From the NCBI GenBank assembly GCA_947384285.1, contig CANDGI010000007.1:43514-107513 (forward strand): a stretch of DNA of 64,000 nucleotides, written 5' to 3'. Position numbers and translations under genes: made by a program. The stretch's first letter is position 1. Each line of letters starts with the position of its first letter. The notes below the pieces were generated by a model. The model was not told where the DNA came from and searched no databases. It saw only the letters and a list, made by a program, of their open reading frames with translations. Source of the DNA: an uncultured Lachnospiraceae bacterium. GTDB lineage: Bacteria; Bacillota; Clostridia; Lachnospirales; Lachnospiraceae. Positions 1 through 64,000 of the stretch are shown one piece after another.

Positions 1-971
1 ATTTTAGAAAAATCATGGTCAAAACAATTCTCTGGTGTGCAGGAAGCTTTGTCAAAAATTTTCAAACGCCGCAGGCTTTCTGTTTTCTTATAGAGGTGGC
101 TGAGCATTTGGGTAAATTCGGCCATCTGCCCTAGGCCTTCTTCCTGCATGAACCGAAGGCATTTTTCCATGGAAGCCATCAGCAGGTAGGAAGGGGAGCT
201 GGTCTGGTAAATATCAAGGAAGCGTTTCACCAGGCTTTCCTCCACCCGTTTGGAATTTACATGGAGCAGCGCAGTCTGGGTCAGGCAGGGGAGGGTCTTG
301 TGCAGGCTTTGTATCACAATATCCGCCCCGCACCGGAGCGCAGGGGCGGGGAATTTTTCGGAAAACATAAAATGTGCGCCGTGGGCTTCATCCACAATCA
401 GAGGGATGCCATGGGCATGGGTGATGTTTGCAATGGCCTGGATATCAGAGACAACGCCGTCGTAGGTGGGGGAGGTGATAAACACGCAGCCTGTCTGGGG
501 AAATTCTTCCAGGGCTTGGGCTACATGGGCGGGAGGGATTGAGCCGGAGATGCCGAATTCCGTAACGGAGGGCAGCAGGTAGATGGTTTCCAATTCCCTC
601 AAATATGCGGCGTGATAAGCGGCTTTGTGGCTGTTTCTGGACATCAAAAGAGTGCCGCCTCTGGGAAGGGCTGCGCTGATGGCGCTTAGGATGCCGCAGG
701 TGCTTCCATTGACCAGATAAAAGGTTGAGTTTGCGTTGAAAATATCTGCCGCCCGCATTTGGGCTTCTTTCAGGATGCCTTCCGGGTGATGCAGGTTGTC
801 AAATCCATCAATTTCTGTAATATCAATGGAATAGGGGCTGGGAAGCATCAGCTTGTCGGTTCGCTTGTGGCCCGGCATATGGAAAGGATAGTAATCCGTG
901 TCTGCATAAGCCTGTAGTTTCTGGTCCAGATAAGAGGATTTCTGGAGGGTATAAAATATATTATTGGGCAT
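1..971 (-). CDS. Orn/Lys/Arg decarboxylase-type PLP enzyme (3' end cut by window)
   Basis: Reading from the ATG at 971, about 323 residues are visible before the window edge. The fold-type I aminotransferase/decarboxylase pattern is clear: an N-terminal PFHMPGHKR motif typical of the Orn/Lys/Arg decarboxylase family, a FYLVNGSTCG segment, the IVDEAHGAH cofactor-binding aspartate motif, and the PLP lysine in SLHKTLP. Such enzymes remove CO2 from arginine, lysine or ornithine for polyamine synthesis; the substrate cannot be read here. An AGGAGG ribosome binding site lies just upstream (revcomp of about 979-984), which fixes the start. The C-terminal domain lies outside the window. Confidence 0.9.
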   Translation of the reverse strand, partial: MPNNIFYTLQKSSYLDQKLQAYADTDYYPFHMPGHKRTDKLMLPSPYSIDITEIDGFDNLHHPEGILKEAQMRAADIFNANSTFYLVNGSTCGILSAISAALPRGGTLLMSRNSHKAAYHAAYLRELETIYLLPSVTEFGISGSIPPAHVAQALEEFPQTGCVFITSPTYDGVVSDIQAIANITHAHGIPLIVDEAHGAHFMFSEKFPAPALRCGADIVIQSLHKTLPCLTQTALLHVNSKRVEESLVKRFLDIYQTSSPSYLLMASMEKCLRFMQEEGLGQMAEFTQMLSHLYKKTESLRRLKIFDKASCTPENCFDHDFSK

Positions 972-984
972 GGGAAGGCCTCCT

Positions 985-1140
985 TATTTTTAATATTATG
1001 AATACAGAGATCAAGGCAGGATGGCTCTTTGGCACGCAGACTGGGCGGTGCTGCGGTGAACTAAGGACGCCCATGAATCGTTTGCTTAGCCAAAGGGCTA
1101 TCCTGCCTCTCCTGTGTGTTGAAATATTGATTGTTCGCTC
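985..1140. repeat. Dispersed palindromic repeat, copy A (complete)
   Basis: Two arms, 1014-1033 and 1089-1108, are inverted copies matching at 18 of 20 positions and flank a loop of about 55 bases. The arms carry the core GGCAGGATGGCTCTTTGGC. The loop is recognisably the same sequence, in the other orientation, as the loop of copy D (57924-57978). The outer flanks (an AATATTAtGAATAC side and a GAAATATTGATTGTTCGCTC side) recur in copy B at 12222-12294. The apparent 105-residue ORF at 998-1315 is this repeat and not a gene. It lies between divergently oriented genes. Confidence 0.85.
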
Positions 1141-1489
1141 TAGCAGTTGTGCAAAGGCATATTTTTATTTTAACATAGATATGCTGGTTTGGGTAAAAAT
1201 TTTGGTTTTGTTTTACCAGCTTTTCCAAACACCGGCATCTATATCCTCATTTGTCCATTTGCATTCGCAAACAGGGCAGAATCTTTATCCTGTTCCCCCA
1301 TACTATCAATCTTAAAGCGGGGCCTTATAAGCCAGCACAGTTTGTCAACTATGATTTTTTAAAGTACAATTTACGAATGCCTTGATGGCAATGCTGCAGC
1401 TCCATATTGAATTTGAAGCCATACCGTAGTAAAATAGCAACTAGTGAGTATTCGTATATACGATAGAAAAACATCAGGAGGAATAAAAG
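1141..1489. other. Non-coding interval upstream of the chemoreceptor gene
   Basis: No gene is seen. A perfect 12-base palindrome TCGTATATACGA sits at 1452-1463, about 15 bases before the AGGAGG ribosome binding site, and could be an operator. No convincing sigma-A or sigma-D promoter was recognised. Confidence 0.4.
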
Positions 1490-3448
1490 GTGAAGGGAAA
1501 AAGAAGCATTAGTGGAAGGATATTGTTAAATACACTGATTATGATGAGTTGTATCGCAGCGGCATTTGTTGTGCTGATGACCCGTTCCATGAAATCTTTG
1601 ACAGACAGCGTGTTGGCGAATGTGCTTCCTTCTATGACAAAAACAGCATCTCAGAATCTGGAAGGAAATATACATATGCTGGCAGACCGGATTTTCATGA
1701 TTGGGGACAATGCGGCAATCATGGATCCAGGCAGCAGCCAGGAAGAAAAAGAGACAGTGCTTAAGAATGCTCAGGCCGGGATTGAATTTGTATGGCTTGG
1801 CCTGTATGATGCAGAGGGAAATTTGTTTTTGGACGGTGGCGGCTGTCCGGAGACTTTGCAGGATAGAAGAATATTTTCTGTTATGCAGGAGACTCAGAAT
1901 CTGGTGATAGACGATATTTTTGAACATGATGAAGTGCTGGAGCTTGCGTTAGGGCGTCCTATTTTGAATGCAGAGGGTGAACTGAATTATTATCTGGTGG
2001 GAAGCTATAATTACGATATGCTGAGTGATGTGTTAAGCAGCATTAATATCAGCGGCAATGGGGAAGCTTTTATTGTCAATGCCGATGGGCAGGTGATGGG
2101 GCACAGAAATACAGAGCTGGTGCGGGAAAGCATAGACATGGCAGGGTATCTGGGAGCAGAAGAGATAGAAAATAAGGTAGTGTCTGGAGAAACAGGGGTC
2201 ATGGCTTATGAGGATGGGACAGACATAAAATGGGTCAGCTATGTTCCCATCAATGGCACAAACTGGTATTTGGCGATTATTGTTCCAAGAAATGATTTTA
2301 TGGGGCCGGCCAATGACAGCATTCGGCTGGGAATTTATATTACGATTGTCCTTTTGTTTGTGGCAGGATTTTTTACGATAAGATATGCAGCAAAAATTAA
2401 ACGTTCTCTGCAAGGGGTGACAAACAGGATAGAGCTTCTGGCGGACGGCGACTTGAAATCACCTACGGAAGTCAGCAGGACAAAAGATGAAACACAGGCG
2501 CTTTCCACGTCTTTGAATCATACGGTAAACAGTATTAATGGATATATCTCTGAGCTTTCCAAGATTTTGTCCAGTATTTCAGAGGGCGATTTCCATGTAT
2601 CTGTGGAAGGCGATTTCCAGGGGGATTTTGTTGTTATGAAAGAATCCTTGAACAATATTATTGTTTCCCTGAATAAAATGCTGGCTTCGGTACAGGATTC
2701 CTCCAAAGAGGTGCTTAAAACGGCGGGAATTGTATCAGAAGGCGCAGAACAGGTGCATACCGGTTCCAGTGAACAGTCCAGCTCTCTGCAGGTCCTGTCA
2801 GAGGAGACCAGGGCAATCGAAGAAAATATTTTGGAGGTGGATGAGAATACAAGGCTTGCCAGTGAATTGATGGAAAAAACCAGGCTTAGCATGGATATCG
2901 GGGATGAAAACATGAAAAACCTGTTAAGAGCCATGGAGGATATCAACCAAAATTCATTGGAAATTACCAAGATAAATAAGATATTGGAGGATATTGCTTC
3001 CCAGACCAATATGCTGGCGTTAAATGCTTCTGTGGAAGCCAGCAGGGCGGGAGAATTTGGAAAAGGATTTGCTGTGGTGGCATCAGAGGTGAGAAGCCTT
3101 GCAGCCCAAAGTACAGAATCAGCCAAACAGGCGTCAGAGGTGATAAGCAGTTCTTTAAAGGCCATTCAAAACGGCGTGGTTTATGCAAAGCAGGCGGCAG
3201 AATCCTTTGGAGATATCAGTGATGTGTCAAACAGGATGTCGGATATTACAAGAAGGCTGGAACAATCGGTAAATGTCCAGAAGGAGTCTTTGGAAAATAT
3301 GGCAGAGCAGATTTCCCAGATCAGCCATGTGGCACAGCAGAACCTGGATGCCAGCTATGAAAGTGCCACTGCCAGCCAGAAGCTTCACAAACAGGCAGAA
3401 GGCTTGCAGTATATTTCCGGGCAGTTCCGGTTAAGGAGGGACAGGTAA
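1490..3448 (+). CDS. Methyl-accepting chemotaxis protein with Cache-like sensor
   Basis: This 652-residue receptor starts at GTG 1490 behind an AGGAGG site (about 1477-1482). A first membrane segment lies at about residues 11-30, an extracytoplasmic sensor at about 31-278 with dCache-like features (VWLGLYDAEGNLFLDG, then FIVNADGQVMGH), and a second membrane segment at about 281-300. HAMP-type helices and a coiled-coil signalling domain (about 400-652) follow. The CheA/CheW-contact hairpin reads IASQTNMLALNASVEASRAG, with VEASRAG where IEAARAG is usual. It should pass ligand signals to the flagellar motor through CheA. The next gene begins one base after its stop, so the lipoprotein is very likely co-transcribed and may be a ligand-side partner. 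The ligand is unknown. Confidence 0.93.
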   Translation: MKGKRSISGRILLNTLIMMSCIAAAFVVLMTRSMKSLTDSVLANVLPSMTKTASQNLEGNIHMLADRIFMIGDNAAIMDPGSSQEEKETVLKNAQAGIEFVWLGLYDAEGNLFLDGGGCPETLQDRRIFSVMQETQNLVIDDIFEHDEVLELALGRPILNAEGELNYYLVGSYNYDMLSDVLSSINISGNGEAFIVNADGQVMGHRNTELVRESIDMAGYLGAEEIENKVVSGETGVMAYEDGTDIKWVSYVPINGTNWYLAIIVPRNDFMGPANDSIRLGIYITIVLLFVAGFFTIRYAAKIKRSLQGVTNRIELLADGDLKSPTEVSRTKDETQALSTSLNHTVNSINGYISELSKILSSISEGDFHVSVEGDFQGDFVVMKESLNNIIVSLNKMLASVQDSSKEVLKTAGIVSEGAEQVHTGSSEQSSSLQVLSEETRAIEENILEVDENTRLASELMEKTRLSMDIGDENMKNLLRAMEDINQNSLEITKINKILEDIASQTNMLALNASVEASRAGEFGKGFAVVASEVRSLAAQSTESAKQASEVISSSLKAIQNGVVYAKQAAESFGDISDVSNRMSDITRRLEQSVNVQKESLENMAEQISQISHVAQQNLDASYESATASQKLHKQAEGLQYISGQFRLRRDR

Positions 3449-3449
3449 T

Positions 3450-3917
3450 ATGAAAGAGAAAAGAAATTTTTTTATAGTCATCTGCCTGCTGGCATGTATT
3501 TTGGTTTCTGGCTGTGGAAGCAAGAAGGCAAAGGATCAGTGGCAGGATGGGTATTATACTGCAATGATGGAGGAATATAGTTTTGGCTGGAGAGAATATG
3601 TCACAATCTGCGTGATGGATAGTAAGATTGCCAGCGTGGAGTACAATGCAAAAAATGCCAGCGGTTTTGTAAAGTCCTGGGACAATGTTTATATGGGAAA
3701 TATGAATTCTGTTAATGGGACGTATCCAAATCGGTATACCAGGTTCTATGCGGCGCAGCTCTTGGAGGAACAGAGTGCAGATAATATTGATATGTTAGCG
3801 GGAGCAAGTTCCTCTGGCGGTAATTTCCGCAGGCTGGCGGCAGCAGTGCTGGAATGTGCCGAGAGAGGGGATACAGAGATTGCACTGGTTCCGGTGGAGA
3901 AGGATGCAGGGGAATAG
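3450..3917 (+). CDS. Lipoprotein with FMN-binding-type domain
   Basis: This 155-residue protein has a lipoprotein signal ending in LVSGC (lipobox, Cys about 22), so it should be anchored outside the membrane. The body (DGYYTAMMEEYSFGWREYV, then IASVEYNAKNASG) resembles the FMN_bind domain of PplA/RnfG-like proteins. The stretch DMLAGAS at about residues 115-121 fits the DxxxGA(T/S) pattern that ApbE transferases flavinylate, here with Ser as the possible acceptor. It follows the chemoreceptor gene by one base. A role as an extracytoplasmic flavoprotein, perhaps in redox sensing or electron transfer, is inferred and not shown. No apbE gene is visible here. The last codons are part of a 44-base tandem repeat that continues past the stop. 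Confidence 0.75.
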   Translation: MKEKRNFFIVICLLACILVSGCGSKKAKDQWQDGYYTAMMEEYSFGWREYVTICVMDSKIASVEYNAKNASGFVKSWDNVYMGNMNSVNGTYPNRYTRFYAAQLLEEQSADNIDMLAGASSSGGNFRRLAAAVLECAERGDTEIALVPVEKDAGE

Positions 3918-4020
3918 AGGAAACTGCGCTGGTTCCGGTGGAGAAGGATGCAGGGGAATAGAGGAAACTGCGCTGGTTCCGGTGGAGAAGGATGCGGGGG
4001 GATAGAGGAAAGTGCGGGGG
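3877..4020. repeat. 44-base tandem repeat over the lipoprotein stop codon
   Basis: Three near-identical 44-base units lie at 3877-3920, 3921-3964 and 3965-4008, with a partial fourth. The first unit contains the last codons and the stop of the lipoprotein gene, so the others are downstream copies of the gene end. 44 is not a multiple of three, so they do not extend the protein. Confidence 0.9.
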
Positions 4021-4267
4021 ATATAAAAAAGGGGTTGTTACAGAATAAGAAATGTTTATGATGTTAAGCTTACTGCATAAAAGGAACAAGGAAGGCCAAG
4101 GTCTGCATAAGCTTTTATAATAGTTTTCTGCGTTTGTTTTCTCTTTTGCAAACTGCATAATGGCATAGCCGCGTTTTGGAGCATAAAGGGAAAGCAAAAT
4201 AAAAAATGTTGCTTCTGTGAGAGCACCGTTTTTTGATTATCTCTCAAATCGCTCATCTCCAATCAGC
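4021..4267. other. Gene-free interval before the sigma factor gene
   Basis: No open frame with a plausible start was found. The interval is AT-rich. No confident promoter was recognised. Confidence 0.35.
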
Positions 4268-4310
4268 TTTCGCGCAATGGATGGATCATTCATTGCGCGA
4301 AAATTTTTTT
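4268..4310 (+). terminator. Hairpin plus T-run (terminator or attenuator) ahead of the sigma factor gene
   Basis: TTTCGCGCAATG (4268-4279) and CATTGCGCGAAA (4291-4302) form a perfect 12-base-pair stem with an 11-base loop, followed by seven T (4304-4310). It ends about 50 bases before the sigma factor start. It could end upstream transcription or act as an attenuator for the operon. Confidence 0.75.
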
Positions 4311-4361
4311 GGCACATTCCGGGGGCTTGAAACGTTAAACATTTTGAAAGGGGGTTTTTGT

Positions 4362-4838
4362 GTGTCCTTAGATCTCAGTGAACAGTACGATAAAATATAC
4401 CGCTACTGCTATTTTAAAGTGAACAGCCGTTGTCTGGCAGAAGATTTGACACAGGAAACCTTCCTGCGGTATTTTGCCCAGAATTCTTATGTGAACCATG
4501 GAAAGCAGTTGGCATATCTCTATACTATTGCCCGGAATCTGTGCATTGATTATTACCGGAAACCCCAGAGGACAGTGGCAGAAGAGGATTTTTCCCAGAG
4601 CGGACAGCAGAAAAATGTTGATAAATTGTCAGAAAACCCCATGGAACATGTGGAAACATCCTTGCATCTACAGATGGCTGTGGATAAGCTTCCCGTAGAA
4701 ATGCAGGAATTAATTCTGCTTCGGTATGTGAATGAGCTTTCCGTCCGGGAAATCTGCAAAATAACCGGATTATCCAGAAGCAGCCAGTACCGGTTGGAAA
4801 AAGAGGCGTTGAGACGCCTGAAAAAACTGCTGATGTAA
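4362..4838 (+). CDS. Sigma-70 family (ECF-like) RNA polymerase sigma factor
   Basis: A 158-residue protein is proposed from GTG 4362, behind AAAGGGGG (4347-4354). An upstream ATG at 4233 would run through the terminator hairpin and is rejected. Region 2 is seen as YDKIYRYCYF...AEDLTQETFLRYF plus AYLYTIARNLCIDYYR. Region 4 is seen as LPVEMQELILLRYVNELSVREI followed by a helix-turn-helix-like LSRSSQYRLEKEALRRLKK. It is the first gene of a module with a membrane protein and an ABC-2 type transporter, so it probably controls that operon. No classical zinc-finger anti-sigma factor is seen; the next gene's protein is the candidate membrane partner. Confidence 0.85.
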   Translation: MSLDLSEQYDKIYRYCYFKVNSRCLAEDLTQETFLRYFAQNSYVNHGKQLAYLYTIARNLCIDYYRKPQRTVAEEDFSQSGQQKNVDKLSENPMEHVETSLHLQMAVDKLPVEMQELILLRYVNELSVREICKITGLSRSSQYRLEKEALRRLKKLLM

Positions 4839-4842
4839 ATGC

Positions 4843-4958
4843 AAAGCTTTTGAAAATCAGGAATGTGGAATTGCCGCTATGGATGCAAGGCTTTTTGAAA
4901 ATCAGGAATGTGGAATTGCCGCTATGGATGCGAAGCTTTTGAAAGCCAGAAATGTGGA
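4843..4958. repeat. ~44-base tandem repeat between sigma factor and membrane protein genes
   Basis: Two full units (4843-4886 and 4887-4931) and a diverged third (4932-4958) share the core GAATGTGGAATTGCCGCTAT. The array fills the gap between the sigma factor stop and the ribosome binding site of the next gene. Confidence 0.9.
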
Positions 4959-4981
4959 TAAATTTCTCAGGAGGGAAGAAA

Positions 4982-5722
4982 ATGTTTAAAATTACAGAAT
5001 CACACATAAAAAGGGAAATGAAACAGTTATATCCAGCGCCGGATCCTAAGAGAAAAGAAAAGTTTTTGCGGGAATTGCCTTACCCAAAGGCCAGCTTTGC
5101 CGAGATGGCAGCGGTTCAGATTGGTTATATTCATAAATGGGTATGGGCATTGTCGCTGCTGCTTGCCACCGGAGCGCTGGCGATGGGGGAATATCTGGCG
5201 CCGGGCAGAAATTATGGCAGTCTTTGGTGCATGTCCGGGGCAATGCCCCTTTTAGCAGTGTTGGCAGTGACAGAGACATTTCGTTCCAGTGCTTACGGCA
5301 TGGCGGAGCTGGAGATGGCCTCGAAGCACAGCCTGCCCCAAATCCTCCTGATACGGATGGGGGTTATAGGAAGCGTGGATTTTTTTCTGGCGGCGGCTGG
5401 GATACTGTTTATTGTCCGGCAGGGAACCATGGGGATGCTCCGGGCGGCGGTTTATTTGATGGTGCCTTGGCTGTGCACCTGTGTGCTGGCTTTTCAAATT
5501 GAAAAGCATGCCAAAGGCGGGGACACGGTATGGTATTGCACCGCCTGCGGATGCTTCCTGTGTATGGGATGTGTGATAAGCGGACAGAGCGGAGGAATAA
5601 TTTATGATAGATCAAAATTTTATCTTTGGCTGGTTGTGTTTTTCGCGCTGTCAATTTGCTTTGCCAGGCAGATTTGGCATATCCGGCATGGGGCAGAGGA
5701 ATGGAATTTGTATTTGACGTAG
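4982..5722 (+). CDS. Integral membrane protein of the sigma factor/ABC module
   Basis: The 246-residue protein starts at ATG 4982 behind AGGAGGGAAG. The first ~45 residues are soluble and basic/acidic (ITESHIKREMKQLYPAP...). About five to six hydrophobic segments follow, including WVWALSLLLATGALAMGEY and LYLWLVVFFALSICFA-like stretches. No enzyme motif was recognised. Its place between a sigma factor gene and an ABC transporter suggests a membrane anti-sigma or accessory subunit, but this is inference from context only. Confidence 0.75.
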   Translation: MFKITESHIKREMKQLYPAPDPKRKEKFLRELPYPKASFAEMAAVQIGYIHKWVWALSLLLATGALAMGEYLAPGRNYGSLWCMSGAMPLLAVLAVTETFRSSAYGMAELEMASKHSLPQILLIRMGVIGSVDFFLAAAGILFIVRQGTMGMLRAAVYLMVPWLCTCVLAFQIEKHAKGGDTVWYCTACGCFLCMGCVISGQSGGIIYDRSKFYLWLVVFFALSICFARQIWHIRHGAEEWNLYLT

Positions 5723-5795
5723 CAGGGGTATAGAATTGAAATCTGGCATAACTGGAGAATAGAATTTGTATTTGATATAGCAGGGGAATGGAGGA
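5699..5795. repeat. ~58-base direct duplication spanning the gene end
   Basis: The segment at about 5699-5738, which includes the last codons and stop of the membrane protein gene, recurs at about 5757-5795 with the shared core GAATTTGTATTTGA followed by TAGCAGGGG. The second copy leads directly into the ribosome binding site of the ABC ATPase gene. Confidence 0.8.
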
Positions 5796-5801
5796 ATGGA
5801 A

Positions 5802-6680
5802 ATGGAATTGATTTTTGACCGGGTAACCAAACAATATAAAAATAAGATTGCAGTGGATCGGGTGTCATTTTCCTTGAAAAAAGGCGTTTACGGGCTTCTT
5901 GGGGCAAATGGGGCAGGGAAAACCACATTGATGCGGATGATGTGCGGGGTGTTAAAGCCGGACAGCGGAGAAATTTTTTATGATAATATTAAAGTGGAAG
6001 AGGAAGCATACCGGGATATTCTGGGGTATCTGCCCCAGGAATTTGGGTATTATCCTGATTTTACAGCTATGGATTTTTTGATGTATCTGGCGTCCCTGAA
6101 AGGGATTCCCAAAAAGCTGGCAAGGGAAAAGGCAGTAAAATTATTGGAGCTGGCAGAACTTTCCCATGTGGCAAAAAAGAAAATTAAGACTTTTTCCGGC
6201 GGAATGAAACAGCGGCTTGGCATTGCCCAGTCCCTTCTGAATGATCCGAAAGTCCTTGTGTTGGACGAGCCTACTGCCGGATTGGATCCGAAAGAGAGGG
6301 TAAAGTTCCGCAATTTGATTTCCAAGCTTGGAAATGACCGGATTGTGCTGCTTTCCACCCACATCGTATCGGATGTGGAGCATATTGCAGACGTAATCCT
6401 GGTTATGAAGGATGGCAGCATTATCCGCAAGGGAAGTTTGGGAGAGATTATAAAGGTCATTGATGGGAAAGTGTGGGAATGTACGGTGGATGGCCGGGCG
6501 GCAGAAAAGCTTATGGAAAAATACCTGCCTTTAAATATCCGGCAGGAACAAGACGGCACGTTTCTTCGCCTGGTATGTGAAGAAAAACCAGCAGAGCCGG
6601 CAGTAAACATGGACGCAACCCTGGAGGATTTATATCTCTACTATTTCAGCGGAGCAGAGCAGGAGGGAAGAGAGGTATGA
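5802..6680 (+). CDS. ABC transporter ATP-binding protein (ABC-2 type)
   Basis: A 292-residue cytoplasmic ATPase. Walker A is GANGAGKTT (about residues 34-42), the signature is FSGGMKQRLG, Walker B is VLVLDEPTAGLDP and the H-loop is LLSTHIVSD. A C-terminal ~70-residue extension (IIRKGSLGEIIKVI onwards) is typical of drug/bacteriocin exporter ATPases. Start 5802 is chosen over ATG 5796 because GGAGG at 5790-5794 has proper spacing only to 5802. It pairs with the permease encoded from 6738; the substrate is unknown. The operon order is sigma factor, membrane protein, ATPase, permease. Confidence 0.92.
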   Translation: MELIFDRVTKQYKNKIAVDRVSFSLKKGVYGLLGANGAGKTTLMRMMCGVLKPDSGEIFYDNIKVEEEAYRDILGYLPQEFGYYPDFTAMDFLMYLASLKGIPKKLAREKAVKLLELAELSHVAKKKIKTFSGGMKQRLGIAQSLLNDPKVLVLDEPTAGLDPKERVKFRNLISKLGNDRIVLLSTHIVSDVEHIADVILVMKDGSIIRKGSLGEIIKVIDGKVWECTVDGRAAEKLMEKYLPLNIRQEQDGTFLRLVCEEKPAEPAVNMDATLEDLYLYYFSGAEQEGREV

Positions 6681-6737
6681 GAAGCCGTATGGGGGCTTTG
6701 CATATTTTAGAATGCAGCATTGGGAGGAAAGAACGGT

Positions 6738-7979
6738 ATGAGAGAAGTATTTACGTTGGCAGGATATGAGTATCAGAAAATTTTTAAAAGGCGTTCTACA
6801 TGGATTGCATTGTTTCTTGTGCTTTTGTGGACGTTGTTTTCCGTTTTTGGCGTTGTTTTCGGGGATTTTTATATGGAAGGGGAGAAGGTGGCCAGCCATT
6901 ACCAGATGGCACAGATGGAGAGGGAGGCCTTGGAGCATTTGGAAATCAAGGAATTAAACCAGAAGTTTTTCCAGAAGCAGAAGGAGGATTTGAAGGCATT
7001 TTCGAAGGAATACCGTGGACTGCTTTTCGGAGAAAAAGCACCAGGGCGCAGAGCCGAAGGGTGGAAGAAATATTATGAATACTATGCGCCTTATGATAAT
7101 CTTGGCACGCTGCTGGCTATGATGGACAATCAGATTGGGGGCATCGAAATGGAAGAGGCGGGCGAAAAGGATTTCTATCAGTACAGAGATATTATGCTGG
7201 AAAAAGTTTTTGAGGGGGAAAAGCTTTCTGATGGGGAAATAGACTTTCACAGAAAGGAAAATGAGAAAATAAAAACGCCCTATGCCTATGGAAATATGAT
7301 AGGATATGACAATGTTTTCCGCATGATAACGCCCAATTGTATATTTCTTGCTTTTGCTGCAGCTATTATTCTTGCACCTATGTTTGCAGGGGAATATACG
7401 TCCAATATGGATGCTTTGGTATTGTCTTCCCGGTTTGGAAAAAATAGGCTGATTATTGCAAAGCTTTTGACAGGAATTTCCTTTGGACTGTTTTCCTCCC
7501 TATGTTTTCTTGGCATTTTTTTGCTGGAGATTCAGACAATTTATGGGCTGAGCGGATGGAACCTGCCGGTGCAGGTGTGCGTTTCAGGGATTTATCTGAC
7601 GCTTCCCATTACTTTGCTGGAGCTATTGGGAATTGCCGTTGGCTGCTGTACCATAGCAATTTGTATGACGGCTGTGGCTGTCATGTTTTGTTCTGCCAGA
7701 ATGAAGTCGCCTTTTGGTGTGGTTATTGTAAGCTTTGCGTTTATTTCTGCTCCAATTTTTTTGGTTTCTATGGTGGCGGATTATCGCATTCTGTTTATGA
7801 TTGTCAACAGCCTTCCTACATCCATGATGTATCCTGCTGGGGCAGCGTCACATCAGCTTGTATCCGTTGGGAACCATTATTTCTATTTTTTCCAATGGGT
7901 TCCAGTGGTATATTTATGCCTGATGACGGGGCTTTCCTGGTGGAGTTACCGCATATTTCGAAATCATCAGGCCAGGTGA
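6738..7979 (+). CDS. ABC-2 type transporter permease
   Basis: A 413-residue membrane protein from ATG 6738 (GGGAGGAAAG upstream; ATG 6720 lacks a site). One membrane segment near residues 21-44 is followed by a large ~150-residue extracytoplasmic, charged region. A cluster of five hydrophobic segments follows, including IFLAFAAAIILAPMFAGEYTS-like and LLELLGIAVGCCTIAICMTA-like stretches. The motif APMFAGEYTSNMDALVLSSR resembles ABC-2 permeases that act with BcrA-like ATPases. It is the last gene of the sigma-factor module; the cargo is unknown. Confidence 0.85.
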   Translation: MREVFTLAGYEYQKIFKRRSTWIALFLVLLWTLFSVFGVVFGDFYMEGEKVASHYQMAQMEREALEHLEIKELNQKFFQKQKEDLKAFSKEYRGLLFGEKAPGRRAEGWKKYYEYYAPYDNLGTLLAMMDNQIGGIEMEEAGEKDFYQYRDIMLEKVFEGEKLSDGEIDFHRKENEKIKTPYAYGNMIGYDNVFRMITPNCIFLAFAAAIILAPMFAGEYTSNMDALVLSSRFGKNRLIIAKLLTGISFGLFSSLCFLGIFLLEIQTIYGLSGWNLPVQVCVSGIYLTLPITLLELLGIAVGCCTIAICMTAVAVMFCSARMKSPFGVVIVSFAFISAPIFLVSMVADYRILFMIVNSLPTSMMYPAGAASHQLVSVGNHYFYFFQWVPVVYLCLMTGLSWWSYRIFRNHQAR

Positions 7980-8585
7980 TTTCGCGGAGTCAAATTGTAG
8001 TTTCAGCTTGGACTCTGGCATAAAGCCTTGTATACTTAAATAAGAAAGCGGATGTAAAATTTTTTCAAAGGAGCATGTGGGATGTATCGTTCAATTATTG
8101 AGATTAAAAAACTGTATCTGGTGAGACTTTAGCGAATCTACGTAAAACTGCAGAAAAAGCCTTTTCTAATCGGGCTGGCAGTGTCAAAAATTCCAGTGAC
8201 AGTTCGTATAGGTTCATATTTAAAGGCGGCGAAGATAAATTTGGCTGTCTCGAAGCGGGCATGCTGGAGCTGGAGGATAAGCATGATTTTCCCAGAGAAG
8301 TCTATTCGCGGCATTGGGCTGACGATGAGGATCCTGGCGGAAATTGTGGCATTCAGGGTTCAGTGTGCGTTTCTGCCAAGCTCATGAGTTCAGCGGAAAC
8401 GGCACGTATTCTTGGAAATCTTGTCAAGAAGAATCCGTGGCTGAATTTGTGCATGCGGGACTGCCGTGAATCCAACATCGGGAAAGAGTATAGTTTGTCT
8501 GAACCGCAGTTTTTACATCATATTGCCGCAAGGTTGCATTTTTTGAGACGTTGGAAAAAGTTGGGAAAAAAGTATCAGAAAAAAA

Positions 8586-8614
8586 TTGACATTTCCTATA
8601 TTATGGAATATAAT
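8586..8614 (+). promoter_or_regulatory. Consensus sigma-A promoter of the initiator tRNA gene
   Basis: A perfect -35 box TTGACA (8586-8591) and perfect -10 box TATAAT (8609-8614) are separated by exactly 17 bases. The tRNA begins 13 bases after the -10 box. Confidence 0.93.
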
Positions 8615-8626
8615 AATAAATATCGA

Positions 8627-8700
<74 letters not shown>

Positions 8701-8774
8701 TTTTCTTTACATAAAAGTGTGTCTGGGAAGCTGTTTTCTGTCTTTAGAAGCTGTTCCAATCAATTTTCAAGAAT

Positions 8775-9059
8775 TTATTTTTCCACGCCCACAATAACCA
8801 ATCTGCTGTCTGTGGCATGTCCGTTACAGGTAGAACGCATGACGAAGGATTCCCCTATGCAAGTTCACAGCCAGTATCATAAAGGCTGTTTTTCTCAATA
8901 AAGCCCGCATATTTTTGGAACTCCTGCTCATCATAATTGCAGAAATTATAGCAGCAGAAATTATAGCAGCAGAATTCCTGGTTCTCGGATATGTCCGTTA
9001 TGAATACCGCGGCAGCCCGGTATGTGGATTTTTCATAGATGGTATCAAATTCAAAATAA
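8775..9059 (-). pseudogene. Sortase B remnant, frameshifted and lacking its N-terminus
   Basis: Read on the minus strand, one frame gives YFEFDTIYEKSTYRAAAVF, then QEFQKYAGFIEKNSLYDTG, and stops. A neighbouring frame then gives GESFVMRSTCNGHATDSR followed by LVIVGVEK and TAA (8775-8777). These match the C-terminal half of class B sortases: the SLYDTG motif, the catalytic Cys in RSTC and the Arg in DSRLVIVG. The frameshift is at about 8850-8860. A 15-base in-frame duplication gives CCYNFCCYNF. No N-terminal half or start was found, so the gene is dead. Confidence 0.75.
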
Positions 9060-9215
9060 TGAAATGCCTCCCTCTTTGCTCCGGCGGCAAATCATCATAA
9101 GGCATTCCAAATAATGCTTCGCACCAGCCTTTCTCCTTAATGAAAGAGAATCCTGCTGTATTTCTTTCAAATCAAAGATTTTCAGGATGGAGATGGGGTT
9201 ATAATAAAATGTAAT
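9060..9215 (-). pseudogene. Degenerate coding fragment, family unknown
   Basis: A minus-strand frame reads NTAGFSFIKEKGWCEALFGM followed by PYDDLPPEQRGR, which looks protein-like but has no start and runs into a stop near the sortase remnant. It may be the end of another eroded gene. Low certainty. Confidence 0.3.
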
Positions 9216-9216
9216 A

Positions 9217-9954
9217 TCATTCATCCAGCAGTCTCCCCACCAGGATATCCCGATGGTTGATAAACATTTCCATAACCTGGTAGCTTTCCGTATCTTCATA
9301 GCCGCAGCGTTTCATTTCTCCGCCATCAAAAGAAATAATATCAGCTTGCGGCATGCCCAGGAGGATTGGGGAGTGGGAAGCCAGGATGAACTGGGAGCCG
9401 GCTTCTGCCATTTTGCTTATCTGTAAAAATAAGCTGAGCTGCCGCTGTGGCGACAATGCCGCTTCCGGTTCATCCATCAGATACAGCCCGGCTTCCTCAA
9501 AGGACTGGAAATAAGCCAGAAAGCTTTCCCCATGGGATTGCTCATGGAGAGATTTTCCCCCGTACCGGGCATAATAGATTTCTTTTGGCGTAACGTCCCG
9601 GTAATCTTCTGCTTTGCTTGCCACATTAAAGAAGCTTTCTGCCCGGAAAAAGTAATTGGACGCTGCCCTCCGGTATCCTTTGATTAAGCGGATGCCCCGG
9701 TTCAATTCAGAGACATCATCAAAGGTGCTGAAACGGTAGTTCAAATTTCCGCCTTCGGGGTTGAATCCATAGGCGGTGGCAATAGCCTCCAGCAAAGTGG
9801 ATTTACCCGTTCCATTTTCTCCTACAAAAATCGTAATATTTTTCTCAAATTCCAGGAAGTTTGTCTGCTGTAATGCAGGGATATCCCTTAGATAAGAGTC
9901 TTCGTCAATTTTGCTCCAGTCAATATGAAGGCTTTGGGTAAATTTATCATTCAT
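9217..9954 (-). CDS. AAA family ATPase (SMC/OLD-like, short)
   Basis: A 245-residue protein. Walker A is FVGENGTGKST (about residues 43-53), an ABC-type signature-like region is SHGESFLAYF, and Walker B is GLYLMDEPEAALSPQRQ, followed by QFILASHSPILLG with the switch His. This is the pattern of stand-alone AAA_15/AAA_21 ATPases related to RecF/OLD nucleases, but no nuclease (Toprim) domain is attached. No good Shine-Dalgarno sits at the normal distance; AAAGG lies about 16 bases upstream. It lies next to decayed genes and might be the survivor of an accessory module. Function unknown. Confidence 0.8.
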   Translation of the reverse strand: MNDKFTQSLHIDWSKIDEDSYLRDIPALQQTNFLEFEKNITIFVGENGTGKSTLLEAIATAYGFNPEGGNLNYRFSTFDDVSELNRGIRLIKGYRRAASNYFFRAESFFNVASKAEDYRDVTPKEIYYARYGGKSLHEQSHGESFLAYFQSFEEAGLYLMDEPEAALSPQRQLSLFLQISKMAEAGSQFILASHSPILLGMPQADIISFDGGEMKRCGYEDTESYQVMEMFINHRDILVGRLLDE

Positions 9955-10010
9955 AGGGGCGTCGGCCTTTCTTTGTCTTAGTTTTTGTAATCAGTGTAAT
10001 GGAAATAATA

Positions 10011-10142
10011 TTAAAAATCAATAGAATGATTGTTGTTTAGAATATCAATCATTTGTCTAGCTGTGATAATAAATGGTTTTTGAGGGAAGTGTTTTAAACT
10101 GCCAGTGATAAGATCCTTCAAAAGGAATCTTCCTTTTACGTA
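10011..10142 (-). pseudogene. Possible C-terminal remnant of a PIN-domain toxin
   Basis: A 44-codon minus-strand frame (LLKDLITGSLKHFPQKPFII then TARQMIDILNNNHSIDF) ends at TAA 10011-10013 and has a stop upstream at 10143-10145. The pattern of a buried Asp, then P-x-I-x-T-x-x-x-x-I/L resembles the end of VapC-like PIN proteins. No start or N-terminal half is present. Tentative. Confidence 0.3.
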
Positions 10143-10169
10143 CTACGGCCCGTGCAAACACATACATTT

Positions 10170-10197
10170 AGGTTCGAAAAGCCAATAAAAGGAACCT
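10170..10197 (+). promoter_or_regulatory. Inverted repeat covering the small ORF's ribosome binding site
   Basis: AGGTTC (10170-10175) and GAACCT (10192-10197) could pair across 16 bases. The right arm overlaps the AAAGGAA ribosome binding site of the GTG at 10201, so folding could limit translation. No T-run follows. Confidence 0.3.
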
Positions 10198-10200
10198 GAT

Positions 10201-10353
10201 GTGTTAAAAATAAAAATACCGAAAATTGGAAGAATCATTGTTGTATTTCCCAAGAATACATATTATAATTTTAAAGGTATTTCCGTTTATCTCATGGAAC
10301 ATTTGCTGTCCCAGCAGCATATCTGCGGATATAGAAAGGATTTGAGAGGATGA
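10201..10353 (+). CDS. Small hypothetical protein (50 aa) coupled to cysK
   Basis: GTG 10201, behind AAAGGAACC, opens a 50-codon frame: a basic start (MLKIKIPKIGRIIVVF), then PKNTYYNFKGISVYLMEHLL, ending CGYRKDLRG. Its TGA (10351-10353) overlaps the cysK ATG at 10350 as ATGA, a classic coupling arrangement. The family is not recognised. It could be a real small protein, a leader peptide, or the tail of a decayed gene. If translated, it would tie cysK expression to its own translation. Confidence 0.4.
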   Translation: MLKIKIPKIGRIIVVFPKNTYYNFKGISVYLMEHLLSQQHICGYRKDLRG

Positions 10354-11279
10354 TTTATAAAAATATATTAGAAGCAATGGGCAACACGCCCTTAATCCGC
10401 CTGAACCGTATGCCGGAGCCGGAAAGCGCCCAGGTATTGGTAAAATTTGAAGGATTAAATGTGGGAGGCTCCATTAAGACAAGAACCGCTTACAATATGA
10501 TTAAGGATGCAGAAGAAAAAGGCCTGATAAAGGAGGATACCATTATTGTGGAACCCACCAGCGGCAACCAGGGAATCGGCCTTGCGTTAGTAGGTGCTGT
10601 GAGGGGGTATCAGACGAAAATTATTATGCCGGATTCTGTCAGTGAGGAGCGGCGTAAGCTGGTGGAGCATTACGGTGCAGAGGTGGTTCTCATCCATGAT
10701 GCCGGGAATATCGGCGCATGCATTGAGGAATGCCTGCAGACGGCTCTTTCAATGGCAAAAAATGATTCCCGTGTTTTCGTCCCCCAGCAGTTTGAGAATC
10801 CGGCAAATCCAGCCGTGCACCGTTCCCAGACCGGATTGGAGATTTTAGAGCAGGTGGACGGCCCGATTCATGGATTCTGTTCCGGTATCGGCACAGGTGG
10901 CACGATTACCGGAGTAGGGGAAACCATAAAGGAGAAAAACCCTGAAATGGAAATCTGGGCTGTAGAGCCGGAACATGCGGCGATTCTATCCGGCGGATCC
11001 ATTGGAACCCATTTGCAGATGGGAATCGGGGATGGGCTGATTCCAGAAATTTTAAATCAGGAGATTTATGATGATGTTTGTATTATTACAGATGATGAAG
11101 CCCTTTCCACTTCCCAAAGGCTGGCAGCGGAGGAAGGCATCATGTGCGGAATTTCCAGCGGAACGAATGTGGCAGCTGCTTTAAAGCTGGCAAAAAAGCT
11201 TGGAAAAGGAAAAACGGTAGTCACCATCCTGCCGGACACCGCGGAGCGGTATTTTTCCACGCCGCTGTTTAAGCGCTAA
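10350..11279 (+). CDS. cysK: Cysteine synthase (O-acetylserine sulfhydrylase)
   Basis: This 309-residue fold-type II PLP enzyme makes cysteine from O-acetylserine and sulfide in the cytoplasm. The PLP lysine lies in NVGGSIKTR (about residues 37-45), where most homologues have NPGGSVKDR. The substrate loop is PTSGNQG, the phosphate cradle GIGTGGT, and the C-terminal motif GISSGTN followed by PDTAERYFST. Length and motif order are normal for CysK/CysM. The start overlaps the stop of the small ORF before it (ATGA). Its stop overlaps the stop of the convergent NlpC/P60 gene by three bases. No serine acetyltransferase gene is adjacent. Confidence 0.93.
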   Translation: MIYKNILEAMGNTPLIRLNRMPEPESAQVLVKFEGLNVGGSIKTRTAYNMIKDAEEKGLIKEDTIIVEPTSGNQGIGLALVGAVRGYQTKIIMPDSVSEERRKLVEHYGAEVVLIHDAGNIGACIEECLQTALSMAKNDSRVFVPQQFENPANPAVHRSQTGLEILEQVDGPIHGFCSGIGTGGTITGVGETIKEKNPEMEIWAVEPEHAAILSGGSIGTHLQMGIGDGLIPEILNQEIYDDVCIITDDEALSTSQRLAAEEGIMCGISSGTNVAAALKLAKKLGKGKTVVTILPDTAERYFSTPLFKR

Positions 11280-12190
11280 TTGCACGAATCCTGAAGTTTT
11301 TTAAACACACTCCCCACAGCATACAGACTGTCAGCCAGGTCTTTCCGGTAATCAGGATCCTGAGGGTTTAAGCTGTTTATGACGCACCCAAAGCTAGTGG
11401 GATTGCCGGTGGAGTGGATAAATTTCCCATTTCCTAAGTAAAGAGCAATGTGGCCTGGAAAATAAAGAAGATCTGCAGGCTGTACTTGGGAAAATGGTAT
11501 TTCCCGGACAGGATACCCATCCACGATAGCCGCGTCCCGGTAAATCAGGAATCCGCACATATAATAACTCATAAAGGTAAGGCCGGAACAGTCAATGCCT
11601 GCATGGGTTTTTCCGCCCCAGCGGTATTGGACGCCTAAATAGGATTTGGCATAACCAATAATGGCAGAACGGAGCTGCCGCTGAGCCTGCAGTCCGTCTA
11701 TAGCCTGAGAGGGATTCAGCAGGCATCGGCTGTTCCCCAAGGAAAGCCGCGTATTTATCATGCATTCCGATGGCAGCAGGGAAATTGAAGGGACATAACC
11801 GCAGATTTCCCCTGCTGTTCTTATTTTCTGCCATCCATGTTCAGGCTCTCCAATGGGAACCACTGTACTGCCCATAAAAAGCGTGGATAAGATTTCAGCC
11901 TGAACCTTCGGTTCTTTTAAAATATCCGTAATTCCTCTGCAAAGGATGGCAAGCCGGTTCTTGGTATGCTCCCAGGGATTCCAGCAGACATATTCCTCTG
12001 GCAGAATATCCCGCACATCCGAAGCATCCAGCCATCCATCATAGCCGTAATGCGTCGTAATCTGCAAAAATTCACCCTGTTGCTGCTGCACAACCACAGG
12101 CCACCCCGATAAAAGCTCATCAGAAATGCGTTTTTCTATGGGATTTTCATAAAGAAACGTATGAGAAGCAATAACAATGGCTGTATGCAT
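11276..12190 (-). CDS. NlpC/P60 family gamma-D-Glu-diamino acid endopeptidase
   Basis: A 304-residue protein from ATG 12190 behind AGGAGGAGG. A longer frame to 12316 reads into repeat copy B and is rejected. Two SH3-like segments (about 1-60 and 70-140) precede a C-terminal NlpC/P60 domain: Cys201 in GIDCSGL, His247 in PGHIALYLG and the third polar residue His259 in KFIHSTG. There is no signal peptide, which, with the architecture, suggests a YkfC-like enzyme that trims imported murein peptides in the cytoplasm. The adjacent M19 dipeptidase gene in the same orientation supports peptide recycling. Confidence 0.85.
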   Translation of the reverse strand: MHTAIVIASHTFLYENPIEKRISDELLSGWPVVVQQQQGEFLQITTHYGYDGWLDASDVRDILPEEYVCWNPWEHTKNRLAILCRGITDILKEPKVQAEILSTLFMGSTVVPIGEPEHGWQKIRTAGEICGYVPSISLLPSECMINTRLSLGNSRCLLNPSQAIDGLQAQRQLRSAIIGYAKSYLGVQYRWGGKTHAGIDCSGLTFMSYYMCGFLIYRDAAIVDGYPVREIPFSQVQPADLLYFPGHIALYLGNGKFIHSTGNPTSFGCVINSLNPQDPDYRKDLADSLYAVGSVFKKLQDSCN

Positions 12191-12221
12191 AAACCTCCTC
12201 CTGCGATTAGAAATATTCCAA

Positions 12222-12294
12222 GAGCAGACAATCAATATTTCGATACCCAGGAAAGGCAGGATGGCTCTTTCCGTCCGTATTCGTAATATTAAAA
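12222..12294. repeat. Dispersed palindromic repeat, copy B (internally deleted)
   Basis: This 73-base segment has the two outer flanks of copy A (GAGCAGACAATCAATATTT on one side, ATTCGTAATATTAAAA on the other) and one arm (GGCAGGATGGCTCTTT), but the loop and second arm are missing. It lies between the NlpC/P60 gene and the dipeptidase gene. Confidence 0.8.
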
Positions 12295-12327
12295 CTTCGC
12301 TGCAGCGCCGGAACATTTCTTATTTTT

Positions 12328-13302
12328 TTACAATAATTCCTTATAAAATGCCAATGCATTTTGATAAAAAATCTTATCAATCTCTCCTTCGTGGAATCCG
12401 CTTTTTTTCAATTCCTGTGCTAATAATTCCATATAGCCGCAGTTTTTCAATTCCAGATTGTTGTCCATTCCGTCAAAATCAGAACCAAGCCCAATACAGT
12501 CTATGCCGCCTACATTTGCAATATGCCGGATATGCAGCACAATATCGCTGACATTGCTGTAATAGCATCCCAGGACATTGGGTGTTGGGGAGAGGAAAGG
12601 CCCATAGTAGTTGGCGCCGATGACGCCGCCATGTTTTGCAATCCTGCGGATTAGCTCATCCGGCAGGTTGCGGCCCCGGTGGCAGAGGGAACGAGCATTG
12701 GAATGGCTTGCGCAGAACGGTTTCTTTGCAAGCCGGCATACATCCCGGATTCCAGCATCTGATAGGTGGGAGACATCGGGGATTATGCCTAAGTCCTCCA
12801 TTTTTTCCAGAAATTCCATGCCCAGGGAGGTCAGTCCTTGTGATTGTGACAGATGGGCGGCCACAGGCTCGCCGGGAAATCCCAGGCTGTTAGGGTAATT
12901 CCAGGTGAAAGTCATCATCCGTATGCCAAGCTGATAGAATTCCTCTAATTTTTCCAGGCTGCCCTCACAGGCGTCCCCTTCCTCTAAGGTCATCAAAGCA
13001 GACATTTTTCCTAGCTTCTGGTTGTGGGAAATCTCAGAATAAGTGGTAACCATTGTTATCATATCCTGGTTTTTCTCCATTTCTTCCTGGAAAATCTGAA
13101 TCTGCTGTTTACATTCTTCGTAAGGAGAGGAAGTTCCTTTCAAATCAAGAAACATGGCAAAATTCTGGAGCAGATAACCAGCGTTTTTCATTTTTTCCAA
13201 ATCAACCTGAAAATGGTTGCTGCGCAGTTTCACAGGCTTTCCCTGTTTCCGTTCTTCATAAATGCGGGAGATGGTGTCGCAGTGCATATCTATAATATTC
13301 AT
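12328..13302 (-). CDS. Membrane dipeptidase-type peptidase (M19)
   Basis: A 324-residue TIM-barrel metallopeptidase of the renal dipeptidase family. The N-terminal metal motif is IIDMHCDT, a metal-bridging Glu occurs in MTLEEGD, and metal or substrate histidines are in DVSHLSD and FCASHSNAR. A late Asp motif is GLGSDFDGMD. The start at 13302 has AAAGGAGG upstream. No signal peptide or membrane segment is seen. With the NlpC/P60 gene it would split dipeptides released from cell-wall peptides. Only repeat copy B lies between the two genes. Confidence 0.92.
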   Translation of the reverse strand: MNIIDMHCDTISRIYEERKQGKPVKLRSNHFQVDLEKMKNAGYLLQNFAMFLDLKGTSSPYEECKQQIQIFQEEMEKNQDMITMVTTYSEISHNQKLGKMSALMTLEEGDACEGSLEKLEEFYQLGIRMMTFTWNYPNSLGFPGEPVAAHLSQSQGLTSLGMEFLEKMEDLGIIPDVSHLSDAGIRDVCRLAKKPFCASHSNARSLCHRGRNLPDELIRRIAKHGGVIGANYYGPFLSPTPNVLGCYYSNVSDIVLHIRHIANVGGIDCIGLGSDFDGMDNNLELKNCGYMELLAQELKKSGFHEGEIDKIFYQNALAFYKELL

Positions 13303-13418
13303 AAATCATAGCCTCCTTTGGTTATAGTATACTATGAAAATAAATGGTTTCCTAGGAATTTTTTGAAGTATTTTCCAGATAAAGCTCGTTTTTTTCTTAG
13401 GATGGCAGTTTGCAAAAA

Positions 13419-13437
13419 GTAAGATATCTGTAAGATA
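13419..13437. promoter_or_regulatory. Direct repeats with 11-base period before the exporter operon
   Basis: GTAAGATA occurs at 13419-13426 and again at 13430-13437, an 11-base spacing typical of OmpR/PhoB-family response-regulator sites. It lies about 75-90 bases before the ABC ATPase start. The regulator is not encoded in this window. Confidence 0.4.
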
Positions 13438-13510
13438 AGGTTATATTTTTCTTAAGAAAAAGCTGTTAAACTGATAAAAAACAAAAATAACAAAGAAAGA
13501 AGGGCGCAGG

Positions 13511-14200
13511 TTGGAAACGTTAATCAAGGTTTTGGATATGTGTAAAATTTATAATCCCGGTGAAAATGAAGTGCGGGCACTGGATCATGTAAGCCTGGAA
13601 ATCAACAGGGGTGAGTTTGTGGCTATCATCGGCCACTCCGGATCCGGCAAATCTACATTGATGAATATGCTTGGATGCTTAGATGTCCCTACCTCTGGTT
13701 CTTATTATTTGAACGGGAAAGATGTCTCTATGATGAAGGATAATCAGCTGTCAGAAATACGGAATCAGGAAATTGGGTTTATTTTTCAGGGGTTTAACCT
13801 GATTGCGAACCTGAATGCCATTGAAAATGTAGAATTGCCTTTGATTTACCGTGGAATTGGAAAAAGGGAGAGACACAGGCTGGCAGAGGAAGCATTAAAA
13901 AAAGTAGGGCTGGAAAAGCGGATGGGGCACAGGCCTTCCGAAATGTCGGGTGGGCAGCAGCAAAGAGCTGCCATTGCCAGAGCAATTGCGGCAGAGCCGC
14001 CGGTGATTTTAGCAGATGAACCCACCGGAAATTTGGATTCTGCTTCCACCCAGGAGATTATGGAAATTTTAAAAGGATTGCACCGCGCTGGGAGAAGCGT
14101 TATCCTGATTACTCATGATAATGAAATTGCAGCTCAGGCAAAGCGTGTGGTGCGGATTTTGGACGGAAGGATTGTGGAAGATTATTATAACAGTGAATGA
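13511..14200 (+). CDS. MacB/LolD-like ABC transporter ATP-binding protein
   Basis: A 229-residue ATPase from a TTG start at 13511. Walker A is GHSGSGKST (about residues 40-48), the Q-loop IFQGFNLI, the signature MSGGQQQRAA, Walker B VILADEPTGNLDS and the H-loop LITHD. The LDVPTSGSYYLNGKDV and DEPTGNLDS wording is that of the MacB/LolD/FtsE clade, which drives mechanotransmission exporters and not substrate-translocating pores. It is followed by a membrane fusion protein and a MacB-type permease, completing a tripartite-style exporter. The ribosome binding site is weak (GAAGGGCGCAGG). Confidence 0.92.
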   Translation: METLIKVLDMCKIYNPGENEVRALDHVSLEINRGEFVAIIGHSGSGKSTLMNMLGCLDVPTSGSYYLNGKDVSMMKDNQLSEIRNQEIGFIFQGFNLIANLNAIENVELPLIYRGIGKRERHRLAEEALKKVGLEKRMGHRPSEMSGGQQQRAAIARAIAAEPPVILADEPTGNLDSASTQEIMEILKGLHRAGRSVILITHDNEIAAQAKRVVRILDGRIVEDYYNSE

Positions 14201-14277
14201 TTTGGCAGACATGCTTTAGTACTACAGCGAACTTTTTATGTATCGGGACGTGGACGGAAAGTCAGGAGGATTTGGTA

Positions 14278-15948
14278 ATGAAGAAGAAAAAAGTATGGAA
14301 AATTATAGTTTCCGCGGTAATCGTGATTGCAGTGATCGGCGCAGCGGCGCTAAACAATGCAAGGTCTGCTGGGGAAGCGGCAGGGGAGGCTATGAAGGTG
14401 GAAGCATTTACCGTGGAGACGGGGGATGTGTCAGAAACCATAGAAACCAATGGAACCGTGGTCAGCGGAGAGCAGAAGACCTTTTTTTCTCCGGTGAATG
14501 CCAAGGTGGAGACGGCAGATTTCCAAACCGGGGATATGGTGAAGGAAGGGCAGAAGTTAATCACCTTTGATTTAAAAGATTTGGAGGAGCAGAACCAGAA
14601 GGCGGAGCTTACGGTAAAGGCGAACCAGTTAGGCTATCAGGATTCTGTCAACAAATCAAATGAAGCGGCGGTAAAGCAAGCCCAGGCACAGGCAGCCGCC
14701 TCTTCCCTCCAGAACCAGGTAGATGCAAAGAAGCAGGAAATTGCGGATTTGACAGCTGCCATTGCCGGGGAAGCCCAGGCACAGGCGGCTGCCCAGCAGC
14801 AGGAACAGGAGAAGATCAACGCCCAGGTTAGTGAACTGCAAAAGGAGTTAAAGAAGGCGGAAAAGGCGTTGGAAAAATCCAAGGCGGCATACGAGAAAGC
14901 AGCCGCCCAGCAGCAGGAATCACAGGTGAATTTTGATGCGGCGGCAGCTTCCGGGAATGAGGAAACATTGGAGGAAACACGGGAAGCCCTGAATGCCGCC
15001 AATGAAGCGCTGGCAGAAGCAAAAGGGGATTTCGAGGCAGAACAGGAAATCGTAAATGGCCTGAATGCCCAGATTACAGCATTGCAGCCAGGGGCGGCGG
15101 AGATTGCAGCCAGTGATGCAGGCGGCGGGGAATTACAGCAGAGATTAGAAGCAGCCCAGGCAGAGCTGGCAAATCTACAGGCAAACCTGGAAGCGCAGAA
15201 ATCTATGGCGGAGGCTGACGCTGGAACCTTGAGCAGTGCGGCAAGGGCGCAGATGCAGACCAATAACAATCTTGCAGAGTTAGAGAGCAAATCCTTAGAG
15301 GAATTGATTTTGCAGGGCCAGCAGGGAATCTGTGCAGAGTTTAACGGGGTGATTTCTGATAATCAGGCACTGGAAGGGGCATCCGTATCCCAGGGAATGC
15401 AGCTTTTTACCTTGCAAAGCATTGATAATGTCAATGTGGAAGTGACTTTGTCGAAAAATGTATATGATAAAGTAAAAGAGGGGCAGAAGGCAGAAATTAC
15501 TTTTGCAGGCCAGACGTATCAGGGAACGGTTACAAGAATCAGCAGGATTGCCACAGGCGGCATGGCGGGTACCAACCAGGCGGCTGTAGCGGCGGCAGGA
15601 ATCCAGGCTTCGGTACATTTAGATAACCCGGATGACAACATCTTTCTGGGCGTAGATGCCAAAGTAAAAATTCTGGCAGCAGAGGCAAGAGATGTGGTGA
15701 TTCTTCCCATAGAGGCAGTGAATATCGGAAAAGACGGAACCTTCTGCTGGGTATGTGAGGATGGAGTTTTGGCAAAGCGAAGCATCAAGACGGGCGTAAC
15801 CTCGGATGAGTGTGCAGAAATTACAGAAGGGATTGGGGCAGGGGAGCAGGTGATTGCAGATCCGGGCAGCCATGAGGAGGGTGACAGCATTACCATCCGG
15901 GAAGCTGGCGGCATAGAAGATGAACCTGAAAAAAGCAGTGAAGAATAG
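14278..15948 (+). CDS. HlyD/MacA-like periplasmic-adaptor-type protein
   Basis: A 556-residue protein from ATG 14278 behind AGGAGG; the longer frame from 14197 has no site. One membrane anchor is at about residues 8-26. Next comes a lipoyl-like half (GDVSETIETNGTVVSGEQKT), then a very long Ala/Gln/Glu-rich coiled coil (about 110-350), the second lipoyl half, a beta-barrel domain (VEVTLSKNVYDKVKEGQKAE) and a C-terminal MacA-like domain (GKDGTFCWVCEDG). In a Gram-positive cell it probably bridges the permease to the cell wall or captures exported substrate. The final codons are duplicated downstream. Confidence 0.88.
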   Translation: MKKKKVWKIIVSAVIVIAVIGAAALNNARSAGEAAGEAMKVEAFTVETGDVSETIETNGTVVSGEQKTFFSPVNAKVETADFQTGDMVKEGQKLITFDLKDLEEQNQKAELTVKANQLGYQDSVNKSNEAAVKQAQAQAAASSLQNQVDAKKQEIADLTAAIAGEAQAQAAAQQQEQEKINAQVSELQKELKKAEKALEKSKAAYEKAAAQQQESQVNFDAAAASGNEETLEETREALNAANEALAEAKGDFEAEQEIVNGLNAQITALQPGAAEIAASDAGGGELQQRLEAAQAELANLQANLEAQKSMAEADAGTLSSAARAQMQTNNNLAELESKSLEELILQGQQGICAEFNGVISDNQALEGASVSQGMQLFTLQSIDNVNVEVTLSKNVYDKVKEGQKAEITFAGQTYQGTVTRISRIATGGMAGTNQAAVAAAGIQASVHLDNPDDNIFLGVDAKVKILAAEARDVVILPIEAVNIGKDGTFCWVCEDGVLAKRSIKTGVTSDECAEITEGIGAGEQVIADPGSHEEGDSITIREAGGIEDEPEKSSEE

Positions 15949-16034
15949 GCGGCTGGGATAAGCCGAAGATATTCAGTTCCATGGTGTGGCAAGGCGGCTG
16001 AAAAAGCAGTGAAAATTAGGCAGCCCAGACAAGG
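15931..16034. repeat. Direct duplication of the adaptor gene's 3' end
   Basis: The last codons and stop at about 15932-15966 (GAAAAAAGCAGTGAAGAATA then GGCGGCTGGGATAAG) recur at about 15998-16033 with changes (GAAAAAGCAGTGAAAATTA then GGCAGCCCAGACAAG). The offset is about 66 bases. It fills the gap before the permease gene. Confidence 0.85.
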
Positions 16035-16072
16035 GCGTATCAATCTGGATAGGGAAATCGCGAGGTGTATCT

Positions 16073-17308
16073 ATGGGTAATATGATGGAATATATAAAAA
16101 TGGCATTTAAAAATATTACTGCCAATAAGGGACGTTCTTTTCTGACCATGCTGGGCATTATTATTGGAATTGCTTCTGTTATCATGGTAATGTCGGTGGG
16201 AGACGGCACTGCCAACGCTATGAATTCGGAGGTGGCAGACCTTGGCACTGGGCAGATTAACGTATACTGCAGTGATGATTCAATCAACGCAGAGGCATGG
16301 ATTACGCCGGAGGATTTGCAGGCAGTCCGGGAAAGAATCGAGGGGGTGGATGGGGCAACGCCCAATGACGGTTCTTCTGGAAGCACGGTGACCGGAAAAG
16401 GGGAATTTGCGGTGCAGTTAAGCGGCGGAACGGAGGATATACAAAAATCCATGAATTATAATATGAAACGTGGCGCTTATTTTACCGGGGCAGATGTGGA
16501 GGAGGGAAACCGTGTCTGCGTGATTACAGACAATGACGCCAAGCGTCTGTTTGGCTCAGATGATGTGGTGGGCATGGACATTGAAGTGACGATAAATAAT
16601 ATCACTGGCAGCTACCGCATTGTGGGCGTGAACCAGCAGAAAGAAAACAGCGGATTTGTCAGCTATACCTATGAGGGAATGCCGGTGGCGCTGGAGGTGC
16701 CTTATACTTCTTTTGAGAGTTTTGGCTGGGAAAGCGATTCCTTCTACTCTGCTGTGGTGTTTGCCAATGATAAGGCCAGCGGGGAGGAAGTGGCAAGAGA
16801 TATCATCCACCTATTGGAAACCAGGCATCAGTGCGCAGGGGAAGATTATTATCAGATTCAGAGTTTCCAGGACATGGTGGCAGAATTAAACGGGATGCTG
16901 GCGATTGTAACAACATTTATTTCCTGTGTAGCTGCAATTTCTTTGATTGTAGGCGGTATCGGCGTGATGAACATTATGCTGGTGTCGGTAACGGAGCGCA
17001 CCAGGGAAATTGGAATCCGCAAATCCTTGGGCGCCAAAACCTCTTCTATTTTAATGCAGTTTTTAGCGGAAGCGGCAATCCTTACCATTGTAGGAGGGAT
17101 AATTGGGATTCTGCTGGGCTTGCTTGGAGCGGCAGGCGCCTGCAGCCTGATGAGCGCTTCCATGGGAAGCACGATACATCCAGGCATCAAGGCCAGCACA
17201 ATTTTGGGAGCAACGCTGTTTTCCTGCGGAATCGGGGTGTTTTTCGGAATTTACCCAGCCAGGAAGGCTGCAAAGCTAAGCCCCATCGAAGCGCTGCGGA
17301 GAAATTAA
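16073..17308 (+). CDS. MacB-like ABC transporter permease
   Basis: A 411-residue protein with the MacB topology. A first membrane segment lies at about residues 18-40 (SFLTMLGIIIGIASVIMVMS), followed by a large extracytoplasmic MacB_PCD domain (about 45-270). Three C-terminal membrane segments (FtsX domain) include AAISLIVGGIGVMNIMLVSV and AILTIVGGIIGILLGLLGA. The conserved ERTREIGIRKSLGAK loop that couples to the ATPase is present. It is the third gene of the exporter operon. Substrate unknown; antimicrobial peptide or toxin export is common in the family. Confidence 0.92.
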   Translation: MGNMMEYIKMAFKNITANKGRSFLTMLGIIIGIASVIMVMSVGDGTANAMNSEVADLGTGQINVYCSDDSINAEAWITPEDLQAVRERIEGVDGATPNDGSSGSTVTGKGEFAVQLSGGTEDIQKSMNYNMKRGAYFTGADVEEGNRVCVITDNDAKRLFGSDDVVGMDIEVTINNITGSYRIVGVNQQKENSGFVSYTYEGMPVALEVPYTSFESFGWESDSFYSAVVFANDKASGEEVARDIIHLLETRHQCAGEDYYQIQSFQDMVAELNGMLAIVTTFISCVAAISLIVGGIGVMNIMLVSVTERTREIGIRKSLGAKTSSILMQFLAEAAILTIVGGIIGILLGLLGAAGACSLMSASMGSTIHPGIKASTILGATLFSCGIGVFFGIYPARKAAKLSPIEALRRN

Positions 17309-17408
17309 AATAAGGCCGGGGAACAAAGCCCGCAGCGGCGATCAGTAACCCTGGCCAGGATGGGGCGGCTGGTAAATGGTTTTCTGCATATTTTCCTCAA
17401 AAGCTGTC

Positions 17409-19340
17409 TTAATAAGTGCGGAATAAATATTGATACGGAACCTCTCCCAACTGTCCTGACAGCTTTTCATCCAGCTCTTTCCATAAGCTTTCAATGGATA
17501 CTTCGCCTTCCCTGATATCTTCTGGCAGGATTCCTCCATTCTCTGTCAACAGCGCTGCAGCTTCTTCGTAACGTCCAAGCTGATGCAGTGCCAATACATG
17601 ATAGAGTTTTAACCGTTCCATCGTTTGTTCCTCTGTATCTAATTCCTGGTATGCTTGTTCCATAGCTGCATATGATTTGTTCATCAGCAGCAGCTTAAAA
17701 CATTCCTTTAAATAAGAGATATCCTTTTTCCTCATGCCAAGCCCCTTAAGGATCCAACGGGCAGAGGCTTGGGACTGGCCTTTGCGCAGATACAGGCATC
17801 CCAGGCCATGGCATACCCAGGGATTTTCTGATAAACGGGCGGCTGCGGTAAGTGTCTGTTCTGCTTTTTCCAGGTCTCCATTTATGTAGTATTGGACGCC
17901 TAGATGATAATGTGCATACCAATTTTCTTTATTCTTATCGCCAATGGTTTTTTGAAGCATTTGAAAGACAGCATCATCCTGGAAAAATTCATCCGGTTTT
18001 TCCAGAGGACTCTGGCAATGCAGCAGGCCTGTTTCCCGGAACTGCATCCATTTTTTCAGTCCTTCCTCTTCCAAAACAAATTCCAGATGGTTTGACATTT
18101 TATCCTGTACTTCCATAGCACCGAAGCCGCTGCCTTTTTGTATCAGCCTGCCTCTTGTCCGGGCCATCTCTTTTGTATCCTTAAGCTTTTTTTCCAGCCG
18201 TTCAAACCGCTGCTCTGCTGCCAGCTGTTTTGTAAGCTGTTGGAAGGCCTCTTCATGAGAAGCTGCCATCTGCTCTGGAGCCAGCTGAACCGGCCCATAC
18301 TGCTCCATCCATTCCCAAGCGGTAAGGGGTCCCATAGGAATGCATCCGTACTGGGTTTTTCCAAGTCCAGCCTGAATCTCTATATAATTTCCTGCATCCT
18401 GGGTCAAAAATTCCTGCCAGTGCCTGGAAGCAGGCGTATGCCCCCAGGAAAATAACTTGCGGCTCTTTAGCCTTTTTGTTGATATCTGTAAAAGACCATA
18501 CCCTTTTTCATTTACATTGGCAATATATTTGGGTTCCGCCTCCTCTATATCAAAGAAATAGTCCACAGAGACTGGAATGTTATTATAATGGAGCATATCG
18601 GTTCCTTTTACATAGGGGATATCCACCTTGTATACCCTGTCGTTGTCAAAAGTAAAAGCCTTTCTGGCCGGAACAATGATTTTTCCCTTTTCAAATTCTG
18701 GAACTGCCATATTGCTCCACCAGTACATGGGCGTCACATTCTGGGTTTCGTTCATAATCCGCATTCTGCAGTTTAGGACAGGCTCCTTTGGCTCCATCCA
18801 AAAATCCATTTGGTAATAAACCTTACGGATACGTTCATATTCATACATCCGAAGGACTGGAACATCCCCATTTTCCACAACAGCTGCGTAGAGAGGCGCT
18901 GTTGTGTAGGGCGTATGCCCAATAATGCCGATATTCCATTCCACTCCTCCGCTGAACCATGCATTGCGCACTGCCAGATTGCGGAATTTTAATACATCGT
19001 TGGTATAAAGAAGGTTTTTGCCAGTCTTTTTGTCCGTCAGTGACCACAGCCTTCCTCCATATTCTAACAGAAAAACAGCTGTCAGGCATTCATTCTCCAG
19101 TACAGCCGTCTTGATTTCTTTCGTCTTAAGGTTTTTTGCATACTGATTAAACTGCCTGTAGGGATAGGCATTGTTAAGCCTGCCGTAGCCTCCGTAAATA
19201 TCGTCGTCCTCCTCCAGGTCAAATTTTAATCGGTTTTGTAAGATTTTTTCCCCGATTAAATCCGGGATGCTTGCTTCTTCCCCCAAATCTGTAACCGGAA
19301 TCTTTAAATCATTAAAGTACAAGGCAGCCTTTTTGTCCAT
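17409..19340 (-). CDS. DUF5107 domain protein with TPR repeats
   Basis: A 643-residue protein. Start 19340 is preferred because GAAAGGAAG lies upstream, whereas ATG 19385 has no site. The N-terminal ~330 residues match the DUF5107/galactose mutarotase-like supersandwich pattern (LLEYGGRLWSLTDKKTGKNL, NAWFSGGVEWNIGIIGHTP, MYWWSNMAVPE). The C-terminal half is helical with TPR-like units (WYAHYHLGVQYYINGDLEKA, then CHGLGCLYLRKGQSQASA). No signal peptide is seen, so it is probably cytoplasmic. Related proteins are often linked to carbohydrate processing, but the substrate is unknown. It stands alone, divergent from the sirtuin gene. Confidence 0.8.
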   Translation of the reverse strand: MDKKAALYFNDLKIPVTDLGEEASIPDLIGEKILQNRLKFDLEEDDDIYGGYGRLNNAYPYRQFNQYAKNLKTKEIKTAVLENECLTAVFLLEYGGRLWSLTDKKTGKNLLYTNDVLKFRNLAVRNAWFSGGVEWNIGIIGHTPYTTAPLYAAVVENGDVPVLRMYEYERIRKVYYQMDFWMEPKEPVLNCRMRIMNETQNVTPMYWWSNMAVPEFEKGKIIVPARKAFTFDNDRVYKVDIPYVKGTDMLHYNNIPVSVDYFFDIEEAEPKYIANVNEKGYGLLQISTKRLKSRKLFSWGHTPASRHWQEFLTQDAGNYIEIQAGLGKTQYGCIPMGPLTAWEWMEQYGPVQLAPEQMAASHEEAFQQLTKQLAAEQRFERLEKKLKDTKEMARTRGRLIQKGSGFGAMEVQDKMSNHLEFVLEEEGLKKWMQFRETGLLHCQSPLEKPDEFFQDDAVFQMLQKTIGDKNKENWYAHYHLGVQYYINGDLEKAEQTLTAAARLSENPWVCHGLGCLYLRKGQSQASARWILKGLGMRKKDISYLKECFKLLLMNKSYAAMEQAYQELDTEEQTMERLKLYHVLALHQLGRYEEAAALLTENGGILPEDIREGEVSIESLWKELDEKLSGQLGEVPYQYLFRTY

Positions 19341-19633
19341 ATCTTCTGCTCTCTTCCTTTCTATGGATTGTGAATGTATTTTCATTGTCTTTATCTTGCA
19401 TGGAGAACCTCTTTGTCCATAATCTCCAATGCCTGCTGTTCAAGGCTGCAGGCATCATATCTTTTGCATGGAAAACTACCAACAGTATAGAACATATGCT
19501 CTGTTTTTTCAATGTGTTTTTGCGCATTTTATGATTTTGCAGATTCCCTTCATAAAACTTTATTTTCAAAATGTACTGGAAGATTTTCAAAAGATGCGGT
19601 AGGATATAAATATAATGATAAGGAGGATTTCAA

Positions 19634-20374
19634 ATGGGAAATCAGGAAAGAGAAGAAAAAATTAAAAAATTTCTGGACATGGTGGGACAATCGGATAACA
19701 TTGTGTTTTTCGGGGGCGCAGGAGTATCCACGGAAAGCGGCATCCCGGATTTCCGCAGCGTGGACGGGCTTTATAACCAGCAGTACGACTATCCGCCGGA
19801 AACCATTTTAAGCCATACCTTTTACCGGAGAAACACAGAAGAATTCTATCGGTTTTACCGGAATAAAATGCTATGCCTGACGGCGCAGCCCAATATGGCG
19901 CACAGAAGGCTGGCAGAGCTGGAGGCGGCAGGTAAGGTAAAGGCAGTGATTACCCAGAATATTGACGGCCTGCACCAGCTGGCAGGAAGCAGGAAAGTGC
20001 TGGAGCTCCATGGCAGCGTCCACCGGAATTACTGTGAATCCTGCCATCATCTGTACGATGCGGAATATATGTTAAACAGCGAAGGCGTCCCCCATTGCCA
20101 GGAATGCGGCGGCGAAATCAAGCCGGATGTGGTGCTGTATGAGGAGGGCTTAAACAACCAGACCATACAGGAGGCGGTTTTTTATATCAGCCATGCGGAT
20201 ATGCTGATTATCGGCGGAACCTCCCTGGCAGTCTACCCGGCAGCAGGTTTGGTGGATTATTACCAGGGAAATAAGCTGGTGCTTGTAAATAAGACAGCTA
20301 CGCCCCGGGATAGCCAAGCAGATTTGGTTTTGCAGGAAAGCATTGGAGAGCTGTTTGGGAGGATTATCCTATAA
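19634..20374 (+). CDS. cobB: NAD-dependent protein deacylase, Sir2 family
   Basis: A 246-residue sirtuin. The NAD-binding motif [15 protein letters not shown] lies at about residues 28-42, TQNIDGLH at 107-114, and the catalytic His at about 126 (LELHGSVH). A four-cysteine zinc ribbon is formed by C134, C137, C155 and C158. [11 protein letters not shown] binds the nicotinamide ribose side. It removes acyl groups from lysines using NAD+. AAGGAGG precedes the ATG. The small DUF951 gene starts 19 bases after its stop and is likely co-transcribed. Confidence 0.93.
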
Positions 20375-20392
20375 GGAAAGCCAAGGAGGAAG

Positions 20393-20593
20393 ATGATGCC
20401 GATACCGTTTGAAGTAGGAGATATTGTCCGTCTGAAAAAAAAGCATCCCTGCGGCAGCCAGGAGTGGGAGGTGCTCCGGGTAGGAGCAGATTTCCGCCTG
20501 AAATGCCTGGGCTGCGGCCATCAGATGATGGTGGCAAGGAAAATGGTGGAAAAGAACACCAGGGGGATACGGAAAAGGGAGGAAAATGCATAG
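20393..20593 (+). CDS. DUF951 family protein
   Basis: A 66-residue protein (start at ATG 20393 or 20396, behind AAGGAGG). The sequence IPFEVGDIVRLKKKHPCGSQ, then WEVLRVGADFRLKCLGCGHQ with the C..C pair and PCG motif, is the standard DUF951 pattern widespread in Firmicutes. The protein is small, basic and probably nucleic-acid-binding (KOW-like), though its function is not established. It is coupled to the sirtuin gene. Confidence 0.85.
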   Translation: MMPIPFEVGDIVRLKKKHPCGSQEWEVLRVGADFRLKCLGCGHQMMVARKMVEKNTRGIRKREENA

Positions 20594-20611
20594 GGTTAAA
20601 GCGGACTTTTC

Positions 20612-20690
20612 ATATGCGAATGCGGACGGAAAGACAGGATAGCCTAGTCTGCGTGGCAAAGAGCCAGCCTTCTTTTCTGTTTGTACCCAG
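20612..20690. repeat. Dispersed palindromic repeat, copy C (degenerate)
   Basis: CAGGATAGCC followed by AGTCTGCGTGGCAAAGAGCC matches parts of copy A's reverse complement that lie more than 50 bases apart there, so this copy has an internal deletion. The GAATGCGGACGGAAAGA flank also matches the reverse complement of copy B. It lies between the DUF951 and hydrolase genes. Confidence 0.7.
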
Positions 20691-20754
20691 AATACTAACC
20701 TAGAGAAACCATAATTTATGAAAATAAAATAATTAATGTGCATAGGACATTGCA

Positions 20755-21903
20755 ATGAAAAAATTTCAAAAGAAGAGGAAAGTAATAAAAAAACAGCAAA
20801 GAATCGCCATAGCAGCAGGTATTACCATATCCCTGCTGTTGTTATTCTATATTTTACTGGTAAATTTCCTGGTAAGCGCCGCACTGGTTCCATCCTTTAT
20901 GGAAAAGCTGGAAGCATTTGAACGGATTACCAAGGACAGCTATGCAGCCCAGGTGCAGACCTCAGATATCAAAGGCAACCGACAGGAGGCTCTGAATGAA
21001 ACAAAGGAATGGCTTCAGGACGCCAGTCATCAGAAGATTTCAGCAAAGACAGAAGATGGATATACCTTGATTGCAGAGACGTTTCCAGCAGAAGGAATCC
21101 CAGATGCCAAGGAGAGCTTGGACACAGCGGAGATCTTCGGCGCAGAGAAGGCTGCGGAAGCAGAGAAAGCGCCTGGCACAAAGGAAGGTGTGGACATGGA
21201 AAGCGCTTCCCGCACAGGGGAAGAGAGCCATAAATGGGTGCTGCTGCTCCACGGATATACAGGCTGGAAGGAGGAGATGTATCCTTTCGCCTACTGGTAT
21301 CATAAGCAGGGGTTTCATGTGGTTGTGCCGGATTTGCGGTGCCAGGGGGAAAGCGAAGGGGATTTTATAGGCATGGGCTGGACAGACCATTTTGACAGTA
21401 TGCTGTGGATAGACTACATTCTTTCCCAGGATGAAAAGGCGCAGATTGTCCTTCACGGCCAGTCCATGGGTGCGGCAGCGGCGCTGATGATGACAGGAGA
21501 GGAGCTTCCAGACAACATACAGGCCGTAGTTTCCGACTGTGCTTATACCGATGCCTACCGTATGTTTGGAGAAAAAATCAAAGAATGGTTCGGGCTGCCC
21601 GCATTTCCGCTGGTGGATTCGGCATGTTTCATGCTGCGGCTGCGGGGAGGCTATGATTTAAAGGACGCATCTGCCTTGGAAGCAGTGAGAAAAAGCAGTA
21701 CGCCCACGCTTTTTATCCATGGGGATTCGGATGCCATGATATCTGTCCAGATGTCCAGGGAACTGTATGAGGCGGCAGCCTGCGAGAAAGAGCTTTTGAT
21801 TGTAGAAGGAGCGGGGCACGGGCAGGCGCAGGAAAAAGATCCAGATACATATTACCGTGCAATAGAAGAATTTTTAAATAAAATGCTTGAAAGCTGCAAA
21901 TAA
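20755..21903 (+). CDS. Membrane-anchored alpha/beta hydrolase
   Basis: A 382-residue protein with a basic N-terminus and one membrane segment (about residues 17-45), so the hydrolase domain is outside. The oxyanion motif is LLHGYTGWKEEM, the nucleophile elbow GQSMGAA, the acid HGDSDAMI and the base GAGHGQA, a complete Ser-Asp-His triad. A ~50-residue low-complexity Ala/Glu insert (about 105-155) separates the first strand from the core and is unusual. Relatives are esterases or peptidases of the BAAT/YqkD type. Substrate unknown. The rpsF promoter lies within its last codons. Confidence 0.85.
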   Translation: MKKFQKKRKVIKKQQRIAIAAGITISLLLLFYILLVNFLVSAALVPSFMEKLEAFERITKDSYAAQVQTSDIKGNRQEALNETKEWLQDASHQKISAKTEDGYTLIAETFPAEGIPDAKESLDTAEIFGAEKAAEAEKAPGTKEGVDMESASRTGEESHKWVLLLHGYTGWKEEMYPFAYWYHKQGFHVVVPDLRCQGESEGDFIGMGWTDHFDSMLWIDYILSQDEKAQIVLHGQSMGAAAALMMTGEELPDNIQAVVSDCAYTDAYRMFGEKIKEWFGLPAFPLVDSACFMLRLRGGYDLKDASALEAVRKSSTPTLFIHGDSDAMISVQMSRELYEAAACEKELLIVEGAGHGQAQEKDPDTYYRAIEEFLNKMLESCK

Positions 21904-21915
21904 TTATGGTAGAAT
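21887..21915 (+). promoter_or_regulatory. Sigma-A promoter of the rpsF operon
   Basis: TTGAAA (21887-21892), a 17-base spacer and TAGAAT (21910-21915) with an extended -10 TGG just before it. It overlaps the 3' end of the hydrolase gene. Confidence 0.8.
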
Positions 21916-21940
21916 ACAAGTCTGTGATGTAATAATTTAT

Positions 21941-21957
21941 CCTTGCTCTCAGCAAGG
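21941..21957 (+). promoter_or_regulatory. Leader hairpin before rpsF
   Basis: CCTTGCT and AGCAAGG pair around a CTC loop in the ~70-base leader. S6:S18 autoregulatory leaders are known at this gene in many bacteria, but the specific bulged motif was not confirmed here. Confidence 0.35.
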
Positions 21958-21987
21958 ACTGAGGGCCAGAGACCAAAAGGAGGTACG

Positions 21988-22284
21988 ATGAGCATGAACA
22001 AATATGAATTAGCGCTTGTTGTTAATGCAAAAATCGAGGATGAAGAGAGAGCCGCTGTAGTTGAGAAAGCAAAAGAGTATATTACCCGGTTCGGCGGAAC
22101 AATAACCAACGTGGATGAATGGGGCAAGAAAAGATTAGCTTACGAGATCCAGAAGATGCGCGAAGGTTTCTATTACTTTATCCAGTTCGATGCGAGTGCA
22201 GATTGTCCAGCAGAAATTGAAAAACGCGTGCGTATTATGGATAATGTGCTTCGTTTCTTATGCGTTAGACAGGATGAGGCATAA
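21988..22284 (+). CDS. rpsF: 30S ribosomal protein S6
   Basis: A 98-residue protein from ATG 21988 behind AAAAGGAGG; an upstream in-frame TTG at 21943 is inside the leader and is rejected. MNKYELALVVNAKIEDEERA, the FGGTITNVDEWGKKRLAYEI core and RIMDNVLRFLCVR are typical S6. S6 binds with S18 to the 30S platform; rpsR is third in this operon with ssb between, the standard Firmicutes order. Confidence 0.97.
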   Translation: MSMNKYELALVVNAKIEDEERAAVVEKAKEYITRFGGTITNVDEWGKKRLAYEIQKMREGFYYFIQFDASADCPAEIEKRVRIMDNVLRFLCVRQDEA

Positions 22285-22298
22285 TAAGAGGAGATTAG

Positions 22299-22742
22299 AT
22301 GAATAAAGTTATATTGATGGGTAGGTTAACCAGAGATCCAGAAGTACGTTATTCCCAGGGCGAGAACGCAACGGCAGTTGCAAGATATACATTGGCGGTA
22401 GACAGAAGGTTCCGGCGTGATAATGACCAGCAGACAGCAGATTTTATTAACTGCGTAGCCTTCGGAAGAGCCGGCGAGTTTGCGGAAAAATACTTCCACA
22501 AGGGAATCAAGATTGCTATCACCGGAAGAATCCAGACTGGAAGCTACACCAACCAGGAGGGACAGAAAGTCTATACCACGGATGTCGTTGTAGAGGAACA
22601 GGAATTTGCAGAAAGCAAAGCGGCGAGCGAAGGGCAGTCCGGCGGCTTTCAGCCAATGGGAAGGCCAGCGCCCAGCGCGGCAGTGGGAGACGGTTTTATG
22701 AATATTCCTGATGGGATTGATGAAGAATTACCCTTTAATTAG
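22299..22742 (+). CDS. ssb: Single-stranded DNA-binding protein
   Basis: A 147-residue OB-fold protein. [18 protein letters not shown] and the [20 protein letters not shown] core bind single-stranded DNA. A short Gly/Pro-rich linker leads to the acidic tail DEELPFN, the partner-docking tip, here ending PFN and not the usual PF. It lies in the rpsF-ssb-rpsR operon with 14- and 17-base gaps. Confidence 0.97.
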
Positions 22743-22759
22743 AACAGGAGGTAAAGAAA

Positions 22760-23023
22760 ATGGCTTATAATAAAACTGAAAGAGGCGATTCTCCTATGAA
22801 GAGGAGAGGCGGAATGCGCAGAAGAAAAAAAGTCTGTGTATTTTGCGGCAAAGACAATGTGATTGATTATAAAGACACCAATAAGTTAAAGAGATACATT
22901 TCTGAGAGAGGTAAAATCCTTCCCAGAAGAATTACCGGAAACTGTGCAAAGCATCAGAGAGCCCTTACAGTTGCAATCAAGAGGGCTAGGCATATCTCTT
23001 TAATGCCCTATGTAACAGATTAA
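22760..23023 (+). CDS. rpsR: 30S ribosomal protein S18
   Basis: An 87-residue basic protein. [17 protein letters not shown] keeps the two-cysteine C-x-x-C pair found in the zinc-type (C+) S18, and [20 protein letters not shown] then [10 protein letters not shown] is the conserved C-terminus. It partners S6. Directly after its stop is a shortened copy of its own 3' end (23024-23071). Confidence 0.97.
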
Positions 23024-23071
23024 AGCATCAGAGAGCTCTTACAGTTGCAGGCAAGAGGGCAGCAGATTAAA
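23024..23071 (+). repeat. Partial duplicate of the rpsR 3' end
   Basis: AGCATCAGAGAGCTCTTACA, then GTTGCAGGCAAGAGGGC and AGCAGATTAA, copies rpsR from about 22950 but lacks about 28 bases from the middle. It starts one base after the stop and is not translated as a separate gene. Confidence 0.9.
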
Positions 23072-23088
23072 TGTAAGAAAAGATACAG

Positions 23089-23128
23089 AAGCAGGCCAAT
23101 CATCTTCGGGTGGTTCGTCTGCTTTTTT
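23089..23128 (+). terminator. Terminator of the rpsF-ssb-rpsR operon
   Basis: GCAGGCCAATCATC (23091-23104) and GGTGGTTCGTCTGC (23109-23122) fold around a TTCG tetraloop with some G-U pairs and one mismatch, followed by six T. Confidence 0.8.
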
Positions 23129-23216
23129 CTCTTATCGGAAAAGCCGTGTTTCCTGGATGCGGGAAAATGGCAGGAAAATGCGGAACTTCGATTAAGATGG
23201 TTTCTTTTCATTGTGG

Positions 23217-23222
23217 TATAAT
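23217..23222 (+). promoter_or_regulatory. Extended -10 promoter of the surface-polymer operon
   Basis: TATAAT at 23217-23222 preceded by TGG forms an extended -10. The -35 is poor (TTAAGA-like near 23192). It lies about 40 bases before the first gene and after the rpsR terminator. Confidence 0.55.
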
Positions 23223-23262
23223 TATAACTATGTTGTGGACATGCTTCAAAGGATGGGAAAAT

Positions 23263-24126
23263 ATGAGGCGAAAGGTTTTTGTTGGTCTTTTCTTGGCAGT
23301 TATTTTGTGTTTCATCGGGTTTGGAATATTTTGGAGCCAGCAGGGGATGGGAGAATTGTCTGTTTTTAACTGGGAGAAGGATGTGCTTACGGTTGAAAAT
23401 CCAGACTTTTTTTTCGATGAGCTTTCCAAAAGCAATATTTGTGCTGTATATCAATGGATTCCTTCTAAAATTACCGCCGAGGATATGTCGTCTTACCTAG
23501 AGAGCGCTTGTGCCCATGGAATTGACGTCTATCTGCTTACAGGGGATCCCAGCTGGGGACTGGAGGAAGATGGGGAAAGCATGGCCAGCGAAATTGTGCG
23601 CGCCCAGGAGATGAATGAGATGGCGCCAAAAGACGCCCAGATTAAAGGTATCGTTATGGACGTGGAGCCTTATCTTACAGATTACTGGGACAATGCGCCC
23701 AAACAGGTGATGGAGCTGTTTGCGTCAGGGCTGGCAGATGCCCGCCAAAAAGCCCAGGCTTACGGGTTGGAGTTTATCGTATGCATCCCTTATTTTTATG
23801 ACACGGAAGGATATAAGGATGAGCTGGAAACCATTATTGCAAAAGGATGTGACAGTGCAGCCGTAATGAATTACTACAAAGGGAAAGAGGAAGAACATAT
23901 TGCAGATGAGGCAGCATTGTCAAGAAAATATGGAAAAAAGCTGATTAATATCTATGAGCTGCAGCCTCCAAAGGGAAACTCCATCGTTGAAGCAAATACC
24001 TATTACCATGACGGGCTGGGTGCGGTTATGAAGAATGCAGCCCGGCTGAAATCTGTGTACAAGGGTGATATAAGGTTTGCCATCCACGATTATGATGCAT
24101 GGAAGGAAATGAAGGAAAATGAATGA
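23263..24126 (+). CDS. Membrane-anchored TIM-barrel-like (putative glycosidase) protein
   Basis: A 287-residue protein from ATG 23263 (AAAGGA upstream; earlier starts overlap the promoter). A membrane anchor lies at about residues 4-24, with the rest outside. The body has barrel-like alternation with acidic strand ends: KGIVMDVEPYLTDYW (a D-x-E pair), then LEFIVCIPYFYDTEGY, then AAVMNYYKG and IRFAIHDYDAW. This resembles uncharacterised glycoside-hydrolase-like proteins; no family can be named. It is first in a seven-gene operon, and its last eight bases overlap the VTC gene. Confidence 0.65.
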   Translation: MRRKVFVGLFLAVILCFIGFGIFWSQQGMGELSVFNWEKDVLTVENPDFFFDELSKSNICAVYQWIPSKITAEDMSSYLESACAHGIDVYLLTGDPSWGLEEDGESMASEIVRAQEMNEMAPKDAQIKGIVMDVEPYLTDYWDNAPKQVMELFASGLADARQKAQAYGLEFIVCIPYFYDTEGYKDELETIIAKGCDSAAVMNYYKGKEEEHIADEAALSRKYGKKLINIYELQPPKGNSIVEANTYYHDGLGAVMKNAARLKSVYKGDIRFAIHDYDAWKEMKENE

Positions 24127-24814
24127 AGTGCTGCGGCAGGAAAAAAAGTACCTGATTACAACGGAACAGATGTATCAGTACAGCCAGTATCTGCAGAAAG
24201 TCATGATGCCGGATTCCCACAATGGCGCGGAAGGCTATGAGATCCGCTCCCTCTATTTTGATACGCTGGATAACAAAGATTTTGTGGAAAAGGAGGAGGG
24301 AGTGGAGCTTAGAAGGAAGATTCGGTTAAGATGCTATCATCCCACAGATGATTTTGCCATGCTGGAAATGAAACAGAAGCAAGGCGCCATGCAGAAAAAG
24401 CGGTCCCTGCGCATGAAGAGGGAGGACGTAAAGCGGCTGGTAGACCGTGATTATGGGGTGCTGCTTGGATACCATGAGGAGTTTGCCGGGGAATGCTACG
24501 CACTGATGAATATGTATTGCTATATGCCAAAAGCAATTGTGGAGTATCAGCGGAAAGCATTTATTGCCAAGGAAAACAGGATACGCATCACGTTTGACCA
24601 TCATATTAAGGCAACGGAAAGCAATATGGACATTTTTTCGCCCCAGCTGCTGCAAAATATGGTTTTAGAGCCGTGCCTTACCGTTTTTGAAGTCAAATAC
24701 AATGGTTTTTTGTTAAGCTACATCAAAGATTTGCTCCAGGCCTGTGATAAAAGTGAGCTGTCTGTCAGCAAATACTGCCTGAGCCGCAGTGTCAGCACAC
24801 ATTACAGCTTTTAA
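24119..24814 (+). CDS. VTC-domain (polyphosphate polymerase-like) protein
   Basis: A 231-residue protein resembling the VTC domain of the triphosphate tunnel fold. The N-terminal RQEKKYLIT (the E-x-K strand), IRSLYFDT, the basic strand ELRRKIRLRCY, MLEMKQKQGAMQKKR, a late R-x-x-F-I (YQRKAFI) with RITFDHHI, and LEPCLTVFEVKYNG supply the tunnel-lining charged residues. In eukaryotes this domain makes polyphosphate from ATP; in bacteria, VTC-domain proteins often sit next to DUF4956 and CotH genes, as here, with unproven function. It overlaps the preceding gene by eight bases. Confidence 0.85.
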   Translation: MNEVLRQEKKYLITTEQMYQYSQYLQKVMMPDSHNGAEGYEIRSLYFDTLDNKDFVEKEEGVELRRKIRLRCYHPTDDFAMLEMKQKQGAMQKKRSLRMKREDVKRLVDRDYGVLLGYHEEFAGECYALMNMYCYMPKAIVEYQRKAFIAKENRIRITFDHHIKATESNMDIFSPQLLQNMVLEPCLTVFEVKYNGFLLSYIKDLLQACDKSELSVSKYCLSRSVSTHYSF

Positions 24815-24846
24815 ACAGGCAAATAATAATGGAGGGATAAAAAGGT

Positions 24847-25524
24847 ATGAAAGAATATTTACGGACAATTATGCTGGAAAGCGCAACGCTGGCTTTGGAG
24901 ACAATCTTATTAAATATTGTGGCTGCGGCGGTTTTTGGCATGGCCATTTATCTGTCATACTGGTATACGCATGCAGGGACTGCTTATAGCAAGAAGTTTA
25001 ATGTTTCCCTGATTACCCTTACAATTCTTACAGGCACGGTGATGACGGTCATCGGCAACAACATAGCGTTGTCCCTTGGCATGGTAGGCGCGCTTTCTAT
25101 TGTACGTTTCCGTACTGCCATCAAAGATTCCAGAGATACCACTTATATATTTTGGGCAATCATCGTTGGCATTTGCTGCGGTGTAAGTGATTATTATGTG
25201 GCTGCGGTGGGAAGCGCCGTGGTATTTCTTGTATTGCTTTTGTTTGGACGGGTTCGGAATGAAAGCCGTATTCTGCTGATTATCCGGGGCTCAAAGGATA
25301 GAAGCATAGATATGGAGCAGCTTGTGTTCCACTTTTTTGATGGAAGGCCGCTCCTGAAGGTGAAAAACACTACAAATGAAAATGTAGAATTGATTTATGA
25401 AATGACCAGGGCTGTTTATCAGAATGCTTATAAAAAGGAGAATGATGTCATAGACCAGCTATATGCGCTTGGGGGCGTTGAATATGTAAACTTTGTGACC
25501 CAGAGTGATGAGATCACAGGCTGA
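24847..25524 (+). CDS. DUF4956 membrane protein
   Basis: A 225-residue protein with three to four membrane segments (about residues 20-40, 55-80, 95-135) and a soluble C-terminal ~95 residues. The loop SLGMVGALSIVRFRTAIKDS then RDTTYIFWAI is the DUF4956 hallmark. AAGGAGGGATAAAAAGG-like sequence precedes the ATG. Function is unknown; the constant pairing with VTC-domain proteins suggests a membrane partner for that domain. Confidence 0.85.
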   Translation: MKEYLRTIMLESATLALETILLNIVAAAVFGMAIYLSYWYTHAGTAYSKKFNVSLITLTILTGTVMTVIGNNIALSLGMVGALSIVRFRTAIKDSRDTTYIFWAIIVGICCGVSDYYVAAVGSAVVFLVLLLFGRVRNESRILLIIRGSKDRSIDMEQLVFHFFDGRPLLKVKNTTNENVELIYEMTRAVYQNAYKKENDVIDQLYALGGVEYVNFVTQSDEITG

Positions 25525-25555
25525 CCAGATTGTATGGAAGCCGTAGGAGATGGCG

Positions 25556-26995
25556 ATGAAATCAAAATTAATATATATTGGAGCTGTTTTGATGGTTATC
25601 CTAACGGCGCTGGCAGGCAATCGGCTGAAAGATGCAGGCTTTGGGCAGAGATTTATGCAGCATCAGGAGGAACTGCCAGGGACAGAGCCGCCCCAGTCCG
25701 GGTTTGCCACCCACCTTCCGATTATTTCTATTGACACAGATAACAAAGCTATTCCAGGGGAAATTGTTCCAAAATATGGCATGCCCGAGACCTATGTATC
25801 CTGTAAGGCTGCCATCTACGACAGGGAGGGACAGTGGAATACCTTGCAGGACAAGGCGGACATACAGGAGGAAGGGCGGATTCGAATCCGTGGGAACACC
25901 AGCCGGAAATTCGATAAAAAATCATATCTGCTGAAATTCGGAACGGAGCAGGAAAACAAGGATGTTGCCGTGATGGGAATGAATAAGTCTGATAAGTGGG
26001 TGCTCCATGGCCCTTTCCTGGACCGTACGCTGCTGCGCAATTATATCTGTTACCATGTGGCAGGGCAGATGATGGAGTATGCGCCCCAGACAAGGTACTG
26101 CGAAATGTTTCTCAACGGGGAATACCAGGGGCTTTACCTTGCCGTTGAGCCGGTCAGTGTGGAAGAGGGCAGGCTGGAGCTGAGCGGGACAGCCAAGGAC
26201 AATCCCATGACAAGCTGGCTGGTTCGCTGGGACAGGGATGACAGGAATAGTAACAGGGTGGACAATTTTACCTATTATACGTATCAGGGAGGAATATCTT
26301 CCCTGGAATTGCTTTATCCGGGGAAAAAAGCCTGTACACCTGAGAAGAAAGCCTATGTGGAATCAGAAATCAGCGCCATAGAAAGGTCTTTGTATATGCG
26401 TGGGTCCGGCAGCAGGCTGAAGGGCTATTCCAGGCATATCGATATCGGTGAATTCGCCCGGTATTTTATTATCAATGAATTTTTTGAAAATATTGACGCA
26501 GGAAAATATTCTACCTATTATTATAAGGATTTGCGTGGAAAAGTAAAACCAGTAGTCTGGGATTTTAATAACGGAAGCGATAATTATATCCATTTCTCAA
26601 CGGATGGAGGCGGTTTTGTCATGATACAGTCCCCATGGCTTGGAGAAATGCTCAAAGATGAGGATTTTGTGGAGGAAGCCATCCGCCAGTATAAAGCATG
26701 GCGCAAAGATGTTCTGAGCAATGAGAACCTGGACCGCATGATTGATGAAACCGTGGCATATCTTGGGGATGCGGTGGAACGTAATTATGAGAAGTGGGGC
26801 TATGTATTTCTGCTGGAAAATGTTGACGCGGACAATTACCTGTCTCCGGTGGAGCGGAATTATACCAGCTACGAGGAGTCGGTGCAGCAATTGAAGAGGC
26901 AGATTCATGCCCGGGGAAGGTGGATGGACCGCAATATTGAGATTTTGCTCCAGTATTGCCGGGAATCCAAGAATGCTTTGCATATAAATTATTAA
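25556..26995 (+). CDS. CotH kinase family protein, membrane-anchored
   Basis: A 479-residue protein. Start 25556 has AGGAG six bases upstream; ATG 25550 is too close. An N-terminal membrane anchor is at about residues 3-20. The kinase-like core shows IRIRGNTSRKFDKKSYLLKF, then VLHGPFLDRTLLRNYICYHV, FLNGEYQGLYLAVEPV, FIINEFFENIDAG and the metal-binding KPVVWDFNNGSD, in the order seen in CotH. CotH phosphorylates spore-coat proteins in Bacillus. In this operon an extracytoplasmic kinase acting on a surface protein or glycan is a reasonable inference. Confidence 0.88.
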   Translation: MKSKLIYIGAVLMVILTALAGNRLKDAGFGQRFMQHQEELPGTEPPQSGFATHLPIISIDTDNKAIPGEIVPKYGMPETYVSCKAAIYDREGQWNTLQDKADIQEEGRIRIRGNTSRKFDKKSYLLKFGTEQENKDVAVMGMNKSDKWVLHGPFLDRTLLRNYICYHVAGQMMEYAPQTRYCEMFLNGEYQGLYLAVEPVSVEEGRLELSGTAKDNPMTSWLVRWDRDDRNSNRVDNFTYYTYQGGISSLELLYPGKKACTPEKKAYVESEISAIERSLYMRGSGSRLKGYSRHIDIGEFARYFIINEFFENIDAGKYSTYYYKDLRGKVKPVVWDFNNGSDNYIHFSTDGGGFVMIQSPWLGEMLKDEDFVEEAIRQYKAWRKDVLSNENLDRMIDETVAYLGDAVERNYEKWGYVFLLENVDADNYLSPVERNYTSYEESVQQLKRQIHARGRWMDRNIEILLQYCRESKNALHINY

Positions 26996-27009
26996 TGGGA
27001 GGCTTGGCA

Positions 27010-29184
27010 GTGAAGAAGTTTGTCGCTATCTGTACCGCGGTGGTTCTTGTTATGCTGGGAGTATGCTACGCGGTGTTTGTAAAAGGGTTTTACATTGATT
27101 TTAACGGCAGCAGCCAGGTCAGGGCTGATTTTACAACAGCTGGCCAGGAAATCCGAAAAGGGGATAGCAAGGAGGCTTTTCTCCTAAAAGGCGTGGATGT
27201 TTCTGCATCAGTGGCTGGGCATTATCTGGGGGATTTTGCAGCCGATGGGGATACCTATCTGCGGTGGCTTGGCAATATAAAGGATATGGGCGCCAATACG
27301 GTCCGGGTCTATACGATTATGGACGATGATTTTTATAACGCTTTCTATGAGTTCAACAGCAATGCAAAAAGCCCCCTTTACCTGATTCAGGGGATACGTG
27401 TCAGCGAGGCGGCAAACTATGGGATGGAGGACGCATCAGGGAAGGATTTTCTGGGACAGCTGAAGGAGGATGCCAAAAAGGCTGTGGATGTTGTGCATGG
27501 AAAATCTGTTGCATCGCTGAATGAGGGACAAGCAAATGGCGTGTATCTTAAGGATGTCTCAAAGTGGACGCTGGGATATCAGATTGGGGACGAGTGGTCC
27601 GGGGAGACAGTGGCTTACACGGATCACAATCCAAGGCTTGAGCATGTGTACCAGGGCAGGTACTTTACAACGGCACAGGATGCATCAAATTTTGAATGTA
27701 TCCTGGCGCAGGTGATGGATCAGCTGGTCAGATATGAGACAGATAAGTACAAATGCCAGCGGCTTGTGACCTTTATCTGTGACCCTTCCATGGATTTTCT
27801 GGAATATGAGGAAGAATATGCGAAGATGTTATCCAAGTTCTGCCATATTGACCCAGAGCATATACAGCCTACGGACAAGCTGAAGTCAGGGTATTTTGCC
27901 ACATACAAGCTATTCCGGTTCTGCGATGGCTTCCTTAAGTATTTAAGTGCAGGGCAGAAGCAGGAGCTTATGGATATCATGGATTCCGTCAGCCCCGCGT
28001 CCCGGTATGATGGGTATCTGGAGCTGTTAAAGCAGTACCATACCATGCCTATAGCGGCTGGTTTTCAATATTCAACGTCCAGAGGGAGGCTGAAGGCGGA
28101 TGAACCTGCGTTAACGGAAGAGCAGCAGGGAAGGAATCTTGTAAAGATGTATGACGACCTTGTTTCGGCAGGGTGGTCTGGAGGGTTTATCTCCACATGG
28201 CAGGATGCGTGGGAGCAGAAGTCCTGGAATACGGCCTTTGCCTCGGTTCTTCCCCAGAACAGCTTGTGGCATGATCTGCAGACGGCGGGGCAGAACTATG
28301 GCATAATGGCCTTTGTGCCTGGGGAGGAGGACGCTGTGTGCCTGGTAGATGGAGATGCCTCTGAGTGGTCCAAAGAGGATGAGGTGCTGGAAAGCCCGGA
28401 AGGGTATCTGCTCTCTGCCAAGTACGATGCGGAAGGGATATATCTGTTAATCCAGGGCAGTGGAATTTCAGGCAGGAGCCTCTATGCGCCTATTGACACT
28501 CTGCAGGAGAGGGGCGCGGCAGTTTACTCTGATGAAGAAGGGAAAGAAGAGTCTTTTGACCGGGACGCTGATTTTGTGCTTTGCGTGGATGGGACAGAAA
28601 ACAGCAGGCTTTTGGTCAATGGGTTTTCCGATGGGGCGCGCATTAACTTCATGGAAGAAGCAGATGGCAGGAATCCCTTTATCGATACGCCAGAGCATGA
28701 CGCCAGCACATTTTATGTGAGCCGCATGGCGGTAGAAAAGCCCCTCAACCTGGAGGATAAGATAGAGCTGCAGCGTCAGGCTGCGGCAGGTTTTGTTCCC
28801 AGCAATATTATGGATATTTATCCGCTGGAATTTTATGATACAGGACGTCTCGTCCCTGGCAATGGAAATCCAGAATCACCGGAATATCATTCACTGGCGG
28901 ACATCTGCTTTGGAAAGGATATGGTGGAGATACGCCTGCCATGGCTGATGTTGAATTTTTCCAATCCTTCTGCAAGGAAGATCCACGGGGATTATTACAG
29001 CTATTATGGCGTACAGTCCCAGGACATCGCCCGGCTTTGGATTGGGCTTGGGGAAAAGGGCAGCTCCCATAGGATTTCCATGGAGCCAGTACCGCTGGAG
29101 GGCTGGGGAGAAGGCGTTCCCTGCCATGAAAGGTTAAAGAAATCTTATTACATCATACAGGATAAGTGGAGAGAAGGGAAATGA
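27010..29184 (+). CDS. Large anchored glycosidase-like protein
   Basis: A 724-residue protein from GTG 27010 behind GGGAGG. A signal anchor lies at about residues 2-24. A TIM-barrel-like N-terminal half (about 60-440) contains FLLKGVDVSASVAGHYLGDF, WLGNIKDMGANTVRVYTIMD, LGYQIGDEWSG and SAGWSGGFISTWQDAWEQK, wording reminiscent of GH2/GH5-like glycosidases. The C-terminal half (about 440-724) is beta-rich with YLLSAKYDAEGIYLLIQG and a metal-site-like DRDADFVLCVDG, similar to carbohydrate-binding modules. No family can be assigned. It overlaps the next gene by ATGA. Confidence 0.65.
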   Translation: MKKFVAICTAVVLVMLGVCYAVFVKGFYIDFNGSSQVRADFTTAGQEIRKGDSKEAFLLKGVDVSASVAGHYLGDFAADGDTYLRWLGNIKDMGANTVRVYTIMDDDFYNAFYEFNSNAKSPLYLIQGIRVSEAANYGMEDASGKDFLGQLKEDAKKAVDVVHGKSVASLNEGQANGVYLKDVSKWTLGYQIGDEWSGETVAYTDHNPRLEHVYQGRYFTTAQDASNFECILAQVMDQLVRYETDKYKCQRLVTFICDPSMDFLEYEEEYAKMLSKFCHIDPEHIQPTDKLKSGYFATYKLFRFCDGFLKYLSAGQKQELMDIMDSVSPASRYDGYLELLKQYHTMPIAAGFQYSTSRGRLKADEPALTEEQQGRNLVKMYDDLVSAGWSGGFISTWQDAWEQKSWNTAFASVLPQNSLWHDLQTAGQNYGIMAFVPGEEDAVCLVDGDASEWSKEDEVLESPEGYLLSAKYDAEGIYLLIQGSGISGRSLYAPIDTLQERGAAVYSDEEGKEESFDRDADFVLCVDGTENSRLLVNGFSDGARINFMEEADGRNPFIDTPEHDASTFYVSRMAVEKPLNLEDKIELQRQAAAGFVPSNIMDIYPLEFYDTGRLVPGNGNPESPEYHSLADICFGKDMVEIRLPWLMLNFSNPSARKIHGDYYSYYGVQSQDIARLWIGLGEKGSSHRISMEPVPLEGWGEGVPCHERLKKSYYIIQDKWREGK

Positions 29185-30353
29185 GAAGATTCGGCATCAA
29201 CTACATGATTTATTTTTATATGTTTATCTGTCTCACTCTTCTCTTTTTTAATATTGCATATATTTTTTACCAGAAAAGAAGACAGAACATACAGGAGATC
29301 CGAGCCATGCACTGGAAGAAAGAATTGGCGGGCCTTTGGAAGGAATCAGACTGCACGGGACAGGCGTTCAAGGAGCAGCATGAACCAGACTGCACGAGGC
29401 AGGCATTCAAGGAGCAGCATGAACCAGGCTGCGAGGGACAGGCGTTTAAGGTGCACAAGAGAAGGCTGCGCAGGAAACTGAAACGGATAGACCAGCTGAT
29501 TGCCTACAACAGTGTGATGGAGGACTGCCTTGGAACCGGCGGTGTTTCGGATTATCTGGAGGAATGTTATGAGGATTTCCTGTTCCTGGCAGTAGAATAC
29601 GGGAACCGGGAAGCCATGGAGAGGGCTTTTTTTGCATATGTGATTTCACTGTATTACCCTTATATGGGGACGCCCAGGAAGCAGATGGTGAATATTCTCC
29701 TCAAATATATGGACGATGCCACGGTTTACTGCCGTGAAAATGTGCTGCTTGCCCTGTATGCCATCGGTGACGCAGTGGCGGTGGAGCATGCTTTTATGTA
29801 TTTGGACAGCAGGGGGCTTTATCACAGCCCAAAGCTGATATCGGATGGGCTGATGACATACAAGGGTGACAAGGAGGAGCTGGCGCGGCGGCTCTGGAGT
29901 AAGCGGAATGCATGGAATGAGTCTTTGGTTTTATCCGTCATCCAGTTTGTGACGCAGCTGGACGCAGATTTTTCAGAGGAATTTATCGGGGAATTGCAGA
30001 AAGATAATACATCCCTTGAGCATCGGTTTGCATATATCAGATATTTCCAGCGTCATGTGAAGCCTGGGCTGAAAGGATATCTGATAGACTGCCTAAAGCA
30101 GTATGATGCGTCAAATAACAGCCTTGCGATTGTCATAAGCCTTGCGCTTGGCAGCTATCCAGGAGAGGATACGGCTCTGGCGCTGGAGGGGGCGCTGCAA
30201 AGCAAGAGCTGGTACGTTAGGAAGAATGCTGCCGCATCGCTTCTGCGCATCGGATTACCAGAGGATGAGCTGAGACGGGTTTATGAAGCCAGTGATCGCT
30301 ACGGAAAAGAAATATTGGAATATGTGTCGGAAAGGCGTTTTGACACGGTTTAA
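29181..30353 (+). CDS. Membrane-anchored HEAT-repeat-like protein
   Basis: A 390-residue protein from ATG 29181, whose ATGA overlaps the previous stop. One membrane segment is at about residues 6-28, then a charged linker containing three in-frame copies of a 13-residue unit DCTGQAFKEQHEP (about 57-95). The remainder (about 110-390) is all helical with HEAT/armadillo-like units (SLALGSYPGEDTALALEGAL, SWYVRKNAAASLLRIGLPED). It probably scaffolds the glycosyltransferase or other members of the operon, an inference from fold and place. No catalytic motif is seen. Confidence 0.7.
   Translation: MRRFGINYMIYFYMFICLTLLFFNIAYIFYQKRRQNIQEIRAMHWKKELAGLWKESDCTGQAFKEQHEPDCTRQAFKEQHEPGCEGQAFKVHKRRLRRKLKRIDQLIAYNSVMEDCLGTGGVSDYLEECYEDFLFLAVEYGNREAMERAFFAYVISLYYPYMGTPRKQMVNILLKYMDDATVYCRENVLLALYAIGDAVAVEHAFMYLDSRGLYHSPKLISDGLMTYKGDKEELARRLWSKRNAWNESLVLSVIQFVTQLDADFSEEFIGELQKDNTSLEHRFAYIRYFQRHVKPGLKGYLIDCLKQYDASNNSLAIVISLALGSYPGEDTALALEGALQSKSWYVRKNAAASLLRIGLPEDELRRVYEASDRYGKEILEYVSERRFDTV
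29349..29465 (+). repeat. 39-base in-frame tandem repeat in the HEAT-like protein gene
   Basis: Three units of 39 bases encode DCTGQAFKEQHEP, DCTRQAFKEQHEP and a diverged GCEGQAFKVHKRR. The length is a multiple of three, unlike the intergenic duplications in this window. Confidence 0.9.
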
Positions 30354-30369
30354 AAGAGGTGGGATAGAT

Positions 30370-31800
30370 ATGGAACAGTTTGTCACATGCTTTTTTACAG
30401 GGGTAGGGGTTTTCTTTTTGGCCTATCTTCTATTATATGCATCGTATCTTTTTGCATCTGTGGCAGTCGGGGCGTTCCAGCTGTATAAACTGGAAAAGAT
30501 GTCGCAGATTAAAAATGAATTGAAGCATGAATTCTATTTTCCTGTATCAATTCTTGTGCCGGCATATAATGAGGAAGTTACAATCATAGAAAGCGTGGAG
30601 TCTCTTTTAAACCTGAAATACAAGCTGTATGAAATTATCGTGATAGACGACGGCTCCGCAGACCGCACCACAGAGCTTATGGTTGAGCATTTCCAGATGA
30701 AAAAGGTAAGCAGGCCGATTCGGCGTGTGGTAGAGTGTGAAATGCAGGAGGCTGTCTACGAGTGCAGGGCGGAGAATATCAAAATTACATTGATACGGAA
30801 GAAAAACGGCGGCAAGGGAGATGCGCTGAACATGGGGATTAATGCATCGGAGTATCCCTATTTTTTGTGTATGGATGCAGATTCCATGCTGCAGGATGAT
30901 TCCATTGAACGGATTGTCCGGCCTGTGATGGAGGATGACAATGTGGTGGCGGTAGGAGGCTTAATCCGGGTTGCCCAATGCGTGGTGATGGAGAACGGGG
31001 AAATTGCAGGGTACCATCTGCCGTGGAATATCCTTTTGAGCATGCAGGCTATGGAGTATGACCGCTCCTTTCTGGCCTCCAGAATTTTATTGGACAGTTT
31101 TAACGGCAACCTGATTATCTCAGGCGCTTTTGGGCTGTTCAAGAAGGAAGTGGTGGTGGCGGTGGGCGGATATGACAGGCATACATTGGGGGAGGATATG
31201 GAACTGGTGGTAAAGCTCCATGCATTCTGCAGGAACAATCAGATGGGATATACCATCCGGTATGAGCCGAGTGCCATATGCTGGAGCCAGGTGCCGTCTT
31301 CCTTTAAGGATTTGAAGTCCCAGAGAAGGAGATGGCATCTGGGGCTTTTCCAGTGCATGTGGAAGTACAGGCACTTATGCCTGAACAGCCGGTATGGGTT
31401 GCTGGGGACGATTTCTTATATGTATTATCTGCTTTATGAGCTTTGTTCTCCTGCTATTGAGATTTTCGGCCTTTTTACGATTCTATTGGCGGTTCTGCTG
31501 GGAAGGCTGAACGTGGGGTTTATGCTGAAATTGTATCTGCTTTATACAGCTTACGGGGCGGTTTTGACGATGACGGCCTTTTTTCAGCGGATTTATTCCC
31601 AGAATGTGAAAATCAGCGTGGGAGATATTGTTAAGGCATGTGTCATGTGTGTGGCAGAGAATGTATTTTTCAGGCTGGTGCTTGATTTTATACGCAGTAC
31701 GGCATTTTTCGGATACCGGAAGCGGAAATTGGTGTGGGGAAAAATTAAGAGGACGAAGCTTGAGGAGGGAGATGCAAATAAAGATTCGTCTGTATTGTAA
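30370..31800 (+). CDS. Family 2 glycosyltransferase, membrane processive-type
   Basis: A 476-residue protein from ATG 30370 (GAGGTGGG upstream). Membrane segment(s) lie at about residues 5-38. The GT2 domain has VSILVPAYNEEVTI, VIDDGSADRT (about 91-100), GGKGDALNMGI, CMDADSM (the D-x-D site), LGEDMELVVKL (catalytic Asp region) and SQRRRWHLG, the Q/R-x-x-R-W motif of processive synthases such as PgaC/BcsA. Three or four C-terminal membrane segments follow (GLLGTISYMYYLLYEL, LFTILLAVLL). It would polymerise a sugar into or across the membrane. It closes the seven-gene operon. Confidence 0.9.
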   Translation: MEQFVTCFFTGVGVFFLAYLLLYASYLFASVAVGAFQLYKLEKMSQIKNELKHEFYFPVSILVPAYNEEVTIIESVESLLNLKYKLYEIIVIDDGSADRTTELMVEHFQMKKVSRPIRRVVECEMQEAVYECRAENIKITLIRKKNGGKGDALNMGINASEYPYFLCMDADSMLQDDSIERIVRPVMEDDNVVAVGGLIRVAQCVVMENGEIAGYHLPWNILLSMQAMEYDRSFLASRILLDSFNGNLIISGAFGLFKKEVVVAVGGYDRHTLGEDMELVVKLHAFCRNNQMGYTIRYEPSAICWSQVPSSFKDLKSQRRRWHLGLFQCMWKYRHLCLNSRYGLLGTISYMYYLLYELCSPAIEIFGLFTILLAVLLGRLNVGFMLKLYLLYTAYGAVLTMTAFFQRIYSQNVKISVGDIVKACVMCVAENVFFRLVLDFIRSTAFFGYRKRKLVWGKIKRTKLEEGDANKDSSVL

Positions 31801-31823
31801 GAATCGCAAGAAAGTGGTATAAT
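31795..31823 (+). promoter_or_regulatory. Sigma-A promoter of gdpP-rplI-dnaB
   Basis: TTGTAA (31795-31800), 17 bases, then TATAAT (31818-31823) with an extended TGG. The -35 overlaps the stop of the glycosyltransferase gene. A ~110-base leader with a small hairpin (ATGCAGC/GCTGCAT, about 31860-31882) follows. Confidence 0.75.
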
Positions 31824-31942
31824 ATGACGATAGCAAAGAGCTGTGCCGAACCTGTCCATAAATGCAGCTGTGAATGGCTGCATGTGGCGCTGTAAACCAA
31901 GAACCTGAAAATCAGGCATGAACAACGAAGGTAGGAAGATAA

Positions 31943-34012
31943 ATGAAAAGAAAAAATTACCCTGGAAACCAGTTTAAGAACTACATGTACTGGCCTCTGA
32001 TGCTGACCGTTTTTATTATACTGATGAATGTGCCTTTGTATTTTTTTGACCAGAAGGCTGGCATCTGCGTCTCCGTATTTGCATCTGTATATTTTCTTGT
32101 GGTGCTGATTGTCTTTATCGCCAACAAATCAGTGCTGCGCAATGAGGTCATCAATTTTGCCACCCAGTATGGGACAATCCAGAAAAAGCTGCTGAATGAG
32201 TTTGAGATCCCATACGCATTGCTGGATTATAACAGCAAGATTTTGTGGATGAACGAAGCCTTTGCCGGGATTACAGAGAAGGGCAAATCATATCACAAAT
32301 CCATTGCCACGATTTTTCCCTCCGTCACCAGGGAGCTTTTGGAGCGGGAAGAGCACAATGACAACATACATGTAAAATGGAAAGGAAAGGTTTACCGGGT
32401 AAGCGCTGGTAAGATTCATTTTGAGGAGGAACCAGGAAATAGCGGCAGCCCGGCAAAGGAGCCGAAGGCTGAGACGGAGGAGAACCCCTATCTCATTGCC
32501 CTGTACCTTTTTGATGAGACAAAGCTCCATGAGAGCATCCAGGAAATCCAGGATCAGCAGCTTGTGGCTATGCTGATTTATATTGACAATTATGAGGAAG
32601 CCATGGACAGCGTAGAGGAAGTAAAACGGTCTTTGCTGGTGGCTTTGGTGGACCGTAAGGTAAGCAAGTATTTTTCAGAGCGGGACAGCGTGATAAAGAA
32701 AATTGAAAAAGATAAGTATTTCGTTGTGTTCAAACAAAAATATTTAGAGGAGCTTATCGAGGATAAGTTCAGCATCCTGGAGGATGTAAAGACGATAAAG
32801 GTAGGAAATGAAATGGCGGTCACCTTAAGCATAGGCGTGGGCGTCAGTATGAACAGCTATAACCAGAAATACGAGTATGCCCGTATGGCCATTGACCTTG
32901 CACTGGGCAGGGGCGGCGATCAGGTAGTGGTTAAGGAAGGGGAAAAAATATCTTATTTCGGCGGAAAATCCAGGCAGGTGGAGAAGATGACCCGGGTGAA
33001 GGCGAGAGTGAAGGCTCATGCCCTCCGGGAGATTATTGAGAGCCGGGAAGAAGTGTTTATTATGGGACACAGCATCAGCGATATGGATGCTTTTGGAGCA
33101 GCCGTGGGGATTTTCTGCGCCACCCAGGTGCTGGGGAAAAAGGCGCATATTGTTTTGGACGAGGTGACCTCTTCCCTCAGGCCCATGAAGGAATGCTTTA
33201 CCGAGGAAAAAGGGTATCCGGCGGATATGTTTTTAAGAAGCGAGCAGGCCTTGGAAATGGCGGATAACCGGAGCGTTGTTGTGGTGGTTGATACAAACAG
33301 GCCCAATTACACGGAATGCCCGGAATTGCTGAAAAAGACAAAGACCATTGTGGTATTTGACCACCACAGGCAGGGCAGCGAGGTCATTGAGAATGCGGTG
33401 CTCTCCTATATTGAATCTTACGCGTCCTCTACCTGTGAGATGGTAGCGGAGGTTCTGCAGTATTTCAATGAAAATATTCATCTGAAATCAAATGAGGCAG
33501 ACAGCATTTACGCAGGAATTTTAATTGATACCAATAATTTCATGACGAAGACGGGCGTAAGGACTTTTGAGGCGGCGGCCTATCTGCGAAGATGCGGGGC
33601 AGAGGTAACAAGGGTCCGCAAGCTCCTTCGAGACGACATGGCAGCTTACAAGGCCAGGGCGGAAGCAGTGCGCCATGCAGAGGTTTACCGGGGTGCATTT
33701 GCCATCTCTATCTGCCCGGCAGACCGGGATGTGGAAAGCCCTACCATTGCAGGCGCCCAGGCGGCAAATGAGCTTTTGAATATTGTAGGGATTAAGGCTT
33801 CCTTTGTACTTACCGAATACAATGGGAAGATTTATATCAGTTCCCGCTCCATTGACGAAATCAACGTACAGTTGATTATGGAACGTCTTGGGGGCGGCGG
33901 GCATTTGAATGTGGCGGGCGCCCAGATGACAGACTGCAGCGTGGCAGAAGCCAAGAGACGCATTCAGGTGACCTTAGACAGGATGTTAAAGGAAGGAGAC
34001 ATAGAAGTATGA
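31943..34012 (+). CDS. gdpP: Cyclic-di-AMP phosphodiesterase, GdpP type
   Basis: A 689-residue protein with two N-terminal membrane segments (about residues 15-35 and 38-58), a PAS-like domain (about 75-200), a degenerate GGDEF domain (about 210-330), then the DHH domain with [28 protein letters not shown] and ILIDTNNF, and DHHA1 with [12 protein letters not shown]. The GGDEF signature is absent ([13 protein letters not shown]), normal for GdpP. It breaks down the second messenger c-di-AMP and so tunes potassium and osmolyte uptake and wall stress responses. The gdpP-rplI-dnaB order is conserved in Firmicutes; it overlaps rplI by ATGA. Confidence 0.95.
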
Positions 34013-34458
34013 AAGTAATTTTGTTAGAGGATGTTAAGTCTTTAGGTAAAAAAGGAGAGGTGGTCAATGTCAGCGATGGGTATGCCAGGAACCTTCTTTT
34101 CCCGAAAAAGTTAGGAATAGAAGCCACAGCAAAGAATTTGAACGACCTGAAACTGAAAAATAAGCATGCCGAAAAGGTAGCCCAGGAAAACCTGGAGGCA
34201 GCCAAGGCTTTGGCAGAGGAAATCGGCACGAAAGAGGTAACCGTGGCAATCAAGACCGGGGAGGGCGGCAAGACCTTTGGATCTGTTTCCTCCAAAGAGA
34301 TTGCAGCAGCAGCAAAAGAACAGATTGGCATGGAGCTGGATAAGAAGAAGCTGCAGCTTCCGGAAGGAGGGCTGAAATCACTGGGAATATATGAGGTAGG
34401 CATTAAGCTTCATCCCCAGGTAACAGGCACTTTGAAGGTGAAGGTGGCAGAAGCTTAA
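34009..34458 (+). CDS. rplI: 50S ribosomal protein L9
   Basis: A 149-residue protein. The L9 signature [20 protein letters not shown], then [20 protein letters not shown], is followed by the long connecting helix and the C-terminal domain ([15 protein letters not shown], then [18 protein letters not shown]). The start overlaps the gdpP stop by four bases. Between it and dnaB lies a run of three ~31-base repeats. Confidence 0.97.
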
Positions 34459-34480
34459 GTTATGGTAAGAATGGCTCATG

Positions 34481-34574
34481 CGGCTCATTGGCAGGCCGGG
34501 CATTTGGGAGGCTTATTGCGGCAGGCCGGGCATTCGGAAGGTTCGTTGTGGCAGGTAGGACAGCTGTTAGGAGG
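34481..34574. repeat. Three ~31-base tandem units before dnaB
   Basis: Units at 34481-34511, 34512-34541 and 34542-34574 share GGCAGGCCGGGCATT-like cores and each ends in AGG. The last ends in AGGAGG, the ribosome binding site of dnaB, so the array seems to be copies of the dnaB upstream region. Confidence 0.85.
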
Positions 34575-34579
34575 CAGAG

Positions 34580-35911
34580 ATGGAAGAGGCTCTTTTAAAA
34601 CGGAATATGCCAAACAGTAAGGAAGCGGAGCAGTCGGTGATTGGCTCTATGATTATGGATCGGGAGGCTGTCATTATGGCTTCTGAGATTCTGGTACGGG
34701 AGGATTTTTACTACCAGGATTGTGGAGTTTTGTTTGAATCCATGCTGGAGCTTTACAATGAGGATCAGCCCATTGACGTGGTTACCTTGCAGAACCGCCT
34801 TCGGGAAAAAGATGTGCCGGAACAATTAAAGGACATCGGTTTTGTGGGGGAGATGGTGACATCCGTGCCAACCTCCGCCAATATCAAGCATTATGCCAAT
34901 ATTGTAAAAGAAAAATCCATGCTCCGCAGGCTGATTAAGGTCAATGAGGAGATTGCCAGCCAGTGTTATTTAGGCAGGGACAGCTTAGAAGATATAATGG
35001 CGGATACAGAAAAAAAGATTTTTGATCTGCTCCAGAACAGGAACAGCAGCGATTTTGTCCCGATTAAGCAGATTGTCATCAATGCGTTGGAAAAAATTGA
35101 GCAGGCCTCTAAGACAATCGGGAATGTAACGGGAATCGCTACTGGTTTTGTGGACTTGGATTACCGGACCTCGGGGCTGCAGCCTTCGGATTTAGTGCTT
35201 GTGGCTGCAAGGCCTTCCATGGGGAAGACGGCGTTTGTACTGAACATTGCCCAGTATGTGGCCTTTCACAGCAATATGAGCACAGCCATTTTCAGTTTGG
35301 AAATGTCAAAGGAGCAGCTGGTGAACCGCCTGTTTTCTCTGGAATCCAGGGTGGATGCCCAGCTTCTGCGCTCCGGCAGCCTTACGGATTCAGACTGGGA
35401 GAAGCTCATTGAAGGCGCTGGCACCATCGGCCGTTCCAACCTGATTATCGATGATACGCCGGGGATTTCCATTTCAGAGCTTCGCTCCAAATGCAGGAAA
35501 TACAAGCTGGAGCATGATTTGAAGCTGATTATTATTGATTATCTCCAATTGATGTCTGGTTCAGGCAGGTCGGATTCCAGGCAGCAGGAAATCTCGGATA
35601 TCTCCCGTTCCTTAAAAGGGCTTGCCCGGGAATTGAATGTGCCGGTGGTGGCGCTGTCCCAGCTCAGCCGCCAGGTAGAGCAGAGGCCAGACCACAGGCC
35701 CATGCTTTCGGACTTGAGGGAGTCGGGAGCCATTGAGCAGGATGCGGACGTTGTGATGTTTATCTACCGGGACGACTATTATAACAAAGATACGCCGGAT
35801 AAAAATATTGCAGAAATCATTATCGCCAAGCAGAGAAACGGCCCCATTGGGACGATAAACCTTGTCTGGCTGCCCCAGTATACCAAATTTGCCAATATGG
35901 AAAAACGGTAA
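34580..35911 (+). CDS. dnaB: Replicative DNA helicase DnaB
   Basis: A 443-residue helicase. The N-terminal DnaB domain (about 8-110) starts PNSKEAEQSVIGSMIMD; the RecA-like domain has Walker A AARPSMGKTAFVLN, Walker B LKLIIIDYLQLMSG, the arginine/beta-hairpin motif SQLSRQVEQRPDHRPMLSDL and RESGAIEQDAD. It unwinds DNA ahead of the replication fork as a hexamer. AGGAGG precedes ATG 34580. A terminator follows at 35938. Confidence 0.97.
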   Translation: MEEALLKRNMPNSKEAEQSVIGSMIMDREAVIMASEILVREDFYYQDCGVLFESMLELYNEDQPIDVVTLQNRLREKDVPEQLKDIGFVGEMVTSVPTSANIKHYANIVKEKSMLRRLIKVNEEIASQCYLGRDSLEDIMADTEKKIFDLLQNRNSSDFVPIKQIVINALEKIEQASKTIGNVTGIATGFVDLDYRTSGLQPSDLVLVAARPSMGKTAFVLNIAQYVAFHSNMSTAIFSLEMSKEQLVNRLFSLESRVDAQLLRSGSLTDSDWEKLIEGAGTIGRSNLIIDDTPGISISELRSKCRKYKLEHDLKLIIIDYLQLMSGSGRSDSRQQEISDISRSLKGLARELNVPVVALSQLSRQVEQRPDHRPMLSDLRESGAIEQDADVVMFIYRDDYYNKDTPDKNIAEIIIAKQRNGPIGTINLVWLPQYTKFANMEKR

Positions 35912-35937
35912 GAAATGTTTTTTTATGTAAAATAAAG

Positions 35938-35973
35938 CAGATATTTTCCCAAAAAGGAAGGTATCTGTTTTTT
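35938..35973 (+). terminator. Terminator after dnaB
   Basis: CAGATATTTTCC (35938-35949) pairs with GGAAGGTATCTG (35956-35967) around a six-base loop, then six T. Confidence 0.85.
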
Positions 35974-36114
35974 GCTGTCATTATTTCACGATGAAAAAAG
36001 ATTGTAACCAGGAATAGAAATCGGTAAAATAGAATAAAAAGGGACAAGCTGATTACCTATGCAGCAGAGCAGTCCGGCTTGCCGGAAGGCCAATCCCAAA
36101 AAGGAGGTTAAGAT

Positions 36115-36786
36115 GTGGAAAATGTACGCTATATGATTTCGGACGCGGCAAATATAGTCAATGTTGAGTCCCACGTACTGCGTTATTGGGAAGAAGAGCT
36201 GGAATTAGCTATTCCCCGCAACGAGATGGGACACCGCTATTATACAGAAGAAAATATAGCGCAATTCCAAAAGATAAAAGAGTGGAAAGAACAAGGATAC
36301 CAGTTAAAGGCAATTCGGATGATGATACATAGTAATCCGCAGCCATGCGAGGCAGCGCCTGGCGGAAATAATGTGATTCAAATGAACCGGGAATATATGG
36401 ATGAAATTCCCCAAACGGCGCTGGAGCGGCAGATGCCGGAACGGCAGCTGGCAGAACGGCGCAGCAGTCCTGTCTCCAACACAGTAAAGCTGGAACAGTT
36501 TCAGTCTATGATGCTTACGATTGTAAGGCAGGCGGTAGAGGAGAACAACCAGTCCTTAGGGAAGGAGGTAGGCGTGCAGGTAGGCGACCGCGTGCTAAAA
36601 GAAATGAATTATCTGATGCGGGAGCAGGACGAGGCGGAGGAAGAGCGTTTCCGTAAATTGGATGCGGCAATCCGAAGCACCAGGAAGGCCAAAAGATTCC
36701 ACAGGGAGAAAAAGGAAAAGAAGGAAAAAGATTCAGGAAAGCTGATTGGAAAGGAGAAGAAATTAAACCCCAACCTGACGGTTTAA
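36115..36786 (+). CDS. MerR-family DNA-binding protein
   Basis: A 223-residue protein from GTG 36115 behind AAAAAGGAGG. The N-terminal MerR winged helix-turn-helix is clear: YMISDAANIVNVESHVLRYW then EEELELAIPRNEMGHRYYTE and QFQKIKEWKEQGYQLKAIRM. There is no Cys-rich or known ligand domain; instead a middle coiled coil (LEQFQSMMLTIVRQAVEENN) and a very basic Lys/Glu C-terminus follow. Relatives in Clostridia include RacA-like chromosome-anchoring proteins, so a structural or regulatory DNA-binding role is possible. It is not linked to its neighbours. Confidence 0.8.
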   Translation: MENVRYMISDAANIVNVESHVLRYWEEELELAIPRNEMGHRYYTEENIAQFQKIKEWKEQGYQLKAIRMMIHSNPQPCEAAPGGNNVIQMNREYMDEIPQTALERQMPERQLAERRSSPVSNTVKLEQFQSMMLTIVRQAVEENNQSLGKEVGVQVGDRVLKEMNYLMREQDEAEEERFRKLDAAIRSTRKAKRFHREKKEKKEKDSGKLIGKEKKLNPNLTV

Positions 36787-36874
36787 CTGAGCAGCCAGCT
36801 TTGGCCTGCCGGGTGCGGCTGCCCCGGGAGTGTGGGCATCCCGAAAGCTTTTCGGAGAGTAGGCCCTCGTGAAC

Positions 36875-36918
36875 ATAATAAAAAAGAATCCTGCTCTGGC
36901 AGGATTCTTTTTTATTAT
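36875..36918. terminator. Bidirectional terminator between MerR and ferredoxin genes
   Basis: A perfect 20-base-pair stem (36875-36894 with 36899-36918) with loop TCTG and A/T-rich ends on both sides. It serves the converging MerR-type and ferredoxin genes. Confidence 0.92.
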
Positions 36919-36926
36919 GTAGGGAA

Positions 36927-37097
36927 TTAACCCTGCTCGATAGCACCTGTAGGGCAAACGCCTGCGCATGTCCCGCAGTCAATGCAGGTATCTGCAGCGA
37001 TTTCATATTTTCCATCACCAGCGGAGATTGCGCCAACTGGACATTCACCTTCGCATGTTCCACAGCTTACACAAGAATCGTTAATTACGTATGCCAT
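36927..37097 (-). CDS. 2[4Fe-4S] ferredoxin (56 aa)
   Basis: A 56-residue protein from ATG 37097 behind GGAGG. It reads MAYVINDSCVSCGTCEGECP, then VGAISAGDGKYEIAADTCID and CGTCAGVCPTGAIEQG. The two C-x2-C-x2-C-x3-C-P clusters are complete, giving a clostridial-type electron carrier with two 4Fe-4S centres. In an anaerobe it accepts electrons from pyruvate oxidoreductase and feeds hydrogenases or Rnf. It has its own promoter and ends at the strong shared terminator. Confidence 0.96.
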   Translation of the reverse strand: MAYVINDSCVSCGTCEGECPVGAISAGDGKYEIAADTCIDCGTCAGVCPTGAIEQG

Positions 37098-37160
37098 AAT
37101 CGTTTCCTCCTTATAAAATGAATATTCATCTCAGCTCCCTTTGTGGTAGCTCTGAACCCT

Positions 37161-37189
37161 ATTTTAATACAAATGGACGATGATTACAA
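37161..37189 (-). promoter_or_regulatory. Sigma-A promoter of the ferredoxin gene
   Basis: On the minus strand, TTGTAA (37189-37184), 17 bases, then TAAAAT (37166-37161), about 65 bases before the ATG. Confidence 0.6.
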
Positions 37190-37200
37190 GGGAAAATTGC

Positions 37201-37228
37201 TAAAGTTTCTGTGTTTTTTAACCGAAAT
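37201..37228 (+). promoter_or_regulatory. Probable sigma-D (flagellar) promoter
   Basis: TAAA (37201-37204), 16 bases, then ACCGAAAT (37221-37228) closely fits the sigma-28/SigD consensus TAAA-N15-GCCGATAT. It lies about 40 bases before the FliK-like gene that leads the flagellin operon. Confidence 0.6.
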
Positions 37229-37266
37229 AATTATTGTTAAAATTCGGTAGATAAAAATAATGGGGC

Positions 37267-40200
37267 ATGGATATGAATATTAGAGTAGATAATACCAATC
37301 TGGCAGAGGTTACCAGAACAACTAGTAAAACGGAAATTAAGGGAAATGTTACAGTTGCCACGCAGGAGACTGAAGTACAGCAGATGGAGAAGGACACTGG
37401 AAAAGTAACGTCTGTGCAGCAGACTGTGGTGGAGGCTCCTCGCCGTACCAAAGAATCTCAGATTGAGAAAATCCAGCAGGACGCAGAAAATGCAGAGAGC
37501 CAGCTGATCAAGCAGAAGATGGAAATTGTATCGAATACCATGTCAGAAAAAGACTGCCAGAAAATGGACGGGGACGGATTTTCTGTAAATGGAACAGAAG
37601 TTGAGACGATTGTGACGGAGATGGATAAAATCAAGGCGGAGCTGGCAAAGGCCGGCGTGGATATCAGCATTTTCGGAGATGATTTAAGCAAGGAGCAGCT
37701 GGAGGCAATGGCTGGAAGCGTTGGCCTTGCAAATCAATTGGAATCTGCCATCAGCCAGGCAGACCTGCCGCCTACGGAGGAAAATATTTCCGGCTGCCAG
37801 GAAACCTTGGAGCAGGCAGCAGACCTTACCGATTGCAGGGAGGAAACCATAAAGTACATGCTAAAGCAGGAGCTTCCCCCGACGGTGGAAAATCTTTACA
37901 AGGCGCAGCATAGTACAGGTTCGGCATCGGCAGGTTCCAAAGGCGCGGGCTTTGTTATGGATGACAGCCTGAAGGCACAGGTGGAACAGATTATTAGACG
38001 GGCTGGCCTTCCAGTCAATGAAGATACATTAGGCGTAAGCCAGTGGATGTTAGAGGAACAGGTTCCATTGACAGAAGAAAATTTAAGATATGCGTTTGAT
38101 TTGAAAAATCTTAAGCTTCCGCCAGAGCCGGAACAGCTTGTGGGAGCAATGATGGATGCCCTTGCGGAAGGGAAACGTCCCATGGAGGCAATGGTTTTGG
38201 AAGGCTATAGCAATATTGACAGAGCCAATCAGGCGGCACGAACCATCAGCCAGGCAACAGATGCAGATGTCTTAAGCATTGTGAGGAAAGGGCTGCCAAT
38301 TACCATTGAAAATCTTGCAGCAGAGCAGAATGCAGCGAGCCGTCAAGGAAACCAGACGCCTTCCCAAGGCCAGGCAGCACCTCTTTATAATGATGAAGAT
38401 ATGGAGTTTCTCACAGCAAAGCGGCAGTTAGAGGAAACCAGGCTGATTATGACAGCCCAGGCCAATTATGCGCTGCTAAAGCAGGGAATCGCCATTGAGA
38501 CGAAGCCTTTGGAGGAATTGGTAGATCAGTTAAAATCCTTAGAGGAATCCTATTATAAAAACCTGTTATCCCAAAGCGGCGTGGAGGGGGCAGCGGAACA
38601 TGCAGCGGTTTTTGCAGAGACCATGGGCAAGGCTGGGGAGCTGGCAGAGGTTCCGGCTTATCTGCTGGGCAGTATCCGGACCAGCACAGACAATATCAAT
38701 ACCATGCATGAAGCAGGAATTTCGAAGAAGGCAGAGCTGGAGCGGGCAGGGGAGGCTTATGAAGCCTTGCGGACAGCCCCCCGGGCAGATATGGGTGATT
38801 CTATCCGCAAAGCATTTCAGAATGTAGACGATATTTTAAGGGATTTGCAGCTTGAGGAAACGGAGCCCAACCGCAGGGCGGTGCGTATCCTGGCATATAA
38901 CCAGATGGAGATTAATCCCGAGTCGATTGCCAGTATCAAAGGGGCAGACCAGAAGGTTCAGAATATGTTCCAGAACCTGACGCCTTCGGTGGTAATGGAA
39001 ATGATCCGGGAGGGCGTCAATCCCCTGGATCTTAGCGTGGAGCAGTTGAACAGCAAAGCACAGGAAATCAAAGGACGCATGGAGGATGCAGGAGAAGAGA
39101 AATTCAGCAAGTATTTGTGGAAATTAGAGCAGAACCATGAAATCAATCCCCAGGAGCGTGACAGCTATATAGGGATTTACCGTCTGCTGAACCAGATTGA
39201 TAAGACAGACGGAGCGGTCATCGGGGCTCTGGTTCATCAGGGCGCGGAGCTTTCCATGAAGAATCTCTTGTCCGCAGTGCGGACCAACCGGAATTCTGGC
39301 ATAAATGTATCGGTAGATGATAATTTTGGAGGAGTGGACGCTGCCTTTAACCAGGAGTTAAGCATTTCCCAGCAGATAGAGGCGGCATACCAGACAGACT
39401 GCGCCAAAGAGGCTTTTGCAATGGTTACGCCGGAGGGCTTGCAGCAGGCCATGGGAAATGGGGCAGCAGGCGGCTCTGGGAATCAGGCTGGCGCGCCGGA
39501 TGGAGCAGGCAAGACCTTTGGGGAAATGACGCCGGAGGAATTGCTGTGGCAGATGAAGCAGGCATCGGAGGATGTGCAGAGCGAGGAAGCATATTACCGG
39601 GAGCAGTTACAGGAGTTTGCCGGGGCAAAGGAAGCCGAAGCCCAGGTAATTCAATTGCTGAATGGATATGACATGCCTGTGACCGCCTACAATATCATGG
39701 CGGCAAACCAGATGATCAATAACAGGAACGGTTTATTTAAGTCCTTATTCGACCATAAGAATTTGGAAAAAGAAATAGATTTTGAGGAAGTGAAGGAAGG
39801 AATCCTTGAGGATTTCGCTGAGGCGGTTAAGACCCCGGAAGAGATGGCCGAGGCTCAGAAGAAGCTGGCGGAAGTGGCGGAAAATGTCATGAAGACCATG
39901 ATTGAGTCAGAGCCGGTAGGAAGCGCGGATATCCGTGGGATGCGTATCGTGAAGCAGCAGATTGAGCTGGGAACCCGCATGGCAAAAGAGGAGAATTATG
40001 CAATTCCCGTACTGGTAGCGGATGAGCTTACCAATGTGCAGCTTAAGATTGTCCGGGGAAAAGAGGAAAAGGGACGGGTGGATATTATGTTTGAATCCCC
40101 TGCCTTGGGAAAGGTTGCAGCCAGCTTCCAGGTACAGCCTGAGGCGGTAAAAGGCTACGTGATTTCTGATTCCCCCCAGACCATAGCAGAGCTGAAGGAG

Positions 40201-40443
40201 CATGAGGATGAGATCCGGGGGCAGGTAAGCCCGGACTTAGAATCTGCATGGAATATGGATATGATATGCAGCGATAACCTGGAGCTTTCCCGGATTTCCT
40301 TTGGAGAGAAGGAAGCAGCACAGCCAGGACAAACGGAAGAATCACGTAAGATACAGACAAAGACGTTATACGGTGTTGCCAGGGCTTTTTTGGAAGAGGT
40401 CAAGCAGGCAGGGCAGAATATGCAGAAAGCAGAAGAGGTGTAG
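37267..40443 (+). CDS. Large FliK-like / DUF6240-type flagellar protein
   Basis: A 1058-residue protein without signal peptide. The middle shows several repeats built on L-P-x-T-x-E-N-L (LPPTEENISG, LPPTVENLYKA, VPLTEENLRYAF, LPITIENLAAE, MPVTAYNIMAA), spaced about 50-70 residues where adjacent. The C-terminal ~150 residues (VLVADELTNVQLKIVRGKEE, then GRVDIMFESPALGKVAASFQ) resemble the FliK hook-length-control C-terminal domain. It lies three bases before flagellin, behind a sigma-D-like promoter, so a flagellar role is likely. ATG 37273 is an alternative start. Confidence 0.65.
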   Translation: MDMNIRVDNTNLAEVTRTTSKTEIKGNVTVATQETEVQQMEKDTGKVTSVQQTVVEAPRRTKESQIEKIQQDAENAESQLIKQKMEIVSNTMSEKDCQKMDGDGFSVNGTEVETIVTEMDKIKAELAKAGVDISIFGDDLSKEQLEAMAGSVGLANQLESAISQADLPPTEENISGCQETLEQAADLTDCREETIKYMLKQELPPTVENLYKAQHSTGSASAGSKGAGFVMDDSLKAQVEQIIRRAGLPVNEDTLGVSQWMLEEQVPLTEENLRYAFDLKNLKLPPEPEQLVGAMMDALAEGKRPMEAMVLEGYSNIDRANQAARTISQATDADVLSIVRKGLPITIENLAAEQNAASRQGNQTPSQGQAAPLYNDEDMEFLTAKRQLEETRLIMTAQANYALLKQGIAIETKPLEELVDQLKSLEESYYKNLLSQSGVEGAAEHAAVFAETMGKAGELAEVPAYLLGSIRTSTDNINTMHEAGISKKAELERAGEAYEALRTAPRADMGDSIRKAFQNVDDILRDLQLEETEPNRRAVRILAYNQMEINPESIASIKGADQKVQNMFQNLTPSVVMEMIREGVNPLDLSVEQLNSKAQEIKGRMEDAGEEKFSKYLWKLEQNHEINPQERDSYIGIYRLLNQIDKTDGAVIGALVHQGAELSMKNLLSAVRTNRNSGINVSVDDNFGGVDAAFNQELSISQQIEAAYQTDCAKEAFAMVTPEGLQQAMGNGAAGGSGNQAGAPDGAGKTFGEMTPEELLWQMKQASEDVQSEEAYYREQLQEFAGAKEAEAQVIQLLNGYDMPVTAYNIMAANQMINNRNGLFKSLFDHKNLEKEIDFEEVKEGILEDFAEAVKTPEEMAEAQKKLAEVAENVMKTMIESEPVGSADIRGMRIVKQQIELGTRMAKEENYAIPVLVADELTNVQLKIVRGKEEKGRVDIMFESPALGKVAASFQVQPEAVKGYVISDSPQTIAELKEHEDEIRGQVSPDLESAWNMDMICSDNLELSRISFGEKEAAQPGQTEESRKIQTKTLYGVARAFLEEVKQAGQNMQKAEEV

Positions 40444-40446
40444 AAA

Positions 40447-41916
40447 ATGAAAATTAATCACAATATGTCAGCGATGATTGCAAACAAAAGATTATTGGAT
40501 TCCGATAAAAGCTTGTCAAACTCTATTGAGCGGCTATCTACCGGGCTTCGCATTAACCGGGCTTCGGATGATGCGGCAGGGATGGCAATTGCAACGAAAA
40601 TGAAAGCCCAGATTAAAGGATTGTCCCAGGCATCCAGGAATGCTTCTGATGGAGTTTCCGTGCTGGATACGGCAGACGGCGCATTGACTGAGGTCCATGC
40701 CATGCTGCAAAGGATGCGGGAGCTTTCGGTGCAGGCAGCCAATGAAACCAATATGCCAGACGACTTAGAGGCAATCCAGGCAGAGATTTCTTCTCTCCGG
40801 GATGAGATTGACCGTATCTCCAAGGATACGGAATTTAACACAAAGCATTTGCTGGATGGAACCTTGGATCAGAGGGTGTACCCGGATACCCGGGGGGTTA
40901 CCAGAATTGATATTTCGGATTCTGTGACTGCCAATATGTATACCATAACAGTAAATGAAGATGCTTCCCTTGCAAAATATGAGGGAGGAGCGCGGCATAC
41001 AGGTACGGATACAGTGCCTGCAGGCGTCAGTGGAACCGTCGCCATCAATGGAGTAGAAATTGAAATTTCAGAGGGAGAAACCTTTGAGGAAGTGTATAAT
41101 AAACTGCGGGAAGGAGCAGAACGAGGCGAAGTGAACCTGATGGTGGTAGATGATTTAAGCGATCAGAGCGGTACGCCGCAAAATGGCGGCTATGTTCCTG
41201 TCGATTTGGCCACTGGCGGAAATCTTGTATTTGTATCGGATGAATATGGAACCTCTACGGAGATGAATATTACCTGTGATGATCCGGATCTGGCAGCTTT
41301 TCTGGGCATTGATGCAGAGGTGAAAGAGATTGGGAAAGATGTGGACGTTGCAATTCCTACCTCAACGGCAGCCTTTGATTCTGGTTTCGGTACGCAGGCA
41401 ACGGTATTGGCAGATGGAAATTATGTGACGATTTCGGACCGGAATGGATTTGAAATGAAATTTGAAGTAATTCCGGACATGATAGCGGCAGGAGCCGATG
41501 TGAAGATGGAGGTTACGGATATTGGGACTATGACCCTTCAGATTGGGGCAAATGAAAACCAGACGGTTGATGTTCGGATTCCGGAAGTTTCTTCCCGGAC
41601 ACTGTATATAGATAAAGTGGATGTGTGCACCGTAAAAGGCGCAGACCGGGCGATTACCAGCTTTGACGGGGCAATTGCCAAGGTAAGCGAGGTCCGCTCC
41701 AGCATTGGCGCATACCAGAACCGATTGGATTATGCAGTCAGCAGTCTGGATGGGACAGAACTGAATATGACCCAGGCGCTGTCCCGGATTGAGGATGTGG
41801 ATATGGCGGAGGAAATGACGGAGTACACCAAATTTAATGTGCTGACCCAGGCTGCCACCTCTGTGCTGGCCCAGGCCAACGACCTTCCGCAGCAGGTACT
41901 GCAGTTATTACAGTAG
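40447..41916 (+). CDS. hag: Flagellin
   Basis: A 489-residue filament protein. The N-terminal D0/D1 region (MKINHNMSAMIANKRLLDSD, LSTGLRINRASDDAAGMAIA, MRELSVQAANET) and the C-terminal D1/D0 region (LSRIEDVDMAEEMTEYTKFN, then VLTQAATSVLAQANDLPQQV) are standard, with a ~270-residue variable centre likely to be surface-exposed. It is exported by the flagellar type III apparatus, with FliS, encoded 11 bases downstream, as its chaperone. Only one flagellin gene is present here. Confidence 0.97.
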   Translation: MKINHNMSAMIANKRLLDSDKSLSNSIERLSTGLRINRASDDAAGMAIATKMKAQIKGLSQASRNASDGVSVLDTADGALTEVHAMLQRMRELSVQAANETNMPDDLEAIQAEISSLRDEIDRISKDTEFNTKHLLDGTLDQRVYPDTRGVTRIDISDSVTANMYTITVNEDASLAKYEGGARHTGTDTVPAGVSGTVAINGVEIEISEGETFEEVYNKLREGAERGEVNLMVVDDLSDQSGTPQNGGYVPVDLATGGNLVFVSDEYGTSTEMNITCDDPDLAAFLGIDAEVKEIGKDVDVAIPTSTAAFDSGFGTQATVLADGNYVTISDRNGFEMKFEVIPDMIAAGADVKMEVTDIGTMTLQIGANENQTVDVRIPEVSSRTLYIDKVDVCTVKGADRAITSFDGAIAKVSEVRSSIGAYQNRLDYAVSSLDGTELNMTQALSRIEDVDMAEEMTEYTKFNVLTQAATSVLAQANDLPQQVLQLLQ

Positions 41917-41927
41917 GGGGATAAGCT

Positions 41928-42404
41928 ATGACCCAGGAAAAAAAGCAGGAATTTACCCGCCGGTTAAGCTGCTGTAACCGGGGGGAAATGATTGTGATTC
42001 TGTATGACATTCTTTTTTCCTATCTGGACGAGGCGCTAAAAGCCCAGGAGGAAAGCAGCTATGAAGAGTTCCGCACCGCCGTAGGGAAGGCGGGGCAGGT
42101 GGTGCAAAGGCTTGGGGAGGATTTGGATTTCACCTATCCCATCGCAAATGAACTTTATCCCGTATATCAGTTTGTCAATAAGCATTTGGCCTTAGCCGTA
42201 TGTAAAAATACAGCAGAAAATATCAAGGATGCAAAGAAAGTCCTGAAGAATCTCTACGATGGCTTTGTGGAAGCGGCAAAGCAGGATTCTTCAGAACCTT
42301 TGATGCAGCATGCCCAGCAGGTGGTTGCGGGAATGACTTATCAAAAAGGAAATCTGACAGAAACCCTTCAGGGTTCTGAAAGTTCAAGGGGATTCTTAGC
42401 GTAA
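41928..42404 (+). CDS. fliS: Flagellar export chaperone FliS
   Basis: A 158-residue helical protein. LSCCNRGEMIVILYDILFSY, then LDEALKAQEESSYEEFRTAV and LGEDLDFTYPIANELYPVYQ match FliS, with a longer C-terminus than usual. It binds the flagellin C-terminus and stops early polymerisation. Its 3' end overlaps the convergent DUF2508 gene by 37 bases. Confidence 0.9.
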   Translation: MTQEKKQEFTRRLSCCNRGEMIVILYDILFSYLDEALKAQEESSYEEFRTAVGKAGQVVQRLGEDLDFTYPIANELYPVYQFVNKHLALAVCKNTAENIKDAKKVLKNLYDGFVEAAKQDSSEPLMQHAQQVVAGMTYQKGNLTETLQGSESSRGFLA

Positions 42405-42628
42405 GAATCCTCGCTGAACTGTTTCGCTTTAGTGAGCAAGAATTTATAACGCATTTGAAGCGCGTTCACCTGATAGATACAGCAGTCGATTAAGTCTGGC
42501 TCCATGGCATTCTCAAAGTCATCGTAGGCAAGAGCCAGGTCATATTTCGCTTTTTCAAGGTCATCTAAAAGTAAAGAGTAAGCAGTTCTGTGGGTTAATT
42601 GTTTTTTTGTAATTTGAAACATATGCAT
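42368..42628 (-). CDS. DUF2508 (YaaL-like) family protein
   Basis: An 86-residue protein. LLLDDLEKAKYDLALAYDDF, then ENAMEPDLIDCCIYQVNALQ and MRYKFLLTKAK is the DUF2508 pattern. In Bacillus the homologous yaaL lies directly before bofA; here bofA is also next door but in the opposite orientation. AAAGGAAAGGG precedes the start (ATG 42628 or 42622). Function unknown. Confidence 0.8.
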   Translation of the reverse strand: MHMFQITKKQLTHRTAYSLLLDDLEKAKYDLALAYDDFENAMEPDLIDCCIYQVNALQMRYKFLLTKAKQFSEDSYAKNPLELSEP

Positions 42629-42797
42629 CCCTTTCCTTTTCCCAACGGTTTCCGGTGGGGCTATTCCTTACTTAAAGTATAAGCAGAAAATTCCAGCTCT
42701 ATACGAAAAAGTCATAAATTTTTCCAAAAAAGTATATATTTATAAAAAAAGCATTGGCTGTTCTGGTAAGCTTGTGTTTGCTGCAGATGTAATTACC

Positions 42798-42873
42798 GCA
42801 GTTTAGAAGTTTTGCAGCGATCAGAGCCGCTTTGAAAAAAGTTTTGCAATTAGCAGAGCAGTTTGAAAAGGAG
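42798..42873. repeat. ~31-base tandem units before bofA
   Basis: Units at 42798-42827 and 42828-42859 and a partial one at 42860-42873 share AGTTTTGCA and CAGAGC cores; the last leads into the bofA ribosome binding site AAAAGGAG. Confidence 0.75.
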
Positions 42874-42879
42874 AAATTT

Positions 42880-43152
42880 ATGGAAAAATATTATGGAGTG
42901 GCAGCGATTGCAGTTATCTGTGTGTTAATTTTATTTATGGGGGCCATGAAGCAGAAGGCAGAAGCGCTGACGACTTTTGTGCTTCGCAGTTTTGCAGGGG
43001 CAGTGGGGATTTGTTTTGTCAATGAAATTCTCAAAAATCAGGGGATTTCTTCGGTGCCCGGCGTCAACCCGGTGACTGTTTTGACAATCGGAAGCCTTGG
43101 TATCAGCGGCTTTGCGTTGATTTATGCAATTTTATTCTATCGGTTATTGTAA
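42880..43152 (+). CDS. bofA: Pro-sigma-K processing inhibitor BofA family protein
   Basis: A 90-residue membrane protein from ATG 42880 behind AAAAGGAG; the longer frame from TTG 42832 lies in the repeat. Two to three hydrophobic segments and the conserved SFAGAVGICFVNEILKN and VPGVNPVTVLTIGSLGISGF match BofA. In Bacillus, BofA holds the SpoIVFB protease inactive in the outer forespore membrane until engulfment; its presence suggests a sporulation-related lineage. Confidence 0.88.
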   Translation: MEKYYGVAAIAVICVLILFMGAMKQKAEALTTFVLRSFAGAVGICFVNEILKNQGISSVPGVNPVTVLTIGSLGISGFALIYAILFYRLL

Positions 43153-43188
43153 AATAGTTACAAAAATGAAAAAAATGCTTCCGCCTAC

Positions 43189-43217
43189 TTTACAGGGCAG
43201 GGAACTTGCTTTATAAT
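43189..43217 (+). promoter_or_regulatory. Sigma-A promoter of the Tad locus
   Basis: TTTACA (43189-43194), 17 bases, TATAAT (43212-43217), about 40 bases before the first Tad gene. Confidence 0.75.
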
Positions 43218-43292
43218 CTTAAGAAATTACTTGCTTTGGCAGGTAGAGAGAGGTGATGAATTGGGGAAGGAAAGATAGTATTCAGCCTGCTG

Positions 43293-43775
43293 TTGTTAAG
43301 CTTGGCAGTGGGGATGGATGTCCGAAGGGGTAAAATCAGTAACCGGCTGATTTTAACTGGATTAACAGCAGGATTTTTCTTTCAGGCTGTAGAATTCGGC
43401 TGGAAAGGCACTGGCGTTTTTCTTATAAACGTTTCTATACCGGTAATCTTATGTTATCTGTTATTTCTTATGCGTGCCCTTGGGGCAGGCGATATCAAGT
43501 TATTTTCCATAATCGGCGGTATTTGGGATTTACATGTACTTACCACAACAATCATGATATCTTTTTTGATTGCAGCAGGAATGTCTTTGGGAAAATTGCT
43601 GTATCATCATAATCTGATTTCACGTCTATGTATTTTTGGGAAATATATCCATCAGGTAATAACAACAGTTCAACTGCCTGAGTATCCAAAGGGTGCTCAG
43701 GAAGAACAGCACGTCATTCATTTTTCAATTGCAATATTAATTGGATTTCTAATCACTTTGGAGGTGGCTCATTGA
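43293..43775 (+). CDS. Type IV prepilin peptidase (A24), first copy
   Basis: About 160 residues are read from TTG 43293, but the only good ribosome binding site (GAGAGGTGATG, 43246-43256) points to a start near 43260, where the in-frame codon is ATT (IGEGKIVFSLLLLSLAVGMD). Four or five membrane segments are seen. The two catalytic aspartates are in GMDVRRGKISN and GAGDIKLFS (the GxGD site). It cleaves and may methylate Flp-type prepilins. It opens the Tad locus; a second A24 peptidase is encoded at 50897. Confidence 0.85.
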   Translation: MLSLAVGMDVRRGKISNRLILTGLTAGFFFQAVEFGWKGTGVFLINVSIPVILCYLLFLMRALGAGDIKLFSIIGGIWDLHVLTTTIMISFLIAAGMSLGKLLYHHNLISRLCIFGKYIHQVITTVQLPEYPKGAQEEQHVIHFSIAILIGFLITLEVAH

Positions 43776-44842
43776 GAAAAATTTCAATTGCTGTCTGTGA
43801 TGCCGACAAGGCGTACAGCAGGAAACTAGGGGAGTGGATTACCCTGGAACAGGGAGAAAGTATCTTAGGGTACAGTTTTTTTACACCGGAAAGCTTTCTG
43901 GAATTCCAGAGAAGCAAAAGGGTGGACGTTGTTCTTTTGGGAAGCGGGTTTTGGGAGGACGCAGGGATTGCAGAGCAAGTTCTGGCAGCCGTTCCTGGGG
44001 ATGGGAATGTTACTGAAAGCCCTGTAGAAACAGTATGGATATGCCTTTATGATCCTGCAGAAGGAGAGTGTTTTAAATGGGCAGATTCCATTCCAATGAT
44101 TCAAAAGTATCAGCCGGCTTCTGGAATTATGCGCGAGGTGTTTGCACTCTGCCAGAAGTACAGAAAAGAAGAACAGGAAGTGTTCGCGGCAGGCCGGGAG
44201 GTAATCGGCATTTATTCTCCGGGACATAGTATCTGGCAGACCCCCTTTGCCTTAACCCTGGCACAGGCATTAAGCCAGAAAGAACGGGTGCTTTATGTGA
44301 ATTTGAAGGAATGCGCCGGGTTTTCGGGCTGGCTGAAGGAAAGCTATCAGAGGGATCTGCTGGATGTTATGTATTTGTGCCTGACGGGAAAAGGAAATAT
44401 TTCAGATTGCATCAACAGCGCCGTGCATCGTCTGGAAGGGTTTGATTATATTCCTCCTGCCAGGGACTGCGTCTGTCTGGGGCAGATAGCAGGGGAAGAC
44501 TATATCCGGTTTCTTAGGCTGGTAATAGAAAAAAGCGGCTATGATATTATAATCCTTGATTTTGGAATGATGGTTCCAGGATTTATGGAGATGCTGGGGC
44601 TGTGCGGCAGGGGATACGTGCTAAGCGGTGGGATGGGGCTGCAGGAATACGCTTTGGAGCATTTGAAAGAGATGGTGGCAAAGCAGGGGAGCCTGGAACT
44701 GGAAGAGAAATTATCTTACTTGTCCTTGCCCCGTATGGCATCAGAAGCCTGCAAGGGGGAATTCGAAATGCAGCAGTGGGTATGGGGAGAACTGGGAGAT
44801 TACGTCAGGGCATTGGTGGGGGTGCAAGTTGGAACAGATTAA
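43772..44842 (+). CDS. tadZ: TadZ/CpaE-like protein with degenerate P-loop
   Basis: A 356-residue protein from TTG 43772 (GGAGGTGG upstream; overlaps the prior stop). The N-terminal ~120 residues resemble a receiver-like domain (ISIAVCDADKAYSRKLGEWI, VVLLGSGF). The C-terminal half has the MinD/ParA layout (EVIGIYSPGHSIWQTPFALT, VLYVNLKECAGFSGWL, GYDIIILDFGM), but the deviant Walker A lacks the Gly-Lys-Thr core. TadZ normally recruits the pilus machine to its place in the cell. It lies between a prepilin peptidase and the TadA ATPase, the usual tad order. Confidence 0.75.
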   Translation: MRKISIAVCDADKAYSRKLGEWITLEQGESILGYSFFTPESFLEFQRSKRVDVVLLGSGFWEDAGIAEQVLAAVPGDGNVTESPVETVWICLYDPAEGECFKWADSIPMIQKYQPASGIMREVFALCQKYRKEEQEVFAAGREVIGIYSPGHSIWQTPFALTLAQALSQKERVLYVNLKECAGFSGWLKESYQRDLLDVMYLCLTGKGNISDCINSAVHRLEGFDYIPPARDCVCLGQIAGEDYIRFLRLVIEKSGYDIIILDFGMMVPGFMEMLGLCGRGYVLSGGMGLQEYALEHLKEMVAKQGSLELEEKLSYLSLPRMASEACKGEFEMQQWVWGELGDYVRALVGVQVGTD

Positions 44843-46049
44843 GAAACGAGTAATAGAGCAGCTTGATATGGGAAGGCAGCATGAGGATGAGGAAATCTTA
44901 GCGGTCATTGACGAGGAGATATGCCGGGAGGCCAGGGAACGGACAATTCCCCTGAGCTGGCGGAGAGAACTGCGGATGCAGGTGTTCCATTCTTTGCGGA
45001 GGCTGGATGTGCTGCAGGAGCTTTTAGATGAAGATGAGATAACAGAAATTATGGTGAATGGCGCAGGGCATATTTTTTATGAGAAGGCAGGGGAGATAGC
45101 AGCATGGGAAAAGTGCTTTTCATCCAGGGAAAGGCTGGAGGATATTATTCAGCAGATGGTTGGAAACCACAACCGGAGGATTAATGAAGCGGAGCCGATT
45201 GCAGATACCAGGCTGGAGGACGGCTCCAGGGTGAATGTGGTTCTGCCGCCTGTGGCTTTGGATGGGCCTGTGGTATCTATCCGCAAGTTTCCCAAGCATC
45301 CGATTCTCATGGAGCAATTGATTGGATATGGTTCTATCAGCCTGGAATGCGTAAAGTTTCTAGGACAGCTGGTGAAGGCTGGCTATAACATATTTATTTC
45401 CGGGGGAACCGGGTCTGGGAAAACAACATTTCTGAACGCCCTTTCTGAATTTATTCCCAAAACAGAGCGCGTGATAACAATTGAGGATTCTGCGGAACTG
45501 CAGATTCAGGGAATTGCAAACCTGGTTCGTTTGGAAACCAGGAATGCAGGTGCGGAAGGAACCCTTGCCATTACCATAAGAGATTTGATCCGCACAGCTT
45601 TGCGTATGCGCCCAGACCGGATTGTTGTAGGGGAAATCCGAGGGGCGGAATGCCTGGACATGCTGCAGGCAATGAATACCGGGCATGACGGCTCTCTTGG
45701 CACAGGACATGCCAATAGCTGCCAGGACATGATAAGCAGAATGGAAACCATGGTGTTAATGGGGATGGAGCTGCCCCTAGCAGCAATCCGCGCCCAGATT
45801 GCTGCAGGGGTGGATATCTTGGTGCATTTGGGAAAATTGCGGGACAAAAGCAGGCGTATGCTGTCTATCGTGGAATTGGATGGGCTTGCACAGGGAGAAA
45901 TCCAGCTAAATCCCCTTTATGAGTTTGTGGAGCTGGGAGAGGAACATGGAAAAATTATGGGAAGCTGGGTGAAAAAGGGAAACCTGATTCATCAGGGAAA
46001 GCTCTACCGTGCAGGAATCGGAATGGAGGGAGGATTTGCAGAATTATAA
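44829..46049 (+). CDS. tadA: Tad pilus assembly ATPase TadA/CpaF
   Basis: A 406-residue secretion ATPase. The N-terminal region (EEILAVIDEEICREARE) is followed by LDEDEITEIMVNGAGHIFYE, then Walker A ISGGTGSGKTTFLN, the Asp box TIEDSAEL, Walker B PDRIVVGEIRGAE and the His box GHDGSLGTGHAN. It powers Flp pilus extension as a hexamer. The TTG start at 44829 overlaps tadZ by 14 bases. Confidence 0.93.
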   Translation: MEQIKKRVIEQLDMGRQHEDEEILAVIDEEICREARERTIPLSWRRELRMQVFHSLRRLDVLQELLDEDEITEIMVNGAGHIFYEKAGEIAAWEKCFSSRERLEDIIQQMVGNHNRRINEAEPIADTRLEDGSRVNVVLPPVALDGPVVSIRKFPKHPILMEQLIGYGSISLECVKFLGQLVKAGYNIFISGGTGSGKTTFLNALSEFIPKTERVITIEDSAELQIQGIANLVRLETRNAGAEGTLAITIRDLIRTALRMRPDRIVVGEIRGAECLDMLQAMNTGHDGSLGTGHANSCQDMISRMETMVLMGMELPLAAIRAQIAAGVDILVHLGKLRDKSRRMLSIVELDGLAQGEIQLNPLYEFVELGEEHGKIMGSWVKKGNLIHQGKLYRAGIGMEGGFAEL

Positions 46050-46776
46050 GAAGTATAGAATGAACTGGAAGGAAAGGTTATTATGCATGGCAGTTACAGC
46101 AGGGCTTGCAGGGACAATTGCCTGGCTGTTTTACCGGAACAGATACGTAATAGCAGCAGCGGTATTTCTCTATTTTCCAGTAAAGAAAGCAGCTGGGAAT
46201 TATTTTTTCAGAAAGCAAAGGAACGAGATATTGATTCAGTTTAAGGAAATGCTTCAGATGGCATCCACGGCTCTGCGAGCAGGATATGCCATGGAAAATG
46301 CTTTTGTGTGCGCCAGGGAGGAATTTGTAAGGCTGTACGGGGAGAATGCGCTTTTGGCCAAAGAGTTTGCATATATTAATCATCAGGCAGAATTGAGCGT
46401 AACCTTGGAATCCTTGCTGGCAGATTTTGCAGAGCGCAGCGGAATAGAGGAAATCAGCAGTTTTTCCCAGGTTTTTGGCTTTGCCAAACGAAGCGGAGGG
46501 GATTATGTAAGGATCTTTCAAAATACTGTGGATAAGATAGGGCAGAAAATAGAGGTAAAGCGTGAAATTCAGGTGGTGGTGGCAGCAAAGAGAATGGAAA
46601 TGAATATTATGAATCTGGTGCCTGTCGGGATTTTATTCTACGTGGGAATTGCCTCGCCGGAATTCCTAAAGCCGCTGTACGGAAACTGGTTTGGCACTGG
46701 AATTATGACAGTTTGCCTTTCCGTCTATGGATGTGCGATGAAAATTGCAGAAAAAATTGTAGATATTCAGGTATAG
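46036..46776 (+). CDS. tadB: Tad pilus inner membrane protein TadB
   Basis: A 246-residue protein from TTG 46036 (GGAGGGAGGA upstream; overlaps tadA by 14 bases). ATG 46060 is possible. A membrane segment or pair (about 18-50) precedes the T2SSF domain (EMLQMASTALRAGYAMENAF, then FAERSGIEEISSFSQVFGFA), and two C-terminal membrane segments follow. TadB and TadC form the platform for pilin assembly. Confidence 0.88.
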   Translation: MQNYKKYRMNWKERLLCMAVTAGLAGTIAWLFYRNRYVIAAAVFLYFPVKKAAGNYFFRKQRNEILIQFKEMLQMASTALRAGYAMENAFVCAREEFVRLYGENALLAKEFAYINHQAELSVTLESLLADFAERSGIEEISSFSQVFGFAKRSGGDYVRIFQNTVDKIGQKIEVKREIQVVVAAKRMEMNIMNLVPVGILFYVGIASPEFLKPLYGNWFGTGIMTVCLSVYGCAMKIAEKIVDIQV

Positions 46777-46787
46777 GGGGCAAGGAG

Positions 46788-48062
46788 ATGTATGGATATT
46801 TTTTGTGCACATTGCTTTGCGGCCTGATTGGGCGGCATTTGAGAAAAAGAGGATTTCAAAAAAGCATATCCCAGGGGGTTTTGGCGCTGGGGGCAGGTTG
46901 TTTTATGGCTGGGGTTCTCTGGCAGGCAGATACAAACAGCAAGACCCAGGATCGGATTGTAAGGAATCCCCCGGGCCAGGGTCAGGAGGAAAAGGATTAT
47001 CTGGTCAATGCAGAAGGCATCTTAGAGCAGTATCCAATGAAAATCCAGGTGGAGGAGAGAAAGCTGACCAAAAAACAGAGGCAGGAGTGTCTGGAAAAAG
47101 CCAAGCAGGAGCTGGATGAAGTGGCGGCAGGTGGGAATGTTTCTCTGGAACAGGTGCAGCAGTCCTTATATCTGCCGGAAACATTGCAGGAGGGAGCCGT
47201 TGAAGCGGAGTACGGGTTTTCAGATTATGAGGTATTTGATAGCGAAGGAAATCTTTTGGGGGAACTTATGAAGCCTGTTCTGGTGGAGGTGACAGCAGAA
47301 TTGGCCTGTCAGGAGGAAAGATGTCTGTATTCCTTTTTTGTCCGGGCAGTACCCCGGGAAAAGTCCCAGCAAGAAGTATTTGCGGATAAGCTGGAAGGGC
47401 TTTTAAGGCAGGAAAACGGCAAAACTGATGCGGAATATCTGCTCCTTCCAGGGGAATTGGAGGGAAAGAGCCTCAGCTGGGAGGAACAGAAAGAGAATAG
47501 GAGTTTCATCGGAGTGTTTCTTGGACTTGCAGGCGGGGCAGGAATTGTTCTGGCAGAAAAGGAGAAGAAAAAGAAAAAAGACATGGAACGCAGCCGGCAG
47601 ATGATGCTGGATTATCCTGAGATTGTCAGTACCTTGTCTTTGCTGTTAGGCGCTGGAATGAATCTTACCTATGCCTGGGAAAAGATAGCGGCTGATTATC
47701 AGATGAAAAGGAAGAGCCAGGAGATAGAAAGCCGTGAAGCCTATGATGAGATGGTAACAACGGTTCATGAAATCCAGGAGGGGGCAGGGGAACTGCAGGC
47801 ATTTGAAAATTTTGGGAAACGGTGCGGCATCAGCGCATATCGGAAATTATCATCTTTAATTGTCCAGAATATCCGCCGGGGCGCCAAAGGAATGCAGCGG
47901 CTGCTTGAAGAGGAGGAGAGGGAGGCTTTTGAACAGAGGAAGGCAATAGCCAGAAAGGCTGGGGAAGAAGCCAGTACAAAGCTTTTACTTCCCATGGGGA
48001 TGATGCTTGTGATTGTTCTTGTCATTCTGCTGGTTCCGGCAGGGCTGGCAATTCAAGTGTAG
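46788..48062 (+). CDS. tadC: Tad pilus protein TadC with an added extracytoplasmic domain
   Basis: A 424-residue protein from ATG 46788 behind AAGGAG. The C-terminal T2SSF domain (YPEIVSTLSLLLGAGMNLTY, CGISAYRKLSSLIVQNIRRG) and the final membrane segment (MGMMLVIVLVILLVPAGLAI) are typical. In front of it, between a first membrane segment (about 3-45) and another (about 243-260), is a ~190-residue soluble insert (YPMKIQVEERKLTKKQRQEC, FSDYEVFDSEGNLLGELMKP). This insert is not part of ordinary TadC and probably lies outside the membrane. Confidence 0.82.
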   Translation: MYGYFLCTLLCGLIGRHLRKRGFQKSISQGVLALGAGCFMAGVLWQADTNSKTQDRIVRNPPGQGQEEKDYLVNAEGILEQYPMKIQVEERKLTKKQRQECLEKAKQELDEVAAGGNVSLEQVQQSLYLPETLQEGAVEAEYGFSDYEVFDSEGNLLGELMKPVLVEVTAELACQEERCLYSFFVRAVPREKSQQEVFADKLEGLLRQENGKTDAEYLLLPGELEGKSLSWEEQKENRSFIGVFLGLAGGAGIVLAEKEKKKKKDMERSRQMMLDYPEIVSTLSLLLGAGMNLTYAWEKIAADYQMKRKSQEIESREAYDEMVTTVHEIQEGAGELQAFENFGKRCGISAYRKLSSLIVQNIRRGAKGMQRLLEEEEREAFEQRKAIARKAGEEASTKLLLPMGMMLVIVLVILLVPAGLAIQV

Positions 48063-48076
48063 ATATTTTGTTTTGT

Positions 48077-48170
48077 CCAGGTAAGCTTTATGTGCCATGG
48101 GAAGCAATATATCTGCCTTGGCATATCCCGGTTATAAGCTATCAGGTAAGTTTTATATGCCATGAGAATA
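48077..48170. repeat. ~67-base direct duplication before flp
   Basis: CCAGGTAAGCTTTATGTGCC (from 48077) recurs as TCAGGTAAGTTTTATATGCC (from 48144). It lies between tadC and flp. Confidence 0.75.
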
Positions 48171-48213
48171 TGGCAGAAGGTAAATTTATTAAAATTTTTA
48201 AGGAGGAAATCGT

Positions 48214-48381
48214 ATGAAAGAATTAAAAAGATTTTTACAGGAAGAGGATGGAATGGGTGTGGTGGAAGTGATTTTAATTGTGGTTGTTTTAATCAGTCTG
48301 GTGGCATTGTTTAAGACACAGATTACAGCGCTGGTTACAGAAATATTGAAAAAGGTTTCAAAGAATGCAAAGAAAATCTAA
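48214..48381 (+). CDS. flp: Flp-type pilin
   Basis: A 55-residue prepilin (ATG 48214, AAGGAGG upstream). MKELKRFLQEEDG is the short leader cleaved after Gly13; the mature start MGVVEVILIVVVLISLVALF has Glu at +5 and a hydrophobic helix, the class IVb pilin signature. A basic tail (KKVSKNAKKI) follows. It is the main subunit of the Tad pilus. It overlaps the next gene by 17 bases. Confidence 0.93.
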   Translation: MKELKRFLQEEDGMGVVEVILIVVVLISLVALFKTQITALVTEILKKVSKNAKKI

Positions 48382-49894
48382 GCTTACAGAAGGAAAGCAG
48401 TCCGGGAGCATTACCTTATTTCTTGCGTTAGTTTTAACCCTTATCTTTGCCTTGCTTTTCTCTTTCCTGGAGGCAGCCAGGGTACAGGGGCTTGCAATGC
48501 TTGCCCAGCGCGGCCTAAAGCTTAGCCTGGAATCAATGTTTGGCTTGTATCATGCATCTCTCTGGGAGGATTATCATTTGCTGTTCCTGGACGCAAGCAA
48601 TAAGGATGGCGGGTTTGATACAGTCCTGTTGGAAGGAAGCATGATGAAGGAGGATGCGTTGGAGCAAGGTGGAACGAGTTTTTATCAGATGGCATTAGAT
48701 GGGATAGAAGTCAGCAAATATCTGTTGGCAACCGATGAAAAGGGGGCTGCCTTTCGGACCCAGGCCTGCCAAACAGCAAAAGAACAGCTTGCAGCAGGTG
48801 TGGCAGAGTCGGTCAAAGAACAGGCCAAAGAGGGAAAAGAATTGGCAGACGACAGGGAAAAAGTGCAGGAAAAATGGAATCAGGCAAAGAATGCAGAAAC
48901 AACAGCAGAGACAATAAAGGCACAGGAGAAAACGCCAGAGGTTTCGAATGAAGGTGAGAAAAAGGACGCAGGCCCAGGGGAGGCTTCACAGCCGGAAAGC
49001 AAATTACCGGGAAATCCCATCCAGCTTGTAACTATGTGGAAAAACTCTCCCGTTCTAGCAATGGTTGTGGGGAAATTTTTTCCGGTTTCAAGTAAGGCGG
49101 TTTCTATGGAAGACAATGTAGAACGCCGGAAGAAGGAGATAGGAAATCTGCAGGGAACAAACAAAGAAATGTTAGAGAAATTGTGGCTTGTACAATATTT
49201 GGATTACTATTTTTCCTGCCAGAATGGGGCAGGAAAAGGCGGAAGCAAGGATCATGCCCTGGATTATGAACTGGAATACTGTATTGGCGGAAAATCAAGC
49301 GACCAGGAGAACTTAGAGCGGACAGTAAAGGAATTGCTGCTGCTTCGGGAAGCAGGAAATTTTGCAACGATTATGCAGGATAGCAAAAAGCAGGCTCTGG
49401 CATTGGAAATGGCGGCAGCAGCAGTGGGCTTTACCGGGCTTGCCCCCTTGGTACAGGCAGTGCAGACAGGGATTCTCCTGGCATGGAGCTATATGGAGAG
49501 CGTTTTAGATGTGCGTTGTCTCTTGGCTGGCGGGAAGGTTCCGCTGATCAAAGAGGTATCAGAGTGGAAAAGCGATATATCTTCTGGAAGCAAAGCATTG
49601 GAAGAGAAGCAGGAAGTGCACAAGGACAGCAGAGGGTTGGATTATCGGGAATATCTGCAGATTCTTCTGCTTACGGTAAAAGAAGACAGGCTGGTATACC
49701 GTGCCATGGATATCATCGAAAAAAATATGAGAATGATTCCAGAAGAGGAACATTTTCGTATGGATCATTTGATACAGGGCATAGAAGCAGAAGCTGTTTA
49801 CGGGGCAGATACTCTGTTTTTGGGACTTGTACCTGGTGCAGAAGGAAAAGATGGAAGGTATGAATTTAGGAGCCAGGAGCAGTTTTTTTATTAA
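48365..49894 (+). CDS. TadG/DUF5702-like pilus-associated protein
   Basis: A 509-residue protein. The N-terminus KQSGSITLFLALVLTLIFAL, then LFSFLEAARVQG, is a pseudopilin-like anchor; the rest is outside. A Glu/Lys/Gln-rich helical stretch (about 140-220) separates two globular parts, the second with WSYMESVLDVRCLLAGGKVP and LLLTVKEDRLVYRAMDIIEK. This matches DUF5702, common in clostridial Tad loci in the place of TadG. It probably sits at the pilus base or tip. Confidence 0.75.
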   Translation: MQRKSKLTEGKQSGSITLFLALVLTLIFALLFSFLEAARVQGLAMLAQRGLKLSLESMFGLYHASLWEDYHLLFLDASNKDGGFDTVLLEGSMMKEDALEQGGTSFYQMALDGIEVSKYLLATDEKGAAFRTQACQTAKEQLAAGVAESVKEQAKEGKELADDREKVQEKWNQAKNAETTAETIKAQEKTPEVSNEGEKKDAGPGEASQPESKLPGNPIQLVTMWKNSPVLAMVVGKFFPVSSKAVSMEDNVERRKKEIGNLQGTNKEMLEKLWLVQYLDYYFSCQNGAGKGGSKDHALDYELEYCIGGKSSDQENLERTVKELLLLREAGNFATIMQDSKKQALALEMAAAAVGFTGLAPLVQAVQTGILLAWSYMESVLDVRCLLAGGKVPLIKEVSEWKSDISSGSKALEEKQEVHKDSRGLDYREYLQILLLTVKEDRLVYRAMDIIEKNMRMIPEEEHFRMDHLIQGIEAEAVYGADTLFLGLVPGAEGKDGRYEFRSQEQFFY

Positions 49895-49930
49895 TGGCAA
49901 TGGAAGCTTCCCCAGCGTGCGTTCTGTTGT

Positions 49931-50055
49931 TTCAGCAGGCAATGCTCCCGGCCTGTATGGCAGAAGAGTTTTGGAAGAAGGAGCGGGAAGCGGATTTTTT
50001 AATTCTAGCAGGCAATAGTCCTGGACTGTATAGCGGATGAGCTTTGGAAGGAGGG
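49931..50055. repeat. ~72-base direct duplication before the TadE-like gene
   Basis: CAGCAGGCAATGCTCCCGGC, then CTGTATGGCAGAAGAG (from 49933) recurs as TAGCAGGCAATAGTCCTGGA, then CTGTATAGCGGATGAG (from 50005), each leading to TTTGGAAG and a purine-rich AGGAG. Confidence 0.85.
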
Positions 50056-50064
50056 TATGGAAAA

Positions 50065-50895
50065 GTGCCTTGGATAATCACAAGAAAGGAAAGCAAAGAA
50101 TTCTCTCTCAGACATCAAAATTGCAAAGAAAAAAGTTATGGGATATATTTCCCGCCAAAGGCACTTTTCCATGCCTTCCTCCCAGGAAGCCTGACGGTAG
50201 AGGCGGCTTTGGCTCTTCCGGTTTTTCTCTTTGCGGCAATTATGATTTTATTTTTGTTCCGGATCATGCAGGTTCAGTATATTGTGGGAAATTCGCTGGA
50301 TCAGGCCGTTGCGGAAATTTCCCTGATGGGCAGGATAACGGAAAAACAGGCGGAAAATCTGGTAAAGGCATCATTTTACAAGGAACTGCTGGCGCAGGAT
50401 TGTCCCGTATCTGAGATAGCGTATGGGATAGCTGGGTTTTCCTGGAAGGGAACCAGCGTGGATGCGGATGATATTGATACGTTGGTGACATATCGCATTC
50501 AATTTCCATTACGGTTTTTTGGAACAAAAAGCATAAAGCTGTCGGACGGATGCAGGATGCATCGATGGAGGGGAGACCGGAGTGGCCTTGCTGGGTGTGA
50601 AAACGGAGAGTGGGTTTACATTACACCTGCACAAAGCGTGTACCACCTAAGCCGGGAATGTACCCATTTGCGGCTTTCTATCACAGCGGTATCTGTGGAG
50701 CGGGCAAAGGAGAGTTACAATCCTTGCGGACATTGCGTAAAGAGGAAGAAGCCTGGGGCAATTGTCTATATTACCAGTACAGGAATTTCCTATCATATGA
50801 AAGTAAATTGCAGCGGCTTAAAAAGAACGGTGTATATGGTATTAAAAGAAAAGGTGGGGAACAAAAGGCCTTGTTCCAGATGTGGAGGAAAGTAA
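50065..50895 (+). CDS. TadE-like pseudopilin with two Cys/His modules
   Basis: About 276 residues from GTG 50065 (GGAGGG 11 bases upstream; TTG 50044 is an alternative). A pilin-like segment GSLTVEAALALPVFLFAAIM has the processing Gly and Glu at +5. The C-terminal ~95 residues hold two copies of V-Y-I-T-x5-(V/S)-Y-H-x5-C-x2-L ending in C-x2-C (WVYITPAQSVYHLSREC...PCGHC, IVYITSTGISYHMKVNC...PCSRC), similar to the small metal-binding module at the C-terminus of some thermonuclease-like proteins. Metal binding is inferred. Confidence 0.75.
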   Translation: MPWIITRKESKEFSLRHQNCKEKSYGIYFPPKALFHAFLPGSLTVEAALALPVFLFAAIMILFLFRIMQVQYIVGNSLDQAVAEISLMGRITEKQAENLVKASFYKELLAQDCPVSEIAYGIAGFSWKGTSVDADDIDTLVTYRIQFPLRFFGTKSIKLSDGCRMHRWRGDRSGLAGCENGEWVYITPAQSVYHLSRECTHLRLSITAVSVERAKESYNPCGHCVKRKKPGAIVYITSTGISYHMKVNCSGLKRTVYMVLKEKVGNKRPCSRCGGK

Positions 50896-50896
50896 C

Positions 50897-51319
50897 GTGC
50901 AGAAATATATATTATTAGGATTATTAGGGTTGTGCAGCTGGGAGGATATCAGGAAAAAGAAGCTGACGGTTATCTATATTTTACTGTTTGGCATTGGCGG
51001 GGGTTGGCTGCATCTGTTTTATCCCACATGTTCCATTTACAGTATATTATGCGGAATGGCATTAGGCATTGCAATGATGTTTGCAAGCTGGGCTACCCGT
51101 GGCAGGATAGGAATAGGAGATGGCATCCTCATAGTAGTGACAGGCGTGTATTTAGGTGGAACTGGAAATCTGAAGCTGCTTTTTACAGGGCTTTTGCTGG
51201 CAGCCTGCTGGTCCTTGGGAATGCTTGTATTGGGGAAGAAAAAGGGAAAAGAAGAAATTGCTTTCGTTCCATTTCTATTGGCAGCTTATCTTACAATGCT
51301 GGCTGGGTGGCAGATATGA
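50897..51319 (+). CDS. Type IV prepilin peptidase (A24), second copy
   Basis: A 140-residue membrane protein from GTG 50897 behind GGAGGAAAG. Catalytic aspartates are in SWEDIRKKKL and GIGDGIL (GxGD). It has four hydrophobic stretches and is as short as the first copy at 43293; neither has the N-terminal methylase domain of PilD. It starts one base after the TadE-like gene and overlaps the next by ATGA. Two peptidases in one Tad locus suggest separate processing of pilin and pseudopilins. Confidence 0.85.
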   Translation: MQKYILLGLLGLCSWEDIRKKKLTVIYILLFGIGGGWLHLFYPTCSIYSILCGMALGIAMMFASWATRGRIGIGDGILIVVTGVYLGGTGNLKLLFTGLLLAACWSLGMLVLGKKKGKEEIAFVPFLLAAYLTMLAGWQI

Positions 51320-51525
51320 GGAAGTGGAAGGTGAAAGGAAGCTTGACGGTGGAGGCTGCGCTTGTTGTGCCATTAGTTTTGTTTTGTATCCTTTTGATTC
51401 TGAACCAGGGAATAGAGTTATATGAGGAAGTGGCAGAGACAGTGGGAAAGCAGGAAATGTGGGAGGAATTTAATCCTGCAGGCAGATTTCGCAAATTTGA
51501 GTTATTAGACAAGGTGGCAGGCTGA
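51316..51525 (+). CDS. TadE-like small pseudopilin
   Basis: A 69-residue protein: a basic start MRKWKVKG, then SLTVEAALVVPLVLFCILLI, with Glu at +5 after the processing Gly, and a short C-terminus (ELYEEVAETVGKQEMWEEFN). It is a class III signal pseudopilin, likely cleaved by the peptidase encoded just before it (ATGA overlap). Confidence 0.85.
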   Translation: MRKWKVKGSLTVEAALVVPLVLFCILLILNQGIELYEEVAETVGKQEMWEEFNPAGRFRKFELLDKVAG

Positions 51526-51612
51526 GGAAGGAAGGAGAGGGTATTCTATACTGCAGAATACAGAAATGTCTCTGATATCCTGTTTCGGCCTGGGAAAGGA
51601 ATGGCACAGAAT

Positions 51613-53085
51613 ATGGAAGCAACATACCGAAGGAACCTGCATAAAAGTTATATGTGCATCCAGGAGCAGGGGGAGCCAGTGGAAGAATATGAGCTGAGGA
51701 TGTTGGAAAAAGCGGAGGTGCCGCATTTGCTGAAAATGGAAATCATTGCAGCAGAAGGGAAAAAGCAATACCTTTATGATATCAGCGGCAAGCAGCAGTT
51801 AGAGGATTATCTTTCTGGAAAAAAGATAGGATATGAAATGTTGTGGAGAGTATTGTATTCTATTCGGGAATTGTGTTTTGCATTGCCGGATTACCTGCTG
51901 CGGGAAAGTGGAATCTGTCTTGAGCCAGAATATATTTATGTAAATCTGGAGGGTAAAGGGGTATATTTTACCTATCTTCCCTGCTGGAACAAAGATCTGC
52001 CGGAAGCCTTTGAACATTATATGGAGCAAATACTTAGAAAGATTGACCATCAGGATGTGGCGGCAGCGGAACTGGGGTATCAGGCTTATCAAAGATGCAT
52101 GGTGAAAAATGCCGATATACAGGGGATTTTAGAACATATTGCCAGAAAGGAGAATCTGGATAGGCCAGAGATAGAGGCAATGCAAAAGCCGGACACAGAG
52201 CCAAAAAAATTTTATCGTGAAAATATACCAGAAAAAAGCCGGCAGGAACCATTTCAGAAAAGTGAGAATGGGCAAAAGAACAATGCTAGCTTCCATCAAT
52301 TCTGGGCGGAGAATGCTCCATGTCTTTTCCAATTTTTACCCAGACAGAAGGAAAAAAATATAAAAGAAAAGCCTCTGAAAGAGAAGGATTTAAAAGAGAA
52401 AGCTTTGGGAGAAAAAAATATCAAAGGAAAAATTCTGGAAGGAAAAATTCTGGAAGGAAAAATTTTGGAAGAAAGGTCTCTGGGGAAAAGAAAATTACTT
52501 TTCTTGTTCGGGAAAAAATTGACAGGGAAGGAAAAGCTTTTAAAGGGGCAGGAAGGGAAAAGGAAAATCTGGGCAGACAAAAGGCAATGGGGAGAAGAGG
52601 ACAGGAAAGAGGAGGACAGGAAAAGAATAGTTACAAGGGAGAAGGACAGGAAAGGGGAGGGCAGGAAAAGAGAAGATACAAAGGAGAAGGACAGGAAAGG
52701 AATAAATTTCTCTGGATGGGAGGAAAAGGATTTTGCATTGGAAAAGGAACCTGCCCATCCTACGGAAATTCTTGGCATGTGCAGTCAGGAGCCAAAAGGA
52801 AAGCTGGTGTACCAGGGGATTCATAACTGCGAAGATATTTGGGTGGAGGGAGAAGAGTTCCTGCTGGGAAAAAACAGGCGGCAGGCGATGGGGATTATTG
52901 AGGCAGAGGGAGTCAGCAGGCTTCATGCCAAAATCAGCCGGGAGGAAGGGATATACTATCTGGAGGATTTGAATTCAACCAACGGAACTTACCTGAACGG
53001 GGAACCTGTGGAATATCATCAAAAAAGAAAATTGTGCCAGGGGGATTGCATTAAATTTGGTGCGGAGGAATTTCAATTTATCTGA
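51613..53085 (+). CDS. FHA-domain protein (DUF6382 type) of the Tad locus
   Basis: A 490-residue protein; start 51613 is preferred over ATG 51601 by spacing to GGGAAAGGA. The N-terminal ~200 residues (TYRRNLHKSYMCIQEQG, YEMLWRVLYSIRELCFALPD, EPEYIYVNLEGKGVYFTYLP) match DUF6382. A long Lys/Glu/Arg/Asp-rich linker (about 245-380) holds tandem motifs such as GKILEGKILEGKILEE and KKEEDRKR-like units. The C-terminal FHA domain (EEFLLGKNRRQAMGIIEAEG, then VSRLHAKISREEGIYYLEDL and NSTNGTYLNGE) binds phosphothreonine, hinting at control of the pilus by Ser/Thr phosphorylation. Confidence 0.82.
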   Translation: MEATYRRNLHKSYMCIQEQGEPVEEYELRMLEKAEVPHLLKMEIIAAEGKKQYLYDISGKQQLEDYLSGKKIGYEMLWRVLYSIRELCFALPDYLLRESGICLEPEYIYVNLEGKGVYFTYLPCWNKDLPEAFEHYMEQILRKIDHQDVAAAELGYQAYQRCMVKNADIQGILEHIARKENLDRPEIEAMQKPDTEPKKFYRENIPEKSRQEPFQKSENGQKNNASFHQFWAENAPCLFQFLPRQKEKNIKEKPLKEKDLKEKALGEKNIKGKILEGKILEGKILEERSLGKRKLLFLFGKKLTGKEKLLKGQEGKRKIWADKRQWGEEDRKEEDRKRIVTREKDRKGEGRKREDTKEKDRKGINFSGWEEKDFALEKEPAHPTEILGMCSQEPKGKLVYQGIHNCEDIWVEGEEFLLGKNRRQAMGIIEAEGVSRLHAKISREEGIYYLEDLNSTNGTYLNGEPVEYHQKRKLCQGDCIKFGAEEFQFI

Positions 53086-53267
53086 GAAAAGAAGCTCACA
53101 TATACGCTCTAGGCAGAATATAAAAGTCCATACAATCCCTGGTCTTATACCGATGCTCTGGTTTTAGGCCAGAGAGTGCATGGGAAGGCTAAAACTCTTT
53201 GGTGTATCCACTGTCAGATTTTGGCATAGCGCCAGGACTAGAATGTACAAGGATACACTGGGTAATT
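53086..53267. other. Short gene-free gap between convergent genes
   Basis: No gene seen. CTCTGG/CCAGAG (about 53155-53175) could fold as a weak hairpin without a T-run. Confidence 0.3.
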
Positions 53268-56102
53268 TCATTTTTTAAATGTAACCTTTTTGCTGCAGCC
53301 CTTTTTTCGTAGTAAATTGCGGTAGTCGGCAAGTTTGGCTGGGGGAACCTTAATGGATGCAGATGCATGGATTCCTCCAAATGCTTTCTTCCCTACGGTT
53401 TTCGAAGTAAGCCGTTTTGTTTGAATGGTTATTTGTTTTAACCTTTTACAGCCATAAAAGGTCTCTTTTCCAATTCGCTTTACCTTTGTGGGAATTACTA
53501 TTTTCGAAAGGCTGCTGCATTTGTAGAATGCCTGCTCACCTGCTTCTTCGACATTTTTCCCCATTGTAACTGTTTTTAAGTTTTTGCATCCTCGGAAAGC
53601 CCTGGAGCCTATTTTGGTTATATTTTTTCCAATGACCACCTTGCTCAGTTTGGTGTTGTTCCAAAAAGCTTTGGGAGCTATTTCGGTAACTTTGTATGTA
53701 ACTGTCCCAAAAGATACAGAAGAGGGTATCTTTACTGTTTTTGCTTTTTTCGTAATAGGTTTTTCGTATCTTACGGCGTTATTTTTTCCAATCGAAATAA
53801 TTTTGTATTTTGCTCCAGATTTTTTATCTGTAAAAATAAAGCCGGTTTTTTGTCCAGCTGCCATAATTTTTTTGCCAGAAGAAAGCTTGCTGCCGCAATC
53901 TGTGCAGTATGTGTCTCCCGTATACCCATCCTCTGTAAGAGTTGCTTTTTTCTTATTGCGCAATTCCGTGTTCCGATGTCCAAGAGGAGAAAGATTTTGT
54001 GTGTAACTGCTGGTGCATCTGGAGCATTGATAAGTGATGCTGCCAGGCAGTGTGCACGTGGGAGCTTTTTTCTGTAATGGCTGGTAAGTGTGTTTATGAG
54101 TTCCATCTATATCGGTATCTGATCCTTCTGTGCCAGGCTGTTTTGGTTCCTCTGGTTCAGGATTAGGATTATCTGTGCCAGGCTGTTTTGGTTCCTCTGG
54201 TTCAGGATTAGGATTATCTGTGCCAGGTGTCCCGGGGGTGGGATTATCTGTCCCAGGAATTTCCAGATCCGGATCTTCGGTATCTGGTTCGTCGGGAATT
54301 CCTTTAATAATGGAAAGAATATACTGGGTATCGGAATATCCTTCTTGGCTTCGGGTTAAAACAACAGATACCATATCAGAAGAAATTGATATTTTCCGTT
54401 CTGTTTCGGAAAAGCAATACCCATATCCCTCACATAAAAGGGAGCCTGTTTGGAATACTGCCTGTAAGGATATGGAATCACAGTCCTTTGGGACATAGAG
54501 CACATATTGATAACATTCTGGGGAGAATTCTGTTTTCCAAATGGCTTCTGGAACAGTAATCTGATCAATTTTTGCCTTTTGCCCGGTGATCTCTACCTGG
54601 CAGGCAGCAGTTAGATTGCTGCCGTCCAAGGTTCGTGCAGTTAAAGTTACCTTCCCATTTTTATGAGGAACCAAAAGACCGTCATCGTTTACAACTGCCA
54701 CAGTGTCATTATCCAAAGACCATGCTACAGCCTGGTTGGAAACGTTTTCCGGTGTAAATCTGACCGTATAAGCAGCTGCCTCCGAAATAGATGTTTCTCC
54801 CACAATTTCTATTTCTCTGGCAAGACAAGGCAAGTAGGAAAGTTCCTGTTGTCCTGTATAGTCAAGGGCAATCTTTTGGCTGCTGCTATTTATATAGAAA
54901 GAGGAAGCTTTTTGAACGATCATTTCATATGTGCCGAATTCATCTATTTTGCTGCTCTCTACGGAAAACTGGAGACGTCCGAGAAAAGCTGTTTTGTCTA
55001 TCTGCATTCCCGCTTCATTGTGGCAGCTTAGTTCTAGGATATGCTTTGTCCCTTGCAATCGCTGGGCAGCATATATATCACCCTCCACTTCCCCAGCCTC
55101 AAGGCCTGTATAGGAGAGGAAAGAGGGGTATTCAATCAGAATGTTAAAGGATGTAAGAGTTTCCCCTGCTGATAAATATAGATTTTCGGATATAACCTGT
55201 CCGATTTCTGCCTGGCTGGTTCCCTCTATCACAACTGCGTTGGGTGGAAGAATTCTTCGCCAGACTGCATATAATTCCATATTTTTGTTTTCCAGGAGAT
55301 CGCCTGGCTGCAAGGCAGCGACGGCTGCATTTTCTTCCTGCGCCCATCCGAAAAATGTATATCCTTCCCGGACAGGTGTTGTGGAGGGAACTGCTAAGTC
55401 TGTTCCATGGGTTTTGGTCTGGGGCTGTGGCCCACCTGTGCCTCCGTTTTCCCAGTATGTGATAGTATACGTATGAGGTTTCCAAACGGCATACAGAGTC
55501 AAGGGAGCATTGTCTTCATATTTATCTCCAGCCTTCCAGACAACGGTATCTGCGGCCGCATCTGTATCCCAGCCAAGGAAATCATATCCATCCCTGGCAG
55601 GAGTTTCCTTTCGAATGGTATAGGCCGTGCCGTATGTTTTTTTCTCTGTCCGGGAATCGGTGGATTGGTCATTGTAATGATAGACCACATCCCATTGCTG
55701 TTTTTCCCACACTGCTATCAGATAGCCCGTTTCTTTGTTACTCAAATATGCAGCCTCTCCATTTTTATAATTTACAGACAATCCATATATGGTGGATGAT
55801 GTTCCTTGTGTAGGATCTGTTTGATGCAAAGAGCTCCATCCCTTAAAAATATGGCCGGCTTTTTCAGGCACTTTGCTGGAGGGAATATTAATGGCAACGT
55901 AATTAGGCTTCCCGGTGGAGGCAGTGGTTTCCCTGGTTGTGGTATATCGCTCCGATCCGTCTGAGAATTCTCCGCCGTTTGCGCATAGCACAAGGGTTGC
56001 ACTGATTGTCCACTGTGCAGCCAGAGCATTCAGTGGAGCCAGTGACAAACCGATGGCTGCTGTAAGGAAAAAAGATAAAAGCTGTTTTCCTATTTTCTTC
56101 AT
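53268..56102 (-). CDS. Secreted multidomain surface protein (InlB, cohesin-like, BIG2, BspA-LRR)
   Basis: A 944-residue protein from ATG 56102 behind GGAGAG. A signal peptide (KKIGKQLLSFFLTAAIGLSL, then APLNALAAQ) leads into three Listeria-Bacteroides (InlB B) repeats (about 25-270; GYDFLGWDTDA, GYTFFGWAQEE). A cohesin/dockerin-receptor-like beta domain (about 275-400, FNILIEYPSFLSYTGLEAGE) and a BIG2 domain (about 410-490, VAWSLDNDTVAVVNDDGLLV) follow. A Pro/Asp/Glu linker with a repeated NPNPEPEEPKQPGTD unit, a GLGHR-like HTYQPLQKKAPTC region and C-terminal BspA-type leucine-rich repeats complete it. It is probably an adhesin; no LPXTG or SLH anchor is seen. Confidence 0.85.
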   Translation of the reverse strand: MKKIGKQLLSFFLTAAIGLSLAPLNALAAQWTISATLVLCANGGEFSDGSERYTTTRETTASTGKPNYVAINIPSSKVPEKAGHIFKGWSSLHQTDPTQGTSSTIYGLSVNYKNGEAAYLSNKETGYLIAVWEKQQWDVVYHYNDQSTDSRTEKKTYGTAYTIRKETPARDGYDFLGWDTDAAADTVVWKAGDKYEDNAPLTLYAVWKPHTYTITYWENGGTGGPQPQTKTHGTDLAVPSTTPVREGYTFFGWAQEENAAVAALQPGDLLENKNMELYAVWRRILPPNAVVIEGTSQAEIGQVISENLYLSAGETLTSFNILIEYPSFLSYTGLEAGEVEGDIYAAQRLQGTKHILELSCHNEAGMQIDKTAFLGRLQFSVESSKIDEFGTYEMIVQKASSFYINSSSQKIALDYTGQQELSYLPCLAREIEIVGETSISEAAAYTVRFTPENVSNQAVAWSLDNDTVAVVNDDGLLVPHKNGKVTLTARTLDGSNLTAACQVEITGQKAKIDQITVPEAIWKTEFSPECYQYVLYVPKDCDSISLQAVFQTGSLLCEGYGYCFSETERKISISSDMVSVVLTRSQEGYSDTQYILSIIKGIPDEPDTEDPDLEIPGTDNPTPGTPGTDNPNPEPEEPKQPGTDNPNPEPEEPKQPGTEGSDTDIDGTHKHTYQPLQKKAPTCTLPGSITYQCSRCTSSYTQNLSPLGHRNTELRNKKKATLTEDGYTGDTYCTDCGSKLSSGKKIMAAGQKTGFIFTDKKSGAKYKIISIGKNNAVRYEKPITKKAKTVKIPSSVSFGTVTYKVTEIAPKAFWNNTKLSKVVIGKNITKIGSRAFRGCKNLKTVTMGKNVEEAGEQAFYKCSSLSKIVIPTKVKRIGKETFYGCKRLKQITIQTKRLTSKTVGKKAFGGIHASASIKVPPAKLADYRNLLRKKGCSKKVTFKK

Positions 56103-56330
56103 GGTATCACTCTCCTTATTTTGCCTATACAGGCAGAATGGCAAAAAACAATGATTGACGCTTATTTTCTTATATTAAATATAGCTTCCGGTATGTCTTT
56201 TGTCAATGGCAACAAGGGCTTTAGAGCTGGGTAATAAAAATGCCAAAAGAAATGCCAAAAGCGCCGGGGAGTTGACTTTATAGTTAAAAGTTTATATACT
56301 AAAGGCATTGATAGATTTGGAGGCGTTAGT
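56103..56330. other. Gene-free interval between divergent genes
   Basis: No gene is seen. It holds the promoter at 56272-56300 and a short IR-like stretch near 56120-56147 (TTTTGCC and GGCAAAA). Confidence 0.4.
56272..56300 (+). promoter_or_regulatory. Sigma-A promoter of the flavodoxin-SCP2 gene
   Basis: TTGACT (56272-56277), 17 bases, TATACT (56295-56300). Confidence 0.8.
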
Positions 56331-56460
56331 ATGAAAAATAAAGTTTTCATTGCTATTTGTGCCTGAGTGGAAAAGGAATGGGTGATTAGTGTGAAAAATA
56401 ATATTTTTCGTTGCTATTTATGCCGGAGCAAGGCGAAAGGAATGAATGGTTAGTATGAAA
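56325..56460 (+). repeat. Triplicated gene start before the flavodoxin-SCP2 gene
   Basis: Three copies of a start region lie 60 and 64 bases apart: GTTAGTATGAAAAATAAAG (start ATG 56331), ATTAGTGTGAAAAATAATA (GTG 56391) and the genuine GTTAGTATGAAAGTAAATA (ATG 56455). The first copy has the best ribosome binding site (GGAGG) but encodes only MKNKVFIAICA before a stop. Confidence 0.85.
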
Positions 56461-57447
56461 GTAAATATTTATTATGGCGGGCGGGGATTGCTGGATGATC
56501 CTACCTTATACGTGATTGATAAGATGCAGGAAGTATTGGTGGAGCTTCGTGTGACAGTGGAGCGTTATAATATTTATGAACACAAGAACAGCATTTCAAC
56601 ATTGCCCCAGACGATTAAGGATGCTGACGGCATTATTTTGGCAACTACAGTGGAATGGCTGGGGATTGGCGGCTATATGCAGCAGTTTTTAGATGCCTGC
56701 TGGTTATATGGGGATAAAGAAAAGATAGCGGCTACTTATATGCAGCCGGTGGTGATGTCCACCACATATGGAGAACGGGAGGGAGAAATCACCCTTGCGG
56801 GCGCCTGGGAAATATTGGGAGGACTGCCATGTGCTGGATTGTGCGGTTATGTGGAGGATTTGATTTCTTTTGAGATGAACCGTGATTACACAGTGCTGAT
56901 TGAGAAAAAGGCGGAAAATCTTTATCGTACCATTTCCCAGAAATTAAAAAGCCTGCCCAACAGCAATCAGGCGGTGAAGCAATCTGTCTTGCGGCCCCAG
57001 CAGTTGGAATTGACTCCGCAAGAAAGCGAGCAGTTATCCAAATATGTGTCAGATGATATGTATGTAAAGAAACAGAAAGAAGATATTGAGGAATTAAGCA
57101 GTATGTTCAGAGATATGCTGGGACAGAGCGAGGAAAGTGAGGAGATGGCGTATCTGATGGAGCTGGAGGCTCATTTTGTGCCTCAGGAGAATTTTTCAGC
57201 TACCTATCTTTTTATGATTGATGGAAAGAAAAAACCTTTGACCGTTGAGGTGGATAATGATGAGCTTCAAGTGCATTATGGACAGGGAGAGAAGATAGAC
57301 GTTTACACAAAACTGACTACCAGCGTTATGGATAATATTATCCAGGGAAGAATGAGTTTCCAGAGAGCATTTATGACAGGGGAAATGACTGCCAAAGGCA
57401 ACTTTAAAACCCTTAAAATGCTGGATCAGATATTTATTTTCAGTTGA
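56446..57447 (+). CDS. Flavodoxin-like protein fused to an SCP2 domain
   Basis: A 333-residue protein (ATG 56446; ATG 56455 is an alternative supported by the duplicated start). The N-terminal ~165 residues resemble NADPH-dependent FMN reductases/flavodoxins (DADGIILATTVEWLGIGGYM then QQFLDACW; VVMSTTYGEREGEITLAGAW). A helical linker (about 185-230) follows, then an SCP2 sterol-carrier-like domain (FSATYLFMIDGKKKPLTVEV, DVYTKLTTSVMDNIIQGRMS, FMTGEMTAKGNFKTLKML). SCP2 domains bind lipids. The fusion could be a lipid-linked redox enzyme, but its reaction is unknown. The HIT gene follows by 17 bases. Confidence 0.75.
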   Translation: MVSMKVNIYYGGRGLLDDPTLYVIDKMQEVLVELRVTVERYNIYEHKNSISTLPQTIKDADGIILATTVEWLGIGGYMQQFLDACWLYGDKEKIAATYMQPVVMSTTYGEREGEITLAGAWEILGGLPCAGLCGYVEDLISFEMNRDYTVLIEKKAENLYRTISQKLKSLPNSNQAVKQSVLRPQQLELTPQESEQLSKYVSDDMYVKKQKEDIEELSSMFRDMLGQSEESEEMAYLMELEAHFVPQENFSATYLFMIDGKKKPLTVEVDNDELQVHYGQGEKIDVYTKLTTSVMDNIIQGRMSFQRAFMTGEMTAKGNFKTLKMLDQIFIFS

Positions 57448-57464
57448 TGGCAAGGAGGTTTCAA

Positions 57465-57878
57465 ATGAGAGAGACAGATTGTATTTTTTGTAAGATTGCA
57501 GCAGGGGAAATTCCCTCGAAAACGATTTATGAGGATGAGAGATTCCGGGTGATACTGGATATCAGCCCAGCTACAAAAGGACATGCCCTGATTATTTCAA
57601 AAGAGCATTACGCCAATATTTACGAATTGCCCGAGGAGATGGCGGCTTCTGCCATGGTGCTTGCCAAGAAGCTTGCAGCCCATATGACAGAAATATTACA
57701 ATGCGATGGATTTAATATTATTCAGAACAACAGAGAACCAGCTGGCCAGACTGTATTCCATTTTCATATGCATTTAATTCCCAGATACAAGGGAGATGGA
57801 AATCAGGAGAAGATATGCTGGAATCATTTAGAATTGTCCCAGGAGGAGTTAGAGGACATCTGCCAAAAACTTTCTTAG
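57465..57878 (+). CDS. HIT family nucleotide hydrolase/transferase
   Basis: A 137-residue protein from ATG 57465 behind AAGGAGG; a longer frame from 57444 overlaps the prior gene. The HINT-type CIFCKIAAGEIPSKTIYEDE start with its Cys pair and the histidine triad HFHMHLIPRYKGDG are present. It cleaves nucleotide phosphoramidates or dinucleoside polyphosphates. It is likely co-transcribed with the flavodoxin-SCP2 gene. Confidence 0.93.
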   Translation: MRETDCIFCKIAAGEIPSKTIYEDERFRVILDISPATKGHALIISKEHYANIYELPEEMAASAMVLAKKLAAHMTEILQCDGFNIIQNNREPAGQTVFHFHMHLIPRYKGDGNQEKICWNHLELSQEELEDICQKLS

Positions 57879-57902
57879 TACTCCATATTTCCATATACAG
57901 AA

Positions 57903-57999
57903 AAGGCAGGATGCTTCTTTGCCTTAGTAAACAACTTATGGGTGCGCTTAGTTTGCTAAAATGCTGCCCGGTTTGGGTGGCAAAGGGTCATCCTGCCTT
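57903..57999. repeat. Dispersed palindromic repeat, copy D
   Basis: Arms at 57903-57923 and 57979-57999 are inverted copies matching at 18 of 21 positions; the loop matches copy A's loop in reverse complement. Lies between the convergent HIT and murG genes. Confidence 0.88.
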
Positions 58000-58122
58000 G
58001 GCATTCGTATTTAAAATGCTGCCCGGTTTGGGTGGCAGAGGGTCATCCTGCCTTGGCATTCGTATTTAAAATGCTGCCCGGTTTGGGTGGCAAAGGGTCA
58101 TCCTGCCTTGGCCTTTGTACTT
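57958..58122. repeat. 55-base tandem triplication of the repeat's right arm
   Basis: Three nearly identical 55-base units (57958-58012, 58013-58067, 58068-58122) carry the right arm GGCAAAGGGTCATCCTGCC and flank. One base differs in unit 2's arm (GGCAGAGGG), and unit 3 diverges at its end. Any of the three could pair with the single left arm at 57903-57923. Confidence 0.93.
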
Positions 58123-58160
58123 AATATGAAAAATCTCACCGCATCATTCCGCGCATCCCT

Positions 58161-59225
58161 TTATGAACAAAACTCATCTAACAGCTGGACGACAGTTTCC
58201 ACAGAGTTAAGCTGTTTGCTTTTTGCCATGGCATTGCTGTACTGGCTGCGGTTTTGAAAGAGCTTTTGGATCGCATGCAGTAAAACCACATGATTCAGCT
58301 GTTCTTCTTCAATGACCATGCTAAAGCCCTGGCGTTCAAAGGAACGGGCATTTAGAATCTGGTCTCCCCGGCTGGCGTTGGCAGAGAGGGGGATAAGGAT
58401 GTTTGGTTTGTGCAAGGCAAGAAGCTCGCATATGGCATTGGCGCCGGCTCTGGAGATTACAATGTCTGCCATGGCAAACATATCGCTCAATTCTTTATTG
58501 GCGTATTCAAATTGGGCATATCCTTTTGTCTGCTCCAGGGAATTGTCCAGATTGCCTTTTCCGCAAAGATGGAGCACCTGGTAATCTTTGAGAAGCTCTG
58601 GAAGCAGGCTGCGGACAACTTCGTTGATGAATTGGGAGCCGCTGCTTCCGCCAACTACCATAATCACAGGTTTTCCTGATTGGAAATGGCAGTATGTAAG
58701 CCCGTTTAACCGATTGCCCAAAAGCAGCTCCTGGCGGATGGGTGAGCCTGTCAGGACAGCTTTATCTTCCGGAAGATACTTTAGGGTTTCGGGGAAATTG
58801 CAGCAGACCTTACAGGCATTTGGAATCGCAAGCTTATTTGCGAGACCGGGAGTGATGTCTGATTCATGTATGACTGCAGGGATTTTCCGGTGTTTTGCTG
58901 CCATAATAACTGGAACAGATACGAAGCCTCCTTTGGAAAATACAACACTTGGCTTTAGTTTTTTAAGTAAAGCCCGTGCTTGGCCGTAGCCTTTGATTAC
59001 TTTAAAAGGATCGGAAAAATTTTTCCAGTCAAAGTATCGGCGCAGCTTGCCAGAGGAGATTCCATAATAAGGAATGCCGCACTGCTCGATCAATTTCTTT
59101 TCAATTCCATTATAAGAACCAATATAATGTATGTCATATCCAAGCTCTTTCAATCTAGGCAGCAGAGCAATATTCGGGGTGACATGTCCAGCGGTGCCCC
59201 CGCCTGTCAAAACGATTCTTTTCAT
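58161..59225 (-). CDS. murG: UDP-GlcNAc:lipid I GlcNAc-transferase MurG
   Basis: A 354-residue GT28 enzyme. The N-terminal glycine-rich loop LTGGGTAGHVTPNIAL, the second loop FSKGGFVSVPV with AVIHESDITPGLANK, and the C-terminal UDP-sugar site MVVGGSSGSQFINEVV and VISRAGANAICELLALHKPN are complete. It adds GlcNAc to lipid I on the inner membrane face to give lipid II. No other wall-cluster genes (mra, fts) surround it. An isolated MurG of this type is common in Clostridia. The likely promoter is TTGACT with a 16-base spacer to TAAGAT, just upstream on the minus strand. Confidence 0.92.
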   Translation of the reverse strand: MKRIVLTGGGTAGHVTPNIALLPRLKELGYDIHYIGSYNGIEKKLIEQCGIPYYGISSGKLRRYFDWKNFSDPFKVIKGYGQARALLKKLKPSVVFSKGGFVSVPVIMAAKHRKIPAVIHESDITPGLANKLAIPNACKVCCNFPETLKYLPEDKAVLTGSPIRQELLLGNRLNGLTYCHFQSGKPVIMVVGGSSGSQFINEVVRSLLPELLKDYQVLHLCGKGNLDNSLEQTKGYAQFEYANKELSDMFAMADIVISRAGANAICELLALHKPNILIPLSANASRGDQILNARSFERQGFSMVIEEEQLNHVVLLHAIQKLFQNRSQYSNAMAKSKQLNSVETVVQLLDEFCS

Positions 59226-59348
59226 GATTACCTCCTGGGTGTTATGATATTTGCACTACTTTTATCTTATACTGTTCTTGGGAAAAGTCAAGAGAGGATA
59301 AGGGTCGAAATCTAGGGGAATATGCGGCGAAAAAAGCTTTCTGGATAC

Positions 59349-59377
59349 TTCACAGAACGGAAAAGAATATTTATAAT
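59349..59377 (+). promoter_or_regulatory. Sigma-A promoter of the small membrane protein gene
   Basis: TTCACA (59349-59354), 17 bases, TATAAT (59372-59377). Confidence 0.7.
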
Positions 59378-59493
59378 GAGAGGTAGCAGGCAGCATGCGC
59401 ATGTACATGTATGGAAGGCGCAAGGAAGTTCCATATATAGGAGCATGTGTAAAATCTATGCCTGTGCATTTATGGAAAGGAGGGACATGCTTT

Positions 59494-59823
59494 ATGGAGA
59501 AATGGATATTTTTTCTACAGAAATACGATGAAATTCTCATAAAAGGAGCGGTAATCCTGATTGGATTGATTGCCATGCTGCTTTTGATAGGGATTTTAAG
59601 ACAGATAAAAAGGCTGAACCGAAGCTTTGGAACTATTACGGAGAGCATACAAGCGTATTTTAATGTAATCCTGCGGGAGGAAGAGGAGGAAGAAGAGGAG
59701 CTCTCCAATGCCCGGGTACATAGTGCAAGGAAAGCGGAGAGAGAAGCGGTTTTGGAGAAGGAGCATAAGAAGAAGGAAGATGAGGAGATTGTGAATGCTG
59801 TGCTGCAGGAATACTTTTCCTGA
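59494..59823 (+). CDS. Small membrane protein with acidic/basic coiled coil
   Basis: A 109-residue protein from ATG 59494 (AAAGGAGGG upstream). One membrane segment (about residues 16-36, GAVILIGLIAMLLLIGILRQ), then an amphipathic helix (IKRLNRSFGTITESIQAYFN) and a highly charged Glu then Lys/Arg/Glu tail. The family is not recognised. It has its own promoter and is followed by the pgi promoter, so it is probably a single-gene unit. Confidence 0.65.
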   Translation: MEKWIFFLQKYDEILIKGAVILIGLIAMLLLIGILRQIKRLNRSFGTITESIQAYFNVILREEEEEEEELSNARVHSARKAEREAVLEKEHKKKEDEEIVNAVLQEYFS

Positions 59824-59838
59824 TTTGTCTTTTTTGGT

Positions 59839-59867
59839 TTGACGAAGCGGGACAGATTTGTTACAAT
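59839..59867 (+). promoter_or_regulatory. Sigma-A promoter of pgi
   Basis: TTGACG (59839-59844), 17 bases, TACAAT (59862-59867), about 75 bases before the pgi ATG. Confidence 0.8.
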
Positions 59868-59942
59868 ATTCCATAAGTGGAGCGGAGAATGCCAGCAGTG
59901 GAATTCTTTTGGGAAGCATATAAAAAACAAAGGAGTGGAATC

Positions 59943-61289
59943 ATGGAAAAAGTAACATTTGATTATGGAAAAGCTTCAGGATTTGTCAGCCAGGAAGAGG
60001 TTGGCTACATGACGAAACTGGTGGAGGACGCCAGGGAATTGTTAGTTTCAAAAACAGGAGCAGGCAATGATTTTCTTGGATGGCTGGATTTGCCGGTGGA
60101 ATATGATAAGGAAGAGTTTGCGAGAATCAAAAAGGCAGCAGAAAGAATTCAGAGTGATTCAGAAGTCCTGGTAGTGATTGGAATTGGTGGATCTTACCTG
60201 GGAGCAAGGGCTGCTATTGAGTTTTTGAGACATGGATTTTATAATATTGTGTCCAAAGAAATCCGTAAAACACCAGAGATTTACTTTGCAGGAAACAGCA
60301 TCAGCAGCTCCTATCTTGCAGAATTGATAGAAGTAATCGGAGAACGTGATTTTTCTGTGAATGTTATTTCCAAGTCAGGAACTACCACGGAGCCGGCAAT
60401 TGCATTCCGTGTATTCAAAGAAATACTGGAGAAGAAATATGGCAAAGAAGGCGCAGCAAAGAGAATCTATGCAACCACAGATAAGGCAAGAGGAGCATTG
60501 AAAGGGCTTGCAACAGAGGAAGGCTATGAGAGCTTTGTGGTGCCGGATGATGTGGGCGGACGTTTTTCTGTACTGACAGCAGTTGGGCTGCTCCCCATTG
60601 CAGTGAGCGGAGCGGACATTGATAAGCTGATGGAAGGTGCAGCAGCAGGACGTGAGATGGCATTGAACCAGCCGTTTTCTGAAAATGATGCGATGCAGTA
60701 TGCGGCAGTGCGCAATATTCTGCTGAGAAAAGGAAAAGCTGTTGAGGTATTGGCAAATTATGAGCCATCCCTTCATTATGTTTCAGAATGGTGGAAGCAG
60801 CTTTATGGGGAAAGCGAAGGAAAAGACCAGAAGGGAATTTTCCCTGCAGCGGTGGATTTGACTACAGACCTGCATTCTATGGGACAATTTATCCAGGATG
60901 GCGCCAGAATCATGTTCGAGACGGTAATGAATGTGGAAAAGTCACGCCATACGGTTAAAATCAATGAAGAGCCTGTTGATTTGGATGGGCTGAATTACCT
61001 TGCTGGAAAAGATATGGACTTTGTGAACAAGAACGCTATGAATGGGACAATCCTTGCCCATACAGACGGAAATGTGCCGAATCTGGTGGTAAATATTCCA
61101 GAGCAGAATGAATTCTATCTTGGAGAATTATTCTATTTCTATGAATTTGCCTGCGGATTAAGCGGATACCTGTTAGGCGTAAATCCATTTAACCAGCCAG
61201 GCGTTGAGAGCTACAAACGCAATATGTTCGCGTTGCTTGGCAAGCCAGGATATGAAGCAGAACGGGAAGAGTTATTAAAGAGATTGTAA
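59943..61289 (+). CDS. pgi: Glucose-6-phosphate isomerase
   Basis: A 448-residue enzyme from ATG 59943 behind AAAGGAG. It interconverts glucose-6-phosphate and fructose-6-phosphate in glycolysis. SIS-domain motifs are present: [55 protein letters not shown] (the PGI signature), the catalytic Glu region in [20 protein letters not shown] and the C-terminal signature [20 protein letters not shown]. The length matches the short Firmicutes type. It converges with the chemoreceptor gene across a long inverted repeat. Confidence 0.96.
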
Positions 61290-61298
61290 TAATATGAA

Positions 61299-61399
61299 AA
61301 AGGCTGCCGGAAAATGAAAAGTTTCCACAATAGATAGCTGTGCCAATGAAAGCATCCCAGCATAAATTGTGGACAACCCGCCATTTTCCGGCAGCCTTT
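61299..61399. terminator. Long stem-loop between convergent pgi and chemoreceptor genes
   Basis: AAAGGCTGCCGGAAAATG (61299-61316) pairs perfectly with 61382-61399. An inner pair TCCACAAT/ATTGTGGA (61324-61331, 61366-61373) extends the structure around a 34-base loop. The A/T ends would allow termination on both strands, but it is far larger than a normal terminator. Confidence 0.7.
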
Positions 61400-61405
61400 G
61401 TAATA

Positions 61406-63136
61406 TTATAATTGAAAAGCATTCATATTTTTCTCCAGAGAGGAGGCAATATCCTGCAATTTGGCAGCATGTTCCGAAATGCCATGCATAACGTTGGCAA
61501 CTTCCATAACGGCAGCAGATGTTTCCTGGGTGTTGGCGGCATTTTCTTCTGCGATGGAGGTCAAGTTCTGTACCACGTCTACTATATTAATACGGGCAGT
61601 GTTCAGCTGATCCGTACGGTCGGCAATCGAATCAACATTTGTGACAGAGGCGCTGATGCCTCCCTGGACCTGGGAGAACGTAGAGCCGGTTTTTGTTACG
61701 TTTTCATTTTGCTGCATCATAATTTCTTTTACAGATTCCATAGTTTCAACAGCCTTTTGGGAGTCCTCCAGCAGGTTATAAATAATATCTTCAATCTGGC
61801 TGGCAGATTCATTTGATTGTTCTGCAAGCTTTTGTATTTGGGAAGCAACAACAGCAAAGCCTCGTCCAGCATCGCCAGCGCGTGCGGCCTCAATGGAGGC
61901 ATTCAAAGACAGCAGGCTGGTTTCATCGGCAATGGAGGAAATCAAAGCGGTGGCTTCCTTAATCTTAAGGGCGGATTCGTTGGTTGTATGGGTCTGTTGG
62001 TATATCGTATTGATAGAGCCAAGGGCCCGCTGGTTCACAGAATCCAGTTCATGAAGGGTAGTATTTGCATGATCGCTGGAAGTGCTGATGGACTGGGCAA
62101 GGCTTCGGAGGGAAGAAACTTCGGAGGAAGTGTTCTCCACCATAGTCCCAATTAATAGGATGTCATCGGTGGCCTTTTGGGTTTCCTCAGCCTGATTAGC
62201 TGCACCAGCAGCAATCTCATTGACAGCCCGTTCTACATTCTGGACAGTTCCAAAGGTGGAAGAGGCGCTGTTGGCCAAAGACTCTGAAGTGCGGAATAGC
62301 AATGCGCTTTGCTGCTGGATATCAGAGATAATGCCAGCCAGCGCTTCCCGTAAGGACAGCAGCGCAGATCCGGTAATGCCAGTTTCATCCTTGCGTTTGC
62401 TGATTTTTTCCAGACGGGCATCTTTGCTAAGATCCATTTCGGCAAATTTTCCTACAATCTGTGAAATTGTAATAATTGGCTGCGTCATCCGGGCAATCAT
62501 GAAATAGCCGATAATGCTAAGTGCAATCGTAAGGAGGCCGCAGGAAATAAAGGCGCGTATGGCAACATCCGTTACTGGTCTTAGAATCTCATTTTCCTCT
62601 ACAGCCAGCAGCAGGATTGCCTTTCCTTTTCCCGCTACATAATAGGAAGTGTAAACGTTCTCTCCGTGATAGCTATAGTGCACAACGTCAGGCTCTGGTA
62701 TATTGCCTGTCTCTAATTGTTCCACCAGTTGGATGAGGGGGGCGGCATCTGTGTTCGTTCCAATTTGTTCATTGTCTGGATGGTAGAGAATCACTCCATC
62801 TGTGCTTAAAACGTAAAAATAGCTGGACGGGATATTTTGCAGTCCAATATCCTTTAGCGTGTTTTCCAGGCGGTCTTTGCGCAGATGTATAATAGAAGTT
62901 CTAAGGTTTTGATCCAATACTTTTCCATAAGAGTTTGTAATATCATACATATAACTTATTGTAGTATTTATTAAGTTTTCCCTAACGTTCGGGATAATCA
63001 CGCAAATACTAAGAAAAATAGTTGCAATGACAGAAACCAGAAGAACGCCCAAGACTTTTGTTTTAATGGAGGAAAGCTTTAAGCGTCTTGCTGGCGCAGT
63101 TCTTTTCTCCGCAGATGGGAAGTTTGTTTCTTTCAC
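61406..63136 (-). CDS. Methyl-accepting chemotaxis protein
   Basis: A 576-residue receptor. A membrane segment lies at about residues 28-50, then a ~140-residue single-Cache-like sensor ([40 protein letters not shown]), a second membrane segment (about 195-215), HAMP, and a signalling domain with [20 protein letters not shown], then [20 protein letters not shown]. The tip motif is conserved. A basic cytoplasmic tail of about 25 residues precedes the first membrane segment. It is the second chemoreceptor in the window, with its own promoter. Confidence 0.94.
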
Positions 63137-63162
63137 GAGAGTATCCTCCTTTTTTTCTTCAT

Positions 63163-63191
63163 ATTATAGCAGTTTGTCTATTTTATTGCAA
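63163..63191 (-). promoter_or_regulatory. Sigma-A promoter of the second chemoreceptor
   Basis: On the minus strand, TTGCAA (63191-63186), 17 bases, TATAAT (63168-63163), followed by AAAGGAGG and the ATG. Confidence 0.8.
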
Positions 63192-63284
63192 TAAAAAGCC
63201 AAAAAACAGGAAAAATTGTACAATAAATCTTTGAATCATCCGAAAAGCCAAAGGGAAAAACGGGAGATATCACAGTATCATATC

Positions 63285-63315
63285 GTGTCTGTTACAATAA
63301 AATTAAGACAGACAC
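63285..63315. promoter_or_regulatory. Inverted repeat next to the -35 box of the secreted protein gene
   Basis: GTGTCTGT (63285-63292) and ACAGACAC (63308-63315) are perfect inverted arms 15 bases apart, ending one base before TTGACA. A possible operator. Confidence 0.45.
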
Positions 63316-63316
63316 C

Positions 63317-63345
63317 TTGACAATTTACAATTTCTTTGCTATAGT
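63317..63345 (+). promoter_or_regulatory. Sigma-A promoter of the secreted Glu-rich protein
   Basis: TTGACA (63317-63322), 17 bases, TATAGT (63340-63345). Confidence 0.85.
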
Positions 63346-63370
63346 GTAACAAGTTCGTAACAATTGTAAC
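63345..63370 (+). promoter_or_regulatory. WalR-box-like direct repeats at the transcription start
   Basis: TGTAAC (63345-63350), five bases, CGTAAC (63356-63361), then another TGTAAC (63365-63370). The first pair fits TGTWAH-N5-TGTWAH with one mismatch. Confidence 0.4.
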
Positions 63371-63441
63371 AAAAACGAATAAAATAACATACAAATCTTT
63401 AAAGAATAGAAATGTTATTTTAAAAGATTCAGGAGGTTGAT

Positions 63442-64000
63442 ATGAAATTCGATAAGAAGGTTATGGAAAGCGGAATGGTTGTAGCTTTGTTATTAGCACT
63501 TACAGCTTCGTCTGCATATGGTACAGATGCCGCTAATTATGTTCCAGACAGCCGGGAGGTAGAATTATTATCAGAATTGGCAGAAGTAAGCGATACGGCG
63601 GAGACTGCAACGAAAGCAAGAGTGATGCGGGATATTGTAGCAGCGTCTATCACAGAAAATGAGCCTGGACAGAAAGCAGAAGATATACAGGAAATAAAGG
63701 GCAAAGGGAAGGCAGAAGATGCTTCTGGGCAGGAAACAGGAAGTATAGGGATTTTGGCACAGGCATTGGAAGAAGATGCTAAGATGCCTAAGGAAGCTGT
63801 TGAGGAAGCAGCAGAGCCAGCAGAAGAAATCTCTGGCCTGGAAGAAACAGCAGAACCAGCAGAAGAATCTGAACCGAAGGAAACCGCTAAATTAGAAGAA
63901 TCCAAACCAGAAGAAGCATCTGGAACAGAGGAAGCCGCTGAACCGGAAGAAGCATCTGGAACAGAGGAAGCCGCTGAACCGGAAGAAGCATCTGGAACAG
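63442..64000 (+). CDS. Secreted Glu/Ala-rich repeat protein (5' part; cut by window)
   Basis: ATG 63442, behind AGGAGG, opens a frame of about 186 codons that runs off the window. A signal peptide (KVMESGMVVALLLALTASSA then YG) is followed by a predicted coiled segment (REVELLSELAEVSDTAETAT) and then a Glu/Ala/Pro-rich region with tandem EEASGTEEAAEP units (12 residues, 36 bases) at the window end. Such linkers often join a signal peptide to a cell-wall hydrolase domain, which would lie beyond the window; the WalR-like box fits that idea. The function is not visible. Confidence 0.8.
   Translation, partial: MKFDKKVMESGMVVALLLALTASSAYGTDAANYVPDSREVELLSELAEVSDTAETATKARVMRDIVAASITENEPGQKAEDIQEIKGKGKAEDASGQETGSIGILAQALEEDAKMPKEAVEEAAEPAEEISGLEETAEPAEESEPKETAKLEESKPEEASGTEEAAEPEEASGTEEAAEPEEASGT

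What the first reader, a model, noticed from the sequence alone, without database searches (positions are those of the whole stretch)
23217..31800. Seven-gene VTC/DUF4956/CotH/GT2 operon: candidate uncharacterised surface-polymer system
Seen: seven same-strand genes after one extended -10 promoter, several overlapping (8 bases, ATGA), combining a tunnel-fold VTC domain, a DUF4956 membrane protein, a CotH-type kinase, two anchored glycosidase-like proteins, a HEAT-like scaffold and a processive-type GT2. Known: VTC domains make polyphosphate in eukaryotes, CotH phosphorylates proteins in Bacillus spore coats, and VTC-DUF4956-CotH neighbourhoods recur in bacteria. Inference: a machine that makes, phosphorylates and trims a surface glycan or glycoprotein. 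The pairing of a polymer synthase with two predicted phosphotransfer modules is the unusual point.
Basis: partly seen in the sequence, partly recalled or inferred. Interest (0 to 1): 0.8.

Follow-up and report, generated by a model that had tools for sequence, protein, structure and literature searches.

The report
Surface-polymer operon with phosphate module
A bacterium carries a conserved set of genes that probably makes a surface sugar polymer and, beside it, a three-gene phosphate-handling set found in many bacteria; two of those three genes are rarely found apart, which suggests a testable way to power phosphorylation outside the cell.

Summary
The seven genes are real. Six (VTC, DUF4956, CotH, GH72-like, HEAT, GT2) keep one order in 51 of 106 loci examined, 48 distinct. 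The order matches C. perfringens NELoc-2 as listed in print (PMC2879425), so the gene set is not new; I found no functional study of it.

The GT2 keeps the processive motifs and resembles PgaC/IcaA most; an EAL protein lies within 5 kb in 24 of 48 loci, fused to the GT2 in one. I read it as a synthase-dependent exopolysaccharide machine. The window's GH72-like protein has lost its predicted nucleophile, so trimming by it is unlikely.

New here: VTC and DUF4956 occur in the same 46 of 299 phylum genomes, 52 of 55 VTC hits adjacent; in a class draw, 69 of 137 genomes have both, 81 of 92 VTC hits adjacent. Exported CotH comes with VTC in 36 of 37 phylum genomes, but my prediction that it always does failed in three class-draw genomes. 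I propose VTC+DUF4956 as a split polymerase-translocase feeding extracytoplasmic CotH. This is untested, and published S. intermedius deletions fit it poorly.

In 28 congeners the same slot shows an XrtG operon, pieces of it, nothing, or is unresolved.

The parts
23214..23222 (+). extended -10 (TG-N-TATAAT), candidate operon promoter
   Evidence: sequence; not listed by the promoter scan, no -35 match
23263..24126 (+). gene 1, 287 aa, N-terminal membrane anchor, glycosidase-like by eye, no named family; D133 and E135 invariant in 13 of 13
   Evidence: homologue in 13 of the 26 loci, window included
24119..24814 (+). VTC (polyphosphate-polymerase type tunnel) domain protein, 231 aa, no hydrophobic segment
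   Evidence: PF09359 8.8e-44; tunnel residues invariant
24847..25524 (+). DUF4956 membrane protein, 225 aa, invariant G81, S84, R87-F88-R89
   Evidence: PF16316 4.1e-14
25550..26995 (+). CotH-type kinase, 481 aa, N-terminal signal or anchor (exported, inferred)
   Evidence: PF08757 5.7e-60; hydrophobic N-terminus; D316 and W337-D338 invariant in 20 of 20
27010..29184 (+). GH72/GH2-like exported protein, 724 aa; predicted acid/base Glu kept, nucleophile Glu replaced by Gly
   Evidence: PF03198 below cut-off (scanned from 27004); weak PDB profile matches 9fz9 (E 0.0041) and 9g4n (E 0.021)
29181..30353 (+). HEAT-repeat protein, 390 aa, one N-terminal membrane segment followed by KRR (cytosolic repeats inferred)
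   Evidence: PF13646 1.1e-7 (scanned from 29166); HEAT-GT2 fusion in L047
30370..31800 (+). processive GT2 synthase, 476 aa, D-x-D, GED, QRRRW
   Evidence: PF00535 2.4e-28 (scanned from 30361); motifs invariant in the core set; best NCBIfam PgaC/IcaA 151.6 bits, cut-off 422.3

Best explanation
The operon encodes a synthase-dependent exopolysaccharide machine plus a phosphate module. Shown by sequence: a processive GT2, an anchored HEAT protein, two exported glycosidase-like proteins, and a VTC-DUF4956-CotH trio. Inferred with good support: GT2 with HEAT polymerises and extrudes a glycan (an N-acetylhexosamine polymer is the likeliest guess) and the exported proteins handle the chain. Inferred with weaker support: VTC (cytosolic tunnel enzyme) and DUF4956 (membrane protein) form one split machine, like eukaryotic Vtc4 with its tunnel and membrane parts on two chains. 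It makes polyphosphate or a like phosphate donor from ATP and passes it across the membrane, where the exported CotH kinase uses it to phosphorylate the polymer, its GH-like partners or other surface proteins. The confidence is for the exopolysaccharide-plus-phosphate-module reading; the donor relay alone I put at about 0.3.
For: Six-gene order in 51 of 106 loci, 48 distinct. HEAT-GT2 fused in L047; GT2-GGDEF-EAL fused in L042; an EAL protein within 5 kb in 24 of 48, a deacetylase in 4 of 48. GT2 motifs invariant; best family PgaC/IcaA. VTC and DUF4956: same 46 of 299 genomes, 52 of 55 VTC hits adjacent; class draw 69 of 137 with both, 81 of 92 VTC hits adjacent. Seven VTC tunnel residues align with Vtc4 and are invariant in 22 of 22 pairs; RFR of DUF4956 in 22 of 22. 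All 33 CotH genes within 6 kb of VTC have a hydrophobic N-terminus; the four intact CotH genes without one are not near it. Exported CotH in 37 of 299 genomes, 36 with VTC.
Against: In S. intermedius, the VTC-type deletion gave no reported change, while the DUF4956-type deletion raised Pel and the CotH deletion lowered it (PMC12345266 section 20); a simple relay predicts like phenotypes. Exported CotH occurs without VTC in G370, G623, G640 and G735. Ten of 46 VTC genomes lack an exported CotH. In the class draw VTC and DUF4956 lie on different contigs in G659 and G685, and a DUF4956 lacks a VTC beside it in G724:C13. No deacetylase was found within 5 kb in 44 of 48 loci, the window included. 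No structure could be predicted. Co-occurrence counts are not corrected for kinship.
Confidence: 0.55

Rival explanations
1. The trio is a control device: DUF4956 senses a cytosolic ligand through its C-terminal domain and, with VTC and CotH, tunes the synthase; no polymer or surface protein is decorated.
For: Deletion of the DUF4956-type gene raised Pel and deletion of CotH lowered it in S. intermedius, with Pel still made (PMC12345266); that paper gives the DUF4956-type protein an ACT domain. 24 of 48 loci carry another control layer, EAL proteins.
Against: CotH is predicted to be exported, so it would not act directly on a cytosolic synthase domain; the VTC tunnel residues are conserved, which points to catalysis; the pair also occurs beside other partners.
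Confidence: 0.27
2. VTC+DUF4956 make and store or export polyphosphate as a matrix component or counter-ion store, and CotH is an unrelated passenger of envelope loci.
For: Nine of 46 VTC+DUF4956 genomes have no CotH; the own second copy sits with a carbohydrate-binding Cthe_2159 protein and the genome's only CotH is in the window operon.
Against: 33 of 53 CotH genes lie within 6 kb of VTC, all 33 of the exported type.
Confidence: 0.13
3. A spore-coat system built on CotH.
Against: The four intact CotH genes without a hydrophobic N-terminus (365-373 aa, spore-coat-like size, recalled) are none of them near VTC; the trio occurs in non-sporulating streptococci (PMC7112168 passages).
Confidence: 0.05

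Closest known systems
C. perfringens NELoc-2 (CP4_0458-0468; PMC2879425 table passage, PMC11677781 passages)
   Same: Same order as listed: a 348-aa protein, VTC, a 226-aa 'tubulin/FtsZ' protein (position and length of DUF4956), a second such pair, CotH 497 aa, 685-aa protein, HEAT 377 aa, GT2 466 aa.
   Different: NELoc-2 has a sigma factor, a duplicated VTC pair with a resolvase, and in 18 of 23 strains a polysaccharide deacetylase. Compared by order, name and length only; sequences were not fetched.
Gram-positive Pel locus with cotH/PPP/DUF4956/DUF4832 (PMC7112168, PMC12345266; passages and one section)
   Same: The same CotH, VTC-type (poly-phosphate polymerase) and DUF4956-type trio beside a polysaccharide synthase.
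   Different: The synthase here is GT2+HEAT+GH72-like, not Pel. PMC12345266 reports not finding the trio's synteny outside Pel; searches do find it.
PgaC/IcaA poly-N-acetylglucosamine synthase
   Same: Best named GT2 family; processive motifs.
   Different: 151.6 bits against a cut-off of 422.3.
Eukaryotic VTC polyphosphate polymerase (Vtc4)
   Same: Tunnel domain and seven basic tunnel residues align.
   Different: No membrane part on the same chain; a separate DUF4956 protein accompanies it. Homology of DUF4956 to the Vtc membrane domain was not tested.
XrtG exosortase operon (TIGR03111 GT2)
   Same: Shares the GH72-like protein and the rpsR-gdpP chromosomal slot in congeners.
   Different: No VTC, DUF4956, CotH or HEAT gene in the L050 locus.

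Membership tests
VTC polyphosphate polymerase | VTC domain above curated cut-off | tested here: met
   150.3 bits, cut-off 23
VTC polyphosphate polymerase | basic tunnel residues of Vtc4 (their role recalled) | tested here: met
   R6, K10, R69, R71, K85, K94, R145 align with Vtc4; invariant 22 of 22. E191 and K218 lie beyond that alignment.
VTC polyphosphate polymerase | membrane part on the same polypeptide | tested here: not met
   no hydrophobic segment in VTC; adjacent DUF4956 instead
VTC polyphosphate polymerase | polyphosphate synthesis | not testable with these tools
   needs assay
CotH kinase | PF08757 above cut-off and conserved catalytic-type Asp residues | tested here: met
   203.9 bits; D316 and W337-D338 invariant 20 of 20; N340 replaces the second Asp of W-D-x-D, as in most other exported CotH. 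Catalytic role recalled.
CotH kinase | kinase activity | not testable with these tools
   needs assay
processive GT2 synthase | D, DxD, (T/G)ED, QxxRW | tested here: met
   invariant in the core set of 20
poly-GlcNAc synthase PgaC/IcaA | NCBIfam TIGR03937 cut-off | tested here: not met
   151.6 bits, cut-off 422.3
cellulose synthase BcsA/CcsA | PilZ domain and CelA cut-off | tested here: not met
   no PilZ match; CelA 40.1 bits, cut-off 699.1
Pel operon | pelDEADAFG genes | tested here: inconclusive
   no Pel-type family among the Pfam matches of the seven genes; no Pel models were run and the rest of the genome was not searched
GH72 glucanosyltransferase | PF03198 cut-off and two catalytic Glu | tested here: not met
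   19.2 bits, cut-off 25.9; nucleophile position is Gly
NELoc-2-type operon | VTC-DUF4956-CotH-large protein-HEAT-GT2 order | tested here: met
   order and lengths against the table passage of PMC2879425; sequence identity not tested

The most novel reading that the evidence does not exclude
VTC plus DUF4956 is a general two-protein machine that makes polyphosphate (or a like donor) in the cytosol and threads it out, and exported CotH kinases use it in place of ATP: a portable extracytoplasmic phosphorylation system that bacteria attach to different polymer synthases (this GT2-HEAT type, Pel, PilZ-GT2 with acyltransferases).
Probability: 0.3. Interest if true: 0.87.

Novelty: new variant of a known kind. 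Interest (0 to 1): 0.57.

Why it matters
What bacterial VTC domains do, and how a kinase outside the cell gets a phosphate donor, look open as far as my searches show (listings, and passages of nine papers). The near one-to-one pairing of VTC with DUF4956 gives a domain of unknown function a defined partner, and the exported/unexported split of CotH gives a concrete hypothesis that a biochemical assay can decide. The same operon type is a published necrotic-enteritis-associated locus in C. perfringens, so its product has veterinary relevance.

Tried and rejected
Mixed-linkage beta-glucan lead: the R. ilealis synthase paper (PMC10374906, passages) describes a PilZ-bearing GT2 unlike this one; dropped. 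Foreign composition as a sign of transfer: operon G+C 0.472 against 0.458 for the window, no signal. Cellulose identity: not met. Spore coat: disfavoured. PDB searches with single VTC or GH72-like sequences gave nothing useful; profiles did better. Gene 1 gave only a weak PDB match, E 0.38. Papers naming 9FZ9, 9G5G or 9G4N: none found; I read the Glu/Ala difference between 9fz9 and 9g4n as a nucleophile mutant from the alignment only. In one search my HEAT query was out of frame; its map was redone. My written prediction that CotH without VTC would be short and unexported failed in G623, G640 and G735; of the other two VTC-less hits in that draw, G689 (26.2 bits) has no hydrophobic N-terminus and G648 (19.3 bits, under cut-off) was not fetched. 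CotH genes of VTC-bearing genomes in that draw were not tested for export.

Rows dropped or special: of the 25 genomes with a GH72-like hit all but G147 (two contig-end pieces) and the own one were fetched (24 loci, two from G250); the 25th fetched locus, L057, is the own second VTC. CotH hits were merged to 53 genes; a short fragment, G541:C23 (25.1 bits), was left out. From exported-CotH counts I dropped G359:C21 (stop inside) and G473 (20.7 bits, stop inside). One of the 46 phylum genomes (G552, 29.8 bits) is just under the DUF4956 cut-off of 30.6. Phylum VTC hits without adjacent DUF4956: G434 (same contig, CotH between), G360 (both near contig starts), G565:C23 (truncated). Class draw: 11 of 92 VTC hits not adjacent, namely seven partial matches (G565, G631, G714, G698, G695, G628, G745), G649 (contig end), G637 (same contig, 1.9 kb apart), G685 and G659 (different contigs). 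Six VTC genomes are in both draws. The 80 named loci were chosen by DUF4956 similarity, so they say nothing of how common the operon is. Many contigs end near the operon, so absence of neighbours is a lower bound.
Full report
WHAT IS THERE. The seven genes lie on the + strand between rpsR and a GdpP-like gene (23263-31800; the names rpsR and GdpP are recalled, not searched). Pfam places VTC, DUF4956, CotH, HEAT_2 and GT2 above cut-off; the 724-aa protein hits GH72 below cut-off and gene 1 has no match above cut-off. Hydrophobicity gives one N-terminal segment each in gene 1, CotH, GH72-like and HEAT, several in DUF4956 and GT2, and none in VTC. I infer that gene 1, CotH and GH72-like face outside and that VTC and the HEAT repeats face the cytosol.

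CONSERVATION. The GH72-like protein is found in 25 of 299 family genomes. By their titles the holders include Lachnospiraceae, Oscillospiraceae, Bacilli, Christensenellaceae, Tissierellaceae and a Gordonibacter MAG, L063 (Actinomycetota, recalled). Gene 1 is less constant: 13 of the 26 loci, downstream in L053 and L054.

THE SYNTHASE. Catalytic GT2 motifs are invariant in the 20 core sequences. NCBIfam ranks PgaC/IcaA first, far below its cut-off. HEAT is fused to GT2 in L047, which supports contact. A GGDEF-EAL protein is fused to GT2 in L042, and EAL proteins lie within 5 kb in 24 of 48 loci; a polysaccharide deacetylase lies there in 4 of 48 and is reported in 18 of 23 NELoc-2 strains (PMC11677781 passage). 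This suggests a c-di-GMP-linked exopolysaccharide, perhaps amino-sugar based. The window shows neither within 5 kb.

GLYCOSIDASE-LIKE PARTS. A profile of the GH72-like family weakly matches GH2-like PDB entries 9fz9 (E 0.0041) and 9g4n (E 0.021) across the E-F-G nucleophile stretch. In the 48 loci that column is E in 34, D in 2 and G/S/A in 12; the window (G) belongs to a clade of 11 in which all have lost it, while its own acid/base Glu remains. The window copy is therefore probably not a working retaining hydrolase and may bind or guide the chain.

THE PHOSPHATE MODULE. In 299 phylum genomes VTC and DUF4956 occur in the same 46 (55 and 54 hits; one DUF4956 hit is just under its cut-off); 52 of 55 VTC hits have DUF4956 within 1.5 kb on the same strand, the exceptions being one pair with CotH between, one pair split over contig ends and one truncated VTC. 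In a class draw of 137 genomes, 69 have both, 4 have VTC only (three partial matches, one at a contig end) and 1 has only a sub-threshold DUF4956; 81 of 92 VTC hits are adjacent, and of the other 11 seven are partial, one is at a contig end, one pair is 1.9 kb apart and two pairs lie on different contigs. Six VTC genomes are in both draws. Both families also ring in the same three of 14 control genomes. Seven basic residues align with Vtc4 and are invariant in 22 of 22 pairs (window, own second copy, 20 others); DUF4956 keeps G81, S84, R87, F88, R89, G108 and G112 in 22 of 22.

CotH occurs in 41 of the 299 genomes (one under cut-off), 53 genes counted. All 33 within 6 kb of VTC have a hydrophobic N-terminus; the four intact genes without one are 365-373 aa, like spore-coat CotH (size recalled), and none is near VTC. 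Of 37 genomes with an exported CotH, 36 have VTC. In the class draw 51 of 56 CotH genomes have VTC (50 have DUF4956 too); three of the other five have an exported CotH (G623, G640, G735). With G370 that makes four exceptions, so the rule is strong, not strict. Counts are uncorrected for kinship.

MECHANISM. I propose that VTC and DUF4956 are the tunnel and membrane halves of one machine that makes and exports a phosphate polymer or donor, and that exported CotH is one consumer. The pairing and the conserved tunnel are shown; the activity, export and donor role are inferred. Against it, S. intermedius lacking the VTC-type gene aggregated with no reported loss, while the DUF4956-type deletion gave more Pel and the CotH deletion less, and both aggregated over 50% less in one medium (PMC12345266 section 20).

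WHAT IS KNOWN. NELoc-2 of C. perfringens lists the same order (PMC2879425 passages), and Pel papers describe the trio (PMC7112168 passages). PMC12345266 says its synteny was not found outside Pel (passage). Here it is found with GT2-HEAT, and with a PilZ-GT2 plus MBOAT and AlgX-like genes (L090 by Pfam; that acyltransferase cluster is in 14 of 80 loci). Three papers in the library name DUF4956; none also uses the name VTC, though PMC7112168 lists DUF4956 with a poly-phosphate polymerase. Nine papers were opened: section 20 plus passages of PMC12345266, passages only of the other eight.

THE SLOT. Among 28 congeners, the rpsR-gdpP slot shows an XrtG-type operon with its GT2 in 15, pieces of it in 3 (G601, G611, G616), a GH72-like remnant in 1 (G595, the closest by GdpP, 90%), nothing in 4 (gaps -4 to 195 bases), and is unresolved in 5. 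None shows VTC or CotH in the stretch read, which is short in some. A replacement of one polymer machine by another in the window's lineage is likely.

Noticed in passing
G000:C21 about 20400-21900 (L057:10430-11852): A second VTC-DUF4956 pair in the same genome, after a histidine kinase-like gene (by eye) and before a Cthe_2159 carbohydrate-binding protein, without CotH beside it.
   Followed up: partly
window 23023-31943 and congener loci L190-L217: The rpsR-gdpP slot is a variable site for polymer operons in this genus: XrtG operon, remnants, empty, or the VTC operon.
   Followed up: yes
L050:281-10746, L052: XrtG-type operons carry the same GH72-like protein, with the predicted nucleophile Glu intact, so this protein serves two synthase types.
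   Followed up: partly
L108:9205-14181, L116: DUF4956 loci with two CotH-like genes in tandem beside other glycosyltransferase genes (Pfam done for L108: GT1 and GT8).
   Followed up: no
L121, L124, L127, L131: Paenibacillus VTC-DUF4956-CotH sets with a divergent upstream gene of one cluster; in L127 it is purple-acid-phosphatase-like by Pfam.
   Followed up: no
L048:9004-14183: The GH72-like gene of one operon is split by a stretch of genes on the other strand.
   Followed up: no
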